A stretch of DNA of 64,000 nt, from the NCBI GenBank assembly GCA_028293125.1, contig JAQGPJ010000081.1:1-64000 (forward strand), written 5' to 3'. Both the position numbers and the translations under genes were made by a program. Each line of letters begins with the position of its first letter. Within the stretch, counting starts at the first letter, position 1. Below are positions 1 through 64,000 of this stretch, piece by piece. The notes under the pieces are model-generated. The model saw only the letters and a list, made by a program, of their open reading frames with translations. It was not told the origin of the DNA and ran no database searches. Source of the DNA: Verrucomicrobiales bacterium. Lineage in GTDB: Bacteria; Verrucomicrobiota; Verrucomicrobiia; Verrucomicrobiales; V1-33.

Positions 1-500
1 TTGCCATTTCCGCTTTTTACAGATTCAAAGCCGCCTTTCAAGGAGGGGATTTACCCTTTAATCCTTTGGCTGTGAATGCGCAATATGATGAGTTGCGCTG
101 AAGCGGGATGGCTGGCGCCGGCATTCCAGAAAACTGAAAAACCTATGCTCCGGCACCGGGCAGGATGCCCGGCGGGACAGGCGGGACGCCTGTTCTACCC
201 GGCTTCAGCCGGCATTTCTATAAATGCCTAATGGAAATGGTATTATACCGCCTGCATTGCTCTCGAGTGCCGCTTCCGAAAAGCGTGAGGTGAAGAGGGA
301 TGTTTTCCATTGGGGACAGGCGCTCTGCCGCATGGCGGACATGCGCCAGGTTTTTGTCCGCCTCCACCCGCCGGGGCCCCTCTTGGACGCCGTCCATTTC
401 TCCGGACGTTTCCGGGCATCAGGGATGGAGGCGGGGAAGACGGCGGAATGCCGTGTGGTTGCACCTTCCGGGGAATCACCGTTCAGTCCCGGTGATGGGA
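1..500. other. intergenic region without a convincing gene
   Basis: No credible gene is seen here. Short open frames on both strands are rich in Arg, Pro and Gly and look like chance frames in GC-rich DNA. Positions 140-215 hold several short GC-rich dyads built on gccgg and aggcg words, which look like degenerate intergenic repeats. The upstream end of the window may cut a neighbouring gene's control region, but nothing specific can be supported. Confidence 0.5.
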
Positions 501-535
501 AAAAGAAAAGCGGCTGCCGGAAATCCGGCAGCCGC
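501..535 (-). terminator. intrinsic terminator of Verru_Chthon cassette gene A
   Basis: A perfect 11-bp stem (510-520 pairing with 525-535) encloses the 4-nt loop AAAT. Read on the minus strand, the stem is followed by a T-rich run, the complement of the A-rich stretch at 499-509. It lies about 60 bp past the stop codon of the minus-strand gene 598-5082, so it most likely ends that transcript. Confidence 0.8.
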
Positions 536-597
536 CCGCTGTTTCAATTAATGTGCCGCAGGAGGATGGCGTCTGCCGCCTCCAAGCCCGCCGGGGC

Positions 598-3500
598 TTA
601 CTGGGTGAGCTGCTTCACCTCCGTCACACGGTAGGTGTAGTAGTTCTCAACCCGGGGCAGCTTGATGGTTTCGGCATCGAGGGTGGTGTAGTCCACGGTG
701 TTCAGCGAGGGGTCACGGGAGTCTGCGGAGCGCTCGATGAGGCATGAGCCGCGCCATTCCGCCGTGACCAAGTCCTCAATGGCATTGAAGCTCTTGGCAT
801 CCGTGCTCCGCGCTTTCTGCAGAGTCTGGGCGACGATGTGAAGCTTGAACACGTTGGAGCGCACGGTCACGCGCGGATACAGATTGGCATAGGGCCGCTC
901 CCGCGAGTTGTCGCCGGTCAGGCGGTGCTGCTCCCAGAAGCCCTGGCGGCCCGTCTTGGTAACCGTGCCAATCGTCCAAGGCAGATCCCACTCCCTCACT
1001 CCATCATAGGAATTGCCGTTTTTATCCGGAACCAGCCACACCTCACAGATTTCACTGGCGCTGCGGAAGGTGTTGAAAGCCAGATTGAATCCTTCGGGAT
1101 CGGTTCCGGTGTTGTAGCGCTGGGTGAACTGCCTCACCGTTTCAGGCACATTCAGGAAGTGGCGGTAGGTGTCGTCCGCGCTGTTCGGCTCGCCTGAGGA
1201 GCTGACGCGTTTATACTGGTCCGCCGCCGCGTTTGGAATGGCCAGCATGCGCTCCCCGCGCAGCAGGGCGTGCAGTGCGGTGGTTCTTTCGATGTAGAGG
1301 AAGGGGAAGATCTGCTGATTCAGATTGATGGTCCCCTTGGTGGAGAACGGCTCACTGATGGAGTAAGGCTCCACCACCGGCATCCAGAAGATGTCCAGAA
1401 AGAAGTGGTCCCGCGGGCCGCAGAAGTTGGCGAACGGCCGGCCGACAGGAGGCTGGCTGTTGGGCGCTGTCATGGTGAGCTGGGGATTGTTCATTCCGGG
1501 ATCCGGGCGGAAACGGAGAGTCTGCCACGGCACCCGCGCCTGAAGACCGCTGGGAATGGAGCCGAAATCGACGGGGGAGCGGATGAGGAAGTTCGGAGAG
1601 ATATTCTGAGCCGCTTTTTCATCACTCGCTTTTCTGGCCTCGGTCAGTTTGGTGAAATAACGGGTCCCGCCATTCTTCCGCCGGTCGCCCTCGTCCGGAT
1701 GGTTCATGTAGGGACCATCCTCCGCGGCACCGGTGCCATTGTCGAAATCCCCTGTTTCATCCGGATCCGAGGACCCCCGCTTGGCCAGAACTCCCCGGCC
1801 GTCGCGCCGGCCGAAGGCGAAGGTGTTCCGCCGGGTGGTGTCCATGCTGGCGTATTCCAGAATGTCGTTGTCCACCTTTTTCACCGTGTCCTTGGAGGTG
1901 ATGGTCGAGGTCCCGGTGCCCGTCAGCACTGAACTTTCCTTGGCCGCCATATCCGCGGCATCAACGAGCGGCAGCGGAAGACTGGTCATGGGCCGTCCGG
2001 AGCCTGGTGTGCTGTAGCCTGTCACCTCCTTCGAATTAATGATGGTGGTGGGGCTGTAGCGGGCGCCTGCCATCTGCCTTTTGCCGGGATCCGATGCTGC
2101 TTCATAAAAGGAGTAGGACCTGGGGCTGCCCACATAGCCCGAGTGGGCCACAAACATATCCGAATCCATGCGCATGCTGGTGCAGAGACGGTAATCCCCG
2201 TGAGGCACCACCAGGCTGCGTACCACGCAGTTGCCGGGGAATGAGGTTGCGGCCCCGGGAGCGGCGGCGGTCCAGGCGACCGCCTGCTGGTTCAGCCTGA
2301 CATTGCTGACGGGCACCTGCATTTGACTTGCAAAATTGCTCGGCAGCTTCAGATCCACCCCCGCTGTCACGTTATAAAAATCAGGAGGTCCGTCCAGCGT
2401 CAGAATGCGCACCACACTGTTGCTGTCCACCCGCAGATCCACGTTCACGGATCCCGCCAGTCCATCGCCCTGGCGCAGACAGATCGGAGCACACATGGCA
2501 ATATTGAAGCCGGTGGGCGCCCCCCCTGTGGACATGGCAATGCGGGGACCCTGCAGGCCGCCATAGGGAATCAGGCCGTTGGGAGTTTTCCGGGTGGTGT
2601 TGGTGCCGCTGCTGGCAAGGCGGTTGGAGCAGAGACGGAGCGCCTCTTCCTGGCTGCCATCGACATTGATATGCAGGGGAAGAACATCTCCTTTGGCCAT
2701 CGCCTGAGCCATGGCGGCCGGAGAGGCTCCAGGCGCGGGGGAAATAGGGTCGGCATTGGTGCCGGCCACGGTGGAGACATAGATCCCGACATTGGGCTGC
2801 ACTGGAGCCCATCCGAGCTTGGGATTGAACCCTGCCATCACGAAGCCGACCTCCACCATGTAGCGCACACCGGCTGAATCATTGTCGTTGGCCACATTTT
2901 TGGAGGGGCTGTTGTTGGGGATCAGGCCCGCCAGGCCATTCCAGTCCCCGGTGGTCGCAGTCCCCGATTTGGTGGCGGCGATGTTCACAATCATGGCAAT
3001 CTCAGCGGGAGCCAGAAGCTTGCCCGCGCCTTTGGGCACGCGGTAGTTGTTGTTGGTGTAAAGCAGAGCGGCACCATGATTGGTACCCCAGTCGTTGCCG
3101 CACCCGCAGACCCCGGTGGCCTGTCCGTTGCCCCCGTCATACCGCTTGCTTGGGTCTACAAAGACCGCCTGCATATTGAGCGAGCGGGTGTAATCCAGCA
3201 TGTTCAGCAGAATTTGGGTGCGGTCGGAGGCATCCATCAGACTCTGGCCGTTTTTCACATTGATGTTGGAATCCTTATACCGCGCGTTGGTGGCTGGATT
3301 GTAGCCGGAAGGGTATTTGGAGGCCAGGGAAGTGCCATTCGGATCCTCGGCGAGTGAGGGAGTGAGCACGAAAGGCTGCGAACCGGCAAATCCCACCGGG
3401 TAGCCCGCGATCGGCAGACGGGCCAGCTCCTTGATGTATTTGAAAACATTGGAATTGCGCGCCGGATCCGTGGCTCCCGAAGTGCTGTAGAATTCACCAT

Positions 3501-5082
3501 GGCGTGAGTTTGGATCCTTCCGCTGGAAATAGTAGGCACGTTTCCCAATGGTGCTGTTCACCGCCATGGTGATGTCATACGGGCTCACCGTATTGGGCGG
3601 CTTGGAGCTGGAGGTGCTGTTGACATAGGGAGAGGCGTCGGTGTCCATGGGATACATGGAGACACGCGGGAATCCCGTGTTGGTCAGCTCGGGGGAATGG
3701 CTTTTGTGGGTGAGGAAGAACTGCGCGCGCTCCAGGCGCTCCAGAAGCTCACCCCGCGGATCCTTGTTCTGGGTGGAAAGATTTTCCCGCGCTGTGTCCA
3801 GGCTGGGATTTTTGGCGGCGGAAGCCTTGAAATACACCTCGTCAAGAGAAGTGAAGAGGTGGTCATCACCTTCGAAAGTGACGGTGGTGCCAGCGACGGG
3901 GGTGGGCTTGACGCCGCCCTGGGTGCCCGCTATGGAGGCCGTGTCACCCACGATGAAGGGGGCGAGGTCCCAGATCAGGTTGGCCTCCGCATCCGACAGC
4001 TTCCCGGGCATGTGCTCGCCGGGGGACATGACCCAGCTGCCGTCGGTGCCGGTGTAACGGCGCCCGGGGAACAGCACCGCGGACAGGTCCACTGTGGCCG
4101 GATGGCCGGGATAACGCTGATATTCACCGGCCAGCGGCTGGGTGTTGGCCAGCCACACATCCTCCTTGGAGGTGGTGCGGGGAGTATCCCAGATGGCGGG
4201 CACCGAGGCTGTGTTGACGTTGATTTTGCAGGATTCATCATCCGCCCACCAAGCCATGCGGCCCACGATGGGGTTGGTTTTGGAGACTTCCCCGCCATCC
4301 CTGCCGCTGAGCGAGGTGAACTCCCGGCTGTCGTCCAGATAGCCCAGGGTGCCGTCCTGCAGCTGGTAAATCCAGCGGACCGGCATGGCCAGCTGCCCCT
4401 TCTGGGCATCCACTCCCCGCATGGTCTTGGTCAGCGACTGGTTGCTGTAGGAGAAGCCCTCGGTGTTGACCAAGCGGTCGGAGGGCTTGCCATTGTAGGC
4501 CCGGGGATCCGCGATGGGATAGCTGTAGCCCTCGTCATCCTGGCGCCCGCTGGCGCTGGCGCGGTCACCGGTCGCCGAGGTGTACACAGGGCGGTTCAAA
4601 TCCGTGAATTCATCCGGTTTCTCCCCCCAGTCGGGCACGACGTCATTGTTGATCTGCCGCAGCAGGGCGCTGCTGTCCCCGGGACCGATGTCCGAGATCT
4701 GGGGCACATTGGAGGAGTAAAGCTTGAAAACCTTGTTCTTCGTGCGCTCCGTGCTGCTGTAGGTCCGGATGGCTCCAGGCTGGGAGGTCCACGTGACAAT
4801 GTCACGGGGCTTTTCCGGATTGGAGGGAGCCAGCCGGGAGGCCTCGCGGAACTGGGCGATGACCAGATTGATCACCGTGTCCTTCAGAGTGGACACCCGC
4901 TGAATCTCCACGGAACCCTTGGCGGTGGCCTGCGCGGACTGGGCCATATTGAAAAAGGAGACGACCAGCACGGTCATCAGGGTGATGATCGCCAGAACCG
5001 TAAGGATGGCGACGCCCTGCTGTTTCTTGTGGCCTGAGACCAGCAGGCGGGCCTTCAGACGTTGGATAAGCGGTGGTTTCAT
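598..5082 (-). CDS. Verru_Chthon cassette protein A
   Basis: This large protein (about 1494 aa) opens with a short basic stretch (MKPPLIQRLKARLLVSGHKK) and one N-terminal hydrophobic segment (GVAILTVLAIITLMTVLVVSF). A helical stretch follows (NMAQSAQATAKGS), as in type II/IV pilus-system minor pseudopilins of the GspK/PilX kind. That start pattern, the length and the neighbours B, C and D identify cassette protein A, known only from Verrucomicrobia. The frame extends to 5181, but the ATG at 5082 puts the hydrophobic helix at the right distance from the N-terminus. The rest is Ser/Thr/Asn/Pro-rich and presumably extracytoplasmic. The gene is divergent from B-C-D. Its function is unknown; a role in building a surface pseudopilus or secretion device is inferred from the partners. 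Confidence 0.88.
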   Translation of the reverse strand: MKPPLIQRLKARLLVSGHKKQQGVAILTVLAIITLMTVLVVSFFNMAQSAQATAKGSVEIQRVSTLKDTVINLVIAQFREASRLAPSNPEKPRDIVTWTSQPGAIRTYSSTERTKNKVFKLYSSNVPQISDIGPGDSSALLRQINNDVVPDWGEKPDEFTDLNRPVYTSATGDRASASGRQDDEGYSYPIADPRAYNGKPSDRLVNTEGFSYSNQSLTKTMRGVDAQKGQLAMPVRWIYQLQDGTLGYLDDSREFTSLSGRDGGEVSKTNPIVGRMAWWADDESCKINVNTASVPAIWDTPRTTSKEDVWLANTQPLAGEYQRYPGHPATVDLSAVLFPGRRYTGTDGSWVMSPGEHMPGKLSDAEANLIWDLAPFIVGDTASIAGTQGGVKPTPVAGTTVTFEGDDHLFTSLDEVYFKASAAKNPSLDTARENLSTQNKDPRGELLERLERAQFFLTHKSHSPELTNTGFPRVSMYPMDTDASPYVNSTSSSKPPNTVSPYDITMAVNSTIGKRAYYFQRKDPNSRHGEFYSTSGATDPARNSNVFKYIKELARLPIAGYPVGFAGSQPFVLTPSLAEDPNGTSLASKYPSGYNPATNARYKDSNINVKNGQSLMDASDRTQILLNMLDYTRSLNMQAVFVDPSKRYDGGNGQATGVCGCGNDWGTNHGAALLYTNNNYRVPKGAGKLLAPAEIAMIVNIAATKSGTATTGDWNGLAGLIPNNSPSKNVANDNDSAGVRYMVEVGFVMAGFNPKLGWAPVQPNVGIYVSTVAGTNADPISPAPGASPAAMAQAMAKGDVLPLHINVDGSQEEALRLCSNRLASSGTNTTRKTPNGLIPYGGLQGPRIAMSTGGAPTGFNIAMCAPICLRQGDGLAGSVNVDLRVDSNSVVRILTLDGPPDFYNVTAGVDLKLPSNFASQMQVPVSNVRLNQQAVAWTAAAPGAATSFPGNCVVRSLVVPHGDYRLCTSMRMDSDMFVAHSGYVGSPRSYSFYEAASDPGKRQMAGARYSPTTIINSKEVTGYSTPGSGRPMTSLPLPLVDAADMAAKESSVLTGTGTSTITSKDTVKKVDNDILEYASMDTTRRNTFAFGRRDGRGVLAKRGSSDPDETGDFDNGTGAAEDGPYMNHPDEGDRRKNGGTRYFTKLTEARKASDEKAAQNISPNFLIRSPVDFGSIPSGLQARVPWQTLRFRPDPGMNNPQLTMTAPNSQPPVGRPFANFCGPRDHFFLDIFWMPVVEPYSISEPFSTKGTINLNQQIFPFLYIERTTALHALLRGERMLAIPNAAADQYKRVSSSGEPNSADDTYRHFLNVPETVRQFTQRYNTGTDPEGFNLAFNTFRSASEICEVWLVPDKNGNSYDGVREWDLPWTIGTVTKTGRQGFWEQHRLTGDNSRERPYANLYPRVTVRSNVFKLHIVAQTLQKARSTDAKSFNAIEDLVTAEWRGSCLIERSADSRDPSLNTVDYTTLDAETIKLPRVENYYTYRVTEVKQLTQ

Positions 5083-5260
5083 AATGGGAGGGGAAGGAAC
5101 CTGGTTGCTTGGAATTCGGGGGTATCCGGACAATTTTGGCGGCTTGGGAGCCGGTATACAGGATTTACATTGACCATACAAGATTTTTTCGCTCTTTATT
5201 ATCCGGGAGGGATGGGGAATCCAAAATTTCCCGCTGGCGCTGATCGCTGAACGATTTTTC

Positions 5261-5289
5261 TTGCCTGCGCCCCTTGTATCTCATATGTA
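5261..5289 (+). promoter_or_regulatory. possible sigma70-type promoter for cassette genes B-C-D
   Basis: TTGCCT (5261-5266) and TATGTA (5284-5289) are separated by 17 bp and lie 24 bp before the ATG of cassette gene B, in the gap between the divergent A and B genes. The match is good but unsupported by experiment, and verrucomicrobial promoter consensus is poorly known. Confidence 0.35.
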
Positions 5290-5312
5290 AATACAAAAAT
5301 CAACTTTTCCCC

Positions 5313-5828
5313 ATGAAAAAATCGACTTCCCCCTCTCCCTCCCTTTTCAAAGGAGGCTTCACCCTTGCTGAAGTCATGATCGCCATGGGCATCGTGGCCA
5401 GTGTCATGGTGGCTCTGCTGGGCATGATCCCCCTTGGCGTCCGCCAAGTGCGGGAAGCCACCAATCTCACCATCAGCGGGCGCATCGCCCAGGAGGTGAT
5501 CAGCAATATCCAGCAGTCCAACTGGAAGGATATCGAGAAAACATTTGACGGAAAAACCTTCGAATTCGACCACGAGGGATTCCTGATTCGGCCCGACAGC
5601 AAGGAGCAGACGGGGACCTACGAGGCCCGGGTGACCCTCACCAACAGCACCACGATCAACTTTGGGCAGACGGAGTACCCCAAGGACACCCTCCGCAAAG
5701 TGCTGATCACCGTCGAATACACTCCGGACGGCATGAAGATCGTTGTGAGACCCAATCAGTACAAAAACGGGAATCCAAACATCCAGAACTATAATTTCTA
5801 CGTGGCCAACCAGAACAAGACCAAGTAA
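5313..5828 (+). CDS. Verru_Chthon cassette protein B, prepilin-like
   Basis: The 171-aa protein has a class III (type IV prepilin) signal: a basic leader, then GGFTLAEVMIAMGIVASVM with Glu at +5 after the predicted PilD cleavage site and a long hydrophobic helix. The N-terminal half of the globular part contains RQVREATN and QEVISNIQQS, a pattern of minor pseudopilins (GspI/PilV type). The ATG at 5313 is chosen because it gives a normal 14-16 residue leader; the frame extends upstream to 5274. It is the first gene of the B-C-D run, 44 bp before C. Cleavage and N-methylation by a prepilin peptidase, encoded elsewhere, is inferred. Confidence 0.88.
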   Translation: MKKSTSPSPSLFKGGFTLAEVMIAMGIVASVMVALLGMIPLGVRQVREATNLTISGRIAQEVISNIQQSNWKDIEKTFDGKTFEFDHEGFLIRPDSKEQTGTYEARVTLTNSTTINFGQTEYPKDTLRKVLITVEYTPDGMKIVVRPNQYKNGNPNIQNYNFYVANQNKTK

Positions 5829-5872
5829 ACAGCCTTGCCCACCTCCTCGCAAAATCAGCCTCCCGCACCTTT

Positions 5873-7063
5873 ATGAAAACTCTCCCCAAACTGAACTCCG
5901 GCCACCGCGCCGGTTTCAGTCTTATCGAGCTGATGGTGTCCATCACGGTCCTGTCCATGCTCCTCGCGATTGTAATGCAGATGCTGGAGCAGATGCAGCG
6001 GACCTGGAAGCACACGCGCCAGTCGGTCTCCGAGTTCAAGGATGCCCGCACCAGCTTTGACGAACTGAGCCGCCGTCTGGAGCAGGCCTCCCTCAATGCC
6101 TATTACGGCTACGTCTGGCAGACCGCCGATATTCCCGGCGGCGGCGGCAAAGTGCGCTATGGACGCCAGATCACCCCTGAATCCGAACTCCAGTTTGTCA
6201 CTGGTCCCACCTCCGTCCTTTTCTCCAACTCCTCGGTCAAAAATGTGGGCAGCCGCCCCGGCCACGGGGTTTTCTTCCAGGCACCCTTCGGTTTCTGCAT
6301 CCAGCGCTCCAAGGACAATGCCAGCCGCTATCAGTTCGAGCAGCTGAACAGCCTGCTCAACGCCTGGGGATATTATGTGGAGTTCAACTCCGATGAAATG
6401 GACCGTCCCAAGTTTCTCAACACCATCAAAAACGCCCCTGCCCCCCGCCTGCGCTACCGGCTGATGGAGTTCCGTCAGCCGACGGAGTATCTTCAGATCT
6501 ACAAGCTGAACCTGCGGGACAAGGTGTCCGCCAACCAGAAAGAGTTCTACAAATGGTTTGCCGACGGGCTTTTCGGAGTGAATTCCCCGTGGAACACCGC
6601 CACCGAGCCTCCCGCCAGCGGCAGCACCTTCTTCCGGACTACCCGTCCCATGGCCGAGAACATCATCGCCATGTTCATCCAGCCGCGCAAACCCACGTCC
6701 GCAAACAACAGCAGCGCAAAGTTGGAGGATCTTGCGCCTGACTTTATTTATGACACCCGGCGCTGGCAGTGGAGCTCAAGCAAAGCCCCCAACGTCGCGG
6801 GCTCCAAGCATCAGCTTCCGCCCATTATGGACATCACCTTTGTGGCGGTGGATGAGGGCTCCTTCTCCAACTACATGAGCCGGAACAATATCACCAAAGT
6901 TGAGGATGAGACTGTTCTGGTCGATAATGAAAAATTCGTCAACGCCATCAAATTCTCCGAGGATCTCCTGGATCTTCAGAAGAGTCTGACCGCCCGCAAG
7001 CTGGAATGGCGCATCTTCAGCGCCTCGATCCGTCTGCGTGAGGCGAAATGGATTGAGAACTGA
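5873..7063 (+). CDS. Verru_Chthon cassette protein C, prepilin-like
   Basis: The 396-aa protein begins with a basic leader and the prepilin motif GFSLIELMVSITVLSMLLAI, followed by a helical stretch (MLEQMQRTWKHTRQSVSEFKDA). This resembles GspJ/PilW-type minor pseudopilins but is much longer than the usual 200 aa. The extracytoplasmic part is aromatic and Arg-rich, with no recognisable enzymatic motif. The gene is 44 bp after B and 38 bp before D, so co-transcription is likely. With A, B and D it forms the lineage-specific cassette. Function is inferred only from the pilin-type N-terminus. Confidence 0.88.
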   Translation: MKTLPKLNSGHRAGFSLIELMVSITVLSMLLAIVMQMLEQMQRTWKHTRQSVSEFKDARTSFDELSRRLEQASLNAYYGYVWQTADIPGGGGKVRYGRQITPESELQFVTGPTSVLFSNSSVKNVGSRPGHGVFFQAPFGFCIQRSKDNASRYQFEQLNSLLNAWGYYVEFNSDEMDRPKFLNTIKNAPAPRLRYRLMEFRQPTEYLQIYKLNLRDKVSANQKEFYKWFADGLFGVNSPWNTATEPPASGSTFFRTTRPMAENIIAMFIQPRKPTSANNSSAKLEDLAPDFIYDTRRWQWSSSKAPNVAGSKHQLPPIMDITFVAVDEGSFSNYMSRNNITKVEDETVLVDNEKFVNAIKFSEDLLDLQKSLTARKLEWRIFSASIRLREAKWIEN

Positions 7064-7101
7064 TCCGCAACCCACCCAAACCCTTCACCATTTCCAACGG
7101 T

Positions 7102-7794
7102 ATGACCCTACGTCACCGCCCCTCCCTCCAACGGGGCTTCACTCTGGTTGAAGTGCTCGTCGTGCTGGCGATCATTTCCATCATCATGTTTCTCTCCGTG
7201 CCCAACATGGGGGAAATCATCAAAGGATCCAAACTGACCCAAGCCGGCGACCAGCTCCGGAATGACCTTGCGCAGGCCCAGATGACCGCCGTCAAGGAGA
7301 ACCTGACCGTCGAGGTCCGGTTGTACCAGTACAAACAACCGGAGATGGATCCCGCGATGGCGTCGGCGAGCTACTCCGCCTATCAGATGTTCACGCTGAT
7401 TCCCGACAGCACCAAACCGTCGGATCCCAAAGCGGAGCGTATTCTGGCTCCGTTCGGAAAGATCAAAAAACTGCCTTCGGGCATCGTGATCCCCGCCAGC
7501 GAGACTTGGAGCACACTGGTGTCCAACAACACCTTGGCCACGGGCGAGCAGCAGGTTCTCGGTCTGATCCCCACAGAGAAGCAGACCGCCGCCACCTACC
7601 GCTCCTTTCAGCTCAATCCGGATGGAACCACCAATCTGGGCAGCACCGGGGCCACTCAGTGGTATGTGACTCTGATCAATCTCTCGGATCTGGAAAAAGC
7701 GGGCGGCGCTGTGGAGTCCATCGCCCCGAACAACTACATCTGCATCCAGGTGGATGCCTACAACGGCGGCACCCGCTGGTACCAGCCGAACTGA
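7102..7794 (+). CDS. Verru_Chthon cassette protein D, prepilin-like
   Basis: The 230-aa protein has the prepilin motif GFTLVEVLVVLAIISIIMFL followed by SVPNMGEIIKGSKLTQAGDQLRNDLA. This is the layout of a GspH/FimT-type pseudopilin, with an N-terminal methylation helix and then an amphipathic helix that lists DNA-uptake or secretion pseudopilins in the related families. It is the last of the three plus-strand cassette genes and is followed 40 bp later by a strong terminator. Only four to five residues precede each pseudopilin glycine-phenylalanine pair by more than the usual basic leader, so the ATG at 7102 is well placed. Confidence 0.88.
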   Translation: MTLRHRPSLQRGFTLVEVLVVLAIISIIMFLSVPNMGEIIKGSKLTQAGDQLRNDLAQAQMTAVKENLTVEVRLYQYKQPEMDPAMASASYSAYQMFTLIPDSTKPSDPKAERILAPFGKIKKLPSGIVIPASETWSTLVSNNTLATGEQQVLGLIPTEKQTAATYRSFQLNPDGTTNLGSTGATQWYVTLINLSDLEKAGGAVESIAPNNYICIQVDAYNGGTRWYQPN

Positions 7795-7834
7795 TTCTCC
7801 CCCGATCCGGCTCCGGGCCTGAATTTTTGCCGGG

Positions 7835-7875
7835 AAAGCGGCGCACCGTCCTGCGGTTGCGCCGCTTTCTGTTTT
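7835..7875 (+). terminator. intrinsic terminator after the Verru_Chthon B-C-D genes
   Basis: An 11-bp perfect stem (AAAGCGGCGCA at 7835-7845 with TGCGCCGCTTT at 7858-7868) has a 12-nt loop and is followed by CTGTTTT. It separates cassette gene D from the TonB-like gene. Confidence 0.8.
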
Positions 7876-7906
7876 CGCGCATTTTGATGGTTTGCGACAA
7901 TCCCCA

Positions 7907-8992
7907 ATGACCGGCGACCGCGATCAGTTTGGCACCGCCCTCGGCCTTTCCGCCCTGGTGAATGCCGGGCTGTTTCTGGCCGTCGTGTGGGCCATGGCGG
8001 TGGAGCGGGGGCTGCTGGCGCATGCCCGGTCACCGGCGGCATCCACGCCCGAAGCCGTGGTGGAGATGGTGATCAGCGCCGAACCGGAGCCGGCCCTGCG
8101 GCTGCCGGAGCCCGAACTGGCCCCGATGGTCAAAGAGAAAAAAAAGCCCAAACTCCAGCCCGGGTCTGTGGAGGCCCCGGAGGACGCGCCGGAGGAGACT
8201 CCTGAGAACCGGGATACAGCCTTTGTCTCCAGCCGGAACATGCGGGCGGCCTCGGAACTGGAGCCCTCCAGGAATGGAGTCGATGGCCTGCCCAGGCTGG
8301 ATGGCGACCCCGACGTTCCCATGCTGGAGCTGCGGGACCAGGATTTCCGGGACGGCACACTTGGGGGCAACTCCTCTGCCCTGGCTGCCGCCCCTGTCGT
8401 CATCCCATCCATGGCTTTGCCGCCGGCAATGCCGGTGCCGCCAACAGCCACGGATGCGGATAGACCGCCTGAAACGGCTGCCCCGCCGGCTTTCAAGGAT
8501 CCCCTCTCACCCGGTATACCCGCCCCGCCTCCGTCCCGTCCGAACCGCTCGCAAGCCATGACGGCACCGTCATCCATAACCGGCGAAACCCAGGGTGAGC
8601 CTGCTCTCCGCACTCAGCTCCGAATCCCGCGGGCGGATGGGAACACCACCCGCAAAGGCACCGCCTCGGTGGATGCGCAGGAGACGGCCAGCGGACGTTA
8701 CACGCAGGCGCTCAGGGGAGCCCTGAACAAAAGCTGGCGTCCCGGTCTGAAGGGCATCAAAGACTTGGCGTCCCGTGGCGTTGTGGAGGTGTACTGCGAA
8801 ATTGACGCCGCAGGCAAAACCCACAATGTGAGGCTGCTGAATCCCGGAGAGGCCAATCCGATCATGCAGGACAACGCAGTCACCGCCGTGATCAAGATCC
8901 GGTTCCCCGCGCCCCCCGCTGAACTGCTGCAGGATCCGGACCACGCCATCGACGGCCGGCTGCGGCAGACGATCTCTTTGCTTTTCTACTGA
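7907..8992 (+). CDS. TonB-like energy transducer protein
   Basis: The 361-aa protein has one N-terminal membrane helix (about residues 11-30, ALGLSALVNAGLFLAVVWAM). A Pro/Ala/Glu-rich linker of about 230 residues spans the periplasm. The C-terminal region (about 260-361) has the TonB/TolA-type pattern SRGVVEVYCEIDAAGKTHNV and a proline-containing end. The two following genes encode ExbB- and ExbD-like proteins, so the three probably form one proton-driven transducer that energises outer-membrane receptors. The ATG at 7907 is preferred over a TTG 15 bp upstream. The linker sequence is low-complexity and weakly conserved, so the TonB call rests on topology, C-terminus and neighbours. Confidence 0.72.
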   Translation: MTGDRDQFGTALGLSALVNAGLFLAVVWAMAVERGLLAHARSPAASTPEAVVEMVISAEPEPALRLPEPELAPMVKEKKKPKLQPGSVEAPEDAPEETPENRDTAFVSSRNMRAASELEPSRNGVDGLPRLDGDPDVPMLELRDQDFRDGTLGGNSSALAAAPVVIPSMALPPAMPVPPTATDADRPPETAAPPAFKDPLSPGIPAPPPSRPNRSQAMTAPSSITGETQGEPALRTQLRIPRADGNTTRKGTASVDAQETASGRYTQALRGALNKSWRPGLKGIKDLASRGVVEVYCEIDAAGKTHNVRLLNPGEANPIMQDNAVTAVIKIRFPAPPAELLQDPDHAIDGRLRQTISLLFY

Positions 8993-9017
8993 GCTTTTTC
9001 CGTCTTCTATCCCCGCA

Positions 9018-9701
9018 ATGCTTGCCGCCGGTTTCACCGACAACTTCTCCCTCAGTTTTCAAACCCTGCTCGATTTCTTCCGCACCGGCGGCTGGTTTAT
9101 CTTCCCCATCGTGGTCTGCTGGTTCATCTCCATCACCGTCATTCTGTGGAAGGCGCTGGACCTGAGACAGCGGCGGCATATACCGCCGGAGCTGGCGGCG
9201 GAGTTGGAAAATGTGGGCACCACCCTGCGGCAGGGAAAATTTCCCGCTCTGCAGACCCGGATCCAGACAGAGCCCAGCCTGCTGGGCCGGCTCTGCCGGG
9301 TGGGCATCAGCAGCCGGCACACCACCGCCGAGGCCGCCGCCCGGGCCACGGAAACCGCTGCCCGCGAGGAGGTGTCCCGGCTGGAGCGCGGCATTCCCGT
9401 GCTGGAGATCATTTTCACCATTGCGCCCATGCTGGGCCTGATCGGCACCGTCAGCGGCCTGGTGCGCATCTTCTCCTCGCTGGGGACCTCATCGGGGCAA
9501 TCCGCCGAGCAGGCCCGCGAAATCGCGCACGGCATCGCCGAAGCCATGAACACCACCATTGCCGGCTTGGTGGTGGCGGTGCCCGCCCTCATCGCCCAGG
9601 TGCTCTACTCCCGTCAGGTGGAGCGCCTTGCCCTGCGGCTGTCCACCCTCCTGACCGATTTTCTGGACACCTGCTGGAGCCATTCAACCAACGGTGGATA
9701 G
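9018..9701 (+). CDS. exbB: MotA/TolQ/ExbB proton channel family protein
   Basis: The 227-aa protein has the family layout: a first membrane helix (about residues 23-45), a cytoplasmic loop with LERGIPVLEII, then two helices including FTIAPMLGLIGTVSGLVRIF and TTIAGLVVAVPALIAQVLY. The TPLLGLLGTV-like and TTxxGLxVAxPA signatures are diagnostic for ExbB/TolQ, which with ExbD/TolR forms the inner-membrane proton channel driving TonB or TolA. It lies 25 bp after the TonB-like gene and 108 bp before exbD. ExbB and TolQ cannot be separated by sequence alone; the TonB-like neighbour favours ExbB. Confidence 0.88.
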   Translation: MLAAGFTDNFSLSFQTLLDFFRTGGWFIFPIVVCWFISITVILWKALDLRQRRHIPPELAAELENVGTTLRQGKFPALQTRIQTEPSLLGRLCRVGISSRHTTAEAAARATETAAREEVSRLERGIPVLEIIFTIAPMLGLIGTVSGLVRIFSSLGTSSGQSAEQAREIAHGIAEAMNTTIAGLVVAVPALIAQVLYSRQVERLALRLSTLLTDFLDTCWSHSTNGG

Positions 9702-9809
9702 AGCCACTGGAACCTGTCTCCGCAGTCTGTCGATGGCTTTCCCCATCCCCGTGTCTCCCTCCAACCCTCTCCTGAACCCTGAACCCTTTTCCCTGCCTCT
9801 CCCCCCCGC

Positions 9810-10241
9810 GTGAATTTTTATCAGAAACGGCGCCGCACGCCGGCTCTCCAAATTATTTCGATGATCGATATCCTGATCATCCTGCTCATCTTCCTGGTGG
9901 TGAGCACCACGTTCAAGGACATCCAGACCGCCCTCAATGTCACCCTGCCCACCAGCCGTGAAATGGCGCTGGGCAGCGTGCCGGCGGAGGGAAGGCTCAG
10001 TCTGTCCATCACCCGGGATGAGAAAATCCACCTCGCCGGCGCGGAGGTCAGCGCTGATGAATTGACGGCGGCCCTGACCCGGATGAAGGCCTCCCGCCCG
10101 GACGCCAAACTGGAGCTGCGGGTGGACGAAAAAGCCTCCTTTGGCCTGCTGGTCGAACTGTGGGACGCCATCACCAAAGCCGGATTCAAAGTGAACGAGG
10201 TGCCGGCCCGCATTCTGCGCGCCTCCCAGCCGGGAAAGTGA
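9810..10241 (+). CDS. exbD: ExbD/TolR family biopolymer transport protein
   Basis: The 143-aa protein has a short cytoplasmic N-terminus, then one membrane helix with the functional aspartate in ISMIDILIILLIFLVVSTTF. This is the proton-carrying Asp of ExbD/TolR. The periplasmic C-terminal domain follows (KLELRVDEKASFGLLVELWDAI). The start is GTG at 9810. It is the third gene of the transducer group, and nadC follows after 92 bp. Confidence 0.9.
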   Translation: MNFYQKRRRTPALQIISMIDILIILLIFLVVSTTFKDIQTALNVTLPTSREMALGSVPAEGRLSLSITRDEKIHLAGAEVSADELTAALTRMKASRPDAKLELRVDEKASFGLLVELWDAITKAGFKVNEVPARILRASQPGK

Positions 10242-10333
10242 TCCCGCTTTTTCCCTTTCCGCGCTTTGGAAGCCGGGCCGGGAACGGTCAGACTCCGTTT
10301 GCACCAGGCTTCGGAGCGGGATTGGGTGGGCCC

Positions 10334-11197
10334 ATGGATTTGCCGAAGGAAGTTCAGGAATTGATCCGCATGGCCCTCGCCGAGGATATCGGGCCCGGGG
10401 ATGTGACCGCGCTGTTTTTTGTGCCGGAGAATGCCCGCGCCCGCGCCCGCGTGGTGGGACGGGAAACCGGCGTGCTGGCCGGCCTGGCGGTGGCGGAGGC
10501 TGTTTTCCGGGCAGTGGATCCCGGACTTTCCCTGACTCCTCAAAAGCGGGATGGCGATCCCCTGGCTCCGGGGGATACGGTGCTGGAGATTGCGGGCTCC
10601 ACCCGCTCCCTCCTGACGGCGGAGCGCACCGCTTTGAATTTTCTCCAGCGCCTCAGCGGCATCGCGACCCAGACCGCGGCCGGGGTGGCCGCCATCGCGC
10701 AGGCCGGAGGCCATACCCAGCTCCTCGACACCCGCAAAACAACCCCCGGCTGGCGCTGGCTGGAAAAGGGCGCGGTACGCGCCGGCGGCGGGCGCAACCA
10801 CCGCGCCGGCCTGCACGACATGGTGATGGTGAAGGACAACCATCTGCCGCAATCCGGGGGACTGGGCGGTCTTCAATCGTCCATCGACGCCGTGCAGGCG
10901 GCGCATCCCGGCATGAGGGTGGAACTGGAGGCCGACACCGTGGAGCAGGTGCGGGGGTTCCTGACCCTGAGGGGCGTGGACTTCATCCTGCTCGACAACA
11001 TGTCCCTGGAGGAGATGCGGGAATGTGTGGTGCTGGCGGAGAGCACGGGCGTGAAGCTGGAGGCCAGCGGAGGCATCACGCTGGCGCGTCTGCCTGAAAT
11101 CGCGGCCACCGGCGTGGATTTTATCAGCTCCGGGGCTCTGACCCATTCCGTGAAGGCCCTGGATCTGGCGCTGGATTTTGAAGAGCGGCTGGCCTGA
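10334..11197 (+). CDS. nadC: nicotinate-nucleotide pyrophosphorylase (carboxylating), quinolinate phosphoribosyltransferase
   Basis: NadC converts quinolinate and PRPP to nicotinate mononucleotide in de novo NAD synthesis. The 287-aa product has the family signatures LAEDIGPGDVTA near the N-terminus, LLDTRKTTPGWRWLEKGAV, GGGRNHRAGLHDMVMVKDNH (Arg, His and Lys substrate ligands), VELEADTVEQ, ILLDNMS and EASGGI. The length is normal. ATG at 10334 begins MDLPKEVQELIRMAL, the usual N-terminus; an open frame continues upstream but lacks conservation. It follows exbD by 92 bp and precedes birA by 39 bp. No nadA or nadB is in the window. Confidence 0.95.
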   Translation: MDLPKEVQELIRMALAEDIGPGDVTALFFVPENARARARVVGRETGVLAGLAVAEAVFRAVDPGLSLTPQKRDGDPLAPGDTVLEIAGSTRSLLTAERTALNFLQRLSGIATQTAAGVAAIAQAGGHTQLLDTRKTTPGWRWLEKGAVRAGGGRNHRAGLHDMVMVKDNHLPQSGGLGGLQSSIDAVQAAHPGMRVELEADTVEQVRGFLTLRGVDFILLDNMSLEEMRECVVLAESTGVKLEASGGITLARLPEIAATGVDFISSGALTHSVKALDLALDFEERLA

Positions 11198-11236
11198 CCG
11201 CTCCGGCTCCGCTTTCATTCCCTCCCCTCCCCTGCC

Positions 11237-12052
11237 GTGGATCATTCCCTTTCCGCAACGCTGGATGTGGCGCGTCTGCGCCGGGCACTGCCGGACCGGC
11301 GTGTGGCGTATGCCGCCCGCATGGGATCGACCAATGACGAGGCCCGGAGGCTGGCGGGTGAGGGCGCGCCGGACGGCACGGCGGTGCTGGCGGATGAGCA
11401 GACCGCCGGGCGCGGACGGCGCGGAGCCCGCTGGGTTTCGCCCGCAGGCCGGAATCTGATGGTCTCGGTCCTCCGGCGTCCCGATCCCGCCCTCCTGCCG
11501 CCGGAGCGCTGGTCCCGCCTGACCCTGGCGGCGGCTCTCGCTGGAACAGATGCCCTGGACGGCACGCCGGGCTTGCTGGCCCGGGCGGAGGTGAAGTGGC
11601 CGAACGACCTGTATTTGTCAGGCAAAAAAGCCGCCGGCATCCTGGTGGAGAGCGCTATGGACAGCACCGCCGCCGGCCATGTGGTCATCGGCACCGGGGT
11701 GAACCTGAATCTCACGCCTGCGGATTTTCCTGAGGAGCTCCGTGACACCGCCACCTCCGTGTGGATCGAAACCGGTGGCCGGCCGGTGGACCGCACCGCC
11801 TTCGCCATCGCCTTCCTGTCGGCCTTGGAGCGCCGCTGCCGGCAGGCGGTGCACGACTTTCCGGAGATGCTGCGGGAAGCTTGGGACCGCAGCTGGCTGG
11901 CGGGCAAAAACATCCGCCTGCTCAGGGCGGGCGAGGAGTTGGAGGGCATCGCCGCCGGCCTGGGTCCGGAGGGTGAACTGCGGCTCCGGGCGGAGGATGG
12001 CCGTGTGCTCAGCATCGCCAGCGCCGATCTGGTGCGGGTGGTGCGGGATTGA
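11237..12052 (+). CDS. birA: biotin--[acetyl-CoA-carboxylase] ligase
   Basis: The enzyme attaches biotin to the carrier protein of acetyl-CoA carboxylase through biotinyl-5'-AMP. The 271-aa protein carries the BPL catalytic motifs: MGSTNDEARRLA, the biotinyl-adenylate loop DEQTAGRGRRGARWVSP, VKWPNDLYLSGKKAAGILVE with the catalytic Lys, and GTGVNLN, followed by the small C-terminal SH3-like domain. It lacks the N-terminal winged-helix domain of E. coli BirA, so it is the monofunctional type without a repressor role. The start is GTG at 11237, 39 bp after nadC. Confidence 0.93.
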   Translation: MDHSLSATLDVARLRRALPDRRVAYAARMGSTNDEARRLAGEGAPDGTAVLADEQTAGRGRRGARWVSPAGRNLMVSVLRRPDPALLPPERWSRLTLAAALAGTDALDGTPGLLARAEVKWPNDLYLSGKKAAGILVESAMDSTAAGHVVIGTGVNLNLTPADFPEELRDTATSVWIETGGRPVDRTAFAIAFLSALERRCRQAVHDFPEMLREAWDRSWLAGKNIRLLRAGEELEGIAAGLGPEGELRLRAEDGRVLSIASADLVRVVRD

Positions 12053-12212
12053 GGGTCGAGGATGCCCGGTGCTTCGCTCCTTGAATCTTTCGGGAGTTCA
12101 CAGCCAATTCCCGCACCGGCACCGGCACCGGGGAAAGCCGGCCAGCTGGCGGGTTTCCGCTTTCCGGATCGGGAAAAACGCTTCTTTTTCAAAGGCACGC
12201 CACGTTTCCAAC

Positions 12213-13076
12213 ATGATCCCCGACCCCCCGCCCCCGCACGAATCCGACAGCCGCTGGCAGGAATGCACAGAGAAGGTGGCGGGTCAGCTGGAGGCGGGCT
12301 GCCGGTTGCCGGTGAACGAACTGCTGCTGCCGCTGACCCTGCAGGTGGCGACCTCCTCCTTTCTACGGGGGGACTCACTGGGGTTCTGGCATGTGGGAAA
12401 TGAGCGCCACTGGCTGCCCCGCTTTCATTTCCAGCGCACCAGGGTCATCAAGCACCGCTACCGGCTGGGGATCTTCGCGGGCATCCACGGCGACGAGCCC
12501 GCCGGCATTCTGGGACTGATGGATTTTGTGAGGGAGCTGGACCGGGACCCGGAGCTGGGCCGGGAGTTCGAGCTGTGGCTTTACCCGCTCTGCAACCCCT
12601 CCGGTTATCTGGCGGCCACCCGCGAATCCAGCGCCCGGCTGGATCTGAACCGCGAGTTCTGGTGCGGCTCCGTCCAGCCCGAGGTGGTGCTGCTGGAGAA
12701 GGAGCTGCGGGAGCGGAGATTCGAGGGCATCATTGCCCTGCACTCCGACGACACATCCAACGGTTTTTACGGATTCGCCCGCGACCGCCTGATCTCCGAG
12801 CAGATGCTGGCCCCGGCGCTGGCGGCGGCGGACCGGCATCTGCCACTGGACCGGAATGAGATTATCGACGGCTTCCATGCCGTGAACGGCGTCATCCACT
12901 CCGCCTACGACGGCATTCTGTGCGCCCCGCCGGAGCAGCGGCCGCAGCCCTTCGAGGTAATTCTGGAAAGCCCCCAGCTGACTCCGCTGAGCCTGCAGCG
13001 GCAGTCCTTTGTGGCCGCGCTCTCCGCCATTCTGAAAAGCTACCGCGGCTTTATGGCCTACGGCGGCGACATCTGA
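12213..13076 (+). CDS. M14-type zinc carboxypeptidase / AstE-AspA-like hydrolase
   Basis: The 287-aa protein shows the succinylglutamate desuccinylase/aspartoacylase pattern: the zinc ligands H and E in FAGIHGDEPAG, the substrate-binding NPSGYLAATRESSARLDLNR region, a third zinc His in IALHSDDTSNGFYGF, and a C-terminal catalytic Glu candidate in FEVILESPQ. There is no signal peptide. The substrate is unknown; members remove acyl groups or peptides from amino-acid derivatives. It follows birA by about 160 bp and converges on the OmpA-like gene, which ends 36 bp away. ATG at 12213 is the first start after the birA stop in this frame. Confidence 0.75.
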   Translation: MIPDPPPPHESDSRWQECTEKVAGQLEAGCRLPVNELLLPLTLQVATSSFLRGDSLGFWHVGNERHWLPRFHFQRTRVIKHRYRLGIFAGIHGDEPAGILGLMDFVRELDRDPELGREFELWLYPLCNPSGYLAATRESSARLDLNREFWCGSVQPEVVLLEKELRERRFEGIIALHSDDTSNGFYGFARDRLISEQMLAPALAAADRHLPLDRNEIIDGFHAVNGVIHSAYDGILCAPPEQRPQPFEVILESPQLTPLSLQRQSFVAALSAILKSYRGFMAYGGDI

Positions 13077-13111
13077 TTTTCGGAAAGGCGGGAAAGGCGG
13101 CAATCCCCGCC

Positions 13112-14506
13112 TCAGAAATCGAGATAGATTTCCGTGCGGCGGTTACGGGACCGGCCCTCGGGATTGTCGCTCCCGTCCGTGCGCTTGTTGGGATCCAGAG
13201 GGGCGGTGGATCCGAAGCCGATGGTTTCAATCTGCGTGGGGGCCACTCCCAGCTTATGAAGAAAGTTGCGGACGTTTTTGGCGCGGTCGGCGGACAGGCG
13301 GTAGTTGAAATCATCCGTCCCCAGATCATCGGCATGACCGGTGATCCGCAGCTTTTTGGCTGGATCCGTGGCCAGCAGCCGGGCCACAATCTCCAATTGC
13401 GAGATGGCCCGGGGAACCAGTTTGGCACTGTTGAAATCGAAATACACCACCAGGCTTTCCCCTCCCTGCGGTGACTTCACGACCGGAGTGTAGAACACTT
13501 TGCCGGTGCCGGAGGCTTTGACGTAGGACTCCAGCAGGCTGCTGAAATCCAGGGCCTCAATGGTCCACACCCCCTCCCCATTGGGATGCAGGGTGATGCC
13601 AATCTCGGCATCGGTTTTCTGCTTCGCGGAATGAACCTTCACCAAGGCGATGGCGGCCTCTTTGCTGGCGGTGGTGACCACGATGGGGCGCTCGGCCGCG
13701 GGCTGGTATTCACCCTCCTCGAACACGATGCACAGCCCCGCCAGTTTCTCCTGGGTGATTTTGTCCCGGTTGGTCACCTGCCGGGCGGCGTGGAAGTTCC
13801 GGGCCAGCACGGCGGAGAGAAAGGTCCACGTCTGCTGGAGGGGATCGGGTTTTGCGGTCTCCAGTTCGGCGGGGGTAATCACCACCTCGTGTCTGCGCAG
13901 TTCAGTGGTGGCCTGGGCGAGCAGCGCCGGGGAGACGACCACTGATTTCATGCGCCAGGATTTGGTGGTCTCATCCCGGAACAGATCCACCCACAGCGGT
14001 CCGGCCGGCGGCGGCGTGCCGGTGGCATCCGGCAGCAGACGGATTTCATACCGCGGCATTCCGGCGGCGGTGCCGGCATCCGCAAACACCGTTCCCTTGT
14101 CCGGCACTTTGTAGCCGCCCTTGGTCAGCAGCAGCTTGAGGAAATTGGTGCGGGCGTCGGCCACAAACGCCGGGCCGCCCAGCTTCACTGCCCCTTCGAG
14201 ATTCCCGGCCCGGAGCTCGGCCGTCACCGCGTCCAGCAGCTGCACCGGGCGGGCATACACCGCCGGGGGCGTTTTGGGTTTGGCGGGAGGTTTGACAGCG
14301 GAAGCGGGCGGCCTGGCCACCACGGGTGCGGCACCGTCCTGTCCCCCGCCCCCGGCGGTTGCCGGATCCTGGGGTTGCTGACGCGGAGGGAGGGTGAAGA
14401 GCACAAAAAAGCCGGCACTCAGGCCCACGATTCCCAGAAAAACCGGAATCGCCGGATTGATCTGGCCTGAGAGGGAGTGGCGGTTCACGGCAACAGCCAA
14501 CAGCAT
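13112..14506 (-). CDS. OmpA-domain (peptidoglycan-binding) protein with N-terminal membrane anchor
   Basis: The 464-aa protein has an N-terminal hydrophobic helix (about residues 18-38), a Pro/Ala-rich linker and a middle region of unknown fold. The C-terminal OmpA-like domain (about 352-464) has VYFDFNSAKL at its start, and the peptidoglycan-binding signature follows: ITGHADDLGTDDFNYRLSADRAKNVRNFL and SRNRRTEIYLDF. The Asp and Arg in those motifs normally bind diaminopimelate. It is therefore probably an envelope protein tethered to the inner membrane and holding the cell wall. A GTG at 14488 is an alternative start that also leaves the helix intact. It converges with the M14-type gene. Confidence 0.82.
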   Translation of the reverse strand: MLLAVAVNRHSLSGQINPAIPVFLGIVGLSAGFFVLFTLPPRQQPQDPATAGGGGQDGAAPVVARPPASAVKPPAKPKTPPAVYARPVQLLDAVTAELRAGNLEGAVKLGGPAFVADARTNFLKLLLTKGGYKVPDKGTVFADAGTAAGMPRYEIRLLPDATGTPPPAGPLWVDLFRDETTKSWRMKSVVVSPALLAQATTELRRHEVVITPAELETAKPDPLQQTWTFLSAVLARNFHAARQVTNRDKITQEKLAGLCIVFEEGEYQPAAERPIVVTTASKEAAIALVKVHSAKQKTDAEIGITLHPNGEGVWTIEALDFSSLLESYVKASGTGKVFYTPVVKSPQGGESLVVYFDFNSAKLVPRAISQLEIVARLLATDPAKKLRITGHADDLGTDDFNYRLSADRAKNVRNFLHKLGVAPTQIETIGFGSTAPLDPNKRTDGSDNPEGRSRNRRTEIYLDF

Positions 14507-14784
14507 AATTCAGAGAGGTTGAAAGTATAGCGCTGACAGAGAATCATTTTTCGCAACCTTGTTGAGGAGCGTCGGCAGGGTGAAAACCAACTTTTCGGGA
14601 ATTTTTGGCTTTAAGCGCCTAGCTGGCCCTGATTTCCCCAAAAAACTGAAAAGATGAACGGCAAAATCTGGTATGTGAACTTTCTGAGCCCTCAGTTGCA
14701 TTAATAGGGGATTTTTTTAAACTTGCCAGCCGGGAGTAAATTTGCTTTTTGATATATTTCCGGGAAGTTCCCATCCCCTCCGCC

Positions 14785-16134
14785 GTGAATCCACGTTTCT
14801 TCCTCATCTGCTGGATGGGAGCCGTTGTTCCTGTGGCCTGGTCACAGACACCGTCCGCGCCACCTTCATCCGTGGCACGGCCCGCATTGGAGTTTAAATT
14901 CGATACCCAGGAAGGAAAGGTTTATGTCGTGGAGGGCTCGTCCGACGGGACCAACTGGGCGCAGGTCTCACCGCCGGTTTTTGGCGATGGCCAGCCGGCC
15001 ACTGTGCGGCTGCGGGTGGATGGCGCCGACGGGCGTATCCGCTATCCTTACTACCGCCCGCAGGAGGTGGACGCCGCCCTTTACGGCCCGGCCCCCGGGG
15101 TGCAGGGGTTGGAGGGCCGGACGCTGCTGCTGAATGACAACGGGCGGGAACGCCAGCTGATTCTTTACAAGGAAATTCAGGGCCAGCATGTGGGGGTGCT
15201 GAAAACGGACGCCACCCACGTGCGCAGTTTCACCTACAAAGCCGTGCGGACCGCGCAGGACACTCTGCGGCTGGAGCTGACCTATTTTGACAAAACCACT
15301 GCGGTGGCCACGATTCAGTTTCTGGATCAGGGTCTGGGCACCTATCAGATGCGGGAATACGGGACCGGGGGCATCCTCCAAGGGGTGGATGCCGGGGGCT
15401 TCGGGCTGCACACGGCGAGACCGGCGGGAAATGCCGACTCCTCCCTGCCTGCCACCTTTGCCGGCTCCAGTCTGCTTGCCATCCAAGGCGGCAGGGTCAC
15501 ACGGATGGAGTTTCTGTCCCCTGACGAGGTGGTGCTGCACCATGCGGACGGATCGCAGGACAGCCTGCCCTACGACTACGATTTGAATTCACCCGGCAAG
15601 GGCACGGTGCGCATCACCCTGCCCTCGGAGGAGACGCTGGTTTACGATCTCAGCCTCACCGGGGGCGGCAGCGGCACTCTCACCCAGAATGTGGCCCCCC
15701 CGCCCGGCCAGTTGCCCGCCGCCGGGGACACCCCGAATTCCGGGTCCTTCAACCTTCCTCCGAAGGACGCCCCGCCGCCCATGAACTCCAACTGCCCGCC
15801 CAAATCCCTGGATGGCAAATCGATCATTCTGAGCGGCAGCGACCCGGTCACGCTTTATTTTCAGGCGGATGGCACCGGCACCTCCGTGAAGGAGCGCGGA
15901 GGCTCGGTGGAGATCACTCCGTTCTTCTACGACTACTCACCCAACACCTCCGCCAGCGCCAATCTGTCCGTGACTTTTCCCGGAGTGACCAAGGATAAGG
16001 TGAACGACTACGACTTGGATTTCAACGCGGACTGCACGGGCACCTACCAGGCCAGCTCCTTCCAGAACGGGGAGTCCAATCTGGTGAGCAATGGCGGGTT
16101 CTCCACGAGCGGCGGTGTGACCGGGCATCAGTAA
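14785..16134 (+). CDS. exported protein of unknown function
   Basis: The 449-aa product starts with a signal peptide (NPRFFLICWMGAVVPVAWSQ, cut before TPS). The first mature region contains KVYVVEGSSDGTNWAQVSPP. This resembles the YxIQxSTDLxxW module found at the C-termini of large verrucomicrobial exoproteins, here at the N-terminus. The C-terminal third has Cys-Pro-Pro repeats and LTxDG-type beta sequence, including LDGKSIILSGSDPVTLYFQAD. The GTG at 14785 is preferred over a TTG at 14749 because it directly begins a normal signal peptide. The gene is divergent from the OmpA-domain gene. No enzymatic motif is seen. Confidence 0.6.
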   Translation: MNPRFFLICWMGAVVPVAWSQTPSAPPSSVARPALEFKFDTQEGKVYVVEGSSDGTNWAQVSPPVFGDGQPATVRLRVDGADGRIRYPYYRPQEVDAALYGPAPGVQGLEGRTLLLNDNGRERQLILYKEIQGQHVGVLKTDATHVRSFTYKAVRTAQDTLRLELTYFDKTTAVATIQFLDQGLGTYQMREYGTGGILQGVDAGGFGLHTARPAGNADSSLPATFAGSSLLAIQGGRVTRMEFLSPDEVVLHHADGSQDSLPYDYDLNSPGKGTVRITLPSEETLVYDLSLTGGGSGTLTQNVAPPPGQLPAAGDTPNSGSFNLPPKDAPPPMNSNCPPKSLDGKSIILSGSDPVTLYFQADGTGTSVKERGGSVEITPFFYDYSPNTSASANLSVTFPGVTKDKVNDYDLDFNADCTGTYQASSFQNGESNLVSNGGFSTSGGVTGHQ

Positions 16135-16413
16135 GGGAAACCCCAGCCGGTCAGCACCGGCGCGCACGAAGTGAGAAAAGGCACTGAAGGCAGTGCCCTG
16201 CCTCTCAATCCACCCCGTGCAGGGGTGTGGCGGCGGGTGCCTGAAACGAGGAAAATCAGGCCTGCGGAACCGGGAAAAAGCCGTCTTCCCAGCGGCCATC
16301 TGTACGGGTTTCCCACCTGCACACTGCTCTTTCTTTTCCTCCGGCCTGAATTAGTCTCGCACTCCTTTTTTTCAGCCTCCGGCTTCACGCCTTTGTTTTC
16401 CCGATTCACGACC

Positions 16414-19200
16414 ATGATGACCGCCGCTCAGATCCGCCAGAGTTTCCTCGACTTCTTTAAGTCGAAGCAGCACACCATCGTGCCTTCCGCCAGCCTCATG
16501 CCGGACAGCCCGGGCCTGCTTTTCACCAACGCGGGAATGAACCAGTTTGTGCCCATCTTCCTGGGTCAGGTGGAGTGCCCCTACAAACCTGGCCGGGCGG
16601 CGGACACCCAGAAGTGCATCCGCGCCGGCGGCAAACACAATGACCTCGACGATGTCGGACTGGACACCTATCACCACACTTTTTTCGAAATGCTGGGGAA
16701 CTGGTCCTTCGGCGACTATTTCAAGAAGGAGGCCATCGCGTGGTCGTGGGAGCTGATCATCGAGGTCTGGAAGTTCCCCGCCGAGCGCGTCTATGCCACC
16801 ATCTATCAGCCCGGCCCCGGCGATCCCGCGGAGCGCGACCAGGAGGCATGGGACCTGTGGGCGGAGAAGTTCCGCTCCGCCGGGCTTGATCCGGACATTC
16901 ACATCGTTAACGGAAACAAGAAGGACAACTTCTGGATGATGGGCGACACCGGCCCCTGCGGCCCATGCACAGAGGTTCATGTGGACCTGACCCCCGGTCC
17001 TGTGCGCACCGGCGTGGAGCGCCAGAAGGAGGGCGCCAAGCTGGTGAATGGTCCTGACTCCCGCTGTATCGAGATCTGGAACAACGTCTTTATTCAATAC
17101 AATGCCGAACCCGCCACCCCGGAGGACGCAATCACCATGCGCAAAGCCGGTGTGAAGGCCGGCGTGGACTGGAAGCAGAAATTTGTCCCCCTGCCCGCGC
17201 AGCATGTGGACACCGGCATGGGCTTTGAACGCGTGGTGTCCATTATCCATGGCACCCATGATTTCACGGATTTTGAGAACGCGAAAATCAGCAACTACGC
17301 GACCGACGTTTTCCGCCCGCTGTTCGATGAACTTGAAAAACTGAGCGGCAAAACCTACACCGGCACCATGCCCGCGCCCGGCACCACGGGGGAGACGGAG
17401 CAGGAGAAGATCGACATCGCCTTCCGCGTCATCGCCGACCACATCCGCACCTTGGGCTTTTCCATCGCGGATGGCATCACACCCGGCAACACGGACCGCA
17501 ACTACGTCCTGCGGCGCATCCTGCGCCGCGCCGTGAAATACGGCCGCACCCTCGGCTTCACGGAGCCCTTCTTCTACAAACTCACCGACACCCTTGCGGT
17601 GCATATGGGCGACATTTTCCCGGAAATCCGGTCGCGGAAGGAATTTGTGAAGCAGACACTGAAAACGGAGGAGGAGGCGTTCAACCGGACGCTGGATAAA
17701 GGGATCGCGCTGTTCGAGGAGGAAGCCGCCCGCCTCAGCGGCGGCGGCAGGATCACGGGAGCTTTCGCTTTCAGGCTGTACGATGAGCAAGGGTTTCCCT
17801 ACGATCTCACGGAGCTTATGGCCCGCGAGCGCGGCCTGACCGTTGACAAGGAAGGCTTCGAAACCCTCATGGAGGAACAGCGCGCACGCGCGAGGAAAGC
17901 GCAGACAAGAGCTGTTATCCAGCTCTCCGAAATTGAAACCAAAGAACCCACCAAATTCATTGGCTATGACGCTTCCGGCGTGGAGACCAAGGTCCTTGAG
18001 GTGGCGAACATGGGAGGCAAAACCGCCGTCATCCTGGAGGCGACACCCTGTTATGCGGAAATGGGTGGGCAATTGGGGGACATGGGCGAAATCCTCCGCG
18101 GCGCAGAGGTTCTTCCGGTTTCCGACACCCGGAAGTCCGGCAACACCTTCCTGCATTATCTCAGCCAGTCCATGGATGGCGGGGACAGCGTCCTGCTGTC
18201 GCCCGGGGACAGTGTTACTGTGCGAATCGACGAAGCCCGTCGCGCCGCCATCTCCCGGCATCACAGCGTGACCCACCTGCTGCACTGGGCACTGCATGAG
18301 GTGGTCAGTCCGGATGCCACGCAGAAGGGCTCCTATGTGGGACCGGAAAAACTGACTTTTGACTTCAACCACGCCGCCCTCACGCCGCAGCAGGTGGCGG
18401 ATGTGGAGAAGCTGGTGAATGAGCGCATCCTCGAAAACGCCCCCATCCTGTGGGCGGAGTTCAAATACGCCGATGTGAAATCCCGTCCGGAGATCATGCA
18501 GGCCTTTGGAGAGAAATACGGCGACACCGTGCGCGTGGTGCAGATCGGCGGACAGGCGGGCGGACTGAACGGCTACAGCATGGAGCTCTGCGGCGGCACC
18601 CATGTGCGGGACACCGGCGAGATCGGTCTTTTCAGAATCGTCAGCGAGGCCGCCACTGGCGCGGGCATCCGCCGCATTGAGGCCGTGGCCGGCCTTTCCG
18701 CCTATGAGCAGGCTGCACTGGATGCCGGGCGCCTGAAGGCGCTGGCCGCCAAAATCGGCGCTCCCCTGCCGGATCTGGAAAAGAAGATCGAACTGCTTCT
18801 GGAGCAGAACCGGGCACTGGAGAAGTCCCTCAAAGCCGCCTCGCAGCGCGAAGCCGCAGGCCACGCCAAGGAACTGCTGGCCAAGGTGGAGGGTCATGCC
18901 CTCGTCGCCAATCTGGGGGATCAGGACGGCGATTATGCCATGGCCGTGAGCGATGCCCTGAAGAGCCTTTTCAACGGCGTGGTGGTGCTGGGCACCTCCG
19001 GCGGCGGAAACGTGGCACTGATCGCCACCGTCTCCAGGGAGCATCAGGCCCGCGTGCAGGCTGGCAAAATCATCTCCGCCATCGCCCCGCTGGTGGGTGG
19101 CAAGGGAGGCGGCAAGCCCGACTTCGCCCGTGGCGGTGGCCGCGACGCGGGCGGCCTGGATACGGCGCTGGCCGAAGCCAAACGTCTGGCGGCCAGCTGA
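16414..19200 (+). CDS. alaS: alanine--tRNA ligase
   Basis: AlaRS charges tRNA-Ala. The 928-aa protein begins MMTAAQIRQSFLDFFKSKQH. Class II catalytic motifs follow (MNQFVPIFLG, DDVGLDTYHHTFFEMLGNWSFGDYF, and the AMP-binding region near GFERVVSIIHG). The editing domain has HSVTHLLHWALH and the distal zinc motif CGGTHV. The C-terminal DHHA1-type domain ends in GGKGGGKPDFARGGG. It is slightly longer than the typical 870-890 aa. The open frame extends to 16171, but conservation begins at the tandem ATGs at 16414/16417. The gene appears monocistronic, 226 bp ahead of an unrelated exported-protein gene. Confidence 0.96.
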   Translation: MMTAAQIRQSFLDFFKSKQHTIVPSASLMPDSPGLLFTNAGMNQFVPIFLGQVECPYKPGRAADTQKCIRAGGKHNDLDDVGLDTYHHTFFEMLGNWSFGDYFKKEAIAWSWELIIEVWKFPAERVYATIYQPGPGDPAERDQEAWDLWAEKFRSAGLDPDIHIVNGNKKDNFWMMGDTGPCGPCTEVHVDLTPGPVRTGVERQKEGAKLVNGPDSRCIEIWNNVFIQYNAEPATPEDAITMRKAGVKAGVDWKQKFVPLPAQHVDTGMGFERVVSIIHGTHDFTDFENAKISNYATDVFRPLFDELEKLSGKTYTGTMPAPGTTGETEQEKIDIAFRVIADHIRTLGFSIADGITPGNTDRNYVLRRILRRAVKYGRTLGFTEPFFYKLTDTLAVHMGDIFPEIRSRKEFVKQTLKTEEEAFNRTLDKGIALFEEEAARLSGGGRITGAFAFRLYDEQGFPYDLTELMARERGLTVDKEGFETLMEEQRARARKAQTRAVIQLSEIETKEPTKFIGYDASGVETKVLEVANMGGKTAVILEATPCYAEMGGQLGDMGEILRGAEVLPVSDTRKSGNTFLHYLSQSMDGGDSVLLSPGDSVTVRIDEARRAAISRHHSVTHLLHWALHEVVSPDATQKGSYVGPEKLTFDFNHAALTPQQVADVEKLVNERILENAPILWAEFKYADVKSRPEIMQAFGEKYGDTVRVVQIGGQAGGLNGYSMELCGGTHVRDTGEIGLFRIVSEAATGAGIRRIEAVAGLSAYEQAALDAGRLKALAAKIGAPLPDLEKKIELLLEQNRALEKSLKAASQREAAGHAKELLAKVEGHALVANLGDQDGDYAMAVSDALKSLFNGVVVLGTSGGGNVALIATVSREHQARVQAGKIISAIAPLVGGKGGGKPDFARGGGRDAGGLDTALAEAKRLAAS

Positions 19201-19426
19201 GCCAACAGCGGACATCATCCCCGGCGGGGCATTCGGAATCCATCAGGACGTCCGGGTGCCCCTCCTGTTTTTTGGAACCCTGTTTCCCGGATCCGGACTG
19301 CCGCATCCCGTTTTTGGGAGTATCCCTGCAAAAACTCCTGTTTTCGCCCTGTCGGAAAATGATTTTGTGGATTAATTTCCTTTCAGTGTGTCGGCGTCCG
19401 CCGTTGGCACTTAACCATTCCATCCC

Positions 19427-20512
19427 ATGAAACGTCTCTGGCTTGCCCTGCTTCCCTGTTTCTGGATTCTCCCCGCTGCGGCGGCGGAAAAAACCCTGCC
19501 GTATTTCAATGATTTGCCGCTGAAGGACGGTCGGAAGCTGGAGAAAGTCCAAGTGCTGAAGATCGAGCCCGACGGTCTGCGGGTGGAGCACACCCATGGT
19601 GCCGGCAAAGTGCCCATGGAGGTTCTGCCCGCCGACGTCATCAAGCGCTTCAACTTCAACGAAACTGATGCCGCCGACTGGCGGGAGGCTGAGAAGAAAC
19701 GCAAGGATGAGGCCACCGCCCGCGAGCGGGAGGAGGCCCTGAAGCAGATGACCGCCACCGCCCGCGCGGAGCAGGAGGAGCAGGTGCGCCGTCAGCGCCT
19801 GGCCCTTTATCAGCAGATGCGCGGCGGAACGCTGAATTATGTGGATGCGGACACGGCTTTGAGAAAATCCATCGAACTCTATACCCAGGCCGGGCGTGAG
19901 GATCTCGCCGGCATCCTGCAGGAGGACCGTCAACTGCTGAAGCAGCAGGAGATTTACCGCCCCTCCGCCGAACTGGAGAAAGAGAAGGAGGAGCTCGCCA
20001 AACGTGTGACCCAACTGGAGACCGACCTCACCCACGCCCAGAATCAGCCGCCGCTCATCATTTCCCAAGCGGATCCGTTCCTGATATCGCCCTCCATTTA
20101 TTACAATCCGACTCCCATTTACATTCCTGTCCCCGGCAATCCGCTGCCTGGGGACTGCCCGCCGGGGCCGAGACCCCCGGTCGGCCGCCCGCCGCTGGAC
20201 TGCCCTCCCGGCACGGTGGCCCCTCCGGTTCTCAGACCGCCCTGGCAGCCAGGGCCCACCTATCCCTCAAACGGTCACAGCGTTCTCAATCCCCGCCAGC
20301 CGCAAGTCCAGCAGCCGGCGGTCCAGCAGCCGCAGGTGCCACCTATCCGCGTGCGCCCGCCGCAGGTGCCCCAGCCCTCTGTCCGGCCAGTCCCCAGCTA
20401 CCCGCCCGTTAATTTCCGGCCCGCGCCCTCCTTTTCACCGCGCCCTGCTTTCCGGCCCGGCGGTCCTCAGTACACGCCCCGGAACGGCGGCGGTCCAAGG
20501 ACCAACTGGTAG
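19427..20512 (+). CDS. exported protein with coiled coil and proline-rich tail
   Basis: The 361-aa protein has a signal peptide (MKRLWLALLPCFWILPAAAA). A short beta module DGRKLEKVQVLKIEPDGLRVEHTHGAGKVPMEVLP follows; as far as I recall, this kind of module is common at the start of verrucomicrobial periplasmic proteins. A Glu/Lys/Arg-rich coiled coil spans about residues 85-205, and the C-terminal third is almost only Pro, Gln, Val, Arg and Gly (PQVQQPAVQQPQVPP and similar). No catalytic motif is visible. It is probably a structural or scaffolding protein of the periplasm or cell surface. It stands alone between alaS and the HAD gene. Confidence 0.6.
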   Translation: MKRLWLALLPCFWILPAAAAEKTLPYFNDLPLKDGRKLEKVQVLKIEPDGLRVEHTHGAGKVPMEVLPADVIKRFNFNETDAADWREAEKKRKDEATAREREEALKQMTATARAEQEEQVRRQRLALYQQMRGGTLNYVDADTALRKSIELYTQAGREDLAGILQEDRQLLKQQEIYRPSAELEKEKEELAKRVTQLETDLTHAQNQPPLIISQADPFLISPSIYYNPTPIYIPVPGNPLPGDCPPGPRPPVGRPPLDCPPGTVAPPVLRPPWQPGPTYPSNGHSVLNPRQPQVQQPAVQQPQVPPIRVRPPQVPQPSVRPVPSYPPVNFRPAPSFSPRPAFRPGGPQYTPRNGGGPRTNW

Positions 20513-20638
20513 GGCACAGATTGGCTGGCGGGCTGGCTCCCCGCCGGCGGCCTTCCAACCTGCCGCTTCCACTGGCGGTGCAGGGAAAAAATGCCCCGTG
20601 CCCTTGTGCCCGGGGGAGCGGGCGTGCCACTCTTGGAC

Positions 20639-21334
20639 ATGCCTGAGCCTGCCCCTGCCCCTGCCGCTGTCATTTTCGATCTGGACGGAACCCTGCTGGA
20701 TACGCTGGCCGACCTTGCGGACTCCGCAAACGAGGCCCTCAGCGAGTATGGGCATCCGGTTCATCCCGTGGACAGCTTCCGCACCTTTGTGGGCGACGGC
20801 ATGGCCACCCTGATGGAGCGCATTCTGCCCGAGGCCGCCCGCACACCCGCCGGGATCCAGCAACTGCTGGGCCGCTACCGCACCGCCTACGACGCCCGCT
20901 GGAAGCTGAAGACCCTGCCCTACCCGGGCATTGTGCCCCTGCTGGAGGCGCTGGCCGCCCGCGGCATCCCCATGGCCGTTCTATCCAACAAACCGCAGGC
21001 CTATACGGAAATCGTCATGGCCCATTTCCTGGCGGACCATCCTTTTGAGGTTATCTTCGGCCATCGCGACACCGTGCCCAAAAAGCCTCATCCCGCCGCG
21101 GCGCTGGAGATCGCGGACAAACTTGGGCTTTCCCCGGCGGAGATCCTGTTCGTGGGAGACACCAGCACCGACATGGACACCGCCACCGCTGCCGGCATGA
21201 TCCCCGTGGGCGTGCTCTGGGGCTTCCGCCAGGAGGAGGAACTGCTCGCCCATGGCGCGAAGCACCTTCTGAAGGAGCCGGCGGAGCTGCTGCCGCTGCT
21301 GCCGCCGGGAGCCGGTTCGGACTCCAATCCGTGA
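20639..21334 (+). CDS. gph: HAD-superfamily phosphatase, phosphoglycolate phosphatase type
   Basis: The 231-aa protein has all HAD motifs: IFDLDGTLLDTLADL (nucleophile and acid Asp), VLSNKP (motif II Ser), the motif III Lys in KKPHPAAALE, and FVGDTSTDMDTA (acidic Mg ligands). It also has the helical C1 cap typical of Gph/PpaX enzymes. Length and motifs fit 2-phosphoglycolate phosphatase, which salvages phosphoglycolate from DNA repair or photorespiration, but related HADs hydrolyse pyrophosphate or other sugar phosphates. An earlier in-frame ATG at 20591 would add 16 unconserved residues. The gene symbol is tentative. Confidence 0.75.
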   Translation: MPEPAPAPAAVIFDLDGTLLDTLADLADSANEALSEYGHPVHPVDSFRTFVGDGMATLMERILPEAARTPAGIQQLLGRYRTAYDARWKLKTLPYPGIVPLLEALAARGIPMAVLSNKPQAYTEIVMAHFLADHPFEVIFGHRDTVPKKPHPAAALEIADKLGLSPAEILFVGDTSTDMDTATAAGMIPVGVLWGFRQEEELLAHGAKHLLKEPAELLPLLPPGAGSDSNP

Positions 21335-21394
21335 CCGGGCAGCAGGCAGGAAGCGCTTCACCGATAGCGGTTTTCCGCTTTTCCGGCCCGGCCA

Positions 21395-21880
21395 TCAGTC
21401 TGTCCACTCGTAAATCGCCGTGGCCAGCTCCGCCTGCCGCAGCATCTTCTCACTGTTGTTGCGGATGCGCCGGCAGAACTGGCGGGACAGAGCGCGCAGC
21501 AGCAGCACACCGTGGGCCGGCAGCTTGCTGGTGTATTGATCAAAACCCTCCTTGGAAATGCTCCAGAGCCGGCAGTTGATGACCGCACGGACATCGGCGC
21601 TGGCGGTTTTGGGATCGATGACATTCATTTCCCCGGCGCTTTCCCCGGGCATGATCATGCCCAGTTCCACCACCTGCTTGTCGGTCCGCGCGCTGACCTC
21701 CAGCTTTCCCGAGATGAGGATGTGCAGGCGGTTCTCAGCGTCCCCCTGCCGCATGAGGCAGGAGCCCTCCGCCAGCGTGGAGAAACTGCCGTAGGACGCC
21801 AAGGCAATGCGGGCCTCCTCATGCATGCTTTGCAGAATGCCGATGCCGGGCAGAGCGGAACGGGAGGGACTTTCAGGCAT
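21395..21880 (-). CDS. stand-alone cyclic-nucleotide-binding-domain protein
   Basis: The 161-aa protein is a single Crp-like beta-barrel domain (LAEGSCLMRQGDAENRLHIL, ISGKLEVSAR, PGESAGEMNVI) plus an alpha-helical end; no HTH DNA-binding domain follows. The phosphate-binding cassette reads GESAGEMNVIDPKTASADVRA. It lacks the usual Arg after the GE(L/M) helix, so cAMP binding is doubtful. It could be a regulatory subunit acting by protein contact. ATG at 21880 is chosen over upstream in-frame starts that would add a basic, unconserved tail. It is 64 bp from the reductase gene on the same strand and may be co-transcribed with it. Confidence 0.7.
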   Translation of the reverse strand: MPESPSRSALPGIGILQSMHEEARIALASYGSFSTLAEGSCLMRQGDAENRLHILISGKLEVSARTDKQVVELGMIMPGESAGEMNVIDPKTASADVRAVINCRLWSISKEGFDQYTSKLPAHGVLLLRALSRQFCRRIRNNSEKMLRQAELATAIYEWTD

Positions 21881-21944
21881 AGGCGGACGGCATTTTGCGC
21901 CGGCACCGTTGCGCCTCCGCTTTCCGGGCTCAAGGGCGGAGAAA

Positions 21945-22823
21945 TCAGGCGGCGGACCGCGCGTGGTAGGTCCGGATGTACTCCGCCAGGGCTTCACGCC
22001 AGGGCCGGACCAGCGCGCCGGTCAGCTCCGCCAGCCTGCCGGTGTCCATGGAGGTGTGGACCGGACGGGGAGCGATGAAAGCCGGGATTTCATGCAGGCC
22101 CAGCGGTTTGAGCGTCCGGCACTTCAAGGCCACCCCGGCCTCCGCCGCAATGTCCAAACAGGCCTGCCCGTACTCCAGCCACGAGCAGCCCCCGGCATTG
22201 CAGAGATTCACGATGCCGGTGGCCGCCGGATTCAGCGCCAAGGCCTCGAGCATGGCCGCGAGGTCATGGCTGTAGCTGGGATTGCTCCATTTGTCAGCGA
22301 TGGCTCCGCAGTCGCCGCCCCGGCGCGCGCGGTCCAGAATGGTGTCCGCAAAGCTGGACCGGTCCGGCCCGAAAACCCAGGAGGTGCGGGCCACCAGAAA
22401 ATCGGGACAAACCCCCAGCACCGCCTCCTCCGCCTCCCGCTTGGTGCGGGCATACACCCCCAGCGGATCGGTGGGGTCGGACTCCCGGCGCAGCCCCGGC
22501 AGCCGGCCATCGTAAACGTAGTCCGTGCTCACCTGAATGAGCCGCGCCCCGCGGTCCCGGCAGATGCGGGCCAGAAGCGCCGGAGCCTCGGTGTTCACCG
22601 CGCGGGCCTCGTCCGGATGGTCCTCGCAGTAGTCCACCGCTGTCAGGGCCGCGCAGTGGATCACGGCATCGAACTGCACGGCGTCGAAATGATCCCGGAT
22701 CCGCTCCGGCTCCCGCAGGTCCATGGCCCTGCGGTCCCACGCGATGACGCGGTGACGGTCCCGCAGATGGCGGGCCACGGCGGCCCCCAGCCGTCCCCCT
22801 GTGCCGGTGATGATGATTCGCAT
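21945..22823 (-). CDS. RmlD-like NAD(P)-dependent sugar-nucleotide reductase
   Basis: The 292-aa protein is an extended short-chain dehydrogenase/reductase of the dTDP-4-dehydrorhamnose reductase family. It has the nucleotide-binding loop ITGTGGRLGAAVARHL at the N-terminus, VIHCAALTAVDYCEDHPDEA, STDYVYDG, and the YARTKREAEE active-site Tyr-Lys pair. The rest of the rml (rhamnose) pathway is not nearby, so the substrate could be another NDP-sugar, and the related methionine adenosyltransferase beta-type function is also possible. ATG at 22823 places the Rossmann loop at the N-terminus as in the family. Confidence 0.82.
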   Translation of the reverse strand: MRIIITGTGGRLGAAVARHLRDRHRVIAWDRRAMDLREPERIRDHFDAVQFDAVIHCAALTAVDYCEDHPDEARAVNTEAPALLARICRDRGARLIQVSTDYVYDGRLPGLRRESDPTDPLGVYARTKREAEEAVLGVCPDFLVARTSWVFGPDRSSFADTILDRARRGGDCGAIADKWSNPSYSHDLAAMLEALALNPAATGIVNLCNAGGCSWLEYGQACLDIAAEAGVALKCRTLKPLGLHEIPAFIAPRPVHTSMDTGRLAELTGALVRPWREALAEYIRTYHARSAA

Positions 22824-22922
22824 GCGCTGGTTATTGAGGACAAACCGGCGGACGGCAAATGGCAATTGCAGCCCGGGCGAAGCAGCCGGGGCCGGCCGGC
22901 CCCAGTGGAAATCCTTCCGGGC

Positions 22923-23972
22923 TCAATCCGCCGGCTTCATGGTGATCAGCGACACAAAGGCGTCCTCCCGGATCCAGCGGACGGTGTCCGGATGCCGCAC
23001 CGGATAAAAATTGTCCAGAATGCCCGCGAACCGGGTGCCGCCCAGCTCCAGCCAGCCGGTGGCCGCGACCTCGTGCCCCCACGACAGCTCCGGCTTGTGA
23101 GGCACCCGCACCACACAGGAAAGCAGCGCGGGGCGGCCTGCATTGACCTCCGATTTCAGCGCCTCAAAGGAAAACCGGTAAAACCGGACCACCGCCTTCA
23201 GTTGCCGGGCCTCGGCCTCGGCCTGAAGGGCTTTGGCCAGTTCCGCGGGATTGGCTCCGGCCAGGTCCATGCTGTCCCCGGTAAAGCCATCGTGGTCCGG
23301 GATGGTCATCATGCTGATCCGGGAACGCAGCTGACGGGTGAGGTCCTGAAGCCGGGTTTGCTCCTCCTGGTTTTTGGTATCCGCCGGGGATGGGGATGGA
23401 GAAAGCCGCCTCCGCCAAAAATCAAACACACTGGCTCCCGCCGTGGGCACGCAGCCGGAGGCGACTGGTTTGGCGTTTTTGCTTTCGCCGGGAAGCGGGA
23501 ACTGCTGGAGAGCCGTCACGCCGGGCAGCGCTTTGCCGTCCGGCCCCTCGACCGCCAGCCGGTCGTCGAGCGCAAACTCAATCAGACCGCCCTGATCCCG
23601 GTCCTCCCACATCAGATAGCCGGATTTCCCCTCCGGTCCGGCCATGCGCGCATGCCAAGCCGCAGGCAGCCGCGTGGGAAAGGCGGCACCGGGTTTGGGC
23701 GGCACCAGCCGCACGTCCTCCAAAGTGGCTCCCGCCCACCCCTGCGCCCAGGGCTGGCGGAGAATCTCCGCCAGATGCGTGGCTCCCTTTGGCCGGAAAT
23801 CAGGCGGCTCCGTCTCCGTGGGGGGCGTGGATGCGGGTGCGGGTGCCGCAGCGGCAGACTGGTCCTCTGCCGGTGCCATGGGAGCCCACGTCATCAGCAG
23901 GACGGTCGGGAGCAGCAGCCACCGCAGGGAAAAAGCACCAGCAGAAAAGAGAGCCAACGGTCGGGGTTTCAC
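22923..23972 (-). CDS. exported papain-like (C39-type) cysteine peptidase
   Basis: The 349-aa protein begins with a long signal peptide ([25 protein letters not shown], cut near APMAPA), starting at a GTG. A Pro-rich stretch and an unassigned beta region come next. The C-terminal part shows a papain-like triad order: Cys in [15 protein letters not shown], His in [11 protein letters not shown], and Asn/Asp in [17 protein letters not shown]. The cysteine motif is CVPTA rather than the usual CGPTA. This is the layout of C39-like peptidases, which often process peptides or act in the periplasm. An ATG at 24050 in the same frame is an alternative start but gives a basic, Arg/Pro-rich leader. Confidence 0.6.
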
Positions 23973-24175
23973 GGCATTTTGGAGTGTGGACGGGAAGGGA
24001 GGCCGTTGACGGAAACCAGCCTGTTCCCCTTTCCGCAAAGATTCAGCCATTATTCCGGAACGCCAGCGCCCGGCCTTTCATCAATCACTGCCGCCGATTC
24101 AGCTTGTCTGCGGAGAATGCCGGAGGGCCGGGCAAGCCAGCTTGCCGGAATGACGGCCTGTGCCAGGATGCGCCC

Positions 24176-24460
24176 ATGACAGCACGACAGGTTTTCTACA
24201 CGGGCCGGGTCCAGGGCGTGGGGTTCCGCTACACCACCAAGCAGGTGGCGGCGGGTTACGAGGTGTCCGGCTGGGTGAAAAACCTGCCCGACGGACGGGT
24301 GGAGCTGCTGGCGGTGGCCCGCGACGCCTCGGAGCTGGAGGCTTTCCTGACCGATCTCCAGGAAACCTCCGCGGTGGCGCATTATATCAAGGAAACCCAT
24401 GCCTATCCCATGACGCCAGCCCCCACGGACATCCGGGGGTTCAGCATTCTGAGGGATTAG
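24176..24460 (+). CDS. acyP: acylphosphatase
   Basis: The 94-aa protein is a complete acylphosphatase that hydrolyses carboxyl-phosphate bonds. It has the phosphate-binding loop [10 protein letters not shown] with the catalytic Arg and the catalytic Asn in [13 protein letters not shown]. The length is typical of the family. The gene lies divergent from the C39-like peptidase gene and 131 bp before the HD-domain gene. Confidence 0.94.
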
Positions 24461-24591
24461 CCGGCCAGGCTGGAACCTGGCTGCGGCGGTTGTCCCCAGT
24501 CTTTCCAGGCGGCAGACCGGATTGCCATTCCCCGTCACGTTCCGTCAGGAAAGCCTTGAAGGCGCTGCGGGCCGGAGCGACAGGCCGGGAT

Positions 24592-25671
24592 ATGCAGACC
24601 ATGACCATCCGGGAAGTGAAACAGGCCGCCGCCACCGCGCCGGTGACCGCCGCCATCCATGCCCAGATGGACCGGGCCCAGGTCAAGCCCACCAAGAGCG
24701 GCTCGGAGTTTCTGGAACTGAAGCTGCTGGATGCGCATGACAGCTTCATCCTGCGCATCTGGGGCGACTCCCCGGCCTTTGCCCAGGTGCGGCCCTGGCC
24801 CGCCGGCGCCTTTCTGTGCGTGGAGGGGGAGTGGACCAGCGGCCAGTACGGTCTGGAGCCCAAACAATGGCATCTGCGCCCGCTGGAGCCGGAGGAGAAG
24901 GAAACCCTGCTCGGCGGCCCGCCGCAACTCCGGGAAAAACAGGAGACGGACTACACCGCCATCGCGGTGATGGTGGACGGCCTGGCGGATCCCCGGCTGA
25001 AGGCGCTGTGCCGGCTGTTCCTTGATGAATACGGAGCGCGGTTCCGCCGCACCGGGGGCGCGCGGGACTATCATCACGCCCGCCGCGGAGGACTGGTGGA
25101 GCATGTGGCCCAGATGATGCGCTCGGCCTCGGCGCTGGCGGAGGTCTATCCCGGCATCAACCGCGACCTTGTGCTGGCCGGCGTGTTGTTTCATGATTCC
25201 GGAAAGCTGTGGGAGAACTGCTATGAGAAGGAGGGGTTCTCCATGCCATGGACCGAGCCCGCGGAGCTGATGGGGCACATCCCCCTGGGCATCGAGCTCG
25301 TGAACCGGCTGTGGCGGCAGCTGATGGAATCCCCCCTGGCGGAGGAATGGCACATCCAGTCCCTCCAGCCCGCCGGGGAGACAGTGCGGCTGCATCTGCT
25401 GCATCTGGTGGCCTCGCATCACGGGGAATACCAGTTCGGCTCCCCCACTCTGCCCCGCACCCCGGAGGCCGCCCTGCTGCATTATGTGGACAACATCGAC
25501 GCCAAGCTGGAGATGTACTCCGAATCCTACGCCACCTCCCCTCTCGTGGCCCCCAACATCTTTGAGCGCCGCCGCCCCCTGACCACGCATGCGGTGCGTT
25601 CCCTGCCCGTGTTTGTCCAGCCGGAGTCCGGCGACACCGGCTCCGATGATGAATTCCCCGCGAAGCTGTGA
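24592..25671 (+). CDS. OB-fold plus HD-domain protein, YhaM-like 3'-5' exoribonuclease
   Basis: The 359-aa protein has an N-terminal OB-type nucleic-acid-binding region (about residues 1-115, including LELKLLDAHDSFILRIWGD). An HD phosphohydrolase domain follows, with His in GGLVEHVAQMM, the HD pair in AGVLFHDSGKLWE, and a distal His in LVASHHGEYQFG and Asp in YVDNIDAKLEM. This order is that of YhaM/CBF1-type 3'-5' exoribonucleases, which degrade RNA and sometimes ssDNA. A second ATG lies 9 bp downstream. No operon partner is evident. Confidence 0.82.
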   Translation: MQTMTIREVKQAAATAPVTAAIHAQMDRAQVKPTKSGSEFLELKLLDAHDSFILRIWGDSPAFAQVRPWPAGAFLCVEGEWTSGQYGLEPKQWHLRPLEPEEKETLLGGPPQLREKQETDYTAIAVMVDGLADPRLKALCRLFLDEYGARFRRTGGARDYHHARRGGLVEHVAQMMRSASALAEVYPGINRDLVLAGVLFHDSGKLWENCYEKEGFSMPWTEPAELMGHIPLGIELVNRLWRQLMESPLAEEWHIQSLQPAGETVRLHLLHLVASHHGEYQFGSPTLPRTPEAALLHYVDNIDAKLEMYSESYATSPLVAPNIFERRRPLTTHAVRSLPVFVQPESGDTGSDDEFPAKL

Positions 25672-26022
25672 TACGGCCTTCCTGCGGGCATCAAAGAAGC
25701 TCCATCAGGCCAAGCCGGCAAAAAGGAACGGCAAACGGCGGGGAGGAAGCGGAATGGATGGTTCTCAGGAGTGTCCGGAAAGCCACAGGACAAAACGGTC
25801 GATTCCGGTTTACTGACAGGGGGAGCCGGTATTGCCCGCAGAGCGTCATGCTGTCCAAAAAACAGACCCTGAACCCGGCCCTGCGCTGCGGATCATTTAT
25901 TTCAGCATCATGAAAAAATAGGAAAACTGTTTTTTACACTCATTTTCTGAAAATGAGCATATTGATCGGCAATTACAACTTGCGGAATGGCGTCCGCCAA
26001 TCCATTCATCGCTATCCATTTT
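25672..26022 (+). promoter_or_regulatory. intergenic leader of the ELWxxDGT gene
   Basis: The 351-bp gap has no gene. Its second half turns AT-rich (25905-25980) and should hold the promoter of the large exported-protein gene. The only clear structure is the dyad at 25939-25957. Confidence 0.5.
25939..25957. promoter_or_regulatory. 19-bp palindrome, possible operator
   Basis: CTCATTTTC (25939-25947) and GAAAATGAG (25949-25957) form a perfect 9-bp dyad with a one-base centre. It lies 66 bp before the ATG at 26023 in an AT-rich promoter-like stretch. There is no following T-run, so it fits an operator better than a terminator. The regulator is unknown. Confidence 0.5.
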
Positions 26023-29000
26023 ATGAGCCGCCATTATCCAAAATCAGCCAGCGCTCTGCTTTTTCTGTTTCTTTCAGGAATGTGGCTCTGGCAAACCGGG
26101 GAGAAACAGCCGGGCGGCGCGGCGCTAAAAACCCAGGGCGTCGTTTCCGGAAATCAGCGGGCATTCAGCCATCAGGGAAGCGGACAGGAATCTGCGGCAG
26201 CCCGGGCCATGAATCAGCCTGCCCCTCGTTTGGAAAACAGCAGCCGGATGCAGGCCGGGCCGGAATCCCGGCCCCCCGCCGGCGATGCAAGCCTTCTGGA
26301 AGACTCATCCATGGCCGCTTCCGGAACTCCGCAGGAACAGGATCATTCCGGAATCAGCGTTCCGGAACACGGATTGACCGCGGAATGGCGGACGGACGGA
26401 CGCATGCTTTTTTCCCCGGCCGCTCCCGCGGAACGAAAGGCGGCCGGACTCCGGGAGCTGGATGAAAAGGAAAACCGCGTCGCCTTCCGTCTGACCGGGA
26501 TAGGCTATGACTGCACCCGGCGCGGCGGCGTGGAAGCCCCCCGGATTGTCAGAACCGGGGACGGTGTTCTGACCGGCACACGCCCGGAGGGTTTGTCGGA
26601 ATGGTACCGCAGTGGCAAGGACGGCATTGAGCACGGCTTCACTCTGGTTTCTCCACCGGCCCGCGTGGCCGGGGACAGCACTCCTCTGGAACTGGCGTTG
26701 GAGGTGGAGTCGGATCTGAGGCTGGTGGCGGAAAGTGCGGATTCCATTGTGTTTGAGAATGCGGCGGGCGGGGAGATCTGGAAATACCGGCATCTGGCGG
26801 TGTTTGACCGGGATGGAGGCCGGGTGCCGGCATGGATGGAGCTGCGGAGGGGACTGGCGGCGGAGAATCCGGAGATTCTCCTTTGCGTCGCTGACTCCGG
26901 AGCGCGGTATCCGCTGACTGTGGATCCCACCTTCGTGTCGGCGGAGGTCGCGTCCTTTCCGGGAGCCACCAGTGACGGCTCCGGGAGCAGCACACCTGAA
27001 TTTATGGGCACTCTGGGGGATACGGTGCTGTTTTTCGCCAACGACGGGTATCTGGGAGACACCCTGTGGCGGACTGACCGGACCACGGGGGAAACCACCA
27101 TGGTCATGGACATCAATCCTGGCGGCGGGGGATGCTTTCCCACCCGGATGGTGTCCTATAAGGGGGCCGTCTGGTTCGGGGCTTTTGATGACACGCACAA
27201 ATATCAGCTCTGGCGCAGTGATGGCACCGCCGGAGGCACCGCCATCCTCCATGATTTCACAGCCACGGGCGTGACGAAGGTGGACAATGCCGCCCTGGCC
27301 GGAGATTGGCTCCTGTTCAATGTGCTGACCAATGCAGGCACAGAGATGTGGCGGACCGACGGCACGTCCCAAGGAACCGTCAAAGTGATCGCGGCGGGGG
27401 ACCCCCGTGACTGCAATCTGCGGGAGGCACTGTCCTTCGGGGGAGCGCTGCTGTACTCCAGCTCCGGGTTGGGCGGCCAGCTGTGGCGTACGGATGGAAC
27501 GGCGGAGGGGACCTTCATGCTGACGGGCACGGCCGGCTGGCCGCGCCAGATGACCGCCTCCGGGGACTTCGTGTTTTTTATGCCGCAGGGCACTGGTGAG
27601 GTTTGGAGAACCGACGGCACCGTGGCTGGAACGGTGAAAATCGCCGCGGCATCCGAAAATCTGATCGGCCCCCCGGTTTCCATGGGGGGACTGTGTTATC
27701 TGGGAAAGATCCTCAGCAGCGGCGCCACCTCCCTTTGGCGGTCCGACGGCGGGCCCTTTGTCCAGGTGCGGCATGTCGCCACCAACCTCGCCGGCTCCAT
27801 CAAAATGCTGGGCTCCGCCGGGAGTCTGGTTTATTTTATGTATGCCAACGCCACGGAGGTGGCGGTTTGGAAAAGCGATGGCACTCAGGCGGGCACATCG
27901 AAGGTGCTCGCGCTTGGCAGTCCCGATTTTGTGCGGATCTCTGATCCGATGGCGGCGGGGGACCATCTGTTTTTCTCCGGCACCACCGAAGCCGGGGGCA
28001 ACGAGTTGTGGAAAACCGACGGCACCGCCGCGGGCACAGGCATGGTGCGTGATATCCGGGCCGGAAGCGGGAATGGTTACGCCATGCCGAGGCTGGCGTC
28101 CGGGAATCTGCTGTACTTCATAGCTTCCGAAGCCGCCACCGGCAGTGAGTTGTGGCGGACCGACGGCACCGAAGCGGGCACCGCACTGGTCCGGGATATC
28201 TATCCGGACCGGCGGGACAATGGCCCGGCGAATATGACGGTGGTCGGGGACCGGCTGTTTTTTTCGGCCTATGCGCCGGGCATGGGGCGCGAATTATGGA
28301 GGACGGATGGCACCTCCGCCAACACCGTGCTCGTAAAGGATGTGGTGCCCGGACCCGGAAACGGCTTCGGGGATTTGGGCCGGGAACAATGGATCGCGGC
28401 CGAAGGGTTGCTTTTCGCCATGCCATGGCCCGCCGGTGCGCGCTCGCTGTGGCGCAGCGACGGCACGGCGGACGGGACCTTTCTGTTGAAAAGCCCCATC
28501 ACGGGCCCTCCCCCCAGCGGCATCCAGACCCACGTGGTGGCGGCATGGAAGAATATGCTGTTCTTCCGCGAAGGCACTTCTCAAACCGAACTCTGGCGCT
28601 CTGACGGCACAGTGGAGGGCACCATCCGGCTGGCCTCCGGCGGAGACGGGATCACGCCTTTCGGGGATAGGGTGCTGTTTGTGGGGACGGATGCCAATGG
28701 CGTTGGATCCCTATGGCGCACGGACGGGACAGCGGAAGGGACATCAAAGGTGCTTCCCACCAGACTGGAGGTGGGATCCCCGGGGCAGAATCCTTTCAGG
28801 ATACTGAATGGACGGATTTATTTTTCGGCAACGGACGGAGTGCGCGGCACGGAGCTGTGGCGCAGTGATGGCACAGCCGCCGGCACCTCAATGGTGGCGG
28901 ATCTGACCGCCGGGGCCGGCTCCTCCTTCCTGGGAGTGAGGGGAACCGCGGGCGGGCGGGTGTTTTTCTCCAAGGGCACCAATGGGGGCGGGGAGGAAAT

Positions 29001-31038
29001 CTGGTCCACCGATGGCACGGCGGCCGGCACCTCGAAGTTGGGAGCGCACTCCGCCCCAACCTTTCCACTTATGCCGCAAACCGGACCGCAGGGAGGAATA
29101 TTTTACTATACCCCACCCGGGGCCGCGAATTATGAGATCTGGGGCAGCAACGGCACGGCGGCGGGCACCCGGATGTTGAAAAGTTTCGGCCCTAAAGCTT
29201 CGCTCGTCGGAGCCTCAGGCATGCGGGTGGTGAATGGCCGCCTCCTGTTCAGCATTACAACCTCCGCCCTTGGGAGCACCGTCTGGTCCAGCGACGGAAC
29301 GCCGGAGGGCACGCAGCCACTGCTGGACCTTTATCCGGGAGTGGAACGCGCCGCGCCCACCATCATCGGCACCGCCCGGGGTTATGGGTTTATCGCGGCC
29401 ACGGATCCCGTGCATGGCCGGGAGCTGTGGGTGACCGACGGGTCGGTGGCGGGCACACGGTTGGTGGAGGATCTGAATCCGGGGCTGAATTCCAGCACGC
29501 CATTCTGGGCGGGGGAGGTCAATGGCCGGGTGCTGGCGGGATATTCAGTTTACCCTTCCCCCGGTGCGCCCGGCTTCCGCGAAATCATCATCACACCCGT
29601 GCCCGTTCTGCAGGCCACGGGCGCGGAGGTGCTGGCCAACCGCTCGGTCCGGCTGCTGGGGGATCTAAATCCGGATGGTGCCTCCGGGCATGCGCATTTT
29701 GAATACGGTGAAACCGAAGCCTATGGCCAAACGACCGCGGATCAGCTGAAGGACACCACAGGAGCGATGTCCGCGGTGGTGGAAGGATTGAAAAGCGGAG
29801 CAGTCTATCATTTCCGACCGGTGTTTGTCACTCCGGGAGGAACGTTTTATGGGGCCGACCGCACGTTCACCATGCCTGCGCTGCGGCTCTTCGCCAGTGA
29901 CGGTGGCGGCGGCGGGGAACTCCCGGAGATCCTCAACGGCCAGCCCCATCCGGTCACACTGCCGGAAACCCCGGAAGGCACGGCCTCGCGCCTGACTTTG
30001 GTGATCCGCAACGACTCTGCGGAACCGGTGGCTTTGGAGAGCCTGTCGCTGCCCCCGGGCTACAGCCTGCCCGACAATCCCTTGCCCCTGACTCTGCCGC
30101 CGGGTGGCGGCGCGGAGGTGAAATTGGCGCTCCTTTCCAGCGCACCCGGAGTTTTCACCGGACAGGCCAGCCTGGAAACCGGGACGGGAGCTTTTGTTTT
30201 TCCCGTGACCACGACGGTTTATCACGTGAACAAGCCACCCGTGATGGATGCGGTGCCGCTGATCACCACCCCTGAGGACACGGCGGTGAGCGGCCAGCTG
30301 TCCGCTGTGTCCGTGGAGAATCTGCCGCTGATTTATCTGTGGCTCTCCAATCCCGATCCCGCAGCCGGCAGCCTGGTCTTCAGTCCCACGGGATCATTCA
30401 CCTTCACCCCTGCGGAGAATTACAGCGGTCCCGCCTCCTTCATGGTGACAGCCTACGATGGCATTCTGCAGTCGCTGCCGGTGATCGTGTCCATTGACGT
30501 GACGCCGGTGAACGATCCTCCCACGCTGACTTCCTTAGCTCGGGTCACTCTGGTGGAGGGGCTTCCGGCACCGGCCATTTCCCTCTCCGTGGCTGATCCG
30601 GACGATCCTGCCGCATCGCTGCGCCTGAGTTTTTCCGTGAGCCCGCCGGATTCCCTGATCCTCCCGCCCTCGACCGTGTCCGTCAGTGGCGAAGGCGGCC
30701 AGCGCACTCTCACTCTTCATGCGCCCGGCGGCACTGGCGGCGGCACCGCCACCCTGATGCTGACCCTTTCCGATGGCAGGGAATCCGTATCCACTCCGGT
30801 CTCCGTGACCGTGCTGCGGAACCTCGTCACCATCCAAAAATCCCCCGTCACGGGCATGGACCTGCAGTTCACCGGAGTGCCGGGGCTTGACTATCGGATT
30901 CAGCGGAGCACGGATCTTCAAACGTGGACCTCCGTGAACGGTCCCGTCAAAGCCGATGCCTCCGGAGCCATCCTTTGGAACGACGGTGCCCCGCCTCCGC
31001 AAAAAGCGTTCTACCGCCTTCTTGCTCCCGGCCCCTGA
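26023..31038 (+). CDS. giant exported ELWxxDGT-repeat protein
   Basis: The 1671-aa protein has a basic start and hydrophobic segment (SRHYPKSASALLFLFLSGMW), then about 300 residues of unassigned beta-rich sequence. Eighteen copies of the ELWxxDGT repeat follow between about residues 345 and 1150 (for example LWRTDGTAEGTFML, LWRSDGTAAGTSMV), spaced roughly 45 residues apart. The C-terminal part holds fibronectin-like sequence, a cadherin/tandem-95-like segment (EDTAVSGQLSAVSVENLPLIY, FTFTPAENYSGPASFMVTAYD) and a terminal STDLQTW module (DYRIQRSTDLQTWTSVNGPV) ending in FYRLLAPGP. It is presumably a surface or secreted adhesin-like protein, with the repeats forming propeller-like blades. ATG at 26023 gives the shorter N-terminus before the hydrophobic segment; an ATG at 25987 is possible. 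Confidence 0.85.
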   Translation: MSRHYPKSASALLFLFLSGMWLWQTGEKQPGGAALKTQGVVSGNQRAFSHQGSGQESAAARAMNQPAPRLENSSRMQAGPESRPPAGDASLLEDSSMAASGTPQEQDHSGISVPEHGLTAEWRTDGRMLFSPAAPAERKAAGLRELDEKENRVAFRLTGIGYDCTRRGGVEAPRIVRTGDGVLTGTRPEGLSEWYRSGKDGIEHGFTLVSPPARVAGDSTPLELALEVESDLRLVAESADSIVFENAAGGEIWKYRHLAVFDRDGGRVPAWMELRRGLAAENPEILLCVADSGARYPLTVDPTFVSAEVASFPGATSDGSGSSTPEFMGTLGDTVLFFANDGYLGDTLWRTDRTTGETTMVMDINPGGGGCFPTRMVSYKGAVWFGAFDDTHKYQLWRSDGTAGGTAILHDFTATGVTKVDNAALAGDWLLFNVLTNAGTEMWRTDGTSQGTVKVIAAGDPRDCNLREALSFGGALLYSSSGLGGQLWRTDGTAEGTFMLTGTAGWPRQMTASGDFVFFMPQGTGEVWRTDGTVAGTVKIAAASENLIGPPVSMGGLCYLGKILSSGATSLWRSDGGPFVQVRHVATNLAGSIKMLGSAGSLVYFMYANATEVAVWKSDGTQAGTSKVLALGSPDFVRISDPMAAGDHLFFSGTTEAGGNELWKTDGTAAGTGMVRDIRAGSGNGYAMPRLASGNLLYFIASEAATGSELWRTDGTEAGTALVRDIYPDRRDNGPANMTVVGDRLFFSAYAPGMGRELWRTDGTSANTVLVKDVVPGPGNGFGDLGREQWIAAEGLLFAMPWPAGARSLWRSDGTADGTFLLKSPITGPPPSGIQTHVVAAWKNMLFFREGTSQTELWRSDGTVEGTIRLASGGDGITPFGDRVLFVGTDANGVGSLWRTDGTAEGTSKVLPTRLEVGSPGQNPFRILNGRIYFSATDGVRGTELWRSDGTAAGTSMVADLTAGAGSSFLGVRGTAGGRVFFSKGTNGGGEEIWSTDGTAAGTSKLGAHSAPTFPLMPQTGPQGGIFYYTPPGAANYEIWGSNGTAAGTRMLKSFGPKASLVGASGMRVVNGRLLFSITTSALGSTVWSSDGTPEGTQPLLDLYPGVERAAPTIIGTARGYGFIAATDPVHGRELWVTDGSVAGTRLVEDLNPGLNSSTPFWAGEVNGRVLAGYSVYPSPGAPGFREIIITPVPVLQATGAEVLANRSVRLLGDLNPDGASGHAHFEYGETEAYGQTTADQLKDTTGAMSAVVEGLKSGAVYHFRPVFVTPGGTFYGADRTFTMPALRLFASDGGGGGELPEILNGQPHPVTLPETPEGTASRLTLVIRNDSAEPVALESLSLPPGYSLPDNPLPLTLPPGGGAEVKLALLSSAPGVFTGQASLETGTGAFVFPVTTTVYHVNKPPVMDAVPLITTPEDTAVSGQLSAVSVENLPLIYLWLSNPDPAAGSLVFSPTGSFTFTPAENYSGPASFMVTAYDGILQSLPVIVSIDVTPVNDPPTLTSLARVTLVEGLPAPAISLSVADPDDPAASLRLSFSVSPPDSLILPPSTVSVSGEGGQRTLTLHAPGGTGGGTATLMLTLSDGRESVSTPVSVTVLRNLVTIQKSPVTGMDLQFTGVPGLDYRIQRSTDLQTWTSVNGPVKADASGAILWNDGAPPPQKAFYRLLAPGP

Positions 31039-31101
31039 GCGCCATCGCCATCAGGCACATGCCCTGCCCACCCGACTGCTGAATGTTGTTTCAAATTATG
31101 G

Positions 31102-32361
31102 TCAGGCGCGGACCTGGCCGGTTCCGGTCACCTGGTATTTGTAGCTGGTGAGCTCCGGCAGGCCCATGGGGCCGCGGGCGTGGAGCTTGTCCGTGCTGAT
31201 GCCGATCTCGCAGCCAAAACCGAACTCGCCGCCGTCATTGAAGCGGGTGCTGGCGTTCCAGAGGACCACGGCGCTGTCCACGGCATTGAGGAAGGCGGCG
31301 GCGGCCTCCGGGTATTCCGTCACGATGACCTCGCTGTGGCGGGAGCCGTAGTTCTGGATGTGGGCAACAGCCGCCTCCAGGTCCGCCACAGTTTTGATGG
31401 AGAGGCCGAGGTCCAGATATTCCGTGCGGTAGTTCTCCTCCGTGGCCGGCGAAACCGCGCCGGGATACTTTTCAACCAGATCGGGGCCCCCGTAAAGTTT
31501 GACCCCGGCGCCGGTCAGCACCGGGATGATGCGGGCGTAAAAGCTTTCGGCCGCATCCTGATGGACGAGGAGGGTTTCGGCGGCGTTGCAGGCGCTGGGC
31601 TTGGTGGTTTTGGCGTTGAGCAGGATGGACTCGGCCATCGCGGCATCGGCTCCGGCATCCACATAAACGTGGCAGATGCCGTCGTAGTGCTTGATCACCG
31701 GCATGCGCGCCAGGCGGACCACGGTTTCGATCAGCCCCTTCCCGCCGCGCGGAATGATGAGGTCCAGATACTCGTTCATCTCCGCCATGTGCCGCACGCT
31801 TTCGCGGTCCGTGAAGGGCACCAGCTGAATGCTGTGCGGAGGCAGGCCGGCGGCCCCGCCGGCCTCCTGGAGGGCGGCGGCGATGGCGGTGTTGCTGTGG
31901 AAGGCCTCGCTGCCGCCGCGCAGGATGGTGGCGTTGCCGCTTTTGAAGCAGAGCACGGCGGCGTCGCTGGTGACGTTGGGACGGCTTTCGTAAATGATGC
32001 CGATGACTCCGATGGGCACGCGGACCTTGCGGATTTTCAGCCCGTTGGGCCGCTCCCAGGCGGCCAGCTCCTCACCGACCGGGTCCGGCAGATCCGCCAC
32101 CTCCCGCACGCCCTGGGCCATGGCCGCGAGGCGTTTGGGATCCAGCCGCAGACGGTCCAGCATGGCCGGGCTGAGCCCCTTGGCTTCCGCCGCCGCCAGA
32201 TCCTGGGCGTTGGCGGCCAGGATTTCAGCCTCCCGCGCCAGCAGGCCGTCGGCCATGGCCCGCAGAATGCGGTTTTTATGACCGGCGTCCATAAGCGCCA
32301 GGCTGCGGCTGGCGGCGAGGCCCTGCCGGCCCAGTTCTTGAATTCTTTCCCTCAGGGACAT
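31102..32361 (-). CDS. proA: glutamate-5-semialdehyde dehydrogenase (gamma-glutamyl phosphate reductase)
   Basis: ProA reduces gamma-glutamyl phosphate to glutamate semialdehyde in proline synthesis. The 419-aa protein has the aldehyde-dehydrogenase fold signatures of the family: VRVPIGVIGIIYESRPNVT, FKSGNATILRGGSEA, LIIPRGGKGLIE, the catalytic Cys258 in KPSACNAAETLLVH, and the C-terminal FNDGGEFGFGCEIGISTDKLHARGP. The length is normal and it is intact. No proB is seen in the window. It lies 45 bp upstream of the M1 aminopeptidase stop-to-start border on the same strand, so co-transcription is possible. Confidence 0.96.
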   Translation of the reverse strand: MSLRERIQELGRQGLAASRSLALMDAGHKNRILRAMADGLLAREAEILAANAQDLAAAEAKGLSPAMLDRLRLDPKRLAAMAQGVREVADLPDPVGEELAAWERPNGLKIRKVRVPIGVIGIIYESRPNVTSDAAVLCFKSGNATILRGGSEAFHSNTAIAAALQEAGGAAGLPPHSIQLVPFTDRESVRHMAEMNEYLDLIIPRGGKGLIETVVRLARMPVIKHYDGICHVYVDAGADAAMAESILLNAKTTKPSACNAAETLLVHQDAAESFYARIIPVLTGAGVKLYGGPDLVEKYPGAVSPATEENYRTEYLDLGLSIKTVADLEAAVAHIQNYGSRHSEVIVTEYPEAAAAFLNAVDSAVVLWNASTRFNDGGEFGFGCEIGISTDKLHARGPMGLPELTSYKYQVTGTGQVRA

Positions 32362-32406
32362 TTTGGTGATGGTGGATGCTGCCTGCCGCGCCCGCCGGAT
32401 TGGCCA

Positions 32407-35028
32407 TCAGGGGGCCGGTTTTGCTTTGTCCCGGCTTTCGAGCTTCTCAAGCTTCTTCTCCAGTTCCTCGGTTTTGCGAACGAGATCCTCAACCTTTTTC
32501 CAGGCCTCCTGGGACTGGTCGGAGGAGGTGCGGGCGGCGTTGATCATGGCCATGGCGCTGGAGGCGGCGGCGGATGAGGCGGCGTCCGCCCGGCGCGCGG
32601 CCATGCCCGCCAGCATGGGCAGGGAGCGGACATCGCGCAGCTCGCCCAAGGCTTCCGCGGCCCCGATGCGGACGGTTTCGCGGTGGTCCGCCAAGTAGCC
32701 GGCAAGGAAGGGCTGCATGGTGGCGTCCGCAGTGCCCCGGCTCAGCAAGCCCAGGGTCTCCAGGGCGGAGGCCAGATCCCTCTGAGTGAGGCTGGAGCCT
32801 TTGGCCTTCAGCCAGTCACGGATCATGGGCGCGGCGGTCGTGCGGTTCTGCCGGCCCAAAGTGCTGATGGCGGCGGCGGCCACCTGCTGGTGCCAGGACG
32901 GTGTCTCCAGCCACGGCAGGACATCCCGGTCCGGCCAGGCGGCGCAGGAGCGCACGAGGGCGGCGAGGATGTCAGGATTTTTTTCGGTGGCGGCCAGAGC
33001 GGCGAGGGCATCCCGGGACTCCGGATGGTAGAGCGCGGCCACGGCGTTCACCGCCGCCTGGCGCACGCGCTCGTCGGCATCGGCCAGCATGGGAATCAGG
33101 GCGGCGCGGGCGGCGGGCGTGCCGATTTTCCCCAGCGCCTGGACGGCGGCGGTGCGGATGGCGTGGTGCGGGTCCTTGCCGATGAGGTCGGACAGCTGGG
33201 TGACGGTGGCCGCGTCCCGGCGGCCTGCAAGGATATCCACGGCGATCAGACGTCCGCTGAAATCGCTATTGAGCTGATGCTTCAGCATATCGCCCGGCGG
33301 CGTGAAATCCCAGTCGGCCAGAAGGGTCAGATTCGGATCCAGGCGGACGAGATCAGGGGCGGACGGCAGGGGGAAATAAAAGGTCTCCTCTTCTTTGCTG
33401 ACTGTGACCGTGAAGTCGCTTAAGAGAGGTTCACCAAAGCCAATCCCGCAGATAAAACCGATCGGCAGCGGCAGGCGGAAGAGCGGCACCTCACGGTCCA
33501 CCTTCTGCGTCTGGCGGATGGTCACGCGGGCTTGTTTGGTGTCCGCATCCCAGCCGTAGTCGGCCTTCAGCTCCGGCACACCGCCGTGGTGGACCCACTG
33601 GTCGAAGAACTGATCGAGGGACTTGCCGCTGACCTCCTCCAGAACCTCCTGCAGATCGTCGGTGGTGACGATTCCGTTGCGGTGCCGCTCGATGTAAAGC
33701 TGGATGCCCTTCCGGTAAAGGTCCGTGCCCAGCTGGCTGCGCAGCATGTGCAGGACCCAGGCACCCTTGGGATAGGCCCGGCTGTCGAACTGCTGCATGG
33801 CGTCGCCGTAGTCGCGCCAGACGATGGGGCGGCGGTCCTTGGAGCCGATGACGCGCTCGGCCTCGCGGGTCAGGCTGACGATCATGCCCTCGCGCCCGTT
33901 TTTCTTTTCCTCGTAGAGATCGGTGTAATAACTCGCAAAGCCCTCGTTCAGCCACAGGTGTGCCCAGTCGCGGCAGGTCAGCAGATCGCCGAACCACTGG
34001 TGCGCCATCTCATGCGCGTCGAGGGAGTGCAGGCTGTCGAGCCGGCCGGTTTCCTTTGGAAAAAGCAGGGAGGCGGCCATGAAGGAGCAGCTGGTGTTCT
34101 CCATGCCGCCGGCAAGGAAGTCGTGGCAGTACACCTGATCGTATTTGGCCCAGGGATAGGGCACGCCGATCTCCTCCTGTAAAAAGGTCATGACGGCTTT
34201 GGTATCCCGGAAGGCGGCCTCCGCCTGATCCTTCTCCGAGGGCGGCACCAGCATGGAGATGGGCAACGTGCCCACTTTGTCCTCCAGCTTGTGGAAATAG
34301 CCGGCGGCCAAGGCCACCAGATAATTCACATGCGGCTGCTCCTGGCTCCAGTGCCAGGAGGTCAGGCCGGCAGCGTCCGGTTTTTTCTCGACCAGCCTGC
34401 CATTGGAGACCACCTCCATGCCGGCGGGCACATGGCAGGTGACCTCGCTGGTGAAGCGCTCGTTGGGGTAATCGTAGCAGGGAAACCAGTAGCGGTGCTC
34501 CTCGGCCTCCCCCTGGGTCCAGACCTGGGTGTCGCCGGCGGGATAACCCTGCTCCGGCGTGCGGAAGTGCAGCCCCTTCCGGGGCTCGGCATGCCAGGTG
34601 ATGGTGGCCACGGCTTTGGTGCCGGGGGCAATGGGTTTGTCGAACTGGAGGATCAGCTGCTCCGCCGTGGACTGATGCCCCGCCAGCCCCGCGCCGGTGA
34701 GTGTAACTTTATCAATGCTGAGATCCACCGCATCCAACGCCAGAGCCGGCAGCGGCAGACCGATGGGGGAGAAGGAGAGGGTGACCGTGCCGCTGACGGT
34801 GCGGTTTTTGAAGTCCGGAGTGACATCCAGGGCGACATGCTCAATGTCGGCCAGCCGGTCGCGGGGGTATTTGCGCCCCGGTTTGATCTCCCCGCCAAGC
34901 GGCATCAGGAGATGCCCGGCGGCGTCATGTCCGTGGCCATGGCCCTCAAGGCATCCCAGACAGGCCCTCCCGGCCCAGGAGGAGGTGACAGTGAGGGCGG
35001 CAACCAGCAGAGGGAAGAGGAGCTTCAT
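32407..35028 (-). CDS. exported M1-family aminopeptidase with HEAT repeats
   Basis: The 873-aa protein has a signal peptide (MKLLFPLLVAALTVTSSWA) and a short Cys/His-rich mature N-terminus (CLGCLEGHGHGHDAAGH). The M1 beta domain and catalytic domain follow: exopeptidase motif GGMENTS, zinc site HEMAH (residues 339-343) and the third ligand Glu362 in LNEGFASYY. After the catalytic part, residues about 610-830 form HEAT-like repeats (VRTAAVQALGKIGTPAARAAL and similar). The tail ends in a charged coiled coil (LVRKTEELEKKLEKLESRD). It should cleave N-terminal residues from peptides in the periplasm. ATG at 35028 is chosen because it starts the signal peptide. Confidence 0.9.
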   Translation of the reverse strand: MKLLFPLLVAALTVTSSWAGRACLGCLEGHGHGHDAAGHLLMPLGGEIKPGRKYPRDRLADIEHVALDVTPDFKNRTVSGTVTLSFSPIGLPLPALALDAVDLSIDKVTLTGAGLAGHQSTAEQLILQFDKPIAPGTKAVATITWHAEPRKGLHFRTPEQGYPAGDTQVWTQGEAEEHRYWFPCYDYPNERFTSEVTCHVPAGMEVVSNGRLVEKKPDAAGLTSWHWSQEQPHVNYLVALAAGYFHKLEDKVGTLPISMLVPPSEKDQAEAAFRDTKAVMTFLQEEIGVPYPWAKYDQVYCHDFLAGGMENTSCSFMAASLLFPKETGRLDSLHSLDAHEMAHQWFGDLLTCRDWAHLWLNEGFASYYTDLYEEKKNGREGMIVSLTREAERVIGSKDRRPIVWRDYGDAMQQFDSRAYPKGAWVLHMLRSQLGTDLYRKGIQLYIERHRNGIVTTDDLQEVLEEVSGKSLDQFFDQWVHHGGVPELKADYGWDADTKQARVTIRQTQKVDREVPLFRLPLPIGFICGIGFGEPLLSDFTVTVSKEEETFYFPLPSAPDLVRLDPNLTLLADWDFTPPGDMLKHQLNSDFSGRLIAVDILAGRRDAATVTQLSDLIGKDPHHAIRTAAVQALGKIGTPAARAALIPMLADADERVRQAAVNAVAALYHPESRDALAALAATEKNPDILAALVRSCAAWPDRDVLPWLETPSWHQQVAAAAISTLGRQNRTTAAPMIRDWLKAKGSSLTQRDLASALETLGLLSRGTADATMQPFLAGYLADHRETVRIGAAEALGELRDVRSLPMLAGMAARRADAASSAAASSAMAMINAARTSSDQSQEAWKKVEDLVRKTEELEKKLEKLESRDKAKPAP

Positions 35029-35204
35029 GGCTGCGCGCCCGATAGCGCAGGGACCGGGCCCGCGCAAACCCCGGAAGCGCGAATCCTTTGGCGCTTGACG
35101 CCTGCCTGGACACCGCGCTGCCCGCGCAGGAAAAGGCCGGCGTCCACTCAGTCCACCAGCACGCTTTGCGCTCAACGCCCGAGCCAACGTAAATACCCGG
35201 CCTC

Positions 35205-35246
35205 AACCAAAACAAAAAACGGCGGCGCAGAAACCTGCGCCGCCGT
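35205..35246 (-). terminator. intrinsic terminator of the PA14/TSP3 exoprotein gene
   Basis: A perfect 12-bp stem (35219-35230 with 35235-35246, loop AAAC) is followed, on the minus strand, by a T-rich run (complement of 35205-35218). It lies about 43 bp beyond the stop of the minus-strand gene 35289-39491. Confidence 0.85.
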
Positions 35247-35288
35247 CCGCGGTGATGTCAATTTAACTTTATATCAGGCCATCCCGGC

Positions 35289-38200
35289 TTACTGCGCCGC
35301 CCGGAAGAACAGACGCGTCGGGGAACCGCCAGGCACCGTGTAGGGCGATGTGGCCCCCTGCACCGTCGTGAACGTCTGCAGATCCGTGGAGGACTGCAGG
35401 GTGCCGGTGAAGGTGATGACCACAGAACCGCCGCTGCTGGACAGGCTGATCGTCGGCGCGGTGCCGGCCAAAACGGTGGAATAAGCCTTGAGGGCGGATT
35501 CATCGTTGGGGTCGTTGACTAGGTGCTTCACCCCGGCGGAGTCGATGGAGAACCACTCGGCATTGGCACCGCCACCGCCTTCAAAGTTGAAGAAGCGGAT
35601 GGGATAGAGGCCGGCAACCGGAACCGCCGCGCTGAAGTAGGTGGTCTGGTTCAGGTCGGCCTTGCCGATGGTGGTGGTGTTGTCCGTGCCCAGCTTCAGC
35701 TGCAGGCCCCCGGCGATGAGCGCCTTGAGCTTGTCGCCGTCGCCTTTGCTGATCATGCCCGCGGGGATGGTGATCGTTGAGAGATCGCTATTGTCCGTTC
35801 CCAGCCCTGCCGGGACCCGGTCAGGGTTGGTTTCATTGATAATAATCGCCGCAACCGCTCCGGCCGCCTGGGCGGCGCGGATCTTGGCGACGAAGGAGAT
35901 AACACCACGGTCGATCAGGACGATTTTGCCAGCTGCTGCGGCAGCGTTGCTGAGCAGGCCTGTTGTCGGAGCCGCCGGGTTGACGGCGTTGGCAGGCTCC
36001 GCCATGATCACACCGGCAGTGACGGGAACAGCAGGATAAGGCGCCCCGACACCACCGATCTGGCTGCCGTTGATGGAGGGCAGCCAGGGCACGATGCGGG
36101 CACTGGCGGCCGGAGCCACAATACTCAGGCCCGGGACCGGCGCATGGCCGTAGCTGACACGGAAGCCGTCGTCCGCCACCACACCGAAGCTGTAGACTCC
36201 CCGTTCGGGGAAGTTCACCCAGGTCAGGGCCTCAAAAACATAGTTGTCCGTGGTGCCTGTGGTTCCGGGAATGCCTGGAACGGTGGTTTCACCGCTGAAG
36301 AAGCCGGCGGCTCCGCTTTCCTGCTCGAAGTTGATGACATCGCTGTAATAGATGCCGTTCACCGCGCCGCTGGGATCCGCCACATTGCCACCATTGAACG
36401 GTGTTCCAGTCACGCCATACAGAATGCCCTCCATGTAGTCCAGGGAGTTCGGCGTTGTCTGAATCTCCGGAGTCGCCGCGGTGCCAACCACGATGGGGTC
36501 CATCTGCACGGTGCGCACCTTGAACCCCGGCACGCCGGCACTGCCGGCCGGCAGCACAAGGCTGGCGGGCAGGATGGTGTAGGTGCCCGGATCAAACGTG
36601 CGGGTTTCAGTCACTGGAGTGCCGGTGGTGGTGGTGTAGCTGAAGACCAGCGTGTTGGTTCCGGAAGGGAAGAAGCTTCCCGCGGGGCCTGTGTAACTGA
36701 CAGTTGTCCGGTTGCCGGTTTTGGTGGGTGTCACCGACACTGGGGATCCATTGAGCCGCACCGTCAGGGTGGAGGGATTCACCGCCCCGCCGCTGCCGTC
36801 ATAGAAGTCCGCAAGAAAGTCCTTGGTGGTGTTGGACAGCGCCAGTGTCGGAGTGCTCTGCACCAGCACGGAGTATTTCAGATTATCCAGCTCCACCTGG
36901 GACATCACCGCGCCGGTGCGGGCCCCGGCGATCAACCGCAGCTGCTCCGTTTTGATCTGAAAGTCCGGCACCAGGACGTTGGTGAAGACCGTTTCGCGGG
37001 TGGCCGCACCATCCACGTCACGGATGATGTCCATGCTCACCACACTGGAGGTGGGACTGTTGCTGACGATGGTGATCACCGCCCGGCTGTAGGGGTTGGA
37101 AGCGCCTCCCAAGGGGGTCACAAACGTGCTTTGGGGCTCATAGGTGGCCAGCACGGTGGTGGGGGCCGCAGGGCCGATCAGGCGCACCGTGTCACCACCA
37201 TACACGCCCACTCCGATGAGGAGGGCATTGGGATAACCGCCGCCGCCGGTGGGATTTTCCCATGCCTTGCCATTCACAATGGCGGGGCTTGTGCCCAGGC
37301 TTCCGTAGGCACTCTTGCGGAAAAACCCGATGCCGAAGCCGTCAGCCGCGTTGTTGATGTCGGTGGCCGAGATGCGGAAGTCGAAGGACAGCTGCACCAC
37401 CGCCCCGGGCGTAAGGTCCACGTAGTCAAAGGAAACACTGTTGTGGGAGCCCCCGACATTGTCGGTCAGCCTGGCCACGGAGCCATGGGACGGAACATCG
37501 CTCTCATACACGCCGGCCTCGAAGGGAGGCGCGGCGTTGAGGGAATTGAACGTGTATTCGGAATGCGGGCGGGGGGCCTCAAAGTCCTCGCTCACCACCG
37601 GCTGGTAGTTGATCACCGGTTTGCTGGCGGCGTCCTTGGGATTGGTGCCGAAGGCGATTTCAGCGTAATCCGTGAAGGTGTCGCTGTCGGTGTCATTCTT
37701 ATTGGGGTCCGTCCCGGGCTGGGTGACACTGCTGGAGGGCAAATCAGGATTCTCCACATTATCCGCCAGGCCGTCACTGTCGCTGTCCGCCCGGACCGGG
37801 TTGGTGCCGGTGTTGGCCAGACCGAGCCACACGCCGGTGTTGGTCTCCACACCGTCCTTCAGACTGTCACTGTCGGTGTCGGGATTGTTGACACCGGTGC
37901 CGGCGAGGATTTCACCGAGATTGCTCAGACCGTCATTGTCGAGGTCGGCGGTGGCGTCCGCCACGATGGGATTGGTGCCGACCGCGGTTTCCAGATAGTC
38001 CGCGATTCCGTCGCCGTCCGTATCCGGCCCGGTCGCCTCCAGCAGCTCCCAGCTGACTTCCCCAAAAGCGGCGAAAGTGCCCGGCACCCTGGCAATCAGC
38101 AGTTCGGCGCTGTTTCCGCCGCCGCCTTCAAACATGGTGAACTCAAGCGTGTGCGCTCCGGCGGAGAGAGTCATCGTCGCGAAGTGGTCAGTGTTGTAGT

Positions 38201-39491
38201 CGTTGTGGGAGTACTGTTCCACGCCGTCGATCTTCAGACGCTGGCCGTCGTCGGAGTACCCCAGGAAGGTGTATTCCCCCTCCTCCTTGATGGTGAAAGT
38301 GCCAGTGACCTGAAGGGCAAAATTGTCCCCGGGGGTCGCGCCGATCGGGAAATTGGAGTCAGCCGAAAAATGGCCGTCCGCTCCGGTTCCTAAGTTCACC
38401 ACCGGCACATTCGCGGTGTAGGCGGTGCCGGCAATGGTGCCGTCCAGCAGCTGATCCGCGAGCTCAATGGTGTTGATCGTGGTGGCGGTCGCGGAGACCT
38501 GCTTCACGGTGAAGGTGCCTCCCCCGGTCACCGGGCTGTTGAACTGCGGCCCGTCGAACTGCACCTTGATCGGATAGCTCAGATCCAGCGGGTCGTTGCT
38601 GGTGAAGTCAATGACGGCATTCAGCTCCGCAGGAGCTCCTGCCGTGTTGATGTTCACCTTCACGGTGCGGGATCCGCCAGCCGGAATGGTGAGAGGGGTT
38701 CCCAGCCCGTAGGTGCTGAATCTGGCGGCGTCCGCGCCGGTGATGGTGAAGCCGGTGACCGTGTAGTCGGCGTTCCCCGTGTTGGAGATCTTCAGATTGC
38801 TGGTGCGGTAGCTGGTGCCCAGAAGCTTGACTGGGTTCAGCGGGGGGGTCGGATTGGCCCTTCCAGTGCCGTCAAACTGGGGAACCGGGGCATTGTAATC
38901 AAGGCCGACAATGAGCTGATAGGGACCGGCGGTGCCGCCGGGCGTTCCCAGGCCGGTGCCCGGCGTCAGAGGATCCGTCGGGAGGCTGCCGGAGCCGGGA
39001 AAGCCCTCGGTCTGATCCGGAGCGTCGATCCAGTTGCTGACGCAGATATAATAATCGCTGGTGGCCGGGGCGGTGAAAGTCAGGCCACTGCCGCGGCTGA
39101 CGCCGCCGGAAAGGTCGTCATTGATCGCGAGCAGGGTGGCGGTTCCTCCGGAGAAGGAGTAGAGGCCAAGTAGACCGTCGAAGTCGTCGCTGGTGCTGTA
39201 GTTCTTCAGCTGGACAGTGATCACCTGACCGGCGTTGGCGGAGACTTTGTAGAAGTCCATATCACCGGTGTCGTTCCCGCCATTGGGGCCGTAAGCACCG
39301 TCGCCGTTGTTTCCATAGGCCACCTTGATGCCGCTGGACCCGGCGGTGAAGCCGGTGGCATTGGCGGTGCCGATGGAGTCATCCGGCTCGGTTTGAGTAA
39401 TCGTTCCCTGGGCAAATGCCGAAAGGCACGTGGTTCCCAGGACCATGAAGGCGGGTAAAATACCTCGCCCCCGACTTAGGGGTTTAATCAT
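35289..39491 (-). CDS. large exported multidomain protein: PPC, anchor-type Ig, PA14, TSP3 repeats, lectin-like, PA-in-PA14-like
   Basis: The 1400-aa protein has a signal peptide (cut after SAFAQ, residue 28). The domains read, with rough positions: PPC-like (30-137, DMDFYKVSANAGQVITVQL); anchor/ASH-type Ig domain (205-310, NLKISNTGNADYTVTGFTI); PA14 (325-487, GEYTFLGYSDDGQRLKIDGV); thrombospondin type-3 calcium repeats (494-620, DTDGDGIADYLETAVGTNP and further copies); and a legume-lectin/LamG-like beta domain (630-810). A second PA14-like domain is interrupted by a protease-associated (PA) domain (about 1140-1265, GKIVLIDRGVISFVAKIRAA). The C-terminus carries a STDLQTFTTVQG module ending in FFRAAQ. 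No catalytic residues are visible, so it is probably a calcium-dependent surface, adhesion or glycan-binding protein. Confidence 0.82.
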   Translation of the reverse strand: MIKPLSRGRGILPAFMVLGTTCLSAFAQGTITQTEPDDSIGTANATGFTAGSSGIKVAYGNNGDGAYGPNGGNDTGDMDFYKVSANAGQVITVQLKNYSTSDDFDGLLGLYSFSGGTATLLAINDDLSGGVSRGSGLTFTAPATSDYYICVSNWIDAPDQTEGFPGSGSLPTDPLTPGTGLGTPGGTAGPYQLIVGLDYNAPVPQFDGTGRANPTPPLNPVKLLGTSYRTSNLKISNTGNADYTVTGFTITGADAARFSTYGLGTPLTIPAGGSRTVKVNINTAGAPAELNAVIDFTSNDPLDLSYPIKVQFDGPQFNSPVTGGGTFTVKQVSATATTINTIELADQLLDGTIAGTAYTANVPVVNLGTGADGHFSADSNFPIGATPGDNFALQVTGTFTIKEEGEYTFLGYSDDGQRLKIDGVEQYSHNDYNTDHFATMTLSAGAHTLEFTMFEGGGGNSAELLIARVPGTFAAFGEVSWELLEATGPDTDGDGIADYLETAVGTNPIVADATADLDNDGLSNLGEILAGTGVNNPDTDSDSLKDGVETNTGVWLGLANTGTNPVRADSDSDGLADNVENPDLPSSSVTQPGTDPNKNDTDSDTFTDYAEIAFGTNPKDAASKPVINYQPVVSEDFEAPRPHSEYTFNSLNAAPPFEAGVYESDVPSHGSVARLTDNVGGSHNSVSFDYVDLTPGAVVQLSFDFRISATDINNAADGFGIGFFRKSAYGSLGTSPAIVNGKAWENPTGGGGYPNALLIGVGVYGGDTVRLIGPAAPTTVLATYEPQSTFVTPLGGASNPYSRAVITIVSNSPTSSVVSMDIIRDVDGAATRETVFTNVLVPDFQIKTEQLRLIAGARTGAVMSQVELDNLKYSVLVQSTPTLALSNTTKDFLADFYDGSGGAVNPSTLTVRLNGSPVSVTPTKTGNRTTVSYTGPAGSFFPSGTNTLVFSYTTTTGTPVTETRTFDPGTYTILPASLVLPAGSAGVPGFKVRTVQMDPIVVGTAATPEIQTTPNSLDYMEGILYGVTGTPFNGGNVADPSGAVNGIYYSDVINFEQESGAAGFFSGETTVPGIPGTTGTTDNYVFEALTWVNFPERGVYSFGVVADDGFRVSYGHAPVPGLSIVAPAASARIVPWLPSINGSQIGGVGAPYPAVPVTAGVIMAEPANAVNPAAPTTGLLSNAAAAAGKIVLIDRGVISFVAKIRAAQAAGAVAAIIINETNPDRVPAGLGTDNSDLSTITIPAGMISKGDGDKLKALIAGGLQLKLGTDNTTTIGKADLNQTTYFSAAVPVAGLYPIRFFNFEGGGGANAEWFSIDSAGVKHLVNDPNDESALKAYSTVLAGTAPTISLSSSGGSVVITFTGTLQSSTDLQTFTTVQGATSPYTVPGGSPTRLFFRAAQ

Positions 39492-39726
39492 ATGGATTGG
39501 TATCGGGTTTTTTTAGAGACCGACCCAGGACCAAGCATTTGCCGGGCCATTTCCGGCTTGGCGGGAATTTTTTAGCTAGTCTTAACTATAAAGTCGTTTT
39601 GGAGCCTCTGAACGCCCCTTCCGGTGACAACCGCGGCACGGTTCATGCGTTCCCTCCTTGCCGGAACCGCGGCGGGCGTATATAAATCACGAGGCCGCCA
39701 CCCAGGCATTTTCATACCCTCTGGCC

Positions 39727-41034
39727 ATGAATGATTTCCGCCGTTTTCTGGTTCTTCTGCCGGTCTTTTGGTTCACCGTCCTGCCCGTTGCCAAAGCGGA
39801 CACCCTGGAGGAGATGCGGGAGCGGGAGAAAAAGGTACGGGAGGTTGCGGCGCGGGTGCTTCCCTGCGTGGTGGCGGTGACCTCATCCGACGAGAAAAAA
39901 CCGGGCTCCGGCTCCGGGGTGATCGTCTCCGCCGACGGCCTTATTCTCACCGCCGCCCACGTCACCCAGGCCACGGGCAACAGTCTGACGATTATCTTTC
40001 CGGATGGCCGCCGGGTGAAGGGCACCGCCCTCGGCGCGAACCGCACCACGGATGCGGGCATGGCCAAAATCACGGATTCCGGTGAGTGGCCGCATGTGGA
40101 GATCGGCAGCTCCGACAACCTGCGGCTCGGCGACTGGGTCATCGCCATGGGCCATCCCGGCGGATACAGCTTTGACCGGAAGCCTCCCGTGCGTCTGGGC
40201 CGGGTCTGGCGGCGCGATCCTGACGGCGCGATGTTCACCTCCTGCCCGCTGATCGGGGGGGACTCCGGCGGTCCGCTTTTCGATCTGTCCGGGAACGTGG
40301 TCGGCATCAACTCCTCCATCCACGGCAGCGTGGACATGAACCGCCACGTCGCCATCGACACCCTGCGCTTCGACTGGAGCAAGCTGATCAAGGACCAGAC
40401 ATGGGGAAAAATGATCTTCAACACCAGCATGATCACCCGCCCCATCATCGGCGCGGTCTTCGACCGGGAAAGCGTCCATGGGGTGTCGGTCACCGAGGTT
40501 TACGATGACCTCCCGGCGGCGAAGGCGGGACTGAAGGCCGGCGATGTGATCACGAAATTCGATGGCGAGCATGTCAGCACCTACCACGCTCTCCAGCGCC
40601 TGCTGGGCCGCCGGCAGGCCGGGGAGAAAATTGCTCTGACCGCCCAGCGCGATGGCAAGCCCGTGGAGCTCACCCTGGAACTGGCCGCGCGCGCCGCCCG
40701 GTCCAGCGATGACGACAGCACGGCGGAAATCCCGGCGGAGCCCAGTATTCCCACCCCGGAGGGACCGCGTCCCTGGCTGGGGGCGGGGATGGAGAAGACC
40801 GAAGGACGGGACGGCACACAGCTTGCCAGCGTCACCCCGGACAGCCCCGCCGCCCAGGCCGGACTGCGCGAGGGGGATGTGGTGCTTAAAATCAACGGTG
40901 CCGACACTCCGAATCCCACCGCCGCCGCGGATGCCCTGCTGAAGCTGAAGCCCGGCGACAAAGCCTCTTTTCTTCTGCACCGCGACGGCGCGGATCTGAG
41001 CATCGACGTCACTCTCGGCAAAAAAGAACCCTGA
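39727..41034 (+). CDS. HtrA/DegP-like periplasmic serine protease with two PDZ domains
   Basis: The 435-aa protein has a signal peptide (NDFRRFLVLLPVFWFTVLPVAKA). Its trypsin-like domain has an intact triad: His78 in LTAAHV, Asp109 in TTDAGMAKI and Ser180 in GGDSGGPLF. Two PDZ domains follow, with carboxylate-binding regions around VTEVYDDLPAAKAGLKAGDVI and ASVTPDSPAAQAGLREGDVV. It is a predicted periplasmic quality-control protease or chaperone. The frame extends upstream to 39658, but the ATG at 39727 starts the signal peptide. The next gene, 21 bp downstream, is a degenerate relative, and the two are very likely co-transcribed. Confidence 0.9.
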   Translation: MNDFRRFLVLLPVFWFTVLPVAKADTLEEMREREKKVREVAARVLPCVVAVTSSDEKKPGSGSGVIVSADGLILTAAHVTQATGNSLTIIFPDGRRVKGTALGANRTTDAGMAKITDSGEWPHVEIGSSDNLRLGDWVIAMGHPGGYSFDRKPPVRLGRVWRRDPDGAMFTSCPLIGGDSGGPLFDLSGNVVGINSSIHGSVDMNRHVAIDTLRFDWSKLIKDQTWGKMIFNTSMITRPIIGAVFDRESVHGVSVTEVYDDLPAAKAGLKAGDVITKFDGEHVSTYHALQRLLGRRQAGEKIALTAQRDGKPVELTLELAARAARSSDDDSTAEIPAEPSIPTPEGPRPWLGAGMEKTEGRDGTQLASVTPDSPAAQAGLREGDVVLKINGADTPNPTAAADALLKLKPGDKASFLLHRDGADLSIDVTLGKKEP

Positions 41035-41055
41035 ACTTTCCTTCCGCTTTAAGTC

Positions 41056-42297
41056 ATGAAATCCGCTCCGCTTTCCTTCCGCAGCGCGCTGGCTTGCCTC
41101 CTCGCCCTCACCGCTTCCCCCTGTGTCCGCGCCGCGGACGGCTCCGGGGACAGCGGCACCGATTCCGCGAATCCCACCAGCCGCGAAACCCGGGACGCCA
41201 TTAAAAGCGCCCATTCCATCTCCCAGGAGGACGACGGCAACGATCAGGAGCGCTACAGCCGCGAAACCCCGGAGATGGACCGCGCCTGGGCTCCGGTGCT
41301 GGACGAGGCCCGCCGCGGCACCGCCCGCCTGCTGTGCGCCGGCAAGCCCCTCGCCTTCGCCACCGCCGTGAGCGGAAATGGTTATCTCCTCACCAAATCC
41401 AGCGAGATCCACGACTCCAAAGGAAAAGCTCTGGAAAGCCTTTCCGTGCAGTTCCCTGGTGGCATCACCCTCAGCGCCAGAATCACGGACGTGCATCCGC
41501 GCTATGACCTCGCCCTGCTCAAAGTGGACGCCACCGGACTGACCCCCGTGAAGTGGGACACCGGTCCCCTGCCCACGCCCGGCACCTATGTCGCCGCCGT
41601 CACTCCCGAACGCCTGCCCGCCGCGGTGGGGGTGCTGAGCGTGAATGCCCGCAACCTCGACGAGGCCCACAAGGGGTTCCTGGGGATCTCCGTCTCCGCT
41701 GAAACCGGCAAGCTGCGGATCAGCCGGGTCGGCAACGACAGCGCCGCCTCCGAGGCCGGCCTGCTGAAGGACGATGTGCTTAAAAGCATCAATGGGCAGA
41801 CCCTGAGCACCGTCGCCGAATTCATCGAACTGATCGGCTCCCGGAAACCCTACGAGACCGTCAAGGTTCTGATCACCCGCGGGGAGGAGGACAAGGAGCT
41901 CGCCGCTACCCTGCGGCGCCGGCCGGATGGTTTCACCACCCTGGCGGAGGACGCCCGCAACGCCATGAGCGGTCCCGTCAGCCGCAACCGGAGCGGATAC
42001 CCCACCGCCTTCCAGCACGACATGGTGCTCCAGCCCAGCCAGTGCGGCGGTCCGGTGATCGATCTCGACGGCAAAGTCATTGGCCTTAATATCGCCCGCT
42101 CCGGGCGCATTGAATGTTATGCCATCCCCTCCGCCACCATCGTCGGACTGTTGGAGAAAGTGGACACCGGCAAGTTCTCCCGCCCCGAACTGGATGAACT
42201 CCGCCGCGAGGTCAAAAATGTGGAAACCCTGATGGAGCGCCTGCAGAAGGACGCCACCCGCTTGCGGGACCAGCTGAAGGAGGCCGAGGGAGGCTGA
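41056..42297 (+). CDS. degenerate HtrA-like protein with PDZ domain inserted into the protease fold
   Basis: The 413-aa exported protein (signal peptide SFRSALACLLALTASPCVRA) aligns with the trypsin fold of its upstream neighbour but with a rearrangement. The His-bearing strand reads YLLTKSSEIHD, with no His at the position of LTAAHV (S116/E117 there; a His lies two residues later). The Asp strand is kept (RYDLALLKV, D151). The nucleophile motif reads SQCGGPVIDLDGKVIGLNIA, with Cys330 in place of Ser. Between the Asp and the Cys motifs lies a complete PDZ domain (about 195-292, FLGISV, AGLLKDDVLKSINGQTL). The C-terminus is a coiled coil (LDELRREVKNVETLMERLQK). It is likely a non-proteolytic partner or regulator of the upstream protease, though a Cys-dependent activity is not excluded. 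Confidence 0.78.
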   Translation: MKSAPLSFRSALACLLALTASPCVRAADGSGDSGTDSANPTSRETRDAIKSAHSISQEDDGNDQERYSRETPEMDRAWAPVLDEARRGTARLLCAGKPLAFATAVSGNGYLLTKSSEIHDSKGKALESLSVQFPGGITLSARITDVHPRYDLALLKVDATGLTPVKWDTGPLPTPGTYVAAVTPERLPAAVGVLSVNARNLDEAHKGFLGISVSAETGKLRISRVGNDSAASEAGLLKDDVLKSINGQTLSTVAEFIELIGSRKPYETVKVLITRGEEDKELAATLRRRPDGFTTLAEDARNAMSGPVSRNRSGYPTAFQHDMVLQPSQCGGPVIDLDGKVIGLNIARSGRIECYAIPSATIVGLLEKVDTGKFSRPELDELRREVKNVETLMERLQKDATRLRDQLKEAEGG

Positions 42298-42397
42298 CGG
42301 GGAGGCCAGGATAAGGCATCGGAACCCACTCCCGCAGGCCTGGTTTCCCCCCGCTCTTTGCTATTGCACCGCCGGGCGGATGACGCGACCAGGCGGC

Positions 42398-42985
42398 ATG
42401 TCCTCCACCCGTGATTCCTTGTTGGATTTGCTGCAACGCAAGTCTGTGATGTATGGTGATTTCACCCTCGCCTCCGGGAAAAAAAGCGACTTTTACTGCG
42501 ATGCCCGGCTGACCACGCTGGATCCCTGGGGAGCGGTGTGGCTGGGGGAGGTGGGCTGGGAGCTGGTGCAGCGGAAATCGCAGGAGTTGGGGGTTAAGCC
42601 CACCGCCATTGGCGGCCTCACCATGGGCGCGGATCCGGTGGCGCTGGCCATTGGCATCGGCTCCGTGAAGGACAGTGCCGGGGGCGTGCCACCGCTGCAG
42701 TGCTTCTCCATCCGCAAGCAGGCCAAGGCTCACGGGCGCGGAAAGCTGGTGGAGGGAAATTTCAAATCCGGGGACACCGTGGTGGTGGTGGATGACACCA
42801 TCACCACCGGCGGCTCCACGTTGGAGGCCATTGAGAAACTCCGTGCCGAGGGTGCCCAGGTTGCCTTTGCGCTGGTGCTGGTGGACCGCTCGGAGGGCGG
42901 GGTGGAGGCCATTGAGGCGGCGGGGGTGCCGGTGGTCGCGATTTTTAATCGCGCGGATATTGACGCAACCCGGAACGTGGTTTAA
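42398..42985 (+). CDS. pyrE: orotate phosphoribosyltransferase
   Basis: PyrE makes orotidine monophosphate from orotate and PRPP in pyrimidine synthesis. The 195-aa protein has the N-terminal ASGKKSDFYCDARLTTLDP motif, the GGLTMGADPVALAIG substrate loop and the PRPP-binding loop VVVVDDTITTGGSTLEAIE. The length is typical. ATG at 42398 begins MSSTRDSLLDLLQRKSV; six upstream in-frame residues lack conservation. recA follows after 66 bp on the same strand. Confidence 0.95.
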   Translation: MSSTRDSLLDLLQRKSVMYGDFTLASGKKSDFYCDARLTTLDPWGAVWLGEVGWELVQRKSQELGVKPTAIGGLTMGADPVALAIGIGSVKDSAGGVPPLQCFSIRKQAKAHGRGKLVEGNFKSGDTVVVVDDTITTGGSTLEAIEKLRAEGAQVAFALVLVDRSEGGVEAIEAAGVPVVAIFNRADIDATRNVV

Positions 42986-42996
42986 TCGTAGCTGTT

Positions 42997-43014
42997 CAGA
43001 ATCACCAGATTCTG
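42997..43014 (+). promoter_or_regulatory. perfect hairpin in the recA leader
   Basis: CAGAATC (42997-43003) and GATTCTG (43008-43014) form a 7-bp perfect dyad with a 4-nt loop ACCA, 37 bp before the recA ATG and 12 bp after the pyrE stop. There is no T-run after it, so it may be a damage-response operator, a leader hairpin or a weak pyrE terminator. I do not recognise it as a known LexA box. Confidence 0.4.
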
Positions 43015-43051
43015 TCCAACCATTCAGTCCTAAGCCATCATTACTTATCCT

Positions 43052-44167
43052 ATGCCTGCCAAAGAATCCTCCCGTGCCGCCGCTGCTTCCGCCACCACCG
43101 CCGCCCCCGGTGAAGACCGTGTGGCCGCCGCCCGCGCCAAGAATCTGGATATCGCCCTTCAACAAATCCAGAAGGACTTTGGCGATGGTTCCATCATGCG
43201 CCTCGGCGACAACCGGAAGATGGACATTCAGGTGATCCCCTCGGGAAACCTGCTCATCGACCGCGCGCTGGGTGCCGGCGGTTTTCCCCGTGGCCGTATC
43301 ATGGAGGTTTTCGGTCCGGAATCGTCCGGTAAAACCACGCTCACTCTGACCGTGATCGCCCAGGCCCAGAAGCTTGGCGGTCTGGCGGCCTTCATCGACG
43401 TGGAGCATGCGCTGGATCCGGAATATGCCCGGAAGCTGGGAGTGAAGCTGGATGACCTGCTTGTTTCCCAGCCCAGTTCAGGGGAGGAGGCGCTGCGCAT
43501 CTGCGAAACCCTTGTCCGCTCCAATGCCCTTGATGTGATTGTGCTGGACTCCGTGGCCGCTCTGGTGACCAAGGCGGAGTTGGAGGGAGAGATTGGAGAT
43601 TCCACAGTGGGAGCCCAGGCCCGCCTGATGAGCGCCGCCATGCGCAAGCTGACAGCGCTGATCGCCAAGGCCCGCACCTGCTGTATTTTCACCAACCAGA
43701 TCCGCGAGAAAATCGGTGTCATGTTCGGCAGCCCGGAAACCACACCCGGCGGCCGCGCCCTGAAATTCTTCTCCAGTGTGCGCGTGGATATCCGCCGCAT
43801 TGGCCAGATCAAAAACGGGGACGGCACCGCCATCGGCAGCCGCACCAAGATCAAGGTCGTTAAAAACAAGGTCGCGCCGCCCTTCGGCGAGGCTGAGTTT
43901 GACATCATGTATGATGAGGGCATCTCCTCCGTCGGCAGCCTGCTGGACCTCGCCTTGGAGCAGGAAATCATTCAGAAGCGCGGATCGTGGCTCAGCTACA
44001 AGGGCACCCAGCTGGCCCAGGGCCGCGATGCCGCCAAGGAGGCTCTCCGCAACGACGCCGGTCTCTACGCCGAGATTGAGGCATTGGTGAAGGAGAAGCT
44101 CGGCATCAAGGGCGCTGTCACCACACCTCCCCCCGTTGCGGCTCCGATTGCCGACGAGGAGGCCTGA
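43052..44167 (+). CDS. recA: recombinase RecA
   Basis: RecA is the central strand-exchange ATPase and SOS coprotease. The 371-aa protein has the Walker A motif GPESSGKT at residues 88-95, MAW-region [20 protein letters not shown], the L1/L2-proximal [19 protein letters not shown] and [31 protein letters not shown], and a C-terminal extension rich in Ala, Pro and Val. Sequence and length are those of a full bacterial RecA. A terminator follows 14 bp after the stop. The MoxR/bpX gene group begins about 158 bp downstream. Confidence 0.98.
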
Positions 44168-44180
44168 TTCCATCCTTTCG

Positions 44181-44203
44181 CCACCTGCAGTGGTGGTGTT
44201 TTT
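44181..44203 (+). terminator. probable recA terminator
   Basis: A short GC stem (CCACC at 44181-44185 with GGTGG at 44192-44196) is followed by TGTTTTT, 14 bp past the recA stop codon. The stem is only 5 bp, so termination may be partial. Confidence 0.6.
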
Positions 44204-44324
44204 CCCGGAGCGGGCACGGGTATTCAGCCCTGCCCGCTCCGTCTTTCCCACAAAGCCTCCGCCCCGCGGACAATCACTGTATGGGTGTTTGAAAAGCGGC
44301 GCGTGCTTCATCCCTTTCCTGCCG

Positions 44325-45068
44325 ATGATAACGGTTTCCGCCCTGTCCGCGCCGGGAGCCATGGTGCGGTTTCTGAGTGAGCTTCACGCCACCGGTGCGC
44401 CTGTCATCCATTTGCGCGGGCGCAGTGAGGGCCTTGGCGCATTGGAGCAGATCGAGGCTGAGGCTGACGGTGATCCGGAACTCCACCGGCTGCTGGGATC
44501 CTGGCACCAGGAGGCGGCATTGGATATCGGTGGTCCGGCTTTGTCTTTTGACGAAACCGCCGCCCGGCGGGGCGCGTGCCTGCTGTTCCGGACCGCGTGG
44601 TGTTATCTGAACCGCGACACAGGGAGGGAGGAGGTCGCCCGCCTGCTTCTCGATCCGGCGGCCCATCCGGGGGATTCCGCCACCGCGCAGTTCTCCGCGG
44701 ACCTCACGCTCCAGCACCTGCCCGCCGTCCTACGCATGGCGCAGGCCTTGTCCCCTGGCGATCCGCTGCTGTCCGCCCTGCGCAGTCTGGCGCGGCTGTT
44801 TCCGCTCTCCGGGGTCAATATCCACCCGGAGAAGCCGCCAACCCAGGAGATGCCGCCAGCGGCCACCTGGGGGAATCTTCAATCCCACAGCGGTCTGCGG
44901 CAGCTGTTCCTCGACCGTATCCTCATCACCCGGGCCGGTCATTGGCTCGACCACCCGGAAACCAGTCTGGCCATTCGGCATTCCCTGGGGGAGCACCGTC
45001 AAACGCTGGCTCCCGCCTTCGGATCCGCAGCCGCCGCCCTGACGTTGCCGTCCGGTGATTCCCTTTGA
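44325..45068 (+). CDS. small accessory protein of the MoxR/bpX cluster (bpX4-like)
   Basis: The 247-aa cytoplasmic protein has no signal peptide or membrane helix. Conserved-looking blocks are LLFRTAWCYLNRDTGREEVA, FSADLTLQHLPAVLRMAQAL, DPLLSALRSLARLFPLSGVNI and LRQLFLDRILITRAGHWLDHP. They match in pattern the small helical component that accompanies MoxR ATPases in bpX-type systems (bpX4 in my recollection of that nomenclature, not verified by search). It opens the five-gene run and is 31 bp before the MoxR gene. The frame extends upstream to 44136, overlapping recA, but conservation starts at the ATG 44325. Confidence 0.62.
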   Translation: MITVSALSAPGAMVRFLSELHATGAPVIHLRGRSEGLGALEQIEAEADGDPELHRLLGSWHQEAALDIGGPALSFDETAARRGACLLFRTAWCYLNRDTGREEVARLLLDPAAHPGDSATAQFSADLTLQHLPAVLRMAQALSPGDPLLSALRSLARLFPLSGVNIHPEKPPTQEMPPAATWGNLQSHSGLRQLFLDRILITRAGHWLDHPETSLAIRHSLGEHRQTLAPAFGSAAAALTLPSGDSL

Positions 45069-45099
45069 CTGTCCGTCTGCGCCTGATCCCCTTCCCATT

Positions 45100-46266
45100 A
45101 TGTCCCCCGACTCCGCTGTCCTTGCCGCCGCCCAGACGCTTCAGACCTCCGTGCTGGGGCGGCTGAAACAGGCCTTTGTGGGCAAGGATGAAATCATCGA
45201 CCTGATGGGAGTGGCCCTGGCCGCCGGGGAGAATCTTTTTCTGCTGGGTCCGCCCGGCACCGCCAAAAGCGCCCTTGTTCACGAATTGGGACGGCATTTG
45301 GAAAGCCGCACCTTTGACTATCTGCTCACCCGCTTCACCGAACCGAACGAGCTTTTCGGGCCCTTTGACATCCGGCGGCTGCGCGAGGGCGATCTGGTCA
45401 CCAACACCGAGGGCATGCTGCCCGAGGCCGACTTGGTGTTTCTGGACGAGCTGCTCAACGCCAACAGCGCCATCCTCAACAGCCTGCTGATGGTGCTGAA
45501 CGAGCGCGTCTTCCGGCGGGGCCGTGAAACCCGGCGCATCCCGGCGCTGATGGTCGCCGGCGCCAGCAACCACCTGCCCGAGGATGAAGCCCTGCGGGCG
45601 CTGTTTGACCGGTTTCTGCTGCGCGTCCGCTGCGGTCCCGTGCCGGACCGTTCCCTGCCGGCGGTTCTTGAAGCCGGCTGGCGTCTGGAGTCCACCGACC
45701 GCCCTGCGCCGGTGCTCAGCGCGGAGGATGTGCGGAGCATCCAGCAGGCGGCGCGGCTGGTGGACCTCTCCGATGTGCGGGATGAATTTGTCAGCTTGAT
45801 TGTTCAACTCCGTCAGGCCGGGGTCGCCATCTCCGACCGCCGCGCCGTGCGGCTTCAGCGCACGGTCGCCGGCAGCGCGCTGCTGGCGGGCCGGACCACG
45901 GCGCGGATCAGCGATCTGTGGGTTTTCGCCCATCTGTGGGACCGCGAGGAGCAGATTGAAATCATCGCCGCTCTCGTCCGGGATGTGCTCGACCGCGCCG
46001 GGCCGTCCCTTGGCGATCATCCCCGCGCCCATGGGCCGGAAGCTCCCGATCCGGAGGCCCTCGCCTCGGCTCTCGGCGGGCTTTCCCAACGCCTGGCCAC
46101 CGCTCTGCCCGGCGACACCGCCCCCGCCGATGAGCTGCGCCGGCTGACCGCCCGCTTGGAGTGGGTGCCTAATCCCGAAACCCGGCAGGCGCTTCAGGAG
46201 CAGGCGGCGGCTTTGTGGCGGCAGGTGGAGGGATCCACGGCTCCGCAGGCCCGCCTTTCCGTGTAA
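45100..46266 (+). CDS. MoxR-family AAA+ ATPase
   Basis: The 388-aa ATPase has Walker A GPPGTAKS (residues 50-57), the lid-linked region TRFTEPNELFGPFDI, Walker B LVFLDELLNANS (111-122), sensor-1 VAGASN (N157), and an arginine-finger region ALFDRFLLRVRC. A helical C-terminal domain with the second-sensor region VSDRRAVRLQRT-like sequence (AISDRRAVRLQRTVAGSAL) follows. This matches the MoxR branch (RavA, ChlI-type), which acts with vWA-domain partners as a chaperone or remodelling motor. It sits at the centre of a five-gene group, 31 bp after one partner gene and 43 bp before the next. No signal sequence is present, so it is cytoplasmic. Confidence 0.9.
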   Translation: MSPDSAVLAAAQTLQTSVLGRLKQAFVGKDEIIDLMGVALAAGENLFLLGPPGTAKSALVHELGRHLESRTFDYLLTRFTEPNELFGPFDIRRLREGDLVTNTEGMLPEADLVFLDELLNANSAILNSLLMVLNERVFRRGRETRRIPALMVAGASNHLPEDEALRALFDRFLLRVRCGPVPDRSLPAVLEAGWRLESTDRPAPVLSAEDVRSIQQAARLVDLSDVRDEFVSLIVQLRQAGVAISDRRAVRLQRTVAGSALLAGRTTARISDLWVFAHLWDREEQIEIIAALVRDVLDRAGPSLGDHPRAHGPEAPDPEALASALGGLSQRLATALPGDTAPADELRRLTARLEWVPNPETRQALQEQAAALWRQVEGSTAPQARLSV

Positions 46267-46309
46267 CAGGCGGTTATACCGCCCCTCACTTTAGTCCCCC
46301 TCCCTTCCC

Positions 46310-47044
46310 ATGCTGGTTCTGCAGCTTCCCGTGGACGCCGCCTCCCTGCTCGGCCCCCACCGCATACAGGCTGGCTGGGAGGTCTGTCAGGATCTGAAGG
46401 AGAACACCCTCTGGCTCCGCTGCCCGGATGGAGCCCGGAATGCCACTGCCGCTCTGCCCTGCACCGCCCGTTACCGCGCTGACCACGCTGGACGGCTGAT
46501 TCCGTGGACCGGCACTCTGCCCGTGGCCAAAATGCCAGCGGGCCCCTGGGAGGCGCTGAATGTCTGGCTGGCGGTCGGGGCGCCACCCTTGTCCCTGCCG
46601 GGGCGCGGCCAGTCGCGGGTGGACATCCGGCTGGAGCGCTCGTCCCACGAACGCACGCCCTCGGCGCTGCTGCTGGATCTGGACAGCCTCCTGACCTGGG
46701 CGGAGACTGCCTCGCGCCTGCGCCTGTCCGGATTGAAATTCGCCGCCTCCGCCGCCGGGGGCGGAAGGGCTTTGGTGACCGGCACCCCTCTGCCGCCGGT
46801 GCCGGGAACCGCGTGTTATTTTCATGGCCGGCTGACACTGCCCTGTGGCTGGGATTTCCCGCCGCCGCTCTGGCCGGTGTGGGTGGAGCAGTGCCTGTCC
46901 CTGCCGCAGGGAGCGCTGGCCTTGGTGGATCCCTCTGGCCGGGTGGAGATTCTGGAGCAGGAGGGCTTGATGCCTCTCACGTTGGCCGCCGTGCGCCGCA
47001 CCCTGGGAGCTTTGCCTGCACGCGCCCTCCCGCCTTTGATCTGA
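46310..47044 (+). CDS. unassigned component of the MoxR/bpX cluster
   Basis: The 244-aa protein reads as a mostly beta, soluble protein with a central Leu-rich stretch (TPSALLLDLDSLLTWAETASRLRLSGLKF) and Pro/Leu/Val-rich flanks. No catalytic or metal-binding motif and no transmembrane segment is seen. It is 43 bp after the MoxR gene and only 11 bp before the vWA/propeller gene, so translation of the three is likely linked. By position it corresponds to one of the small bpX components, but I cannot say which. Confidence 0.6.
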   Translation: MLVLQLPVDAASLLGPHRIQAGWEVCQDLKENTLWLRCPDGARNATAALPCTARYRADHAGRLIPWTGTLPVAKMPAGPWEALNVWLAVGAPPLSLPGRGQSRVDIRLERSSHERTPSALLLDLDSLLTWAETASRLRLSGLKFAASAAGGGRALVTGTPLPPVPGTACYFHGRLTLPCGWDFPPPLWPVWVEQCLSLPQGALALVDPSGRVEILEQEGLMPLTLAAVRRTLGALPARALPPLI

Positions 47045-47055
47045 CGCATAACGGA

Positions 47056-49629
47056 ATGGAACCTCTGGCCGCCATCGATTATCTGATTCCCCCCGCCTCG
47101 TATCTATGGCGCTGGGCTCCGGACGGTTCAGCCGTGGAGTGGCAGGACGGCACCACGGTGGGCCTGTGGGTGGAGCTGCACGCGCTGCTGCATTACCTCC
47201 AACCTCAGGGGCTGCCGCCGCTGGGCAGCATTCTGCTGGTGCTCATGGCCTGCCGGCAGTCTGCGTCCGTGGCGGGGAATTCGGCACGGGAATTCGCTTC
47301 CGCCTCCGCCGGGGACACGCCGGCGCATCTGCTGCGCCGGTTGGAAACGGTCCTGGAGGCGGTGCGGGATCTGCCGGAGGATCTCAGAAGCGGCCTGCCT
47401 GCCCGCGCCCATCTGCTTTCCAGCCTGTTTGAGCGCATTCCCAACCTCCAAAGCCCGGAGGACTCGAAGGAGATCCTGGCGCAGACGGACACATGGGGGA
47501 TTCCCGGACTCCGCGCCCGCCACCGCGGTCCGAACGCCCCGGCCCGGCTGCTGCGGGATTTGAAAGCGATTGCCGGGGTTCATGACCGCTATGACCTGCG
47601 CAGCCTGGAGACCCGGCTGCGCACCGGTCTGGAGTTTGTCCAGATCCGCCCCGCCCAGCTGCCGGAGCCGCCGGACACGGTATCAGGCGAATCCGCCCGC
47701 CCCTTGCTGCGCCAGTTGGAGGAGCATTCGGACCGGGAACTGACCGCCGTCGCCGCCGTGGCCCGCCGGCTGGTGGCCATGCTCTCCCTGCCCCGCCCGG
47801 CGGGATTTCCACAGGAACTTCCGGTGGGCGGCATTTCCGACATCACGAACCGGGGACCGCTGGACCGCCTGCTGCCCAGCGAGCTGGCGGCGGATGACGA
47901 GGTGCTGACAGCCCGGCTGGCCCATCACGAGGCGCTGTATTTCCGCCGCGACAGCCCGCCGGACGAGCCCTCGGCGGAGCGTGTGATCCTGATGGACAGC
48001 GGCATCCACCTCTGGGGCCTGCCCCGGCTGTATGCGGTGGCCGCCGCCCTCGGGCTGCGGGAGGCTCCCAAAATCGGCAGGGGGGGAGGCTTTGAATCCG
48101 TGATCCTGCACCGGCGCGAGGGCCGCCTTTTTGTGCCACTGGAGCTTGCGTCCGTCGCCGATGTGCAGGCCTGCCTGCAGACCCTGTCCCCCGATCCCCA
48201 CGCCGCGCCGGCGCTGCACGGCTTCCAGCCGGAGCCCTCCCCCGGACACACCGTGGATGTTTTTTTCCTGACCACTCCAGGCTGGCGGGAACCGGTGGGC
48301 CGGGGGCTGCATGGTCTGGCCTGCCGCATCCATGAGGCGGGTGGACGGTTTTATGTCATCACCCTCAGCCGCACGGGCGCGGTGGAGCTGTCCCTTCACA
48401 CTCCCGCCGGCAACCGCATCGCAGCTACGGGACGCATTGATCCCGGCATTATCCTCGACTCCTCCCAGCCCGACCGCCCGGCCCAGCGGCCGAAAGACCC
48501 GCTCTCCAATCTGCCGGCCCTGATCCGGGATCTGGATTTTTACAAACGGTATCCTCTTCCCTTCCGGTTCCCCGCCACTCCGGCCAGGCCGGACCGGATG
48601 TTTGATTTTGCCCACTGGAGCATCGGTGTGGACACGCAGCACCGCCTGATGATGTGGCACCAGGATATGAGGACCGGAGCCGGCGAGATCGCCGCCGGTC
48701 TGCCCGCGGCCCGCGACTGGCACGTGGGGGCTCACAGCCGGGAGTGGGTGGTGCTTTTCACGGGACAGGGTCCCGGATATCAGGCCACCGCCCTGGCCAT
48801 CGGTATGGAGGAGCCCGTGCGGCGGAGGCTGACGCTGGACTCCAGCCATTCTTTTCCCCTGTGGATGAAATGCCAGCAGGGAGCCGCCATCCTCGGCTAC
48901 TCCGACAAGGCGGAGGCCTGTTCCCTGGAGGATGGCCGCCGGCTTCACACCCTGATCCTCCCCCAATCGGCGCGGGCGGAATCTGTGGTTTTTGATGGCC
49001 GCAGCCTTTCGCTGGCCACCGCCGCCGGACTTGGGAACAATCCGGAGACATCCTCCCGGAAAAGACTTGTGACGGCTCCCCCGCCGCCGGGGCCTATGCC
49101 GTCAGTGCTTGGCACACCGGTCTCGGTGGGTTTTGTGGCCTCGGGCACGCTGGTGGTGCGGGCCCAGGGCGGGCGCTGGGAGCTGTCGATGCCGGAGTTT
49201 GTATTCAAACCCAGCGCCAAAAGCCAGCTGACCGGCGTGCGCCCCTTCCGCCGCATCGTCGGGATGGAAAGGGGTGACGAACCCATGGAGGACACCATGC
49301 CGGCGTTCTACACAGCGGAATGGCACCCGGAGTGCCGGATCATTTTTGACACCCGCGGACTGCTGCACCTGCTTTTTGCGGACGCGCAGGGGCAGGTGGC
49401 CATCAGCCTGCTGTGTCTGATCGGGGTGCCGGTCACCGCGTGGGTGGCACATTGGCCGGAGCCGCTGGCGGGCAATGCGGAGTGGTTTCTCAAGTCCCCG
49501 GCCGCTCCCGCCGCAGGCGGCTCCGCGATCAGCGGAGTGGTGCCGCTGATGCAGCGCTTCGCCGCGCTGGCGCGGGCGGCTCCGCCGGTGCAGGATTGGC
49601 GGGAACCGCCGGACTTCCCTCCGGCGTAA
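47056..49629 (+). CDS. vWA-like/beta-propeller fusion protein of the MoxR/bpX cluster
   Basis: The 857-aa protein begins MEPLAAIDYLIPPASYLWRW. A helical N-terminal part includes LPPLGSILLVLMACRQ. A vWA-like domain near residues 305-460 starts ERVILMDSGIHLWGLPRLYAVAAAL, where D314-S315-G316 stand where MIDAS DxSxS is expected, and continues to VDVFFLTTPGW. The C-terminal half (about 510-857) has repeated beta-rich segments with WHVGAHSREWVVLFTG and VGFVASGTLVVRAQGGRWELSMP, as in a beta-propeller. This is the expected vWA plus propeller partner of a MoxR ATPase. It lacks membrane and export signals. The long frame continues upstream, but the ATG at 47056 is the first after the preceding gene's stop. 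Confidence 0.7.
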   Translation: MEPLAAIDYLIPPASYLWRWAPDGSAVEWQDGTTVGLWVELHALLHYLQPQGLPPLGSILLVLMACRQSASVAGNSAREFASASAGDTPAHLLRRLETVLEAVRDLPEDLRSGLPARAHLLSSLFERIPNLQSPEDSKEILAQTDTWGIPGLRARHRGPNAPARLLRDLKAIAGVHDRYDLRSLETRLRTGLEFVQIRPAQLPEPPDTVSGESARPLLRQLEEHSDRELTAVAAVARRLVAMLSLPRPAGFPQELPVGGISDITNRGPLDRLLPSELAADDEVLTARLAHHEALYFRRDSPPDEPSAERVILMDSGIHLWGLPRLYAVAAALGLREAPKIGRGGGFESVILHRREGRLFVPLELASVADVQACLQTLSPDPHAAPALHGFQPEPSPGHTVDVFFLTTPGWREPVGRGLHGLACRIHEAGGRFYVITLSRTGAVELSLHTPAGNRIAATGRIDPGIILDSSQPDRPAQRPKDPLSNLPALIRDLDFYKRYPLPFRFPATPARPDRMFDFAHWSIGVDTQHRLMMWHQDMRTGAGEIAAGLPAARDWHVGAHSREWVVLFTGQGPGYQATALAIGMEEPVRRRLTLDSSHSFPLWMKCQQGAAILGYSDKAEACSLEDGRRLHTLILPQSARAESVVFDGRSLSLATAAGLGNNPETSSRKRLVTAPPPPGPMPSVLGTPVSVGFVASGTLVVRAQGGRWELSMPEFVFKPSAKSQLTGVRPFRRIVGMERGDEPMEDTMPAFYTAEWHPECRIIFDTRGLLHLLFADAQGQVAISLLCLIGVPVTAWVAHWPEPLAGNAEWFLKSPAAPAAGGSAISGVVPLMQRFAALARAAPPVQDWREPPDFPPA

Positions 49630-49701
49630 TTGACTTCCGGATTCCTGTCCCTCCCGGCTCCGGCGGAATTCCTCCCTCCCTCCTTCCCTTCCAGCAGCAG
49701 C

Positions 49702-52455
49702 ATGCCAGCTCTTCCCCTCAGACTACGCGTCACTGAAACGCCGCTGCCCGTGGCCGCCGGCTGGCTGCCCGTGGCGGAGGCGGAGCTGTGGCTGGAGGAG
49801 GCCCGCCGGGTGATGGCATTGCTGAGTGGCGGCGTCCATCCCGTCCCCGGAACGGAGCCAGCGGCGGTGACTGTGAAGTTTTATCCGCTGGCGGCCTCCA
49901 CTCACGACCAGCGGGCGTCAGGAGTGATCATCACCGTGGACGGGAGTCCTGCGGGTTCTGATCTGGACCGGGTGTTCGGCCCCCGGGTCCAGCGGCTGGG
50001 GGAGGTCGTGCCAGGCGTGCTGGCTCCCGTGAACTGCCGGCTGGAGCCCGCCCTGTCGGACCCGGAACGCCGCCGGCTGTTTTCGTGGCCGCTGCATTTT
50101 TTCCATCCGGTGACGGGGCTGACGGGTTTTGAGGAGCGCGATGCCCTTCAGCCATGGCAGCTGCTCGCGGTCCCCGCCATGGAGAGGGCCGGCTGGTTCG
50201 CCGCCGTGCCCGGCCCGCCCGCGCCGCCTCCGCTGCGGCAGCTCACTCTGGTGCAGGAAATGACGCTGGAGGAGATGCTGGCGGAAGGCATTGGATCGGA
50301 TACGACCGATCCCTCCACCCTGGGTGATGCCGGCCTGATGGACAAGGTGGGCGGCGCGGCGCTGGGGGCCCTGGGGGCTTTTGGAGCGGGCATGCTCTCC
50401 ACTCTGGGAGGCGGAAAGGCGGCGGAGAAGCTGGAGCAGTGGACCCGACGGCAGGTGGAGGATCTGCAAAGCCGCCGCAGCCGGGAGCTGAACCGGCTGC
50501 TGGACCAGTTTGACAGGGATCCGCTGGAGGCGCTGCGCCACGCCATTCCCTTGGCCGGGGCCGAGGCCCGGCGGGGCAATGCCACCACCCCCGGCTGGAA
50601 GCTGGGGGTGCGCAATCCCAACCTCACCAGTTCCTCCCAGGGTGGCGGTGCCTTGGACGTGTGGAGCATTCCCAACGACACCCGCCTGAAGCTGGAGCGC
50701 AAATACCGCGAAGCCGCCGCGCGGGAGGCCGCCGCCGGCCACTTCGGGCGCGCCGCCTACATCCATGGCGAGCTGCTGGGCGACTGGGCGCAGGCCGCCG
50801 CCCTGCTGGAGAAGGCGGGCCGTCCCCGCGAGGCCGCCCGCATCTACATGGAGCGTCTGCGGTCCGGCACGCGCGCCGCACAGTGTCTGGAAAAAGCCGG
50901 GCTGCTGGCGGAGGCTGCCATGCTTTACCGCGAGGCCCATCAGTATGAAAAGGCCGGCGATCTGTTGGCCGCCCTGGGGCAGGAGGAGGAAGCAAAAGCG
51001 CTTTGGGAAACCGCGCTGCTGGCCCTGTCCAGTCCCCTCGACCAAGCCCGGCTGCTGGAGGGGAAGCTGAAAAATCCGGCCCATGCGCTGCGGGTCCTTC
51101 AAAGCGGCTGGCCCTCCGGCAGGCAGGCGCAGGCCTGCTTTGACGCCCATCTGGCCCTGCTGGGACGCTTGGGCCGGCATGAGGCCGCCAGCGGTCTGCT
51201 GGACCGGCTGGAGCATGAATCGGTCACCCGCCTGCAGCCGGCCAGCGCGATGGTTGCCAGCCTGCACCGGCTGTTCTCCCAATATCCCGACTTTCCCCTC
51301 CGCGCCAAAGCCTCCGGCCTGGCCACGCTGTTTATCGGTGAAACGCTCGCCGCCGAGCCGCCTCCCGACCGTGCCGAGACGGCGAAGCTCCTGATCCTGC
51401 TGCCCCAATTCTCGCCGGAGGATGTGCTGCTGTCACGGGACGCCGCGCGGTTCTCCCTGAGCCGCCACCGCCCCGCCGTGCCTCTGCTGGAGCAGTCCCG
51501 CAGCGCCCACCTGCGGCCGGACCGGGTGATCCGATTGGGTGACCGGATGGTGTGGCTGAACAAAGCCAAAGAGGCGGTCTGGGATTCACTGACCGACTCC
51601 CCTGACGGACCGCATGTGGCGGGCTGGCTCCGTGGCCAACTGGAATCCTGGCCCCAAAATGGCACCACTCTGCTTCAAGGAGCTGTGCTGACGAAAGGCA
51701 TCGAAGCGCAGGTTTCCATCATGCAGCTTCCTCCAAAACTCACTCATTTGGTGAGGGGACGCGGGGGAGAGAATCTGATTCTGCTTTTGGGAAGCACAAA
51801 GGAGGCGCGATGGACAGATTCCGCCGGAAATGGATGTCAAAGAAACGCTCTCGCACTTGGGCCCGCCTATAGTGATGAATTTGTCCTTCTGGTCATCACG
51901 GAAACCGGCACTCTGGCGGCGGAATATTATGGAGAGGACGGTGGACTGCGCCAGACCCGTGTCCTGGACTACGCTCCCCCCGGCATGGAGGCGGGCACTT
52001 GGTTCACCGGAGCCCGTGGTGACGACCTCTGGCTCGCCGGCATGGAGGCCACCTGCTGCGTGACCGCCAAGGGTGAATTCCAGCATTCTGGGCTCAGCGG
52101 TCCGCTGACGGGATTCGCGGTGGCTCCACCTGTGCTGCCCAGTCAGGCCATCGCCGTGGGAGCGAATGAGGCCGTGCTGCTGACTCCGCAGGGGGCCGGC
52201 AAGCCGCTGGAATGTGTGAACCTCTTCGCCGGCACCCAATCCCTGCCGCCGGTGTGCGCCTTTACCAACGACGGCCGCGCCGTCATTGCCGACGCCGCCG
52301 GAGGCATCGTGTATCAGGTCCGCGGCCAGTGCCGTAAGCTGGCGGATATCAGCCTGCCGCCCAACACCGGCGGCCTCACCGCCGCCGCCGCCATCGGTCC
52401 CACCGGCTTCGCATTCCTCACCAAATCCGGCGAGGTGCTGTGCTTCGGTTTTTGA
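49702..52455 (+). CDS. bpX6-like helical-repeat/beta-propeller protein of the MoxR/bpX cluster
   Basis: The 917-aa protein starts MPALPLRLRVTETPLPVAAG. Its N-terminal third has the pattern of bpX6-type proteins: DRDPLEALRHAIPLAG and then a helical-repeat region (about residues 335-500) with AAAREAAAGHFGRAAYIHGE, LLGDWAQAAALLEKAGRPRE and TRAAQCLEKAGLLAEAAMLY. A glycine/alanine-rich segment (MDKVGGAALGALGAFGAGM) lies near residue 210. The C-terminal 310 residues have repeated beta-strand motifs suggesting a beta-propeller. It is the largest member and 72 bp after the vWA gene. No signal peptide or catalytic motif was found. bpX6 assignment is by recalled pattern only. Confidence 0.68.
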   Translation: MPALPLRLRVTETPLPVAAGWLPVAEAELWLEEARRVMALLSGGVHPVPGTEPAAVTVKFYPLAASTHDQRASGVIITVDGSPAGSDLDRVFGPRVQRLGEVVPGVLAPVNCRLEPALSDPERRRLFSWPLHFFHPVTGLTGFEERDALQPWQLLAVPAMERAGWFAAVPGPPAPPPLRQLTLVQEMTLEEMLAEGIGSDTTDPSTLGDAGLMDKVGGAALGALGAFGAGMLSTLGGGKAAEKLEQWTRRQVEDLQSRRSRELNRLLDQFDRDPLEALRHAIPLAGAEARRGNATTPGWKLGVRNPNLTSSSQGGGALDVWSIPNDTRLKLERKYREAAAREAAAGHFGRAAYIHGELLGDWAQAAALLEKAGRPREAARIYMERLRSGTRAAQCLEKAGLLAEAAMLYREAHQYEKAGDLLAALGQEEEAKALWETALLALSSPLDQARLLEGKLKNPAHALRVLQSGWPSGRQAQACFDAHLALLGRLGRHEAASGLLDRLEHESVTRLQPASAMVASLHRLFSQYPDFPLRAKASGLATLFIGETLAAEPPPDRAETAKLLILLPQFSPEDVLLSRDAARFSLSRHRPAVPLLEQSRSAHLRPDRVIRLGDRMVWLNKAKEAVWDSLTDSPDGPHVAGWLRGQLESWPQNGTTLLQGAVLTKGIEAQVSIMQLPPKLTHLVRGRGGENLILLLGSTKEARWTDSAGNGCQRNALALGPAYSDEFVLLVITETGTLAAEYYGEDGGLRQTRVLDYAPPGMEAGTWFTGARGDDLWLAGMEATCCVTAKGEFQHSGLSGPLTGFAVAPPVLPSQAIAVGANEAVLLTPQGAGKPLECVNLFAGTQSLPPVCAFTNDGRAVIADAAGGIVYQVRGQCRKLADISLPPNTGGLTAAAAIGPTGFAFLTKSGEVLCFGF

Positions 52456-52524
52456 AACCGGGGCCGCAAAGGCTTGCCGGCGGAAACCAGGAGCCCTGTT
52501 GTGCGCCCACAGATATTTGCCGCA

Positions 52525-52968
52525 TTAGCTTTCCGAAGCCGCCCATTTCATGGCGGCGGGCAGTCCCATGCCGCCGCTGCCCCCGAAGCGCTGATCGATA
52601 GCCTCCAGCTGATGAATGAGATCCCGGACCTCCTTCCGGGCCCACGGACCGCCCGCGGCCTCACAGAAGTGGGTGCGACAGGCGAAGGGCCGTGACTGGT
52701 AAATGGTGCATCGGCCATCCGTTCCCAGCAGGGGACAGGAGCCATCGGCGGGAGGCGGCAGTTTTTTGCGGCCCGCCGCCCGCGCGGCCTGCATGGCCAG
52801 CAGGGCCTCGCCGCGGGTGAGAAACGGCGTGCGCCCTGTCAGCCGGAAGCGGCAGCACTCCGCGCGGCCGGTGCACTGGCGTTCGATAGGGCGCTTTTCC
52901 AGCACGGCATACACCTCCCGCACCTGCTGCAGCAGGTGCTGGCGTTCCTCCTTGGTCATTCCGGGCAT
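52525..52968 (-). CDS. YkgJ-family zinc/iron-chelating cysteine-cluster protein
   Basis: The 147-aa protein has the family cysteine cluster: RQCTGRAECCRF near the N-terminus and CPLLGTDGRCTIYQSRPFACRTHFC in the middle, giving CxxxxxCC and CxxxxxxxC plus C(x)4C patterns that are thought to bind Zn or Fe-S. The function of the family is not known; some members act with methyltransferases or membrane oxidases. It is opposite in strand to the MoxR/bpX genes and ends about 70 bp from the last of them, so it is not part of that operon. Confidence 0.8.
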   Translation of the reverse strand: MPGMTKEERQHLLQQVREVYAVLEKRPIERQCTGRAECCRFRLTGRTPFLTRGEALLAMQAARAAGRKKLPPPADGSCPLLGTDGRCTIYQSRPFACRTHFCEAAGGPWARKEVRDLIHQLEAIDQRFGGSGGMGLPAAMKWAASES

Positions 52969-53056
52969 GGAGCAAGGCTACCCGGATTGCCGGGGAAGTC
53001 CACCGGGGATGGCCGCCTGGAGCCGCCTGACGGAGCTGCCTTTCCTTTTCCACCTT

Positions 53057-53095
<39 letters not shown>

Positions 53096-53141
53096 CGCCA
53101 CCAGCAGTTGCGGGAAACCCACGGCGGTGGTAAACGGGGGA

Positions 53142-53900
53142 ATGCTTTGGTATTATGTTTCCTCCAGCCAGGAGCGCATCCCCGTGCTGGAAAACCGCAT
53201 GTCGGCTCTCGCGGTGAGCGGGGTGCTGCGGCCCACCACCCTGATCTGGCATGAGGGACTGGAGTCGTGGGTTTCCGCCGGCGAGGTGAAGCCGGAGCTT
53301 TTCCTGCCGCCCTCCGCCCTGAGGGCCGGTTCCGTGCCGGGGGCGGAATCCTCCTCATCCGCCGCCGCCGGGCCGGCGGCGGCGGCACCAGAGAATCAGG
53401 GACTGACCCAGGAGCTGGCGCGCACCCTGCGCGGTTACGCCGGCTGGGTGGAGGTGTCCGGCTGGCTGCACGGCATCGCCGGGGTGCTCTGCGTGGCGGT
53501 GGGCACCGCCGTGGGATATTTTGCCTGGCGGAGACCGGAGCGGCTGGCGGACTGGAAGGCGGAGCTGCCAGGTTTTCTCCATCCGGCCCTCAACCAGCCC
53601 TGGTGGACGGTGGGCGTGTGCTGGGTTTTTGGCATTATCCTGATGTTTGCCGGGCTGCAGCTGATGGCCGGAGCGGTCCGCACGCGCCGGGCGGAGCATC
53701 TCGGCAGCGTGGAGGATCTGCGGATCGCCCTGCGCAGCATGGGCAGCTTCTTCCGCACCACGGCGCTGACACTCCTGCTGGGTCTTTTGGCGGCGGGCAC
53801 GGTGCTGCTTTACCAGTACCGGCCCGCCGGCAAGCCGGCGCCCGCTCCAGCCTCCCCGGCCACGCCGCCGCCGCCTCCACGGGATCGGGTCACCATCTGA
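53142..53900 (+). CDS. GYF_2-domain membrane protein
   Basis: The 252-aa protein starts MLWYYVSSSQERIPVLENRM. Residues about 1-55 are a GYF_2-type module, with the W-Y-Y and later LRPTTLIWHEGLESWVSAGEV, commonly found at N-termini of bacterial membrane proteins and thought to bind proline-rich peptides. A Ser/Ala linker follows, then three hydrophobic segments (near residues 105-125, 153-172 and 205-222) with an intervening Arg/Glu-rich loop, and a Pro/Ala-rich end. No enzymatic motif is seen. ATG at 53142 is chosen over an ATG at 53127 because it begins the GYF_2 pattern closer to the family start. Confidence 0.7.
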   Translation: MLWYYVSSSQERIPVLENRMSALAVSGVLRPTTLIWHEGLESWVSAGEVKPELFLPPSALRAGSVPGAESSSSAAAGPAAAAPENQGLTQELARTLRGYAGWVEVSGWLHGIAGVLCVAVGTAVGYFAWRRPERLADWKAELPGFLHPALNQPWWTVGVCWVFGIILMFAGLQLMAGAVRTRRAEHLGSVEDLRIALRSMGSFFRTTALTLLLGLLAAGTVLLYQYRPAGKPAPAPASPATPPPPPRDRVTI

Positions 53901-53933
53901 GATAAAATTAAAGATTCGAGTTCCCTGCGGCCA

Positions 53934-54065
53934 CCACAAGCCTGTGAACTCAAAATCTTTCTGAGGCCCACCAGTTCAGGGAGGATGCGTGGAAAACCGG
54001 CGCACAGGGAAGTGCTTTTCTCCGATGGAACACTTCCTGAGCGCACTCACGGTTTGATTGCTCCC
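53934..54065. repeat. imperfect direct repeat, copy A
   Basis: This 132-bp segment, from CCACAAGCCTGTGAACTC to CGGTTTGATTGCTCCC, aligns over its full length with 55286-55418, with roughly 80 percent identity and about one indel by eye. It contains a hairpin GGAAGTG (54008-54014) with CACTTCC (54031-54037). It begins 34 bp after the GYF_2-domain gene and borders the variable islet. Confidence 0.85.
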
Positions 54066-54377
54066 CCAATCCCAACTCCCGCTGCTTACGCAGGGCTCAC
54101 AGCCGGGAGCGACAACGCGGACATTCCAAAAGCCGCCTGATGGCGGTGGACAAACCGCTGTCAACCGTTGCTCCGCGGTCATGCCTCAAAGGCCTGCCGC
54201 AAAATCTTCATCCGGCTGCGGAGCGGAGAACGGAGAAATCACAGCTGAGAACCTCGGAGAGGGCGGTAAAACTTATCGCCTTATATTGTATTACGAGCTG
54301 GCACTGACTCCGGAGGAGCAATCTGTCCCGTCAAAAAGCAGCCAAGCGGAATACCGCACTTCGGATGTTTACGCCAA
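54066..54377. other. non-coding stretch inside the variable islet
   Basis: No gene is credible in these 312 bp. The sequence just after repeat A contains the dyad CCGCC-TGAT-GGCGG (54133-54146) and other short GC-rich inverted words, resembling degenerate dispersed intergenic repeats. From about 54270 onward it becomes AT-rich toward the orphan gene. Confidence 0.5.
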
Positions 54378-55031
54378 TCAATTAACTTTCCTCATTTTAT
54401 AATCAAAAATTAAACTTAATACAAATTGATCCAATTTTGGCGATAGCTGTTTTATGCTTGTCTTTATTTTTAAAGCTTGCTTATAGGTGCCTGTTGAAAA
54501 ATTAATTCGCCCCGGCGTCGATGTGGCCATCCTTCTCCGCACTCTTGCTCCAGTGATTTTATCGATTATCGACAGCTTTAGCAATTCAAATTCATCTTTT
54601 TTACATTCCAATCTAATTTTAGATTCGGAATCACGGTCTCCATTATCATAATGAATTATGATAGACCCATGCATTTGCCGCTTATCCACAGCAACCCATG
54701 CCTCCTCCCTGTGAATCACGCATCTTAATTCTGTGGAATTCCTCAAATATAGAGAATATGTATTTTTCTTATTGATTGAATTAATGAAAATATGCAGATG
54801 CAATGAATTTTGATCCACGCCCACTAACTCGAGTGTGAATACTTCCCCATCGTGGTCATCACCGCATAAAATTTTACAGCCATCATTTTCTTTAGTTATA
54901 ATAATATACCAAAATTCATCTTTATCTTCCGGCATGAATTTTCCGATAGGCAGCATTTGCCATTTTTGAGGATGTCGATCGATCCCAGTTTGGGAATCCC
55001 GATGGTTTTGATTTGATGGCATCTTTTTCAT
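54378..55031 (-). CDS. AT-rich orphan gene of unknown function
   Basis: The 217-aa protein (MKKMPSNQNHRDSQTGIDRH start) is rich in Lys, Ile, Asn and Asp, unlike its Ala/Arg/Pro-rich neighbours, and the DNA is clearly more AT-rich. Notable segments are FWYIIITKENDGCKILCGDD, LHLHIFINSINKKNTYSLYL and IIIHYDNGDRDSESKIRLEC. No signal peptide, membrane helix or recognised domain was found. It lies between an IS3-type remnant and repeat copy A, so recent gain by transfer is likely. A later ATG (55022) is also possible. Confidence 0.5.
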   Translation of the reverse strand: MKKMPSNQNHRDSQTGIDRHPQKWQMLPIGKFMPEDKDEFWYIIITKENDGCKILCGDDHDGEVFTLELVGVDQNSLHLHIFINSINKKNTYSLYLRNSTELRCVIHREEAWVAVDKRQMHGSIIIHYDNGDRDSESKIRLECKKDEFELLKLSIIDKITGARVRRRMATSTPGRINFSTGTYKQALKIKTSIKQLSPKLDQFVLSLIFDYKMRKVN

Positions 55032-55080
55032 TTTGATCTCTGTAAATTAATTTATCTGGGTGAGTCGGATGCTGTGTCAT

Positions 55081-55218
55081 TTTTTGAACGGATTGTTTGT
55101 CGAGAAGACTGGCGCTGATGCCGGACTTCCGGGCAAGTTCCTGGACAGGCTTTCCTGTGGCCAGCAATTCCACGGCCCCACCTTTGAATTCGGGGATGTA
55201 GCGTTTGTTTCGCTTCAT
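55081..55218 (-). pseudogene. truncated IS3-family transposase OrfA
   Basis: About 46 codons from the ATG at 55218 read MKRNKRYIPEFKGGAVELLA followed by TGKPVQELARKSGISASLL, the classic start of an IS3-type OrfA with its helix-turn-helix. After GISASLL the usual YRWRR continuation is lost and unrelated sequence follows, and no OrfB is present. It is a 5' remnant of an insertion sequence beside the AT-rich orphan gene. Confidence 0.75.
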
Positions 55219-55285
55219 AGCTTATTTTGGAGATTCCTGGTCTGGAAATCCACCGCACCTCAAAGATTTGCGCCCTCCGTGTCCT

Positions 55286-55418
55286 CCACAAACCTGTAAA
55301 CTCAAAATCTTCTTCAGGTGAACCGGTTCAAAGAGGACGGGCGGAAAACCGGCGCACACGGAAGTGCTTTTTCCCCGATGGAACACTTCTTAAACGCACT
55401 CACGGTTCCATTGCTCCC
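55286..55418. repeat. imperfect direct repeat, copy B
   Basis: This 133-bp segment aligns with copy A at 53934-54065 in the same orientation, about 80 percent identical by eye. The hairpin is kept: GAAGTG (55361-55366) with CACTTC (55384-55389). It ends 21 bp before the ATG of the next gene, so it may also form that gene's leader. Confidence 0.85.
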
Positions 55419-55439
55419 GAACCCCGCTACCCAGTCAGA

Positions 55440-56009
55440 ATGAATGATGAAACCGAACCTTCCCTGGACCTGCCGCCCTGCCCGTTTCTGCCGGTGCCGG
55501 AGGGCATTCTGACCGCCGCCAGTGTGCAGGCTTTGGGAGAGGACCGGGGGCCGGACTTTTATTTGGCGGCCCTGAACTATGCGCAGAGCCTGTGGCTTCA
55601 AGGGTTTCCGGCGCGGGCCATTCTGCTGATGAACCGGGCCATGGGCTGTGGTCTTGAGGGGAGGGAGCCTGTGCTGATGCAGTGGCCGCTCCCTTACTTC
55701 GGCATGGTGTGGCTGTTGCGCAACTGCCGGCCGGAGCAATTCATCGGCAATCCCCGGCGCCACTGGCAGCATCTGGCGACCCGCATGTCGGGTCCGCGCG
55801 CCGAACTCCGCACTTGGCGGGCGTGGGCCTGCTGGCGCATCGCCTGCATCGTGCGGCCCGATGATCCAGCGGATGAAAAGCAGATCGCGGAGGAGGACGT
55901 GCGCGAGCCCGGCGAGGAGACGATCGCGGACAGGCTGACCCTGCTGGGCCATCCGGGCGAGGTGGTGCTCTGGCGGGAGGCGCTGGAATACGCCGGAGAG
56001 GATCCGTAG
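55440..56009 (+). CDS. conserved-looking hypothetical protein
   Basis: The 189-aa protein (MNDETEPSLDLPPCPFLPVP start) is acidic and rich in Trp, Leu and Arg, with DFYLAALNYAQSLWLQGFPA followed by RAILLMNRAMG and a helical WRAWACWRIACIVRPDDPAD. It appears all-helical, soluble and cytoplasmic. No known domain is recognised. It starts just after repeat copy B and stands alone on its strand between the islet and the small minus-strand gene. Confidence 0.65.
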   Translation: MNDETEPSLDLPPCPFLPVPEGILTAASVQALGEDRGPDFYLAALNYAQSLWLQGFPARAILLMNRAMGCGLEGREPVLMQWPLPYFGMVWLLRNCRPEQFIGNPRRHWQHLATRMSGPRAELRTWRAWACWRIACIVRPDDPADEKQIAEEDVREPGEETIADRLTLLGHPGEVVLWREALEYAGEDP

Positions 56010-56052
56010 AAAAAAATCAATCCCACCCGGACCTGTCCGGCCCGGTGGCTTC

Positions 56053-56093
56053 GTTTGATTTGGTTTGGGTTGCCTTGGCTTGGCTTGATTTGG
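56053..56093. repeat. low-complexity TTGG-rich stretch
   Basis: About 40 bp read as imperfect tandem TTGG(T/C) words (TTTGGTTTGGGTTGCCTTGGCTTGGCTTGATTTGG in order, split here as a description) just after the stop of the preceding gene. No structure or gene is supported. Confidence 0.6.
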
Positions 56094-56185
56094 ACACTCC
56101 GCTTTTCAGCGGGCTCCGGGCTCCGCCCGGCTGTGAATCAACGGAATGGGGAAGAAGAGCGGGCCGGTTCCGGCCGGTTCTCCTT

Positions 56186-56380
56186 TCAGCAGGCTTTGCG
56201 CAGGCCGACGTTTGCGGTGTGGAACAGCCGCTGAATGGGAATGCCCTGGCGGTTGGCCACGCGGAGGGCCTCCATGATGTCGGAAATCTCCCAGAACTGG
56301 GTTTTCTCCATGGTGCCCACTTCACGCAGGGGCTGCAGCGCCGCCTCATCCGGAGGGGTCATTTTGCGGGGAATTTTCAT
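56186..56380 (-). CDS. small protein of unknown function
   Basis: The 64-aa protein (MKIPRKMTPPDEAALQPLRE start) has a charged N-terminus and a helical middle (QFWEISDIMEALRVANRQGI) ending in Cys. It has no signal peptide or membrane segment. Support for a real gene is a good AGAAGG ribosome-binding site about 6 bp before the ATG and a dyad overlapping that site. It is the only coding candidate between the hypothetical gene at 55440 and the beta-CASP gene. Confidence 0.55.
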   Translation of the reverse strand: MKIPRKMTPPDEAALQPLREVGTMEKTQFWEISDIMEALRVANRQGIPIQRLFHTANVGLRKAC

Positions 56381-56395
56381 ATCAGACCTTCTGAT
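56381..56395 (-). promoter_or_regulatory. dyad enclosing the ribosome-binding site of the small gene
   Basis: On the minus strand ATCAGA-AGG-TCTGAT is a perfect 6-bp inverted repeat with the AGG of the Shine-Dalgarno sequence in its 3-nt centre, immediately upstream of the ATG at 56380. A second dyad, GATTA-N8-TAATC, lies at 56416-56433. Either could be an operator, and the first could also control translation. Confidence 0.45.
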
Positions 56396-56661
56396 TTCAG
56401 TGTTGCTTCTTTTTGGATTAACGTGCTGTAATCTAACACCATGGCCGTTTCCCGCGCCAATGATGGTGCGTCACGTTTTCGTCACGTCCGTTTTGGCTTC
56501 TGTCCGGCCATCCCGCCGCATGGCCGGGGACCTGGTCCGCCGGTCCGCCTCCCACCGGTGAATGAGCCGGCGGCATCAATGCACGACTGTCCCCAGCCAT
56601 GCTTTTAGGGGCATGGAGGGGGAAATCAAATTCCGGCATTCAGGAGCCGGGGCCAGCGCGG

Positions 56662-58032
56662 TCAGCGCGCCAGCACGATTTTCTCACCCGGCAGGGGGAT
56701 GATCACCTCACACTCCGGCACGGCCAGACTCAGGGCTTTGGCCATCCAGTCGAGGGCGGGGCCGTCCCCGTGGACGAGCAGGATTTTCCGGGGGTTCAGC
56801 CGGCGGGCGTAGTCGATCAGCTCGTGCCGTGGAGCGTGGCCGCTGAAATCAAACTGCCCTACCTCGCAGTTCAGAGGCACGGGCGGGAACACGGAGTCCA
56901 GAGGGACCAGCGCGCCGGGGGCGGAGGCCAGGATCTGGCCCGCCGGGCTGTCGGGATCCGCGTAGCCGACAAAGCAAAGGGCGTTTTCCGGCCGGTTGAT
57001 GAAATGGTAAGCGAACTCGTTGCTCACGGTCTTCTCCGTCATCATGCCGCTGCTGAGAGCGTAGATGCGTCCCGGATGGCTGGAGCTGATGCGCTCGCCC
57101 TTCTTGGATTTCACGAGGCCGTGCAGGGATTCCAGAATGCGGAACCCGGCGTGGTGGCGGCGCACATCGTTGGTGTGCCGGTCCACGATCTGGGTCATGC
57201 GCGTGCTCAGGCCGCCGATGTGCACCGGCGCGTCCATGGGCACCAGGCCGCGGCCTTTCAGCTCGTGCAGCAGCATGAGAATCTCCTGTGTTTTGCCGAG
57301 GGCGAACACCGGGATCAGCACGCTGCCCCCGCGCTCCAGCGCCCGGGAGATCATGGCCGCGAACCGCTTGGATTCGGCCTCCCGGGAGTAATCGGGATTG
57401 CGCTCCGCCGCGCCGCGGGTGCATTCCAGAACCAGCACATCGACGGGGTCGGTGGGGAACTCCGCCTTCTTCAGGATCGTCTGATCCTCGAAATGGACGT
57501 CGCCGGTGTAGAAGATGATCAGGCCGTCCACATTCAGCCGCACCCCCACACTGCCCGGCAGATGGCCGGCATCGAAAAACTCGGCGCGCACGCCGGTCTC
57601 CGCCAATTCAAAAATCCGGCCCGGCTGCCGCCCCTCCCATCGGCGGACCAGTCCGTCCAGTTCCCGGTGGGTGAAAAGCGGATACTCCTTGATGCCCTCC
57701 TGCTCCCGCTGGGCGGACATGACGTTCACGGAATTGTGCAGCAGGGCCTCCGCGAACTCCGCCGTCACCGGGGACATATAGGCCGGGGCGCGCAGGTTGC
57801 GGCGCATAAGCACCGGCAGGGAGCCGACATGGTCCAGATGGGAGTGGGTGACCACCACCGCGTCCAGCGAACCATCGGGGCACAGGGGGAAATCCGGCAG
57901 GGCGTCAAAAGCCCTCTCCTTCGGGTGCATGCCGCTGTCCAGCGCGATCCGGGCTCTGCCGGTGTCGAGCACATAACAATTGGCCCCGATCTCCGCGCGC
58001 CGGGTAAGCGACTGAAAAGTAACCTCTCGCAT
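56662..58032 (-). CDS. MBL-fold/beta-CASP nuclease (RNA-processing exonuclease family)
   Basis: The 456-aa protein has the metallo-beta-lactamase motifs of the beta-CASP branch: VVTHSHLDHVGSLPVL (metal-binding HxHxDH), FDAGHLPGSVGVRL, FYTGDVHFEDQ, and the C-terminal beta-CASP motifs FSGHAPRHELID and LVHGDGPALDWM. The order and length fit CPSF73-like/RNase J-related ribonucleases, which process mRNA or tRNA ends. ATG at 58032 begins MREVTFQSLTRRAEIGANCY; longer in-frame starts would add a poorly conserved tail. It lies 168 bp from hisI on the same strand. Confidence 0.9.
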   Translation of the reverse strand: MREVTFQSLTRRAEIGANCYVLDTGRARIALDSGMHPKERAFDALPDFPLCPDGSLDAVVVTHSHLDHVGSLPVLMRRNLRAPAYMSPVTAEFAEALLHNSVNVMSAQREQEGIKEYPLFTHRELDGLVRRWEGRQPGRIFELAETGVRAEFFDAGHLPGSVGVRLNVDGLIIFYTGDVHFEDQTILKKAEFPTDPVDVLVLECTRGAAERNPDYSREAESKRFAAMISRALERGGSVLIPVFALGKTQEILMLLHELKGRGLVPMDAPVHIGGLSTRMTQIVDRHTNDVRRHHAGFRILESLHGLVKSKKGERISSSHPGRIYALSSGMMTEKTVSNEFAYHFINRPENALCFVGYADPDSPAGQILASAPGALVPLDSVFPPVPLNCEVGQFDFSGHAPRHELIDYARRLNPRKILLVHGDGPALDWMAKALSLAVPECEVIIPLPGEKIVLAR

Positions 58033-58200
58033 AGGAATCAATCCTCCGGTCCGGCAGGCATGCCGGCAGCCGTGAAGGCGCGCCGATACCCCGCCCCCCC
58101 CGCCCATGCCAGCGGAAAGATGCCTTCAGGCACCAGAGGTGGCTTTCCAACCATGGCCGTCCCGGCATCCAGGAATTCCAAACAGCGGTTTTTTCTCACT

Positions 58201-58680
58201 TCACTTCCGGTAAACGGCCTCGGCGTCGTAGGCCTTGGAGGCGTAAACCGGGATAAGTTTTGCGGGCTGCTCCCCGTCCGCGCCGGAACTGTCCAGCTTC
58301 ACGCTGCGGAAAAAGCAGCTGCGGTAGCCGGTGTGGCAGGCCCCCGCGCCCTGTTGGTTCACGCGCAGGACGAGGGCGTCCTGGTCGCAGTCCGCCAGAA
58401 TCTCCACCACCTTCTGCACGTGCCCGCTGGTGGCCCCCTTGTGCCAGAGCTCCTGGCGGCTGCGGCTGTAATAGACCGCCTCCCCCAGCTCCAGAGTGCG
58501 GCGCAGGCTCTCCTCATTCATATAGGCCACCATCAGCACCTCCCCGTTGCCGGCGTCCACAGCCACGGCGGTGATCAGGCCGCTGGCGTCGAATTTCGGC
58601 GCAAAGTCCAGTCCGGCCTCCACCGCCTGGTGGTCCTCCCGGCTGCCGAACCGGATATTTTTCGTGATGTCTTCACTCAT
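58201..58680 (-). CDS. hisI: phosphoribosyl-AMP cyclohydrolase
   Basis: HisI opens the purine ring of phosphoribosyl-AMP in histidine synthesis. The 159-aa protein has [40 protein letters not shown], and the metal-binding [22 protein letters not shown] plus YRSCFFR. It is the stand-alone cyclohydrolase without the HisE pyrophosphohydrolase domain. ATG at 58680 gives the usual N-terminus; the frame continues upstream with low-complexity Pro/Ala sequence. No other his genes are nearby. ilvB is divergent, 207 bp away. Confidence 0.94.
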
Positions 58681-58887
58681 CCGCCAGCATTCCGCTTCTG
58701 GAGGGAGCAGGGCAAGGGAAGAAGCCGGGGAAAGGGGGAGGGATGAGAAAGCAGGGGCAGGGACCGGGCCGGGCGCTGCCGGTTCACCGGTTCCCAAGGC
58801 TGCACTTCGCGTTTTACAAACCCCCCGTTTCCGGTAAACTGACCATTCGTCGAATTGAATTCACCACGTCAGTCTGTTTTTTCCTCC

Positions 58888-60732
58888 ATGAGCACGTCCG
58901 CCGCCACTGCTGCCTCCGCCAAACCCGATCAAACCTCCGCCCTTGAGCGCGGGGAACCCATGGCCGGGGCGGAGATTCTTGTCAAATGCCTGGAGAAGGA
59001 AGGGGTCGAATGGATCTTCGCCTATCCCGGCGGCGCCTCGATGCCGATGCACCAGGCCCTGAGCAAGAGCTCCAAAATCCGCACGGTGCTTCCCCGTCAC
59101 GAGCAGGGCGGCTCCTTCGCCGCCGAGGGCTACGCCCGCGCCACCGGCAAGGCCGGCGTGTGCATGGGCACCTCCGGCCCCGGCGCCACCAATCTGGTGA
59201 CCGCCATCGCCGACGCCTATCTCGACTCCACCCCGCTGGTGGCCATCACCGGCCAGGTGCCGACCTTCATGATCGGCCGCGGCGCCTTCCAGGAGACCGA
59301 CTTCTTCGGCGTGACTCTGCCGATCGTGAAGCACAGCTACCTGGTGACCGATCCCAATGACATTCCCCGGATCGTGAAGGAGGCTTTCCATATTGCCCAG
59401 ACCGGCCGTCCCGGTCCGGTGGTGATCGACATGCCGAAGGATGTGCAGGAGGCCCGCACCCAGCCCATTTATCCGGACAAGGTCTCCCTGCGCGGCTACA
59501 AGCTGCTCACCGAAGTGGACGAGGTGGCCCTCAACGAGGCCATGGGACTGCTGAAGCAGGCCAAACGCCCCGTGATTTACGCCGGCGGCGGCATCATCAG
59601 CGGCGAGGCCTCCGCGGAGCTGCTGGAGTTCGCCGAGCGCGCCCAGATTCCCGTGACCACCACCCTCATGGGCGTGGGCGCATTTCCGGAAACGCATCCC
59701 CTCTCCATGAAATGGCTGGGCATGCACGGCACCGTGGCCGCCAACAATGCCGCCAACGAAGCCGATCTGCTGCTCGCGCTCGGGGTGCGCTTCGATGACC
59801 GCGTGACCGGCAAGGTGGAGAAATTCTGCGAGCACGGCACCATCATCCACATCGACATCGACAACGCCGAGATCAACAAAAACAAGCTCGTGCGCCTGCC
59901 GATCCAGGCGGATATCAAAATCGCCCTGACCAAGCTCAACGCCCTGCTCGCCCAGGCCGGCTACACCAAGGACGGCAACCGCCACGCCGAATGGCGCGCC
60001 CAAGTCGCCAAATGGCGTGAGGAGTCCCCCATGCAGTATGAGGACGAGGATCCCGCCCTCATCCCCCCGCAGTGGGTGATCGAGCAGCTGTATGATCTCA
60101 CGAAGGACACGGACTTCTACATGACCACCGGCGTGGGCCAGCATCAGATGTGGGCCGCGCAGTATTACCATTTCGACAAGCCCCGCCGCCTCATCACCAG
60201 CCTTGGCCTCGGGTCCATGGGCTACGGCTACCCCGCCGCCCTCGGCGTGAAGGCCGCCTTCCCGGATGCGGAGGTGGTGGACATCGACGGCGACGGCTCC
60301 TTCATCATGAATGTGCAGGAGCTGGCCACCGCCGTGGCGGAGAACATCGCCGCCAAGGCCATCATCCTGAACAACCAGCACCTGGGCATGGTGGTGCAGT
60401 GGGAGGACCTGAAGTACAAGTCCAACCGCGCCAACACCTTCCTGGGGAAACTGCACGCGCCCAAGGACGTGTATCCCAACTACGCCAAGATGTGCGAGGC
60501 TTTTGAGGTGCCCTGCGAGCACATCACCCGCCGTGAGGATGTGGTGCCGGCCCTGAAGCGCATGCTCGCCGCCAAAACCGCCTACGTGCTGGACATCATG
60601 GTGCCCCACACGGAGCACGTGCTGCCCATGATCCCCGGCGGTATGACCTACAAGGACATCATCACCAAGCCCATCCGCAACGAGGACGGCACCAAGGGCT
60701 TCGGTGACATCAAGGTCGCGACCGCTCTCTGA
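58888..60732 (+). CDS. ilvB: acetolactate synthase large subunit
   Basis: This ThDP enzyme makes acetolactate or acetohydroxybutyrate, the first step of branched-chain amino-acid synthesis. The 614-aa protein has the catalytic Glu72 in LPRHEQGGSFAAEGYARATG, the FAD/regulatory middle domain, and the C-terminal ThDP-Mg motif GDGSFIMNVQELATAVAEN near residue 468 with NNQHLGMVVQWE. The length is normal. ATG at 58888 starts MSTSAATAASAKPDQTSALE; an ATG at 58855 would add 11 residues. A strong terminator follows and no ilvN/ilvH small subunit is adjacent, so the regulatory subunit must be elsewhere if present. Confidence 0.95.
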   Translation: MSTSAATAASAKPDQTSALERGEPMAGAEILVKCLEKEGVEWIFAYPGGASMPMHQALSKSSKIRTVLPRHEQGGSFAAEGYARATGKAGVCMGTSGPGATNLVTAIADAYLDSTPLVAITGQVPTFMIGRGAFQETDFFGVTLPIVKHSYLVTDPNDIPRIVKEAFHIAQTGRPGPVVIDMPKDVQEARTQPIYPDKVSLRGYKLLTEVDEVALNEAMGLLKQAKRPVIYAGGGIISGEASAELLEFAERAQIPVTTTLMGVGAFPETHPLSMKWLGMHGTVAANNAANEADLLLALGVRFDDRVTGKVEKFCEHGTIIHIDIDNAEINKNKLVRLPIQADIKIALTKLNALLAQAGYTKDGNRHAEWRAQVAKWREESPMQYEDEDPALIPPQWVIEQLYDLTKDTDFYMTTGVGQHQMWAAQYYHFDKPRRLITSLGLGSMGYGYPAALGVKAAFPDAEVVDIDGDGSFIMNVQELATAVAENIAAKAIILNNQHLGMVVQWEDLKYKSNRANTFLGKLHAPKDVYPNYAKMCEAFEVPCEHITRREDVVPALKRMLAAKTAYVLDIMVPHTEHVLPMIPGGMTYKDIITKPIRNEDGTKGFGDIKVATAL

Positions 60733-60781
60733 CAAAATCAGGGAAGGCAGCCCGTCCCGCCCTCATCCCGGTTCCCATTTC

Positions 60782-60822
60782 AAAATCCAGCACTCCCGCC
60801 CGGGGTGCTGGATTTTTCCTTT
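60782..60822 (+). terminator. intrinsic terminator of ilvB
   Basis: A perfect 12-bp stem (60782-60793, AAAATCCAGCAC, with 60805-60816, GTGCTGGATTTT) has an 11-nt GC-rich loop and is followed by TCCTTTT. It is 49 bp after the ilvB stop. Confidence 0.85.
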
Positions 60823-61009
60823 TCAGCTTTGGACGCGGAGACCGGATGGACCGGCAGGGAGGTCCGTGTGCTGGCCGCTTCCGGCAGATGCATTTTCAAA
60901 AAATTTCAGGCCTCCGTTTTTTTCTGCAAATAACCGTAACCTTCCGGAGGGCCACGGTGATTAACCAGGACAACCCACAAATCACCGGTCAATCAACCAC
61001 CAGCCTGAT

Positions 61010-62062
61010 ATGAAAAAACAAATCCTCTCCGTGTTCTCCGGCCTCGCTCTTTTCAGTGGCTCCATCATGGCGGGTCCCCTGCAGCGCTCCCATGTGTCCG
61101 CGGACGCCAAATGGATCGTGCATCTGGATATGGAGGGCCTGCGGCAGTCGCAGTTCGGCTCCGCCATCCTCAAGTTCGCCCTGGCCCAGATGGGGGACGA
61201 GCTCAAAGAGAAGGTGAAGCTCGATGTGCCGGCCATCGTCAACCAAACCAACTCCATCACCGCCTATGGCGATGACTTCAAACCGGGGCCCGAGGGCCGG
61301 GGGGTGCTCATCTGGCAGGGCTCCAAGGAGATTGAGCAGGTCGTGACCGCCATCCTGCTCCAGCAGTCCGAAGCCTCCAAAGCCGGTGAGGGCAGCATCA
61401 AAGCCTTGGGCGGAGGATTGAACCCGGTCTATGAAATCTCCCCCGGCCTCTTCGCCTCGGTGCGTCCCGGACAGGGCATCCTGCTGAGCCCGAAGATGGA
61501 CCAGATCCATGATGCCTGCCGCATCATCGAGGGCAAGGCCTCCAGCCTGAAGGACCAGCCGACTTTTTCCGAATACACCGCCCAGTCCGGCGGATTTTTC
61601 CTGGTCGCCTTGGCGGAGGGCTTTGTGCGCGACGCCGGCCTGCCCCCGCAGGCCCAGGTGCTGAAACTGGCTGAGGGCGGCCGCATCGCGCTGGGCGAGG
61701 ATGCCGGCAAACTGCAGCTCTCCGTGAACCTGAAAGCCAACACCACGGAGAACGCGGTGCAGATCCAGCAGGTCATCCAGGGTCTGGTGGCCCTCGCCGG
61801 CCTGGCCGATGTCGATGAGCCGGAACTGGCCCAGGTGAAGGACTGGGTGCGCGGCGCGCAGGTGACCTCCAAGGAGAAAATCGTCAGCCTGGATCTGGCG
61901 GTGCCGGTGGATGACGCGTTGAAACAGCTGAGCAACGCCACGGACACCCGGATCGGCTCCGCCGGGGAAAACACGGTCCCCGCTCCGGAGGAGAAGCCGG
62001 CCTCCTCCCCGCAGGCTTCCCCGGAATCCACTCCGGCCCCGGCCGTGGACCCCGCCCGCTGA
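61010..62062 (+). CDS. exported protein of unknown function upstream of an ECF sigma factor
   Basis: The 350-aa protein has a signal peptide (MKKQILSVFSGLALFSGSIMA). A soluble mixed alpha/beta body follows, with SHVSADAKWIVHLDMEGLRQ, EGRGVLIWQGSKEIEQVV and GGRIALGEDAGKLQLSVNLK, and a Pro/Ser/Ala-rich end. No catalytic motif is recognised. The sigma factor starts 34 bp downstream on the same strand, so the exported protein may be co-transcribed with, or a target or sensor of, that regulatory pair. Confidence 0.65.
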   Translation: MKKQILSVFSGLALFSGSIMAGPLQRSHVSADAKWIVHLDMEGLRQSQFGSAILKFALAQMGDELKEKVKLDVPAIVNQTNSITAYGDDFKPGPEGRGVLIWQGSKEIEQVVTAILLQQSEASKAGEGSIKALGGGLNPVYEISPGLFASVRPGQGILLSPKMDQIHDACRIIEGKASSLKDQPTFSEYTAQSGGFFLVALAEGFVRDAGLPPQAQVLKLAEGGRIALGEDAGKLQLSVNLKANTTENAVQIQQVIQGLVALAGLADVDEPELAQVKDWVRGAQVTSKEKIVSLDLAVPVDDALKQLSNATDTRIGSAGENTVPAPEEKPASSPQASPESTPAPAVDPAR

Positions 62063-62095
62063 CCGCCCTGCCTTCAAGGTCGTGACCGCGCCTCC

Positions 62096-62773
62096 ATGAT
62101 GACCGCCCGCGCCTCCAGCCTCTCCATGCCTTTCACACCCGCCGCCGACGCTGACACCCCCTCCCGCTCCGCCGCCTCCGTGGCGGGCGGGGAGGATCCG
62201 GCGGCGGATGCCCTGGTGGAGCGCGCCCGGCTGGGGGACGACCACGCCTTCGCCGGCGTGGTGGCCTATTTTGAAAAGCGCACTTTCCATTTTGTGCTGC
62301 GGATGGTGGCCAACACCCACGATGCCGAGGACGTCACCCAGGACACGTTCGTGAAGGCCTGGCACTCCCTGCCCCGCTACCGGCCGCAGCACAGCTTCCG
62401 CGCCTGGCTCTTCACCATCGCGCGGCGGACAGCTCTGAACCATCTGCGCTCCCGCCGCCCGACGGAGGAGCTGAAACATCACGACATGGCGGTGGAGGAC
62501 AGTCCCGATCCCGGCGGCGCGGCGGCGGACCGTGATGACGCCTCCGCCATCTGGACCACCGCCCGCCGCCTGAAGCCGGACCAGTTTGAAGCCCTGTGGC
62601 TGTGCTACGCCGAAGGATTTGCAGTGACCGAGGCGGCGCGTATTATGAACTCCAATGCCCTGCGGGTGCGTGTCCTGCTGCACCGCGCCCGCCGCCGCAT
62701 GGCCGAATGGCTGACCCGCCCCTCGTCATCCTCCGAACCGCAAAACTCCCCCCGCCCCTTTTCCCGCCCATGA
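62096..62773 (+). CDS. ECF-subfamily RNA polymerase sigma factor
   Basis: The 225-aa protein has a Ser/Ala-rich leader. Sigma region 2 has AFAGVVAYFEKRTFHFVLRMVANTHDAEDVTQDTFVKAW followed by HSFRAWLFTIARRTALNHLR (given in two pieces of fewer than 20 residues each: AEDVTQDTFVKAW and FRAWLFTIARRTALNHLR). Region 4 has LCYAEGFAVTEAARIMNSNA and VRVLLHRARRRMAEWL. These are ECF signatures. It overlaps the anti-sigma gene by four bases (ATGA), so the two are translationally coupled. The target promoters are unknown. Confidence 0.92.
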   Translation: MMTARASSLSMPFTPAADADTPSRSAASVAGGEDPAADALVERARLGDDHAFAGVVAYFEKRTFHFVLRMVANTHDAEDVTQDTFVKAWHSLPRYRPQHSFRAWLFTIARRTALNHLRSRRPTEELKHHDMAVEDSPDPGGAAADRDDASAIWTTARRLKPDQFEALWLCYAEGFAVTEAARIMNSNALRVRVLLHRARRRMAEWLTRPSSSSEPQNSPRPFSRP

Positions 62774-63396
62774 AATGCCGCCTCCTCAGATTCCGGATCA
62801 GCTCCCGGCTGGACGATGGCCGCTCCCTGCCACCGCCTCTGGAGCGGCATCTGGCACTTTGCCCGGAATGCGGCGCCTGGCACCGCGCCCAGCTGTCCCT
62901 GATCCAACGCCTGCGCCACTCCGCACCGCCGGCACTGGCGACAGCCGCCGCCATGGCCGAGCCGCCGTCCGCGCTCCAAGCCAATGTGATGCGCGCCATC
63001 CGCCAGGCCCAGCCCCCGCGGCAGCGCCCGGCGGGTTTTTCTTTCTTTCACAACTGGCTCCCCGCCGCTGGCATGACCGCCGCTCTTCTGGCCTCAGGCG
63101 CTCTGGTGCTGACCCTCAACCGGGAGCAGCCCGACGGCCGCAGGGATATTTCCCAGCAACCCTCGGAGGTGCAGCTTGGCCATTCCGGCACCGCCCCCTC
63201 CGCCGCCGGCACCCCCCAGGTTTCCAAATCCGCCGACACCGCCCATGAAGACCGTCATGACCGACGGAATCACTGGATTCAGACCGCCGCTGTCAGCCTG
63301 GACACTCCCCTGCGCCGCGAGTTCGCCCTGCTGAATGAGGACGCCCAATCCGCCGTGCGCGCCCTCAAGGCCAGCTTTCTGCCTGCCAATCTCTGA
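62770..63396 (+). CDS. zinc-finger anti-sigma factor, membrane-anchored
   Basis: The 208-aa protein begins MKCRLLRFRISSRLDDGRSL. The ZAS-type zinc motif is HLALCPECGAWHR (His, Cys, Cys), typical of anti-sigma factors. A single membrane helix follows near residues 97-115 (WLPAAGMTAALLASGALVLTL), then a periplasmic tail. It should hold the preceding ECF sigma factor inactive until a signal releases it. The start codon overlaps the sigma stop (ATGA). Confidence 0.82.
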   Translation: MKCRLLRFRISSRLDDGRSLPPPLERHLALCPECGAWHRAQLSLIQRLRHSAPPALATAAAMAEPPSALQANVMRAIRQAQPPRQRPAGFSFFHNWLPAAGMTAALLASGALVLTLNREQPDGRRDISQQPSEVQLGHSGTAPSAAGTPQVSKSADTAHEDRHDRRNHWIQTAAVSLDTPLRREFALLNEDAQSAVRALKASFLPANL

Positions 63397-63562
63397 AGCC
63401 GCCTGAACTGCGGAGTGGAGGTCGGGAATCGGAGGGAAACTTTTCCGTCAGCCGGCATTTTCCACAGGCATATCCGCGTCCGCGCATGGCCCGGGGGTTG
63501 TTCCAGTGGGGTGAATCGTGTTAAAAGCACGTCTCTGTCACCTTTTCCCCGGACCTCCAGCC

Positions 63563-64000
63563 ATGTCTTTTTTCTCCGCCACCTCCCTGACTCCGCCGCC
63601 TTCACTGCTGCTGGCCCTGCTGGCCTTTCCGGCATCCCCTCTGATAGCGGCCCCGCCGCCGGCGGTTTTCGAACCCCAGGTCATCGACTCCGCCATCAGC
63701 ATTGGCTACGGCCTGACCATCGGCGATGTGGATGGCGACGGGAAGCCGGATATCCTGCTGGCCGATGCCCGGGAGATTGTGTGGTATCAGAATCCCAGTT
63801 GGAAAAAACACGTGCTGGCCCGCGAACTGACCAAGTTGGACCATGTCTGCCTCGACGCTGCCGACTTGGACGGTGACGGCAAAGTGGAGGTGGCCGTGGG
63901 CGCTCAGTGGAATCCGGGCGAGACCAACAATCTCAAGCTGAGCGGCGCGGTTTTTTTTCTCAAGCGTCCGGAAAAAGCGGATGCGGACACCCTGTGGACC
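63563..64000 (+). CDS. exported FG-GAP/VCBS-repeat protein (5' part, runs off window)
   Basis: The 146 codons before the window end are open. The protein has a signal peptide (SLLLALLAFPASPLIAA) followed by calcium-binding FG-GAP-type repeats: TIGDVDGDGKPDILLADARE and AADLDGDGKVEVAVGAQWNP. This starts a beta-propeller-type exported protein of the kind frequent in this phylum. The ATG at 63563 is placed 21 bp after ACGTCTCTGTCACC and starts the signal peptide. The 3' end is missing here. Confidence 0.78.
   Translation, partial: MSFFSATSLTPPPSLLLALLAFPASPLIAAPPPAVFEPQVIDSAISIGYGLTIGDVDGDGKPDILLADAREIVWYQNPSWKKHVLARELTKLDHVCLDAADLDGDGKVEVAVGAQWNPGETNNLKLSGAVFFLKRPEKADADTLWT

Follow-up and report, generated by a model that had tools for sequence, protein, structure and literature searches.

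HtrA proteases, textbook examples of allosteric quality-control enzymes, usually carry their PDZ domains and active site on one chain. In the 64-kb stretch of DNA analyzed here (the window), an intact HtrA gene is followed by a second HtrA-like gene with altered catalytic motifs and a PDZ domain lying between them, raising the question of whether its product is a protease at all and what it might do beside its neighbor.

Domain organization and predicted fold

The protein in question, P0001, is the 413-aa product of a forward-strand open reading frame (41056-42297, +). It is predicted to be secreted, beginning with a signal-like hydrophobic N-terminus (residues 1-27, 41056-41136) whose AXA-type end, VRA, points to cleavage there. 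Its upstream partner P0002 (39727-41034, +; 435 aa) is the active HtrA, consisting of a signal peptide, a trypsin-like domain with the triad H78-D109-S180, and two C-terminal PDZ domains; Pfam accordingly reports a single continuous Trypsin_2 match (62-194) and then two PDZ_2 stretches. The codons for His78 (39958-39960) and for Ser180 within GDSGGP (40264-40266) define the columns that we counted across HtrA partners. The two genes are separated by 21 bp (41035-41055), with their reading frames in phase.

In P0001, the segment LTKSSEI (residues 112-118) places Ser116 (41401-41403) at the position of the catalytic His, within a conserved TK[A/S]SE motif, while YDLALLK retains Asp151 (41506-41508) at the catalytic Asp position and QCGGP (residues 329-333) places Cys330 (42043-42045) at that of the Ser. 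The Pfam Trypsin_2 match is split into two stretches (52.8 bits, cut-off 27.6), the first at residues 104-189, and a PDZ_2 domain (residues 207-285, 41674-41910; 49 bits, cut-off 27) lies between D151 and C330. The earlier note had described both reading frames, their 21-bp spacing, these three motifs, and a full PDZ separating the Asp and nucleophile motifs in P0001 with both PDZ domains C-terminal in its neighbor, and the sequence, its translations and Pfam bear this description out. Two features of an active HtrA/DegP are thus missing from P0001: the His-Asp-Ser triad, which is replaced by Ser116/Asp151/Cys330, and a C-terminal PDZ, as neither Pfam nor the predicted structure places one past residue 372. 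P0001 also falls below the NCBIfam cut-offs of the Do family (66.3 bits versus 416.2) and of the MamO model (33.2 bits versus 800), and no membrane domain was found in its 413 aa, so that it has no MamO-type C-terminal TauE domain.

We then asked whether the segments on either side of the PDZ form a single trypsin-like barrel pair, the point at which structure prediction could have refuted the insertion proposed in the earlier note. An AlphaFold2 model built with 46 sequences has an overall pLDDT of 87.6, with ten-residue blocks scoring 93-98 from residue 81 to 289 and 95-98 from 311 to 410, and mostly 96-98 over the domain region. It places the N-lobe and first C-lobe strands at residues 80-199 (41293-41652), with β8 ending at residue 199, the PDZ at approximately 207-286, and the rest of the C-lobe at residues 306-372 (41971-42171), comprising β9, which starts at residue 318, the former nucleophile loop and β10-12 (strands 318-358). 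A long C-terminal helix (residues 377-411, 42184-42288) follows in the model and the alignment, mainly among Verrucomicrobial members. Residues 72-372 superpose on the protease domains of DegS, DegP and AlgW with Z-scores of 22-23 over 175-190 residues at 2.4-3 Å (VIA-align), including 190 residues at 2.5 Å for AlgW and 175 of 185 residues at 2.4 Å for DegS without its PDZ (2r3u). With Foldseek alone, the PDZ insertion kept TM-scores low, and VIA-align settled the superposition. With Trypsin_2 above its cut-off, P0001 therefore has the chymotrypsin-type double barrel of the HtrA/DegP (S1C) fold, in which the segments flanking the PDZ come together as a single barrel pair, with the PDZ inserted between them.

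In the model, the PDZ is inserted where HtrA proteases have their sensor loop, L3, which spans residues 176-189 in DegS (PMC11642142). The last residue before the insert, Arg199 (41650-41652), pairs with DegS Arg178 in a HMMER alignment to the DegP-like structure 22kg and the DegS sequence. In DegS, Arg178 belongs to the inter-subunit activation cluster, and signals from PDZ ligands travel to the active site through L3 (PMC11642142). In P0002, MAFFT and HMMER pair an invariant Arg in a 'GR' motif with DegS R178, while the predicted strand limits argue against this pairing; given this conflict, we dropped the idea of a lost L3 Arg in the active partner.

Homologues and loss of catalytic residues

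The segment order of P0001 is shared by 104 distinct homologues, which come from Verrucomicrobiales and Planctomycetota, and is therefore far beyond chance. None of the 104 has His at the His position, where Ser (94), Thr (5), Glu (2), Asn (2) and Asp (1) are found, and none has Ser at the Ser position, which is occupied by Cys (67), Met (14), Val (10), Ala (8) or Ile (5). The catalytic Asp position remains Asp in 100/104. Other positions are near-invariant, including K114 and S309 (100/104 each), R199 (98/104) and R351 of the NIARxxR motif (42106-42108; 104/104), and the carboxylate-loop Gly210 of the PDZ is present in 102/104. These residue counts indicate that the catalytic loss is old and the protein under constraint, and the new near-invariants K114, R351 and S309 indicate that the pseudoprotease is maintained rather than decaying. 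Between the two possibilities raised by the earlier note, a non-catalytic or a Cys-altered protein, the alignment thus favors the former: no homologue has the His, and one member in three has V, M, A or I in place of the Cys. Because Cys330 is replaceable in this way, a Cys protease is unlikely. We do not use HtrA2 S276C as proof that a Ser-to-Cys change inactivates, as S276 is not the nucleophile.

As a single query, P0001 gave no match in a first scan of the genome contigs; a 9-sequence alignment (A2) did, a 20-sequence alignment being too diverse for pattern search. Homologues of the P0001 type are present in 79/113 genomes related to that of the window (E 1e-8 or better), mostly of the same order, and those of this order are Verrucomicrobiales/Verrucomicrobiaceae. 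Elsewhere in the phylum, strong matches are confined to a single family from a different class, where the open frames of 637-871 aa are probably fusions. Among Planctomycetota, 51/294 genomes have such homologues (E 1e-25 or better), with further loci in Pirellulaceae, Planctomycetaceae and others. Since the pair is present in two phyla, P0001 is no recent copy of P0002. Loci L153-L171 of the A2 scan match over a short local stretch and are ordinary HtrAs, so we set them aside.

Association with an active HtrA

At 95/98 testable loci an HtrA either lies directly upstream of the pseudo-HtrA (76) or is fused to it in one polypeptide (19), and the HtrA invariably comes first. At loci L034-L093 it is adjacent or fused in all 59 testable cases, 8 of them fusions. 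A further 43 loci come from other genomes (L094-L152); 4 of these lie at contig ends, and of the 39 testable ones 36 have an HtrA (25 adjacent, 11 fused) and 3 have none. Every one of the 111 HtrA partners, some of them second copies from the same genomes, keeps His-Asp-Ser. The family thus shows the fixed association of an active and a dead HtrA that characterizes a MamO-like working mode. The three exceptions all belong to one Planctomycete clade; no HtrA lies within ~5.7 kb upstream of them (L134:5767-6936, L139:5743-6927, L151:5767-6936), and HtrA-like genes are found elsewhere in these genomes. We searched for a third conserved gene near the HtrA/pseudo-HtrA loci and found none.

On a maximum-likelihood tree, the fused and separate states have switched at least 8 times, a figure that is approximate because the tree search was quick and several forks are poorly supported. 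Many genomes have two pairs, and assigning paralogues from the HtrA or from the pseudo-HtrA gives the same answer in 57/58 clear-signal comparisons (18 genomes), or in 102/153 when near-ties are counted, these comparisons not being independent. Paralogous pairs are co-inherited. The window's own genome has a second, diverged pair (L034:3512-6315; contig C19, ~81.5-84.3 kb), with Ala at the Ser position, whose pseudo-HtrA and HtrA are 33% and 39% identical to those of the window.

To model the pair, we joined P0002 and P0001 by reading the two intervening in-phase stops as Ser, with natural fusions in the alignment. The joined-chain model of 832 residues has a mean pLDDT of 87.0 and a pTM of 0.77, compared with the ~0.5 that we estimate for halves without a defined relative position (d0 ~9.8 Å, 25 Å inter-half error). 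This difference favors a specific interface, with the caveat that joining chains can itself favor packing. We infer, with good support, that P0001 and P0002 form a physical complex, a hetero-oligomer. The association with the active protease put forward in the earlier note is thus supported by adjacency, gene order, fusions, co-inherited pairs and the high-pTM pair model; its further suggestions, heteromerization and a role as adaptor or regulator, are what we infer from that association.

Fused members of the family vary in their domains. Two Planctomycete proteins carry tandem PDZ domains at the site where the dead barrel is interrupted, two in a protein of 962 aa (L196:1247-4132) and four in one of 1146 aa (L197:1244-4681). 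With this variable number of PDZ domains, the site acts like a modular socket for sensors. In three other fusions (L150:5038-6978, L137:4786-6840, L133:4870-6840), an EF-hand-like segment (DRNRDGMLSGNEF) replaces the HtrA PDZ.

Possible modes of action and known precedents

The pairing of active and dead HtrA-type proteins is already known from magnetosomes. In magnetotactic bacteria, the active HtrA-type protease MamE depends for its proteolysis on MamO, a catalytically degenerate trypsin-like protein, and this pairing evolved repeatedly (PMC4794232). MamO/MamE is the nearest functional precedent for P0001/P0002, with a different architecture: the barrel of MamO contains no PDZ, its C-terminal domain is a TauE transporter, and the pairs described here are hosted by Planctomycetota and Verrucomicrobiota. 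With DegS, DegP, DegQ and AlgW (HtrA, MEROPS S1C), P0001 shares the protease fold, PDZ type and L3 position, and equivalents of DegS Arg178/Gln191 are recognizable as R199/Q320. Unlike these enzymes, however, P0001 has lost the triad, carries its PDZ in L3 rather than C-terminally, and has another HtrA, an active one, as its partner. The S41 C-terminal processing proteases (Prc/CtpB) also have an internal rather than a terminal regulatory PDZ, but their fold is unrelated and they are active enzymes. Arabidopsis Deg5/Deg8 likewise combine two HtrA-type proteins of unequal PDZ content, acting synergistically in D1 turnover, but both are catalytic, Deg5 has no PDZ, and there is no insertion (PMC3640471).

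Taken as a whole, these data are on balance best explained by P0001 being a conserved regulatory subunit, obligate and non-catalytic, of a two-part HtrA system, an explanation that we consider probable. P0002 would be the cutting subunit and P0001 a dead subunit of the HtrA fold, its His and Ser lost for good, carrying a peptide-binding PDZ inside L3, the DegS signal loop. The two would meet in the periplasm as a hetero-oligomer, where the embedded PDZ would take the C-termini of peptides or misfolded proteins, shifting L3 of the dead subunit, and the retained Arg199 would then act in trans, turning the adjoining active subunit on (or off). That the embedded PDZ binds C-terminal peptides, consistent with the kept Gly210, is a proposal we hold with moderate confidence, as are the direction and mechanism of such allosteric control in trans. 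The arrangement suggests a division of labor in which one partner senses and the other cuts. More tentatively, and with the odds somewhat against it, the system could be a split HtrA in the strict sense, with catalysis and signal reception on separate subunits, an active subunit that is not switchable without the dead one, and an L3 turned into a PDZ sensor (1-4 PDZ) acting in trans.

Several other roles would also fit parts of the data. P0001 could be a substrate-delivery adaptor or chaperone whose PDZ domain(s) only capture substrates and bring them near HtrA, without allostery. The kept carboxylate loop and the one, two or four PDZ domains at the insertion site of related fused proteins, reminiscent of a binding array, speak for such a role; we nevertheless consider it rather unlikely, since the strong constraint on the inactive barrel (K114, R199, S309, R351) would be needless for a mere PDZ carrier, and the PDZ is found in L3 in every case, never at a terminus. 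A dedicated inhibitor or zymogen-like lock, filling the trimer or the active site until stress removes it, would benefit from the fixed 1:1 co-expression that operon and fusion imply, and DegS is itself autoinhibited by L3 and its unliganded PDZ (PMC11642142). Such a lock would be permanent in the fusions, however, and MamO is needed by MamE rather than inhibitory, making this role unlikely by a wide measure.

An independent, repurposed function such as metal or ligand binding, with pairing for co-regulation only, is in keeping with the metal binding that MamO shows besides activating MamE (PMC4794232) and with the one clade that has no adjacent HtrA. We regard it as very improbable, as pairing at 95/98 loci, 19 fusions and joint paralogue inheritance would be difficult to account for if the two proteins did not act together. 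Finally, an active enzyme with another catalytic set, whether Cys330 or a Lys114/Ser116 dyad, is hardly credible: despite the Cys in P0001 and K114 in 100/104 homologues, Cys (67/104) and Ser116 (94/104) lack the invariance of a true dyad and no His is found anywhere.

If P0001 is a regulatory subunit, a dead subunit with a PDZ in its sensor loop, found in two related phyla and repeatedly fused, would represent a natural separation of sensing from cutting, one in which the relay from PDZ through L3 to the active site could be probed by mixing subunits. The pairs also extend active/inactive HtrA pairing beyond magnetosomes. In the freely accessible papers searched, we found no description of a PDZ insertion in an HtrA barrel, nor of the two-phylum spread and repeated fusion of such pairs, which is weak evidence of novelty. 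Judging from our Pfam and NCBIfam scans, databases likely class such pseudoproteases as common trypsin-like or PDZ proteins, which makes the pair easy to miss.

Two further observations concern individual sequences. In Roseiconus nitratireducens, a single 839-aa protein (L152:3633-6149) combines a degenerate and a second trypsin-like domain, its pseudo-HtrA part being diverged. At the nucleophile (40258-40275 in the window), all HtrA partners shown have GDSGG, with GNSGG instead in E. coli DegS and DegQ and in several unpaired HtrAs of the window's genome; as a sequence feature, GDSGG may be a mark of paired HtrAs.
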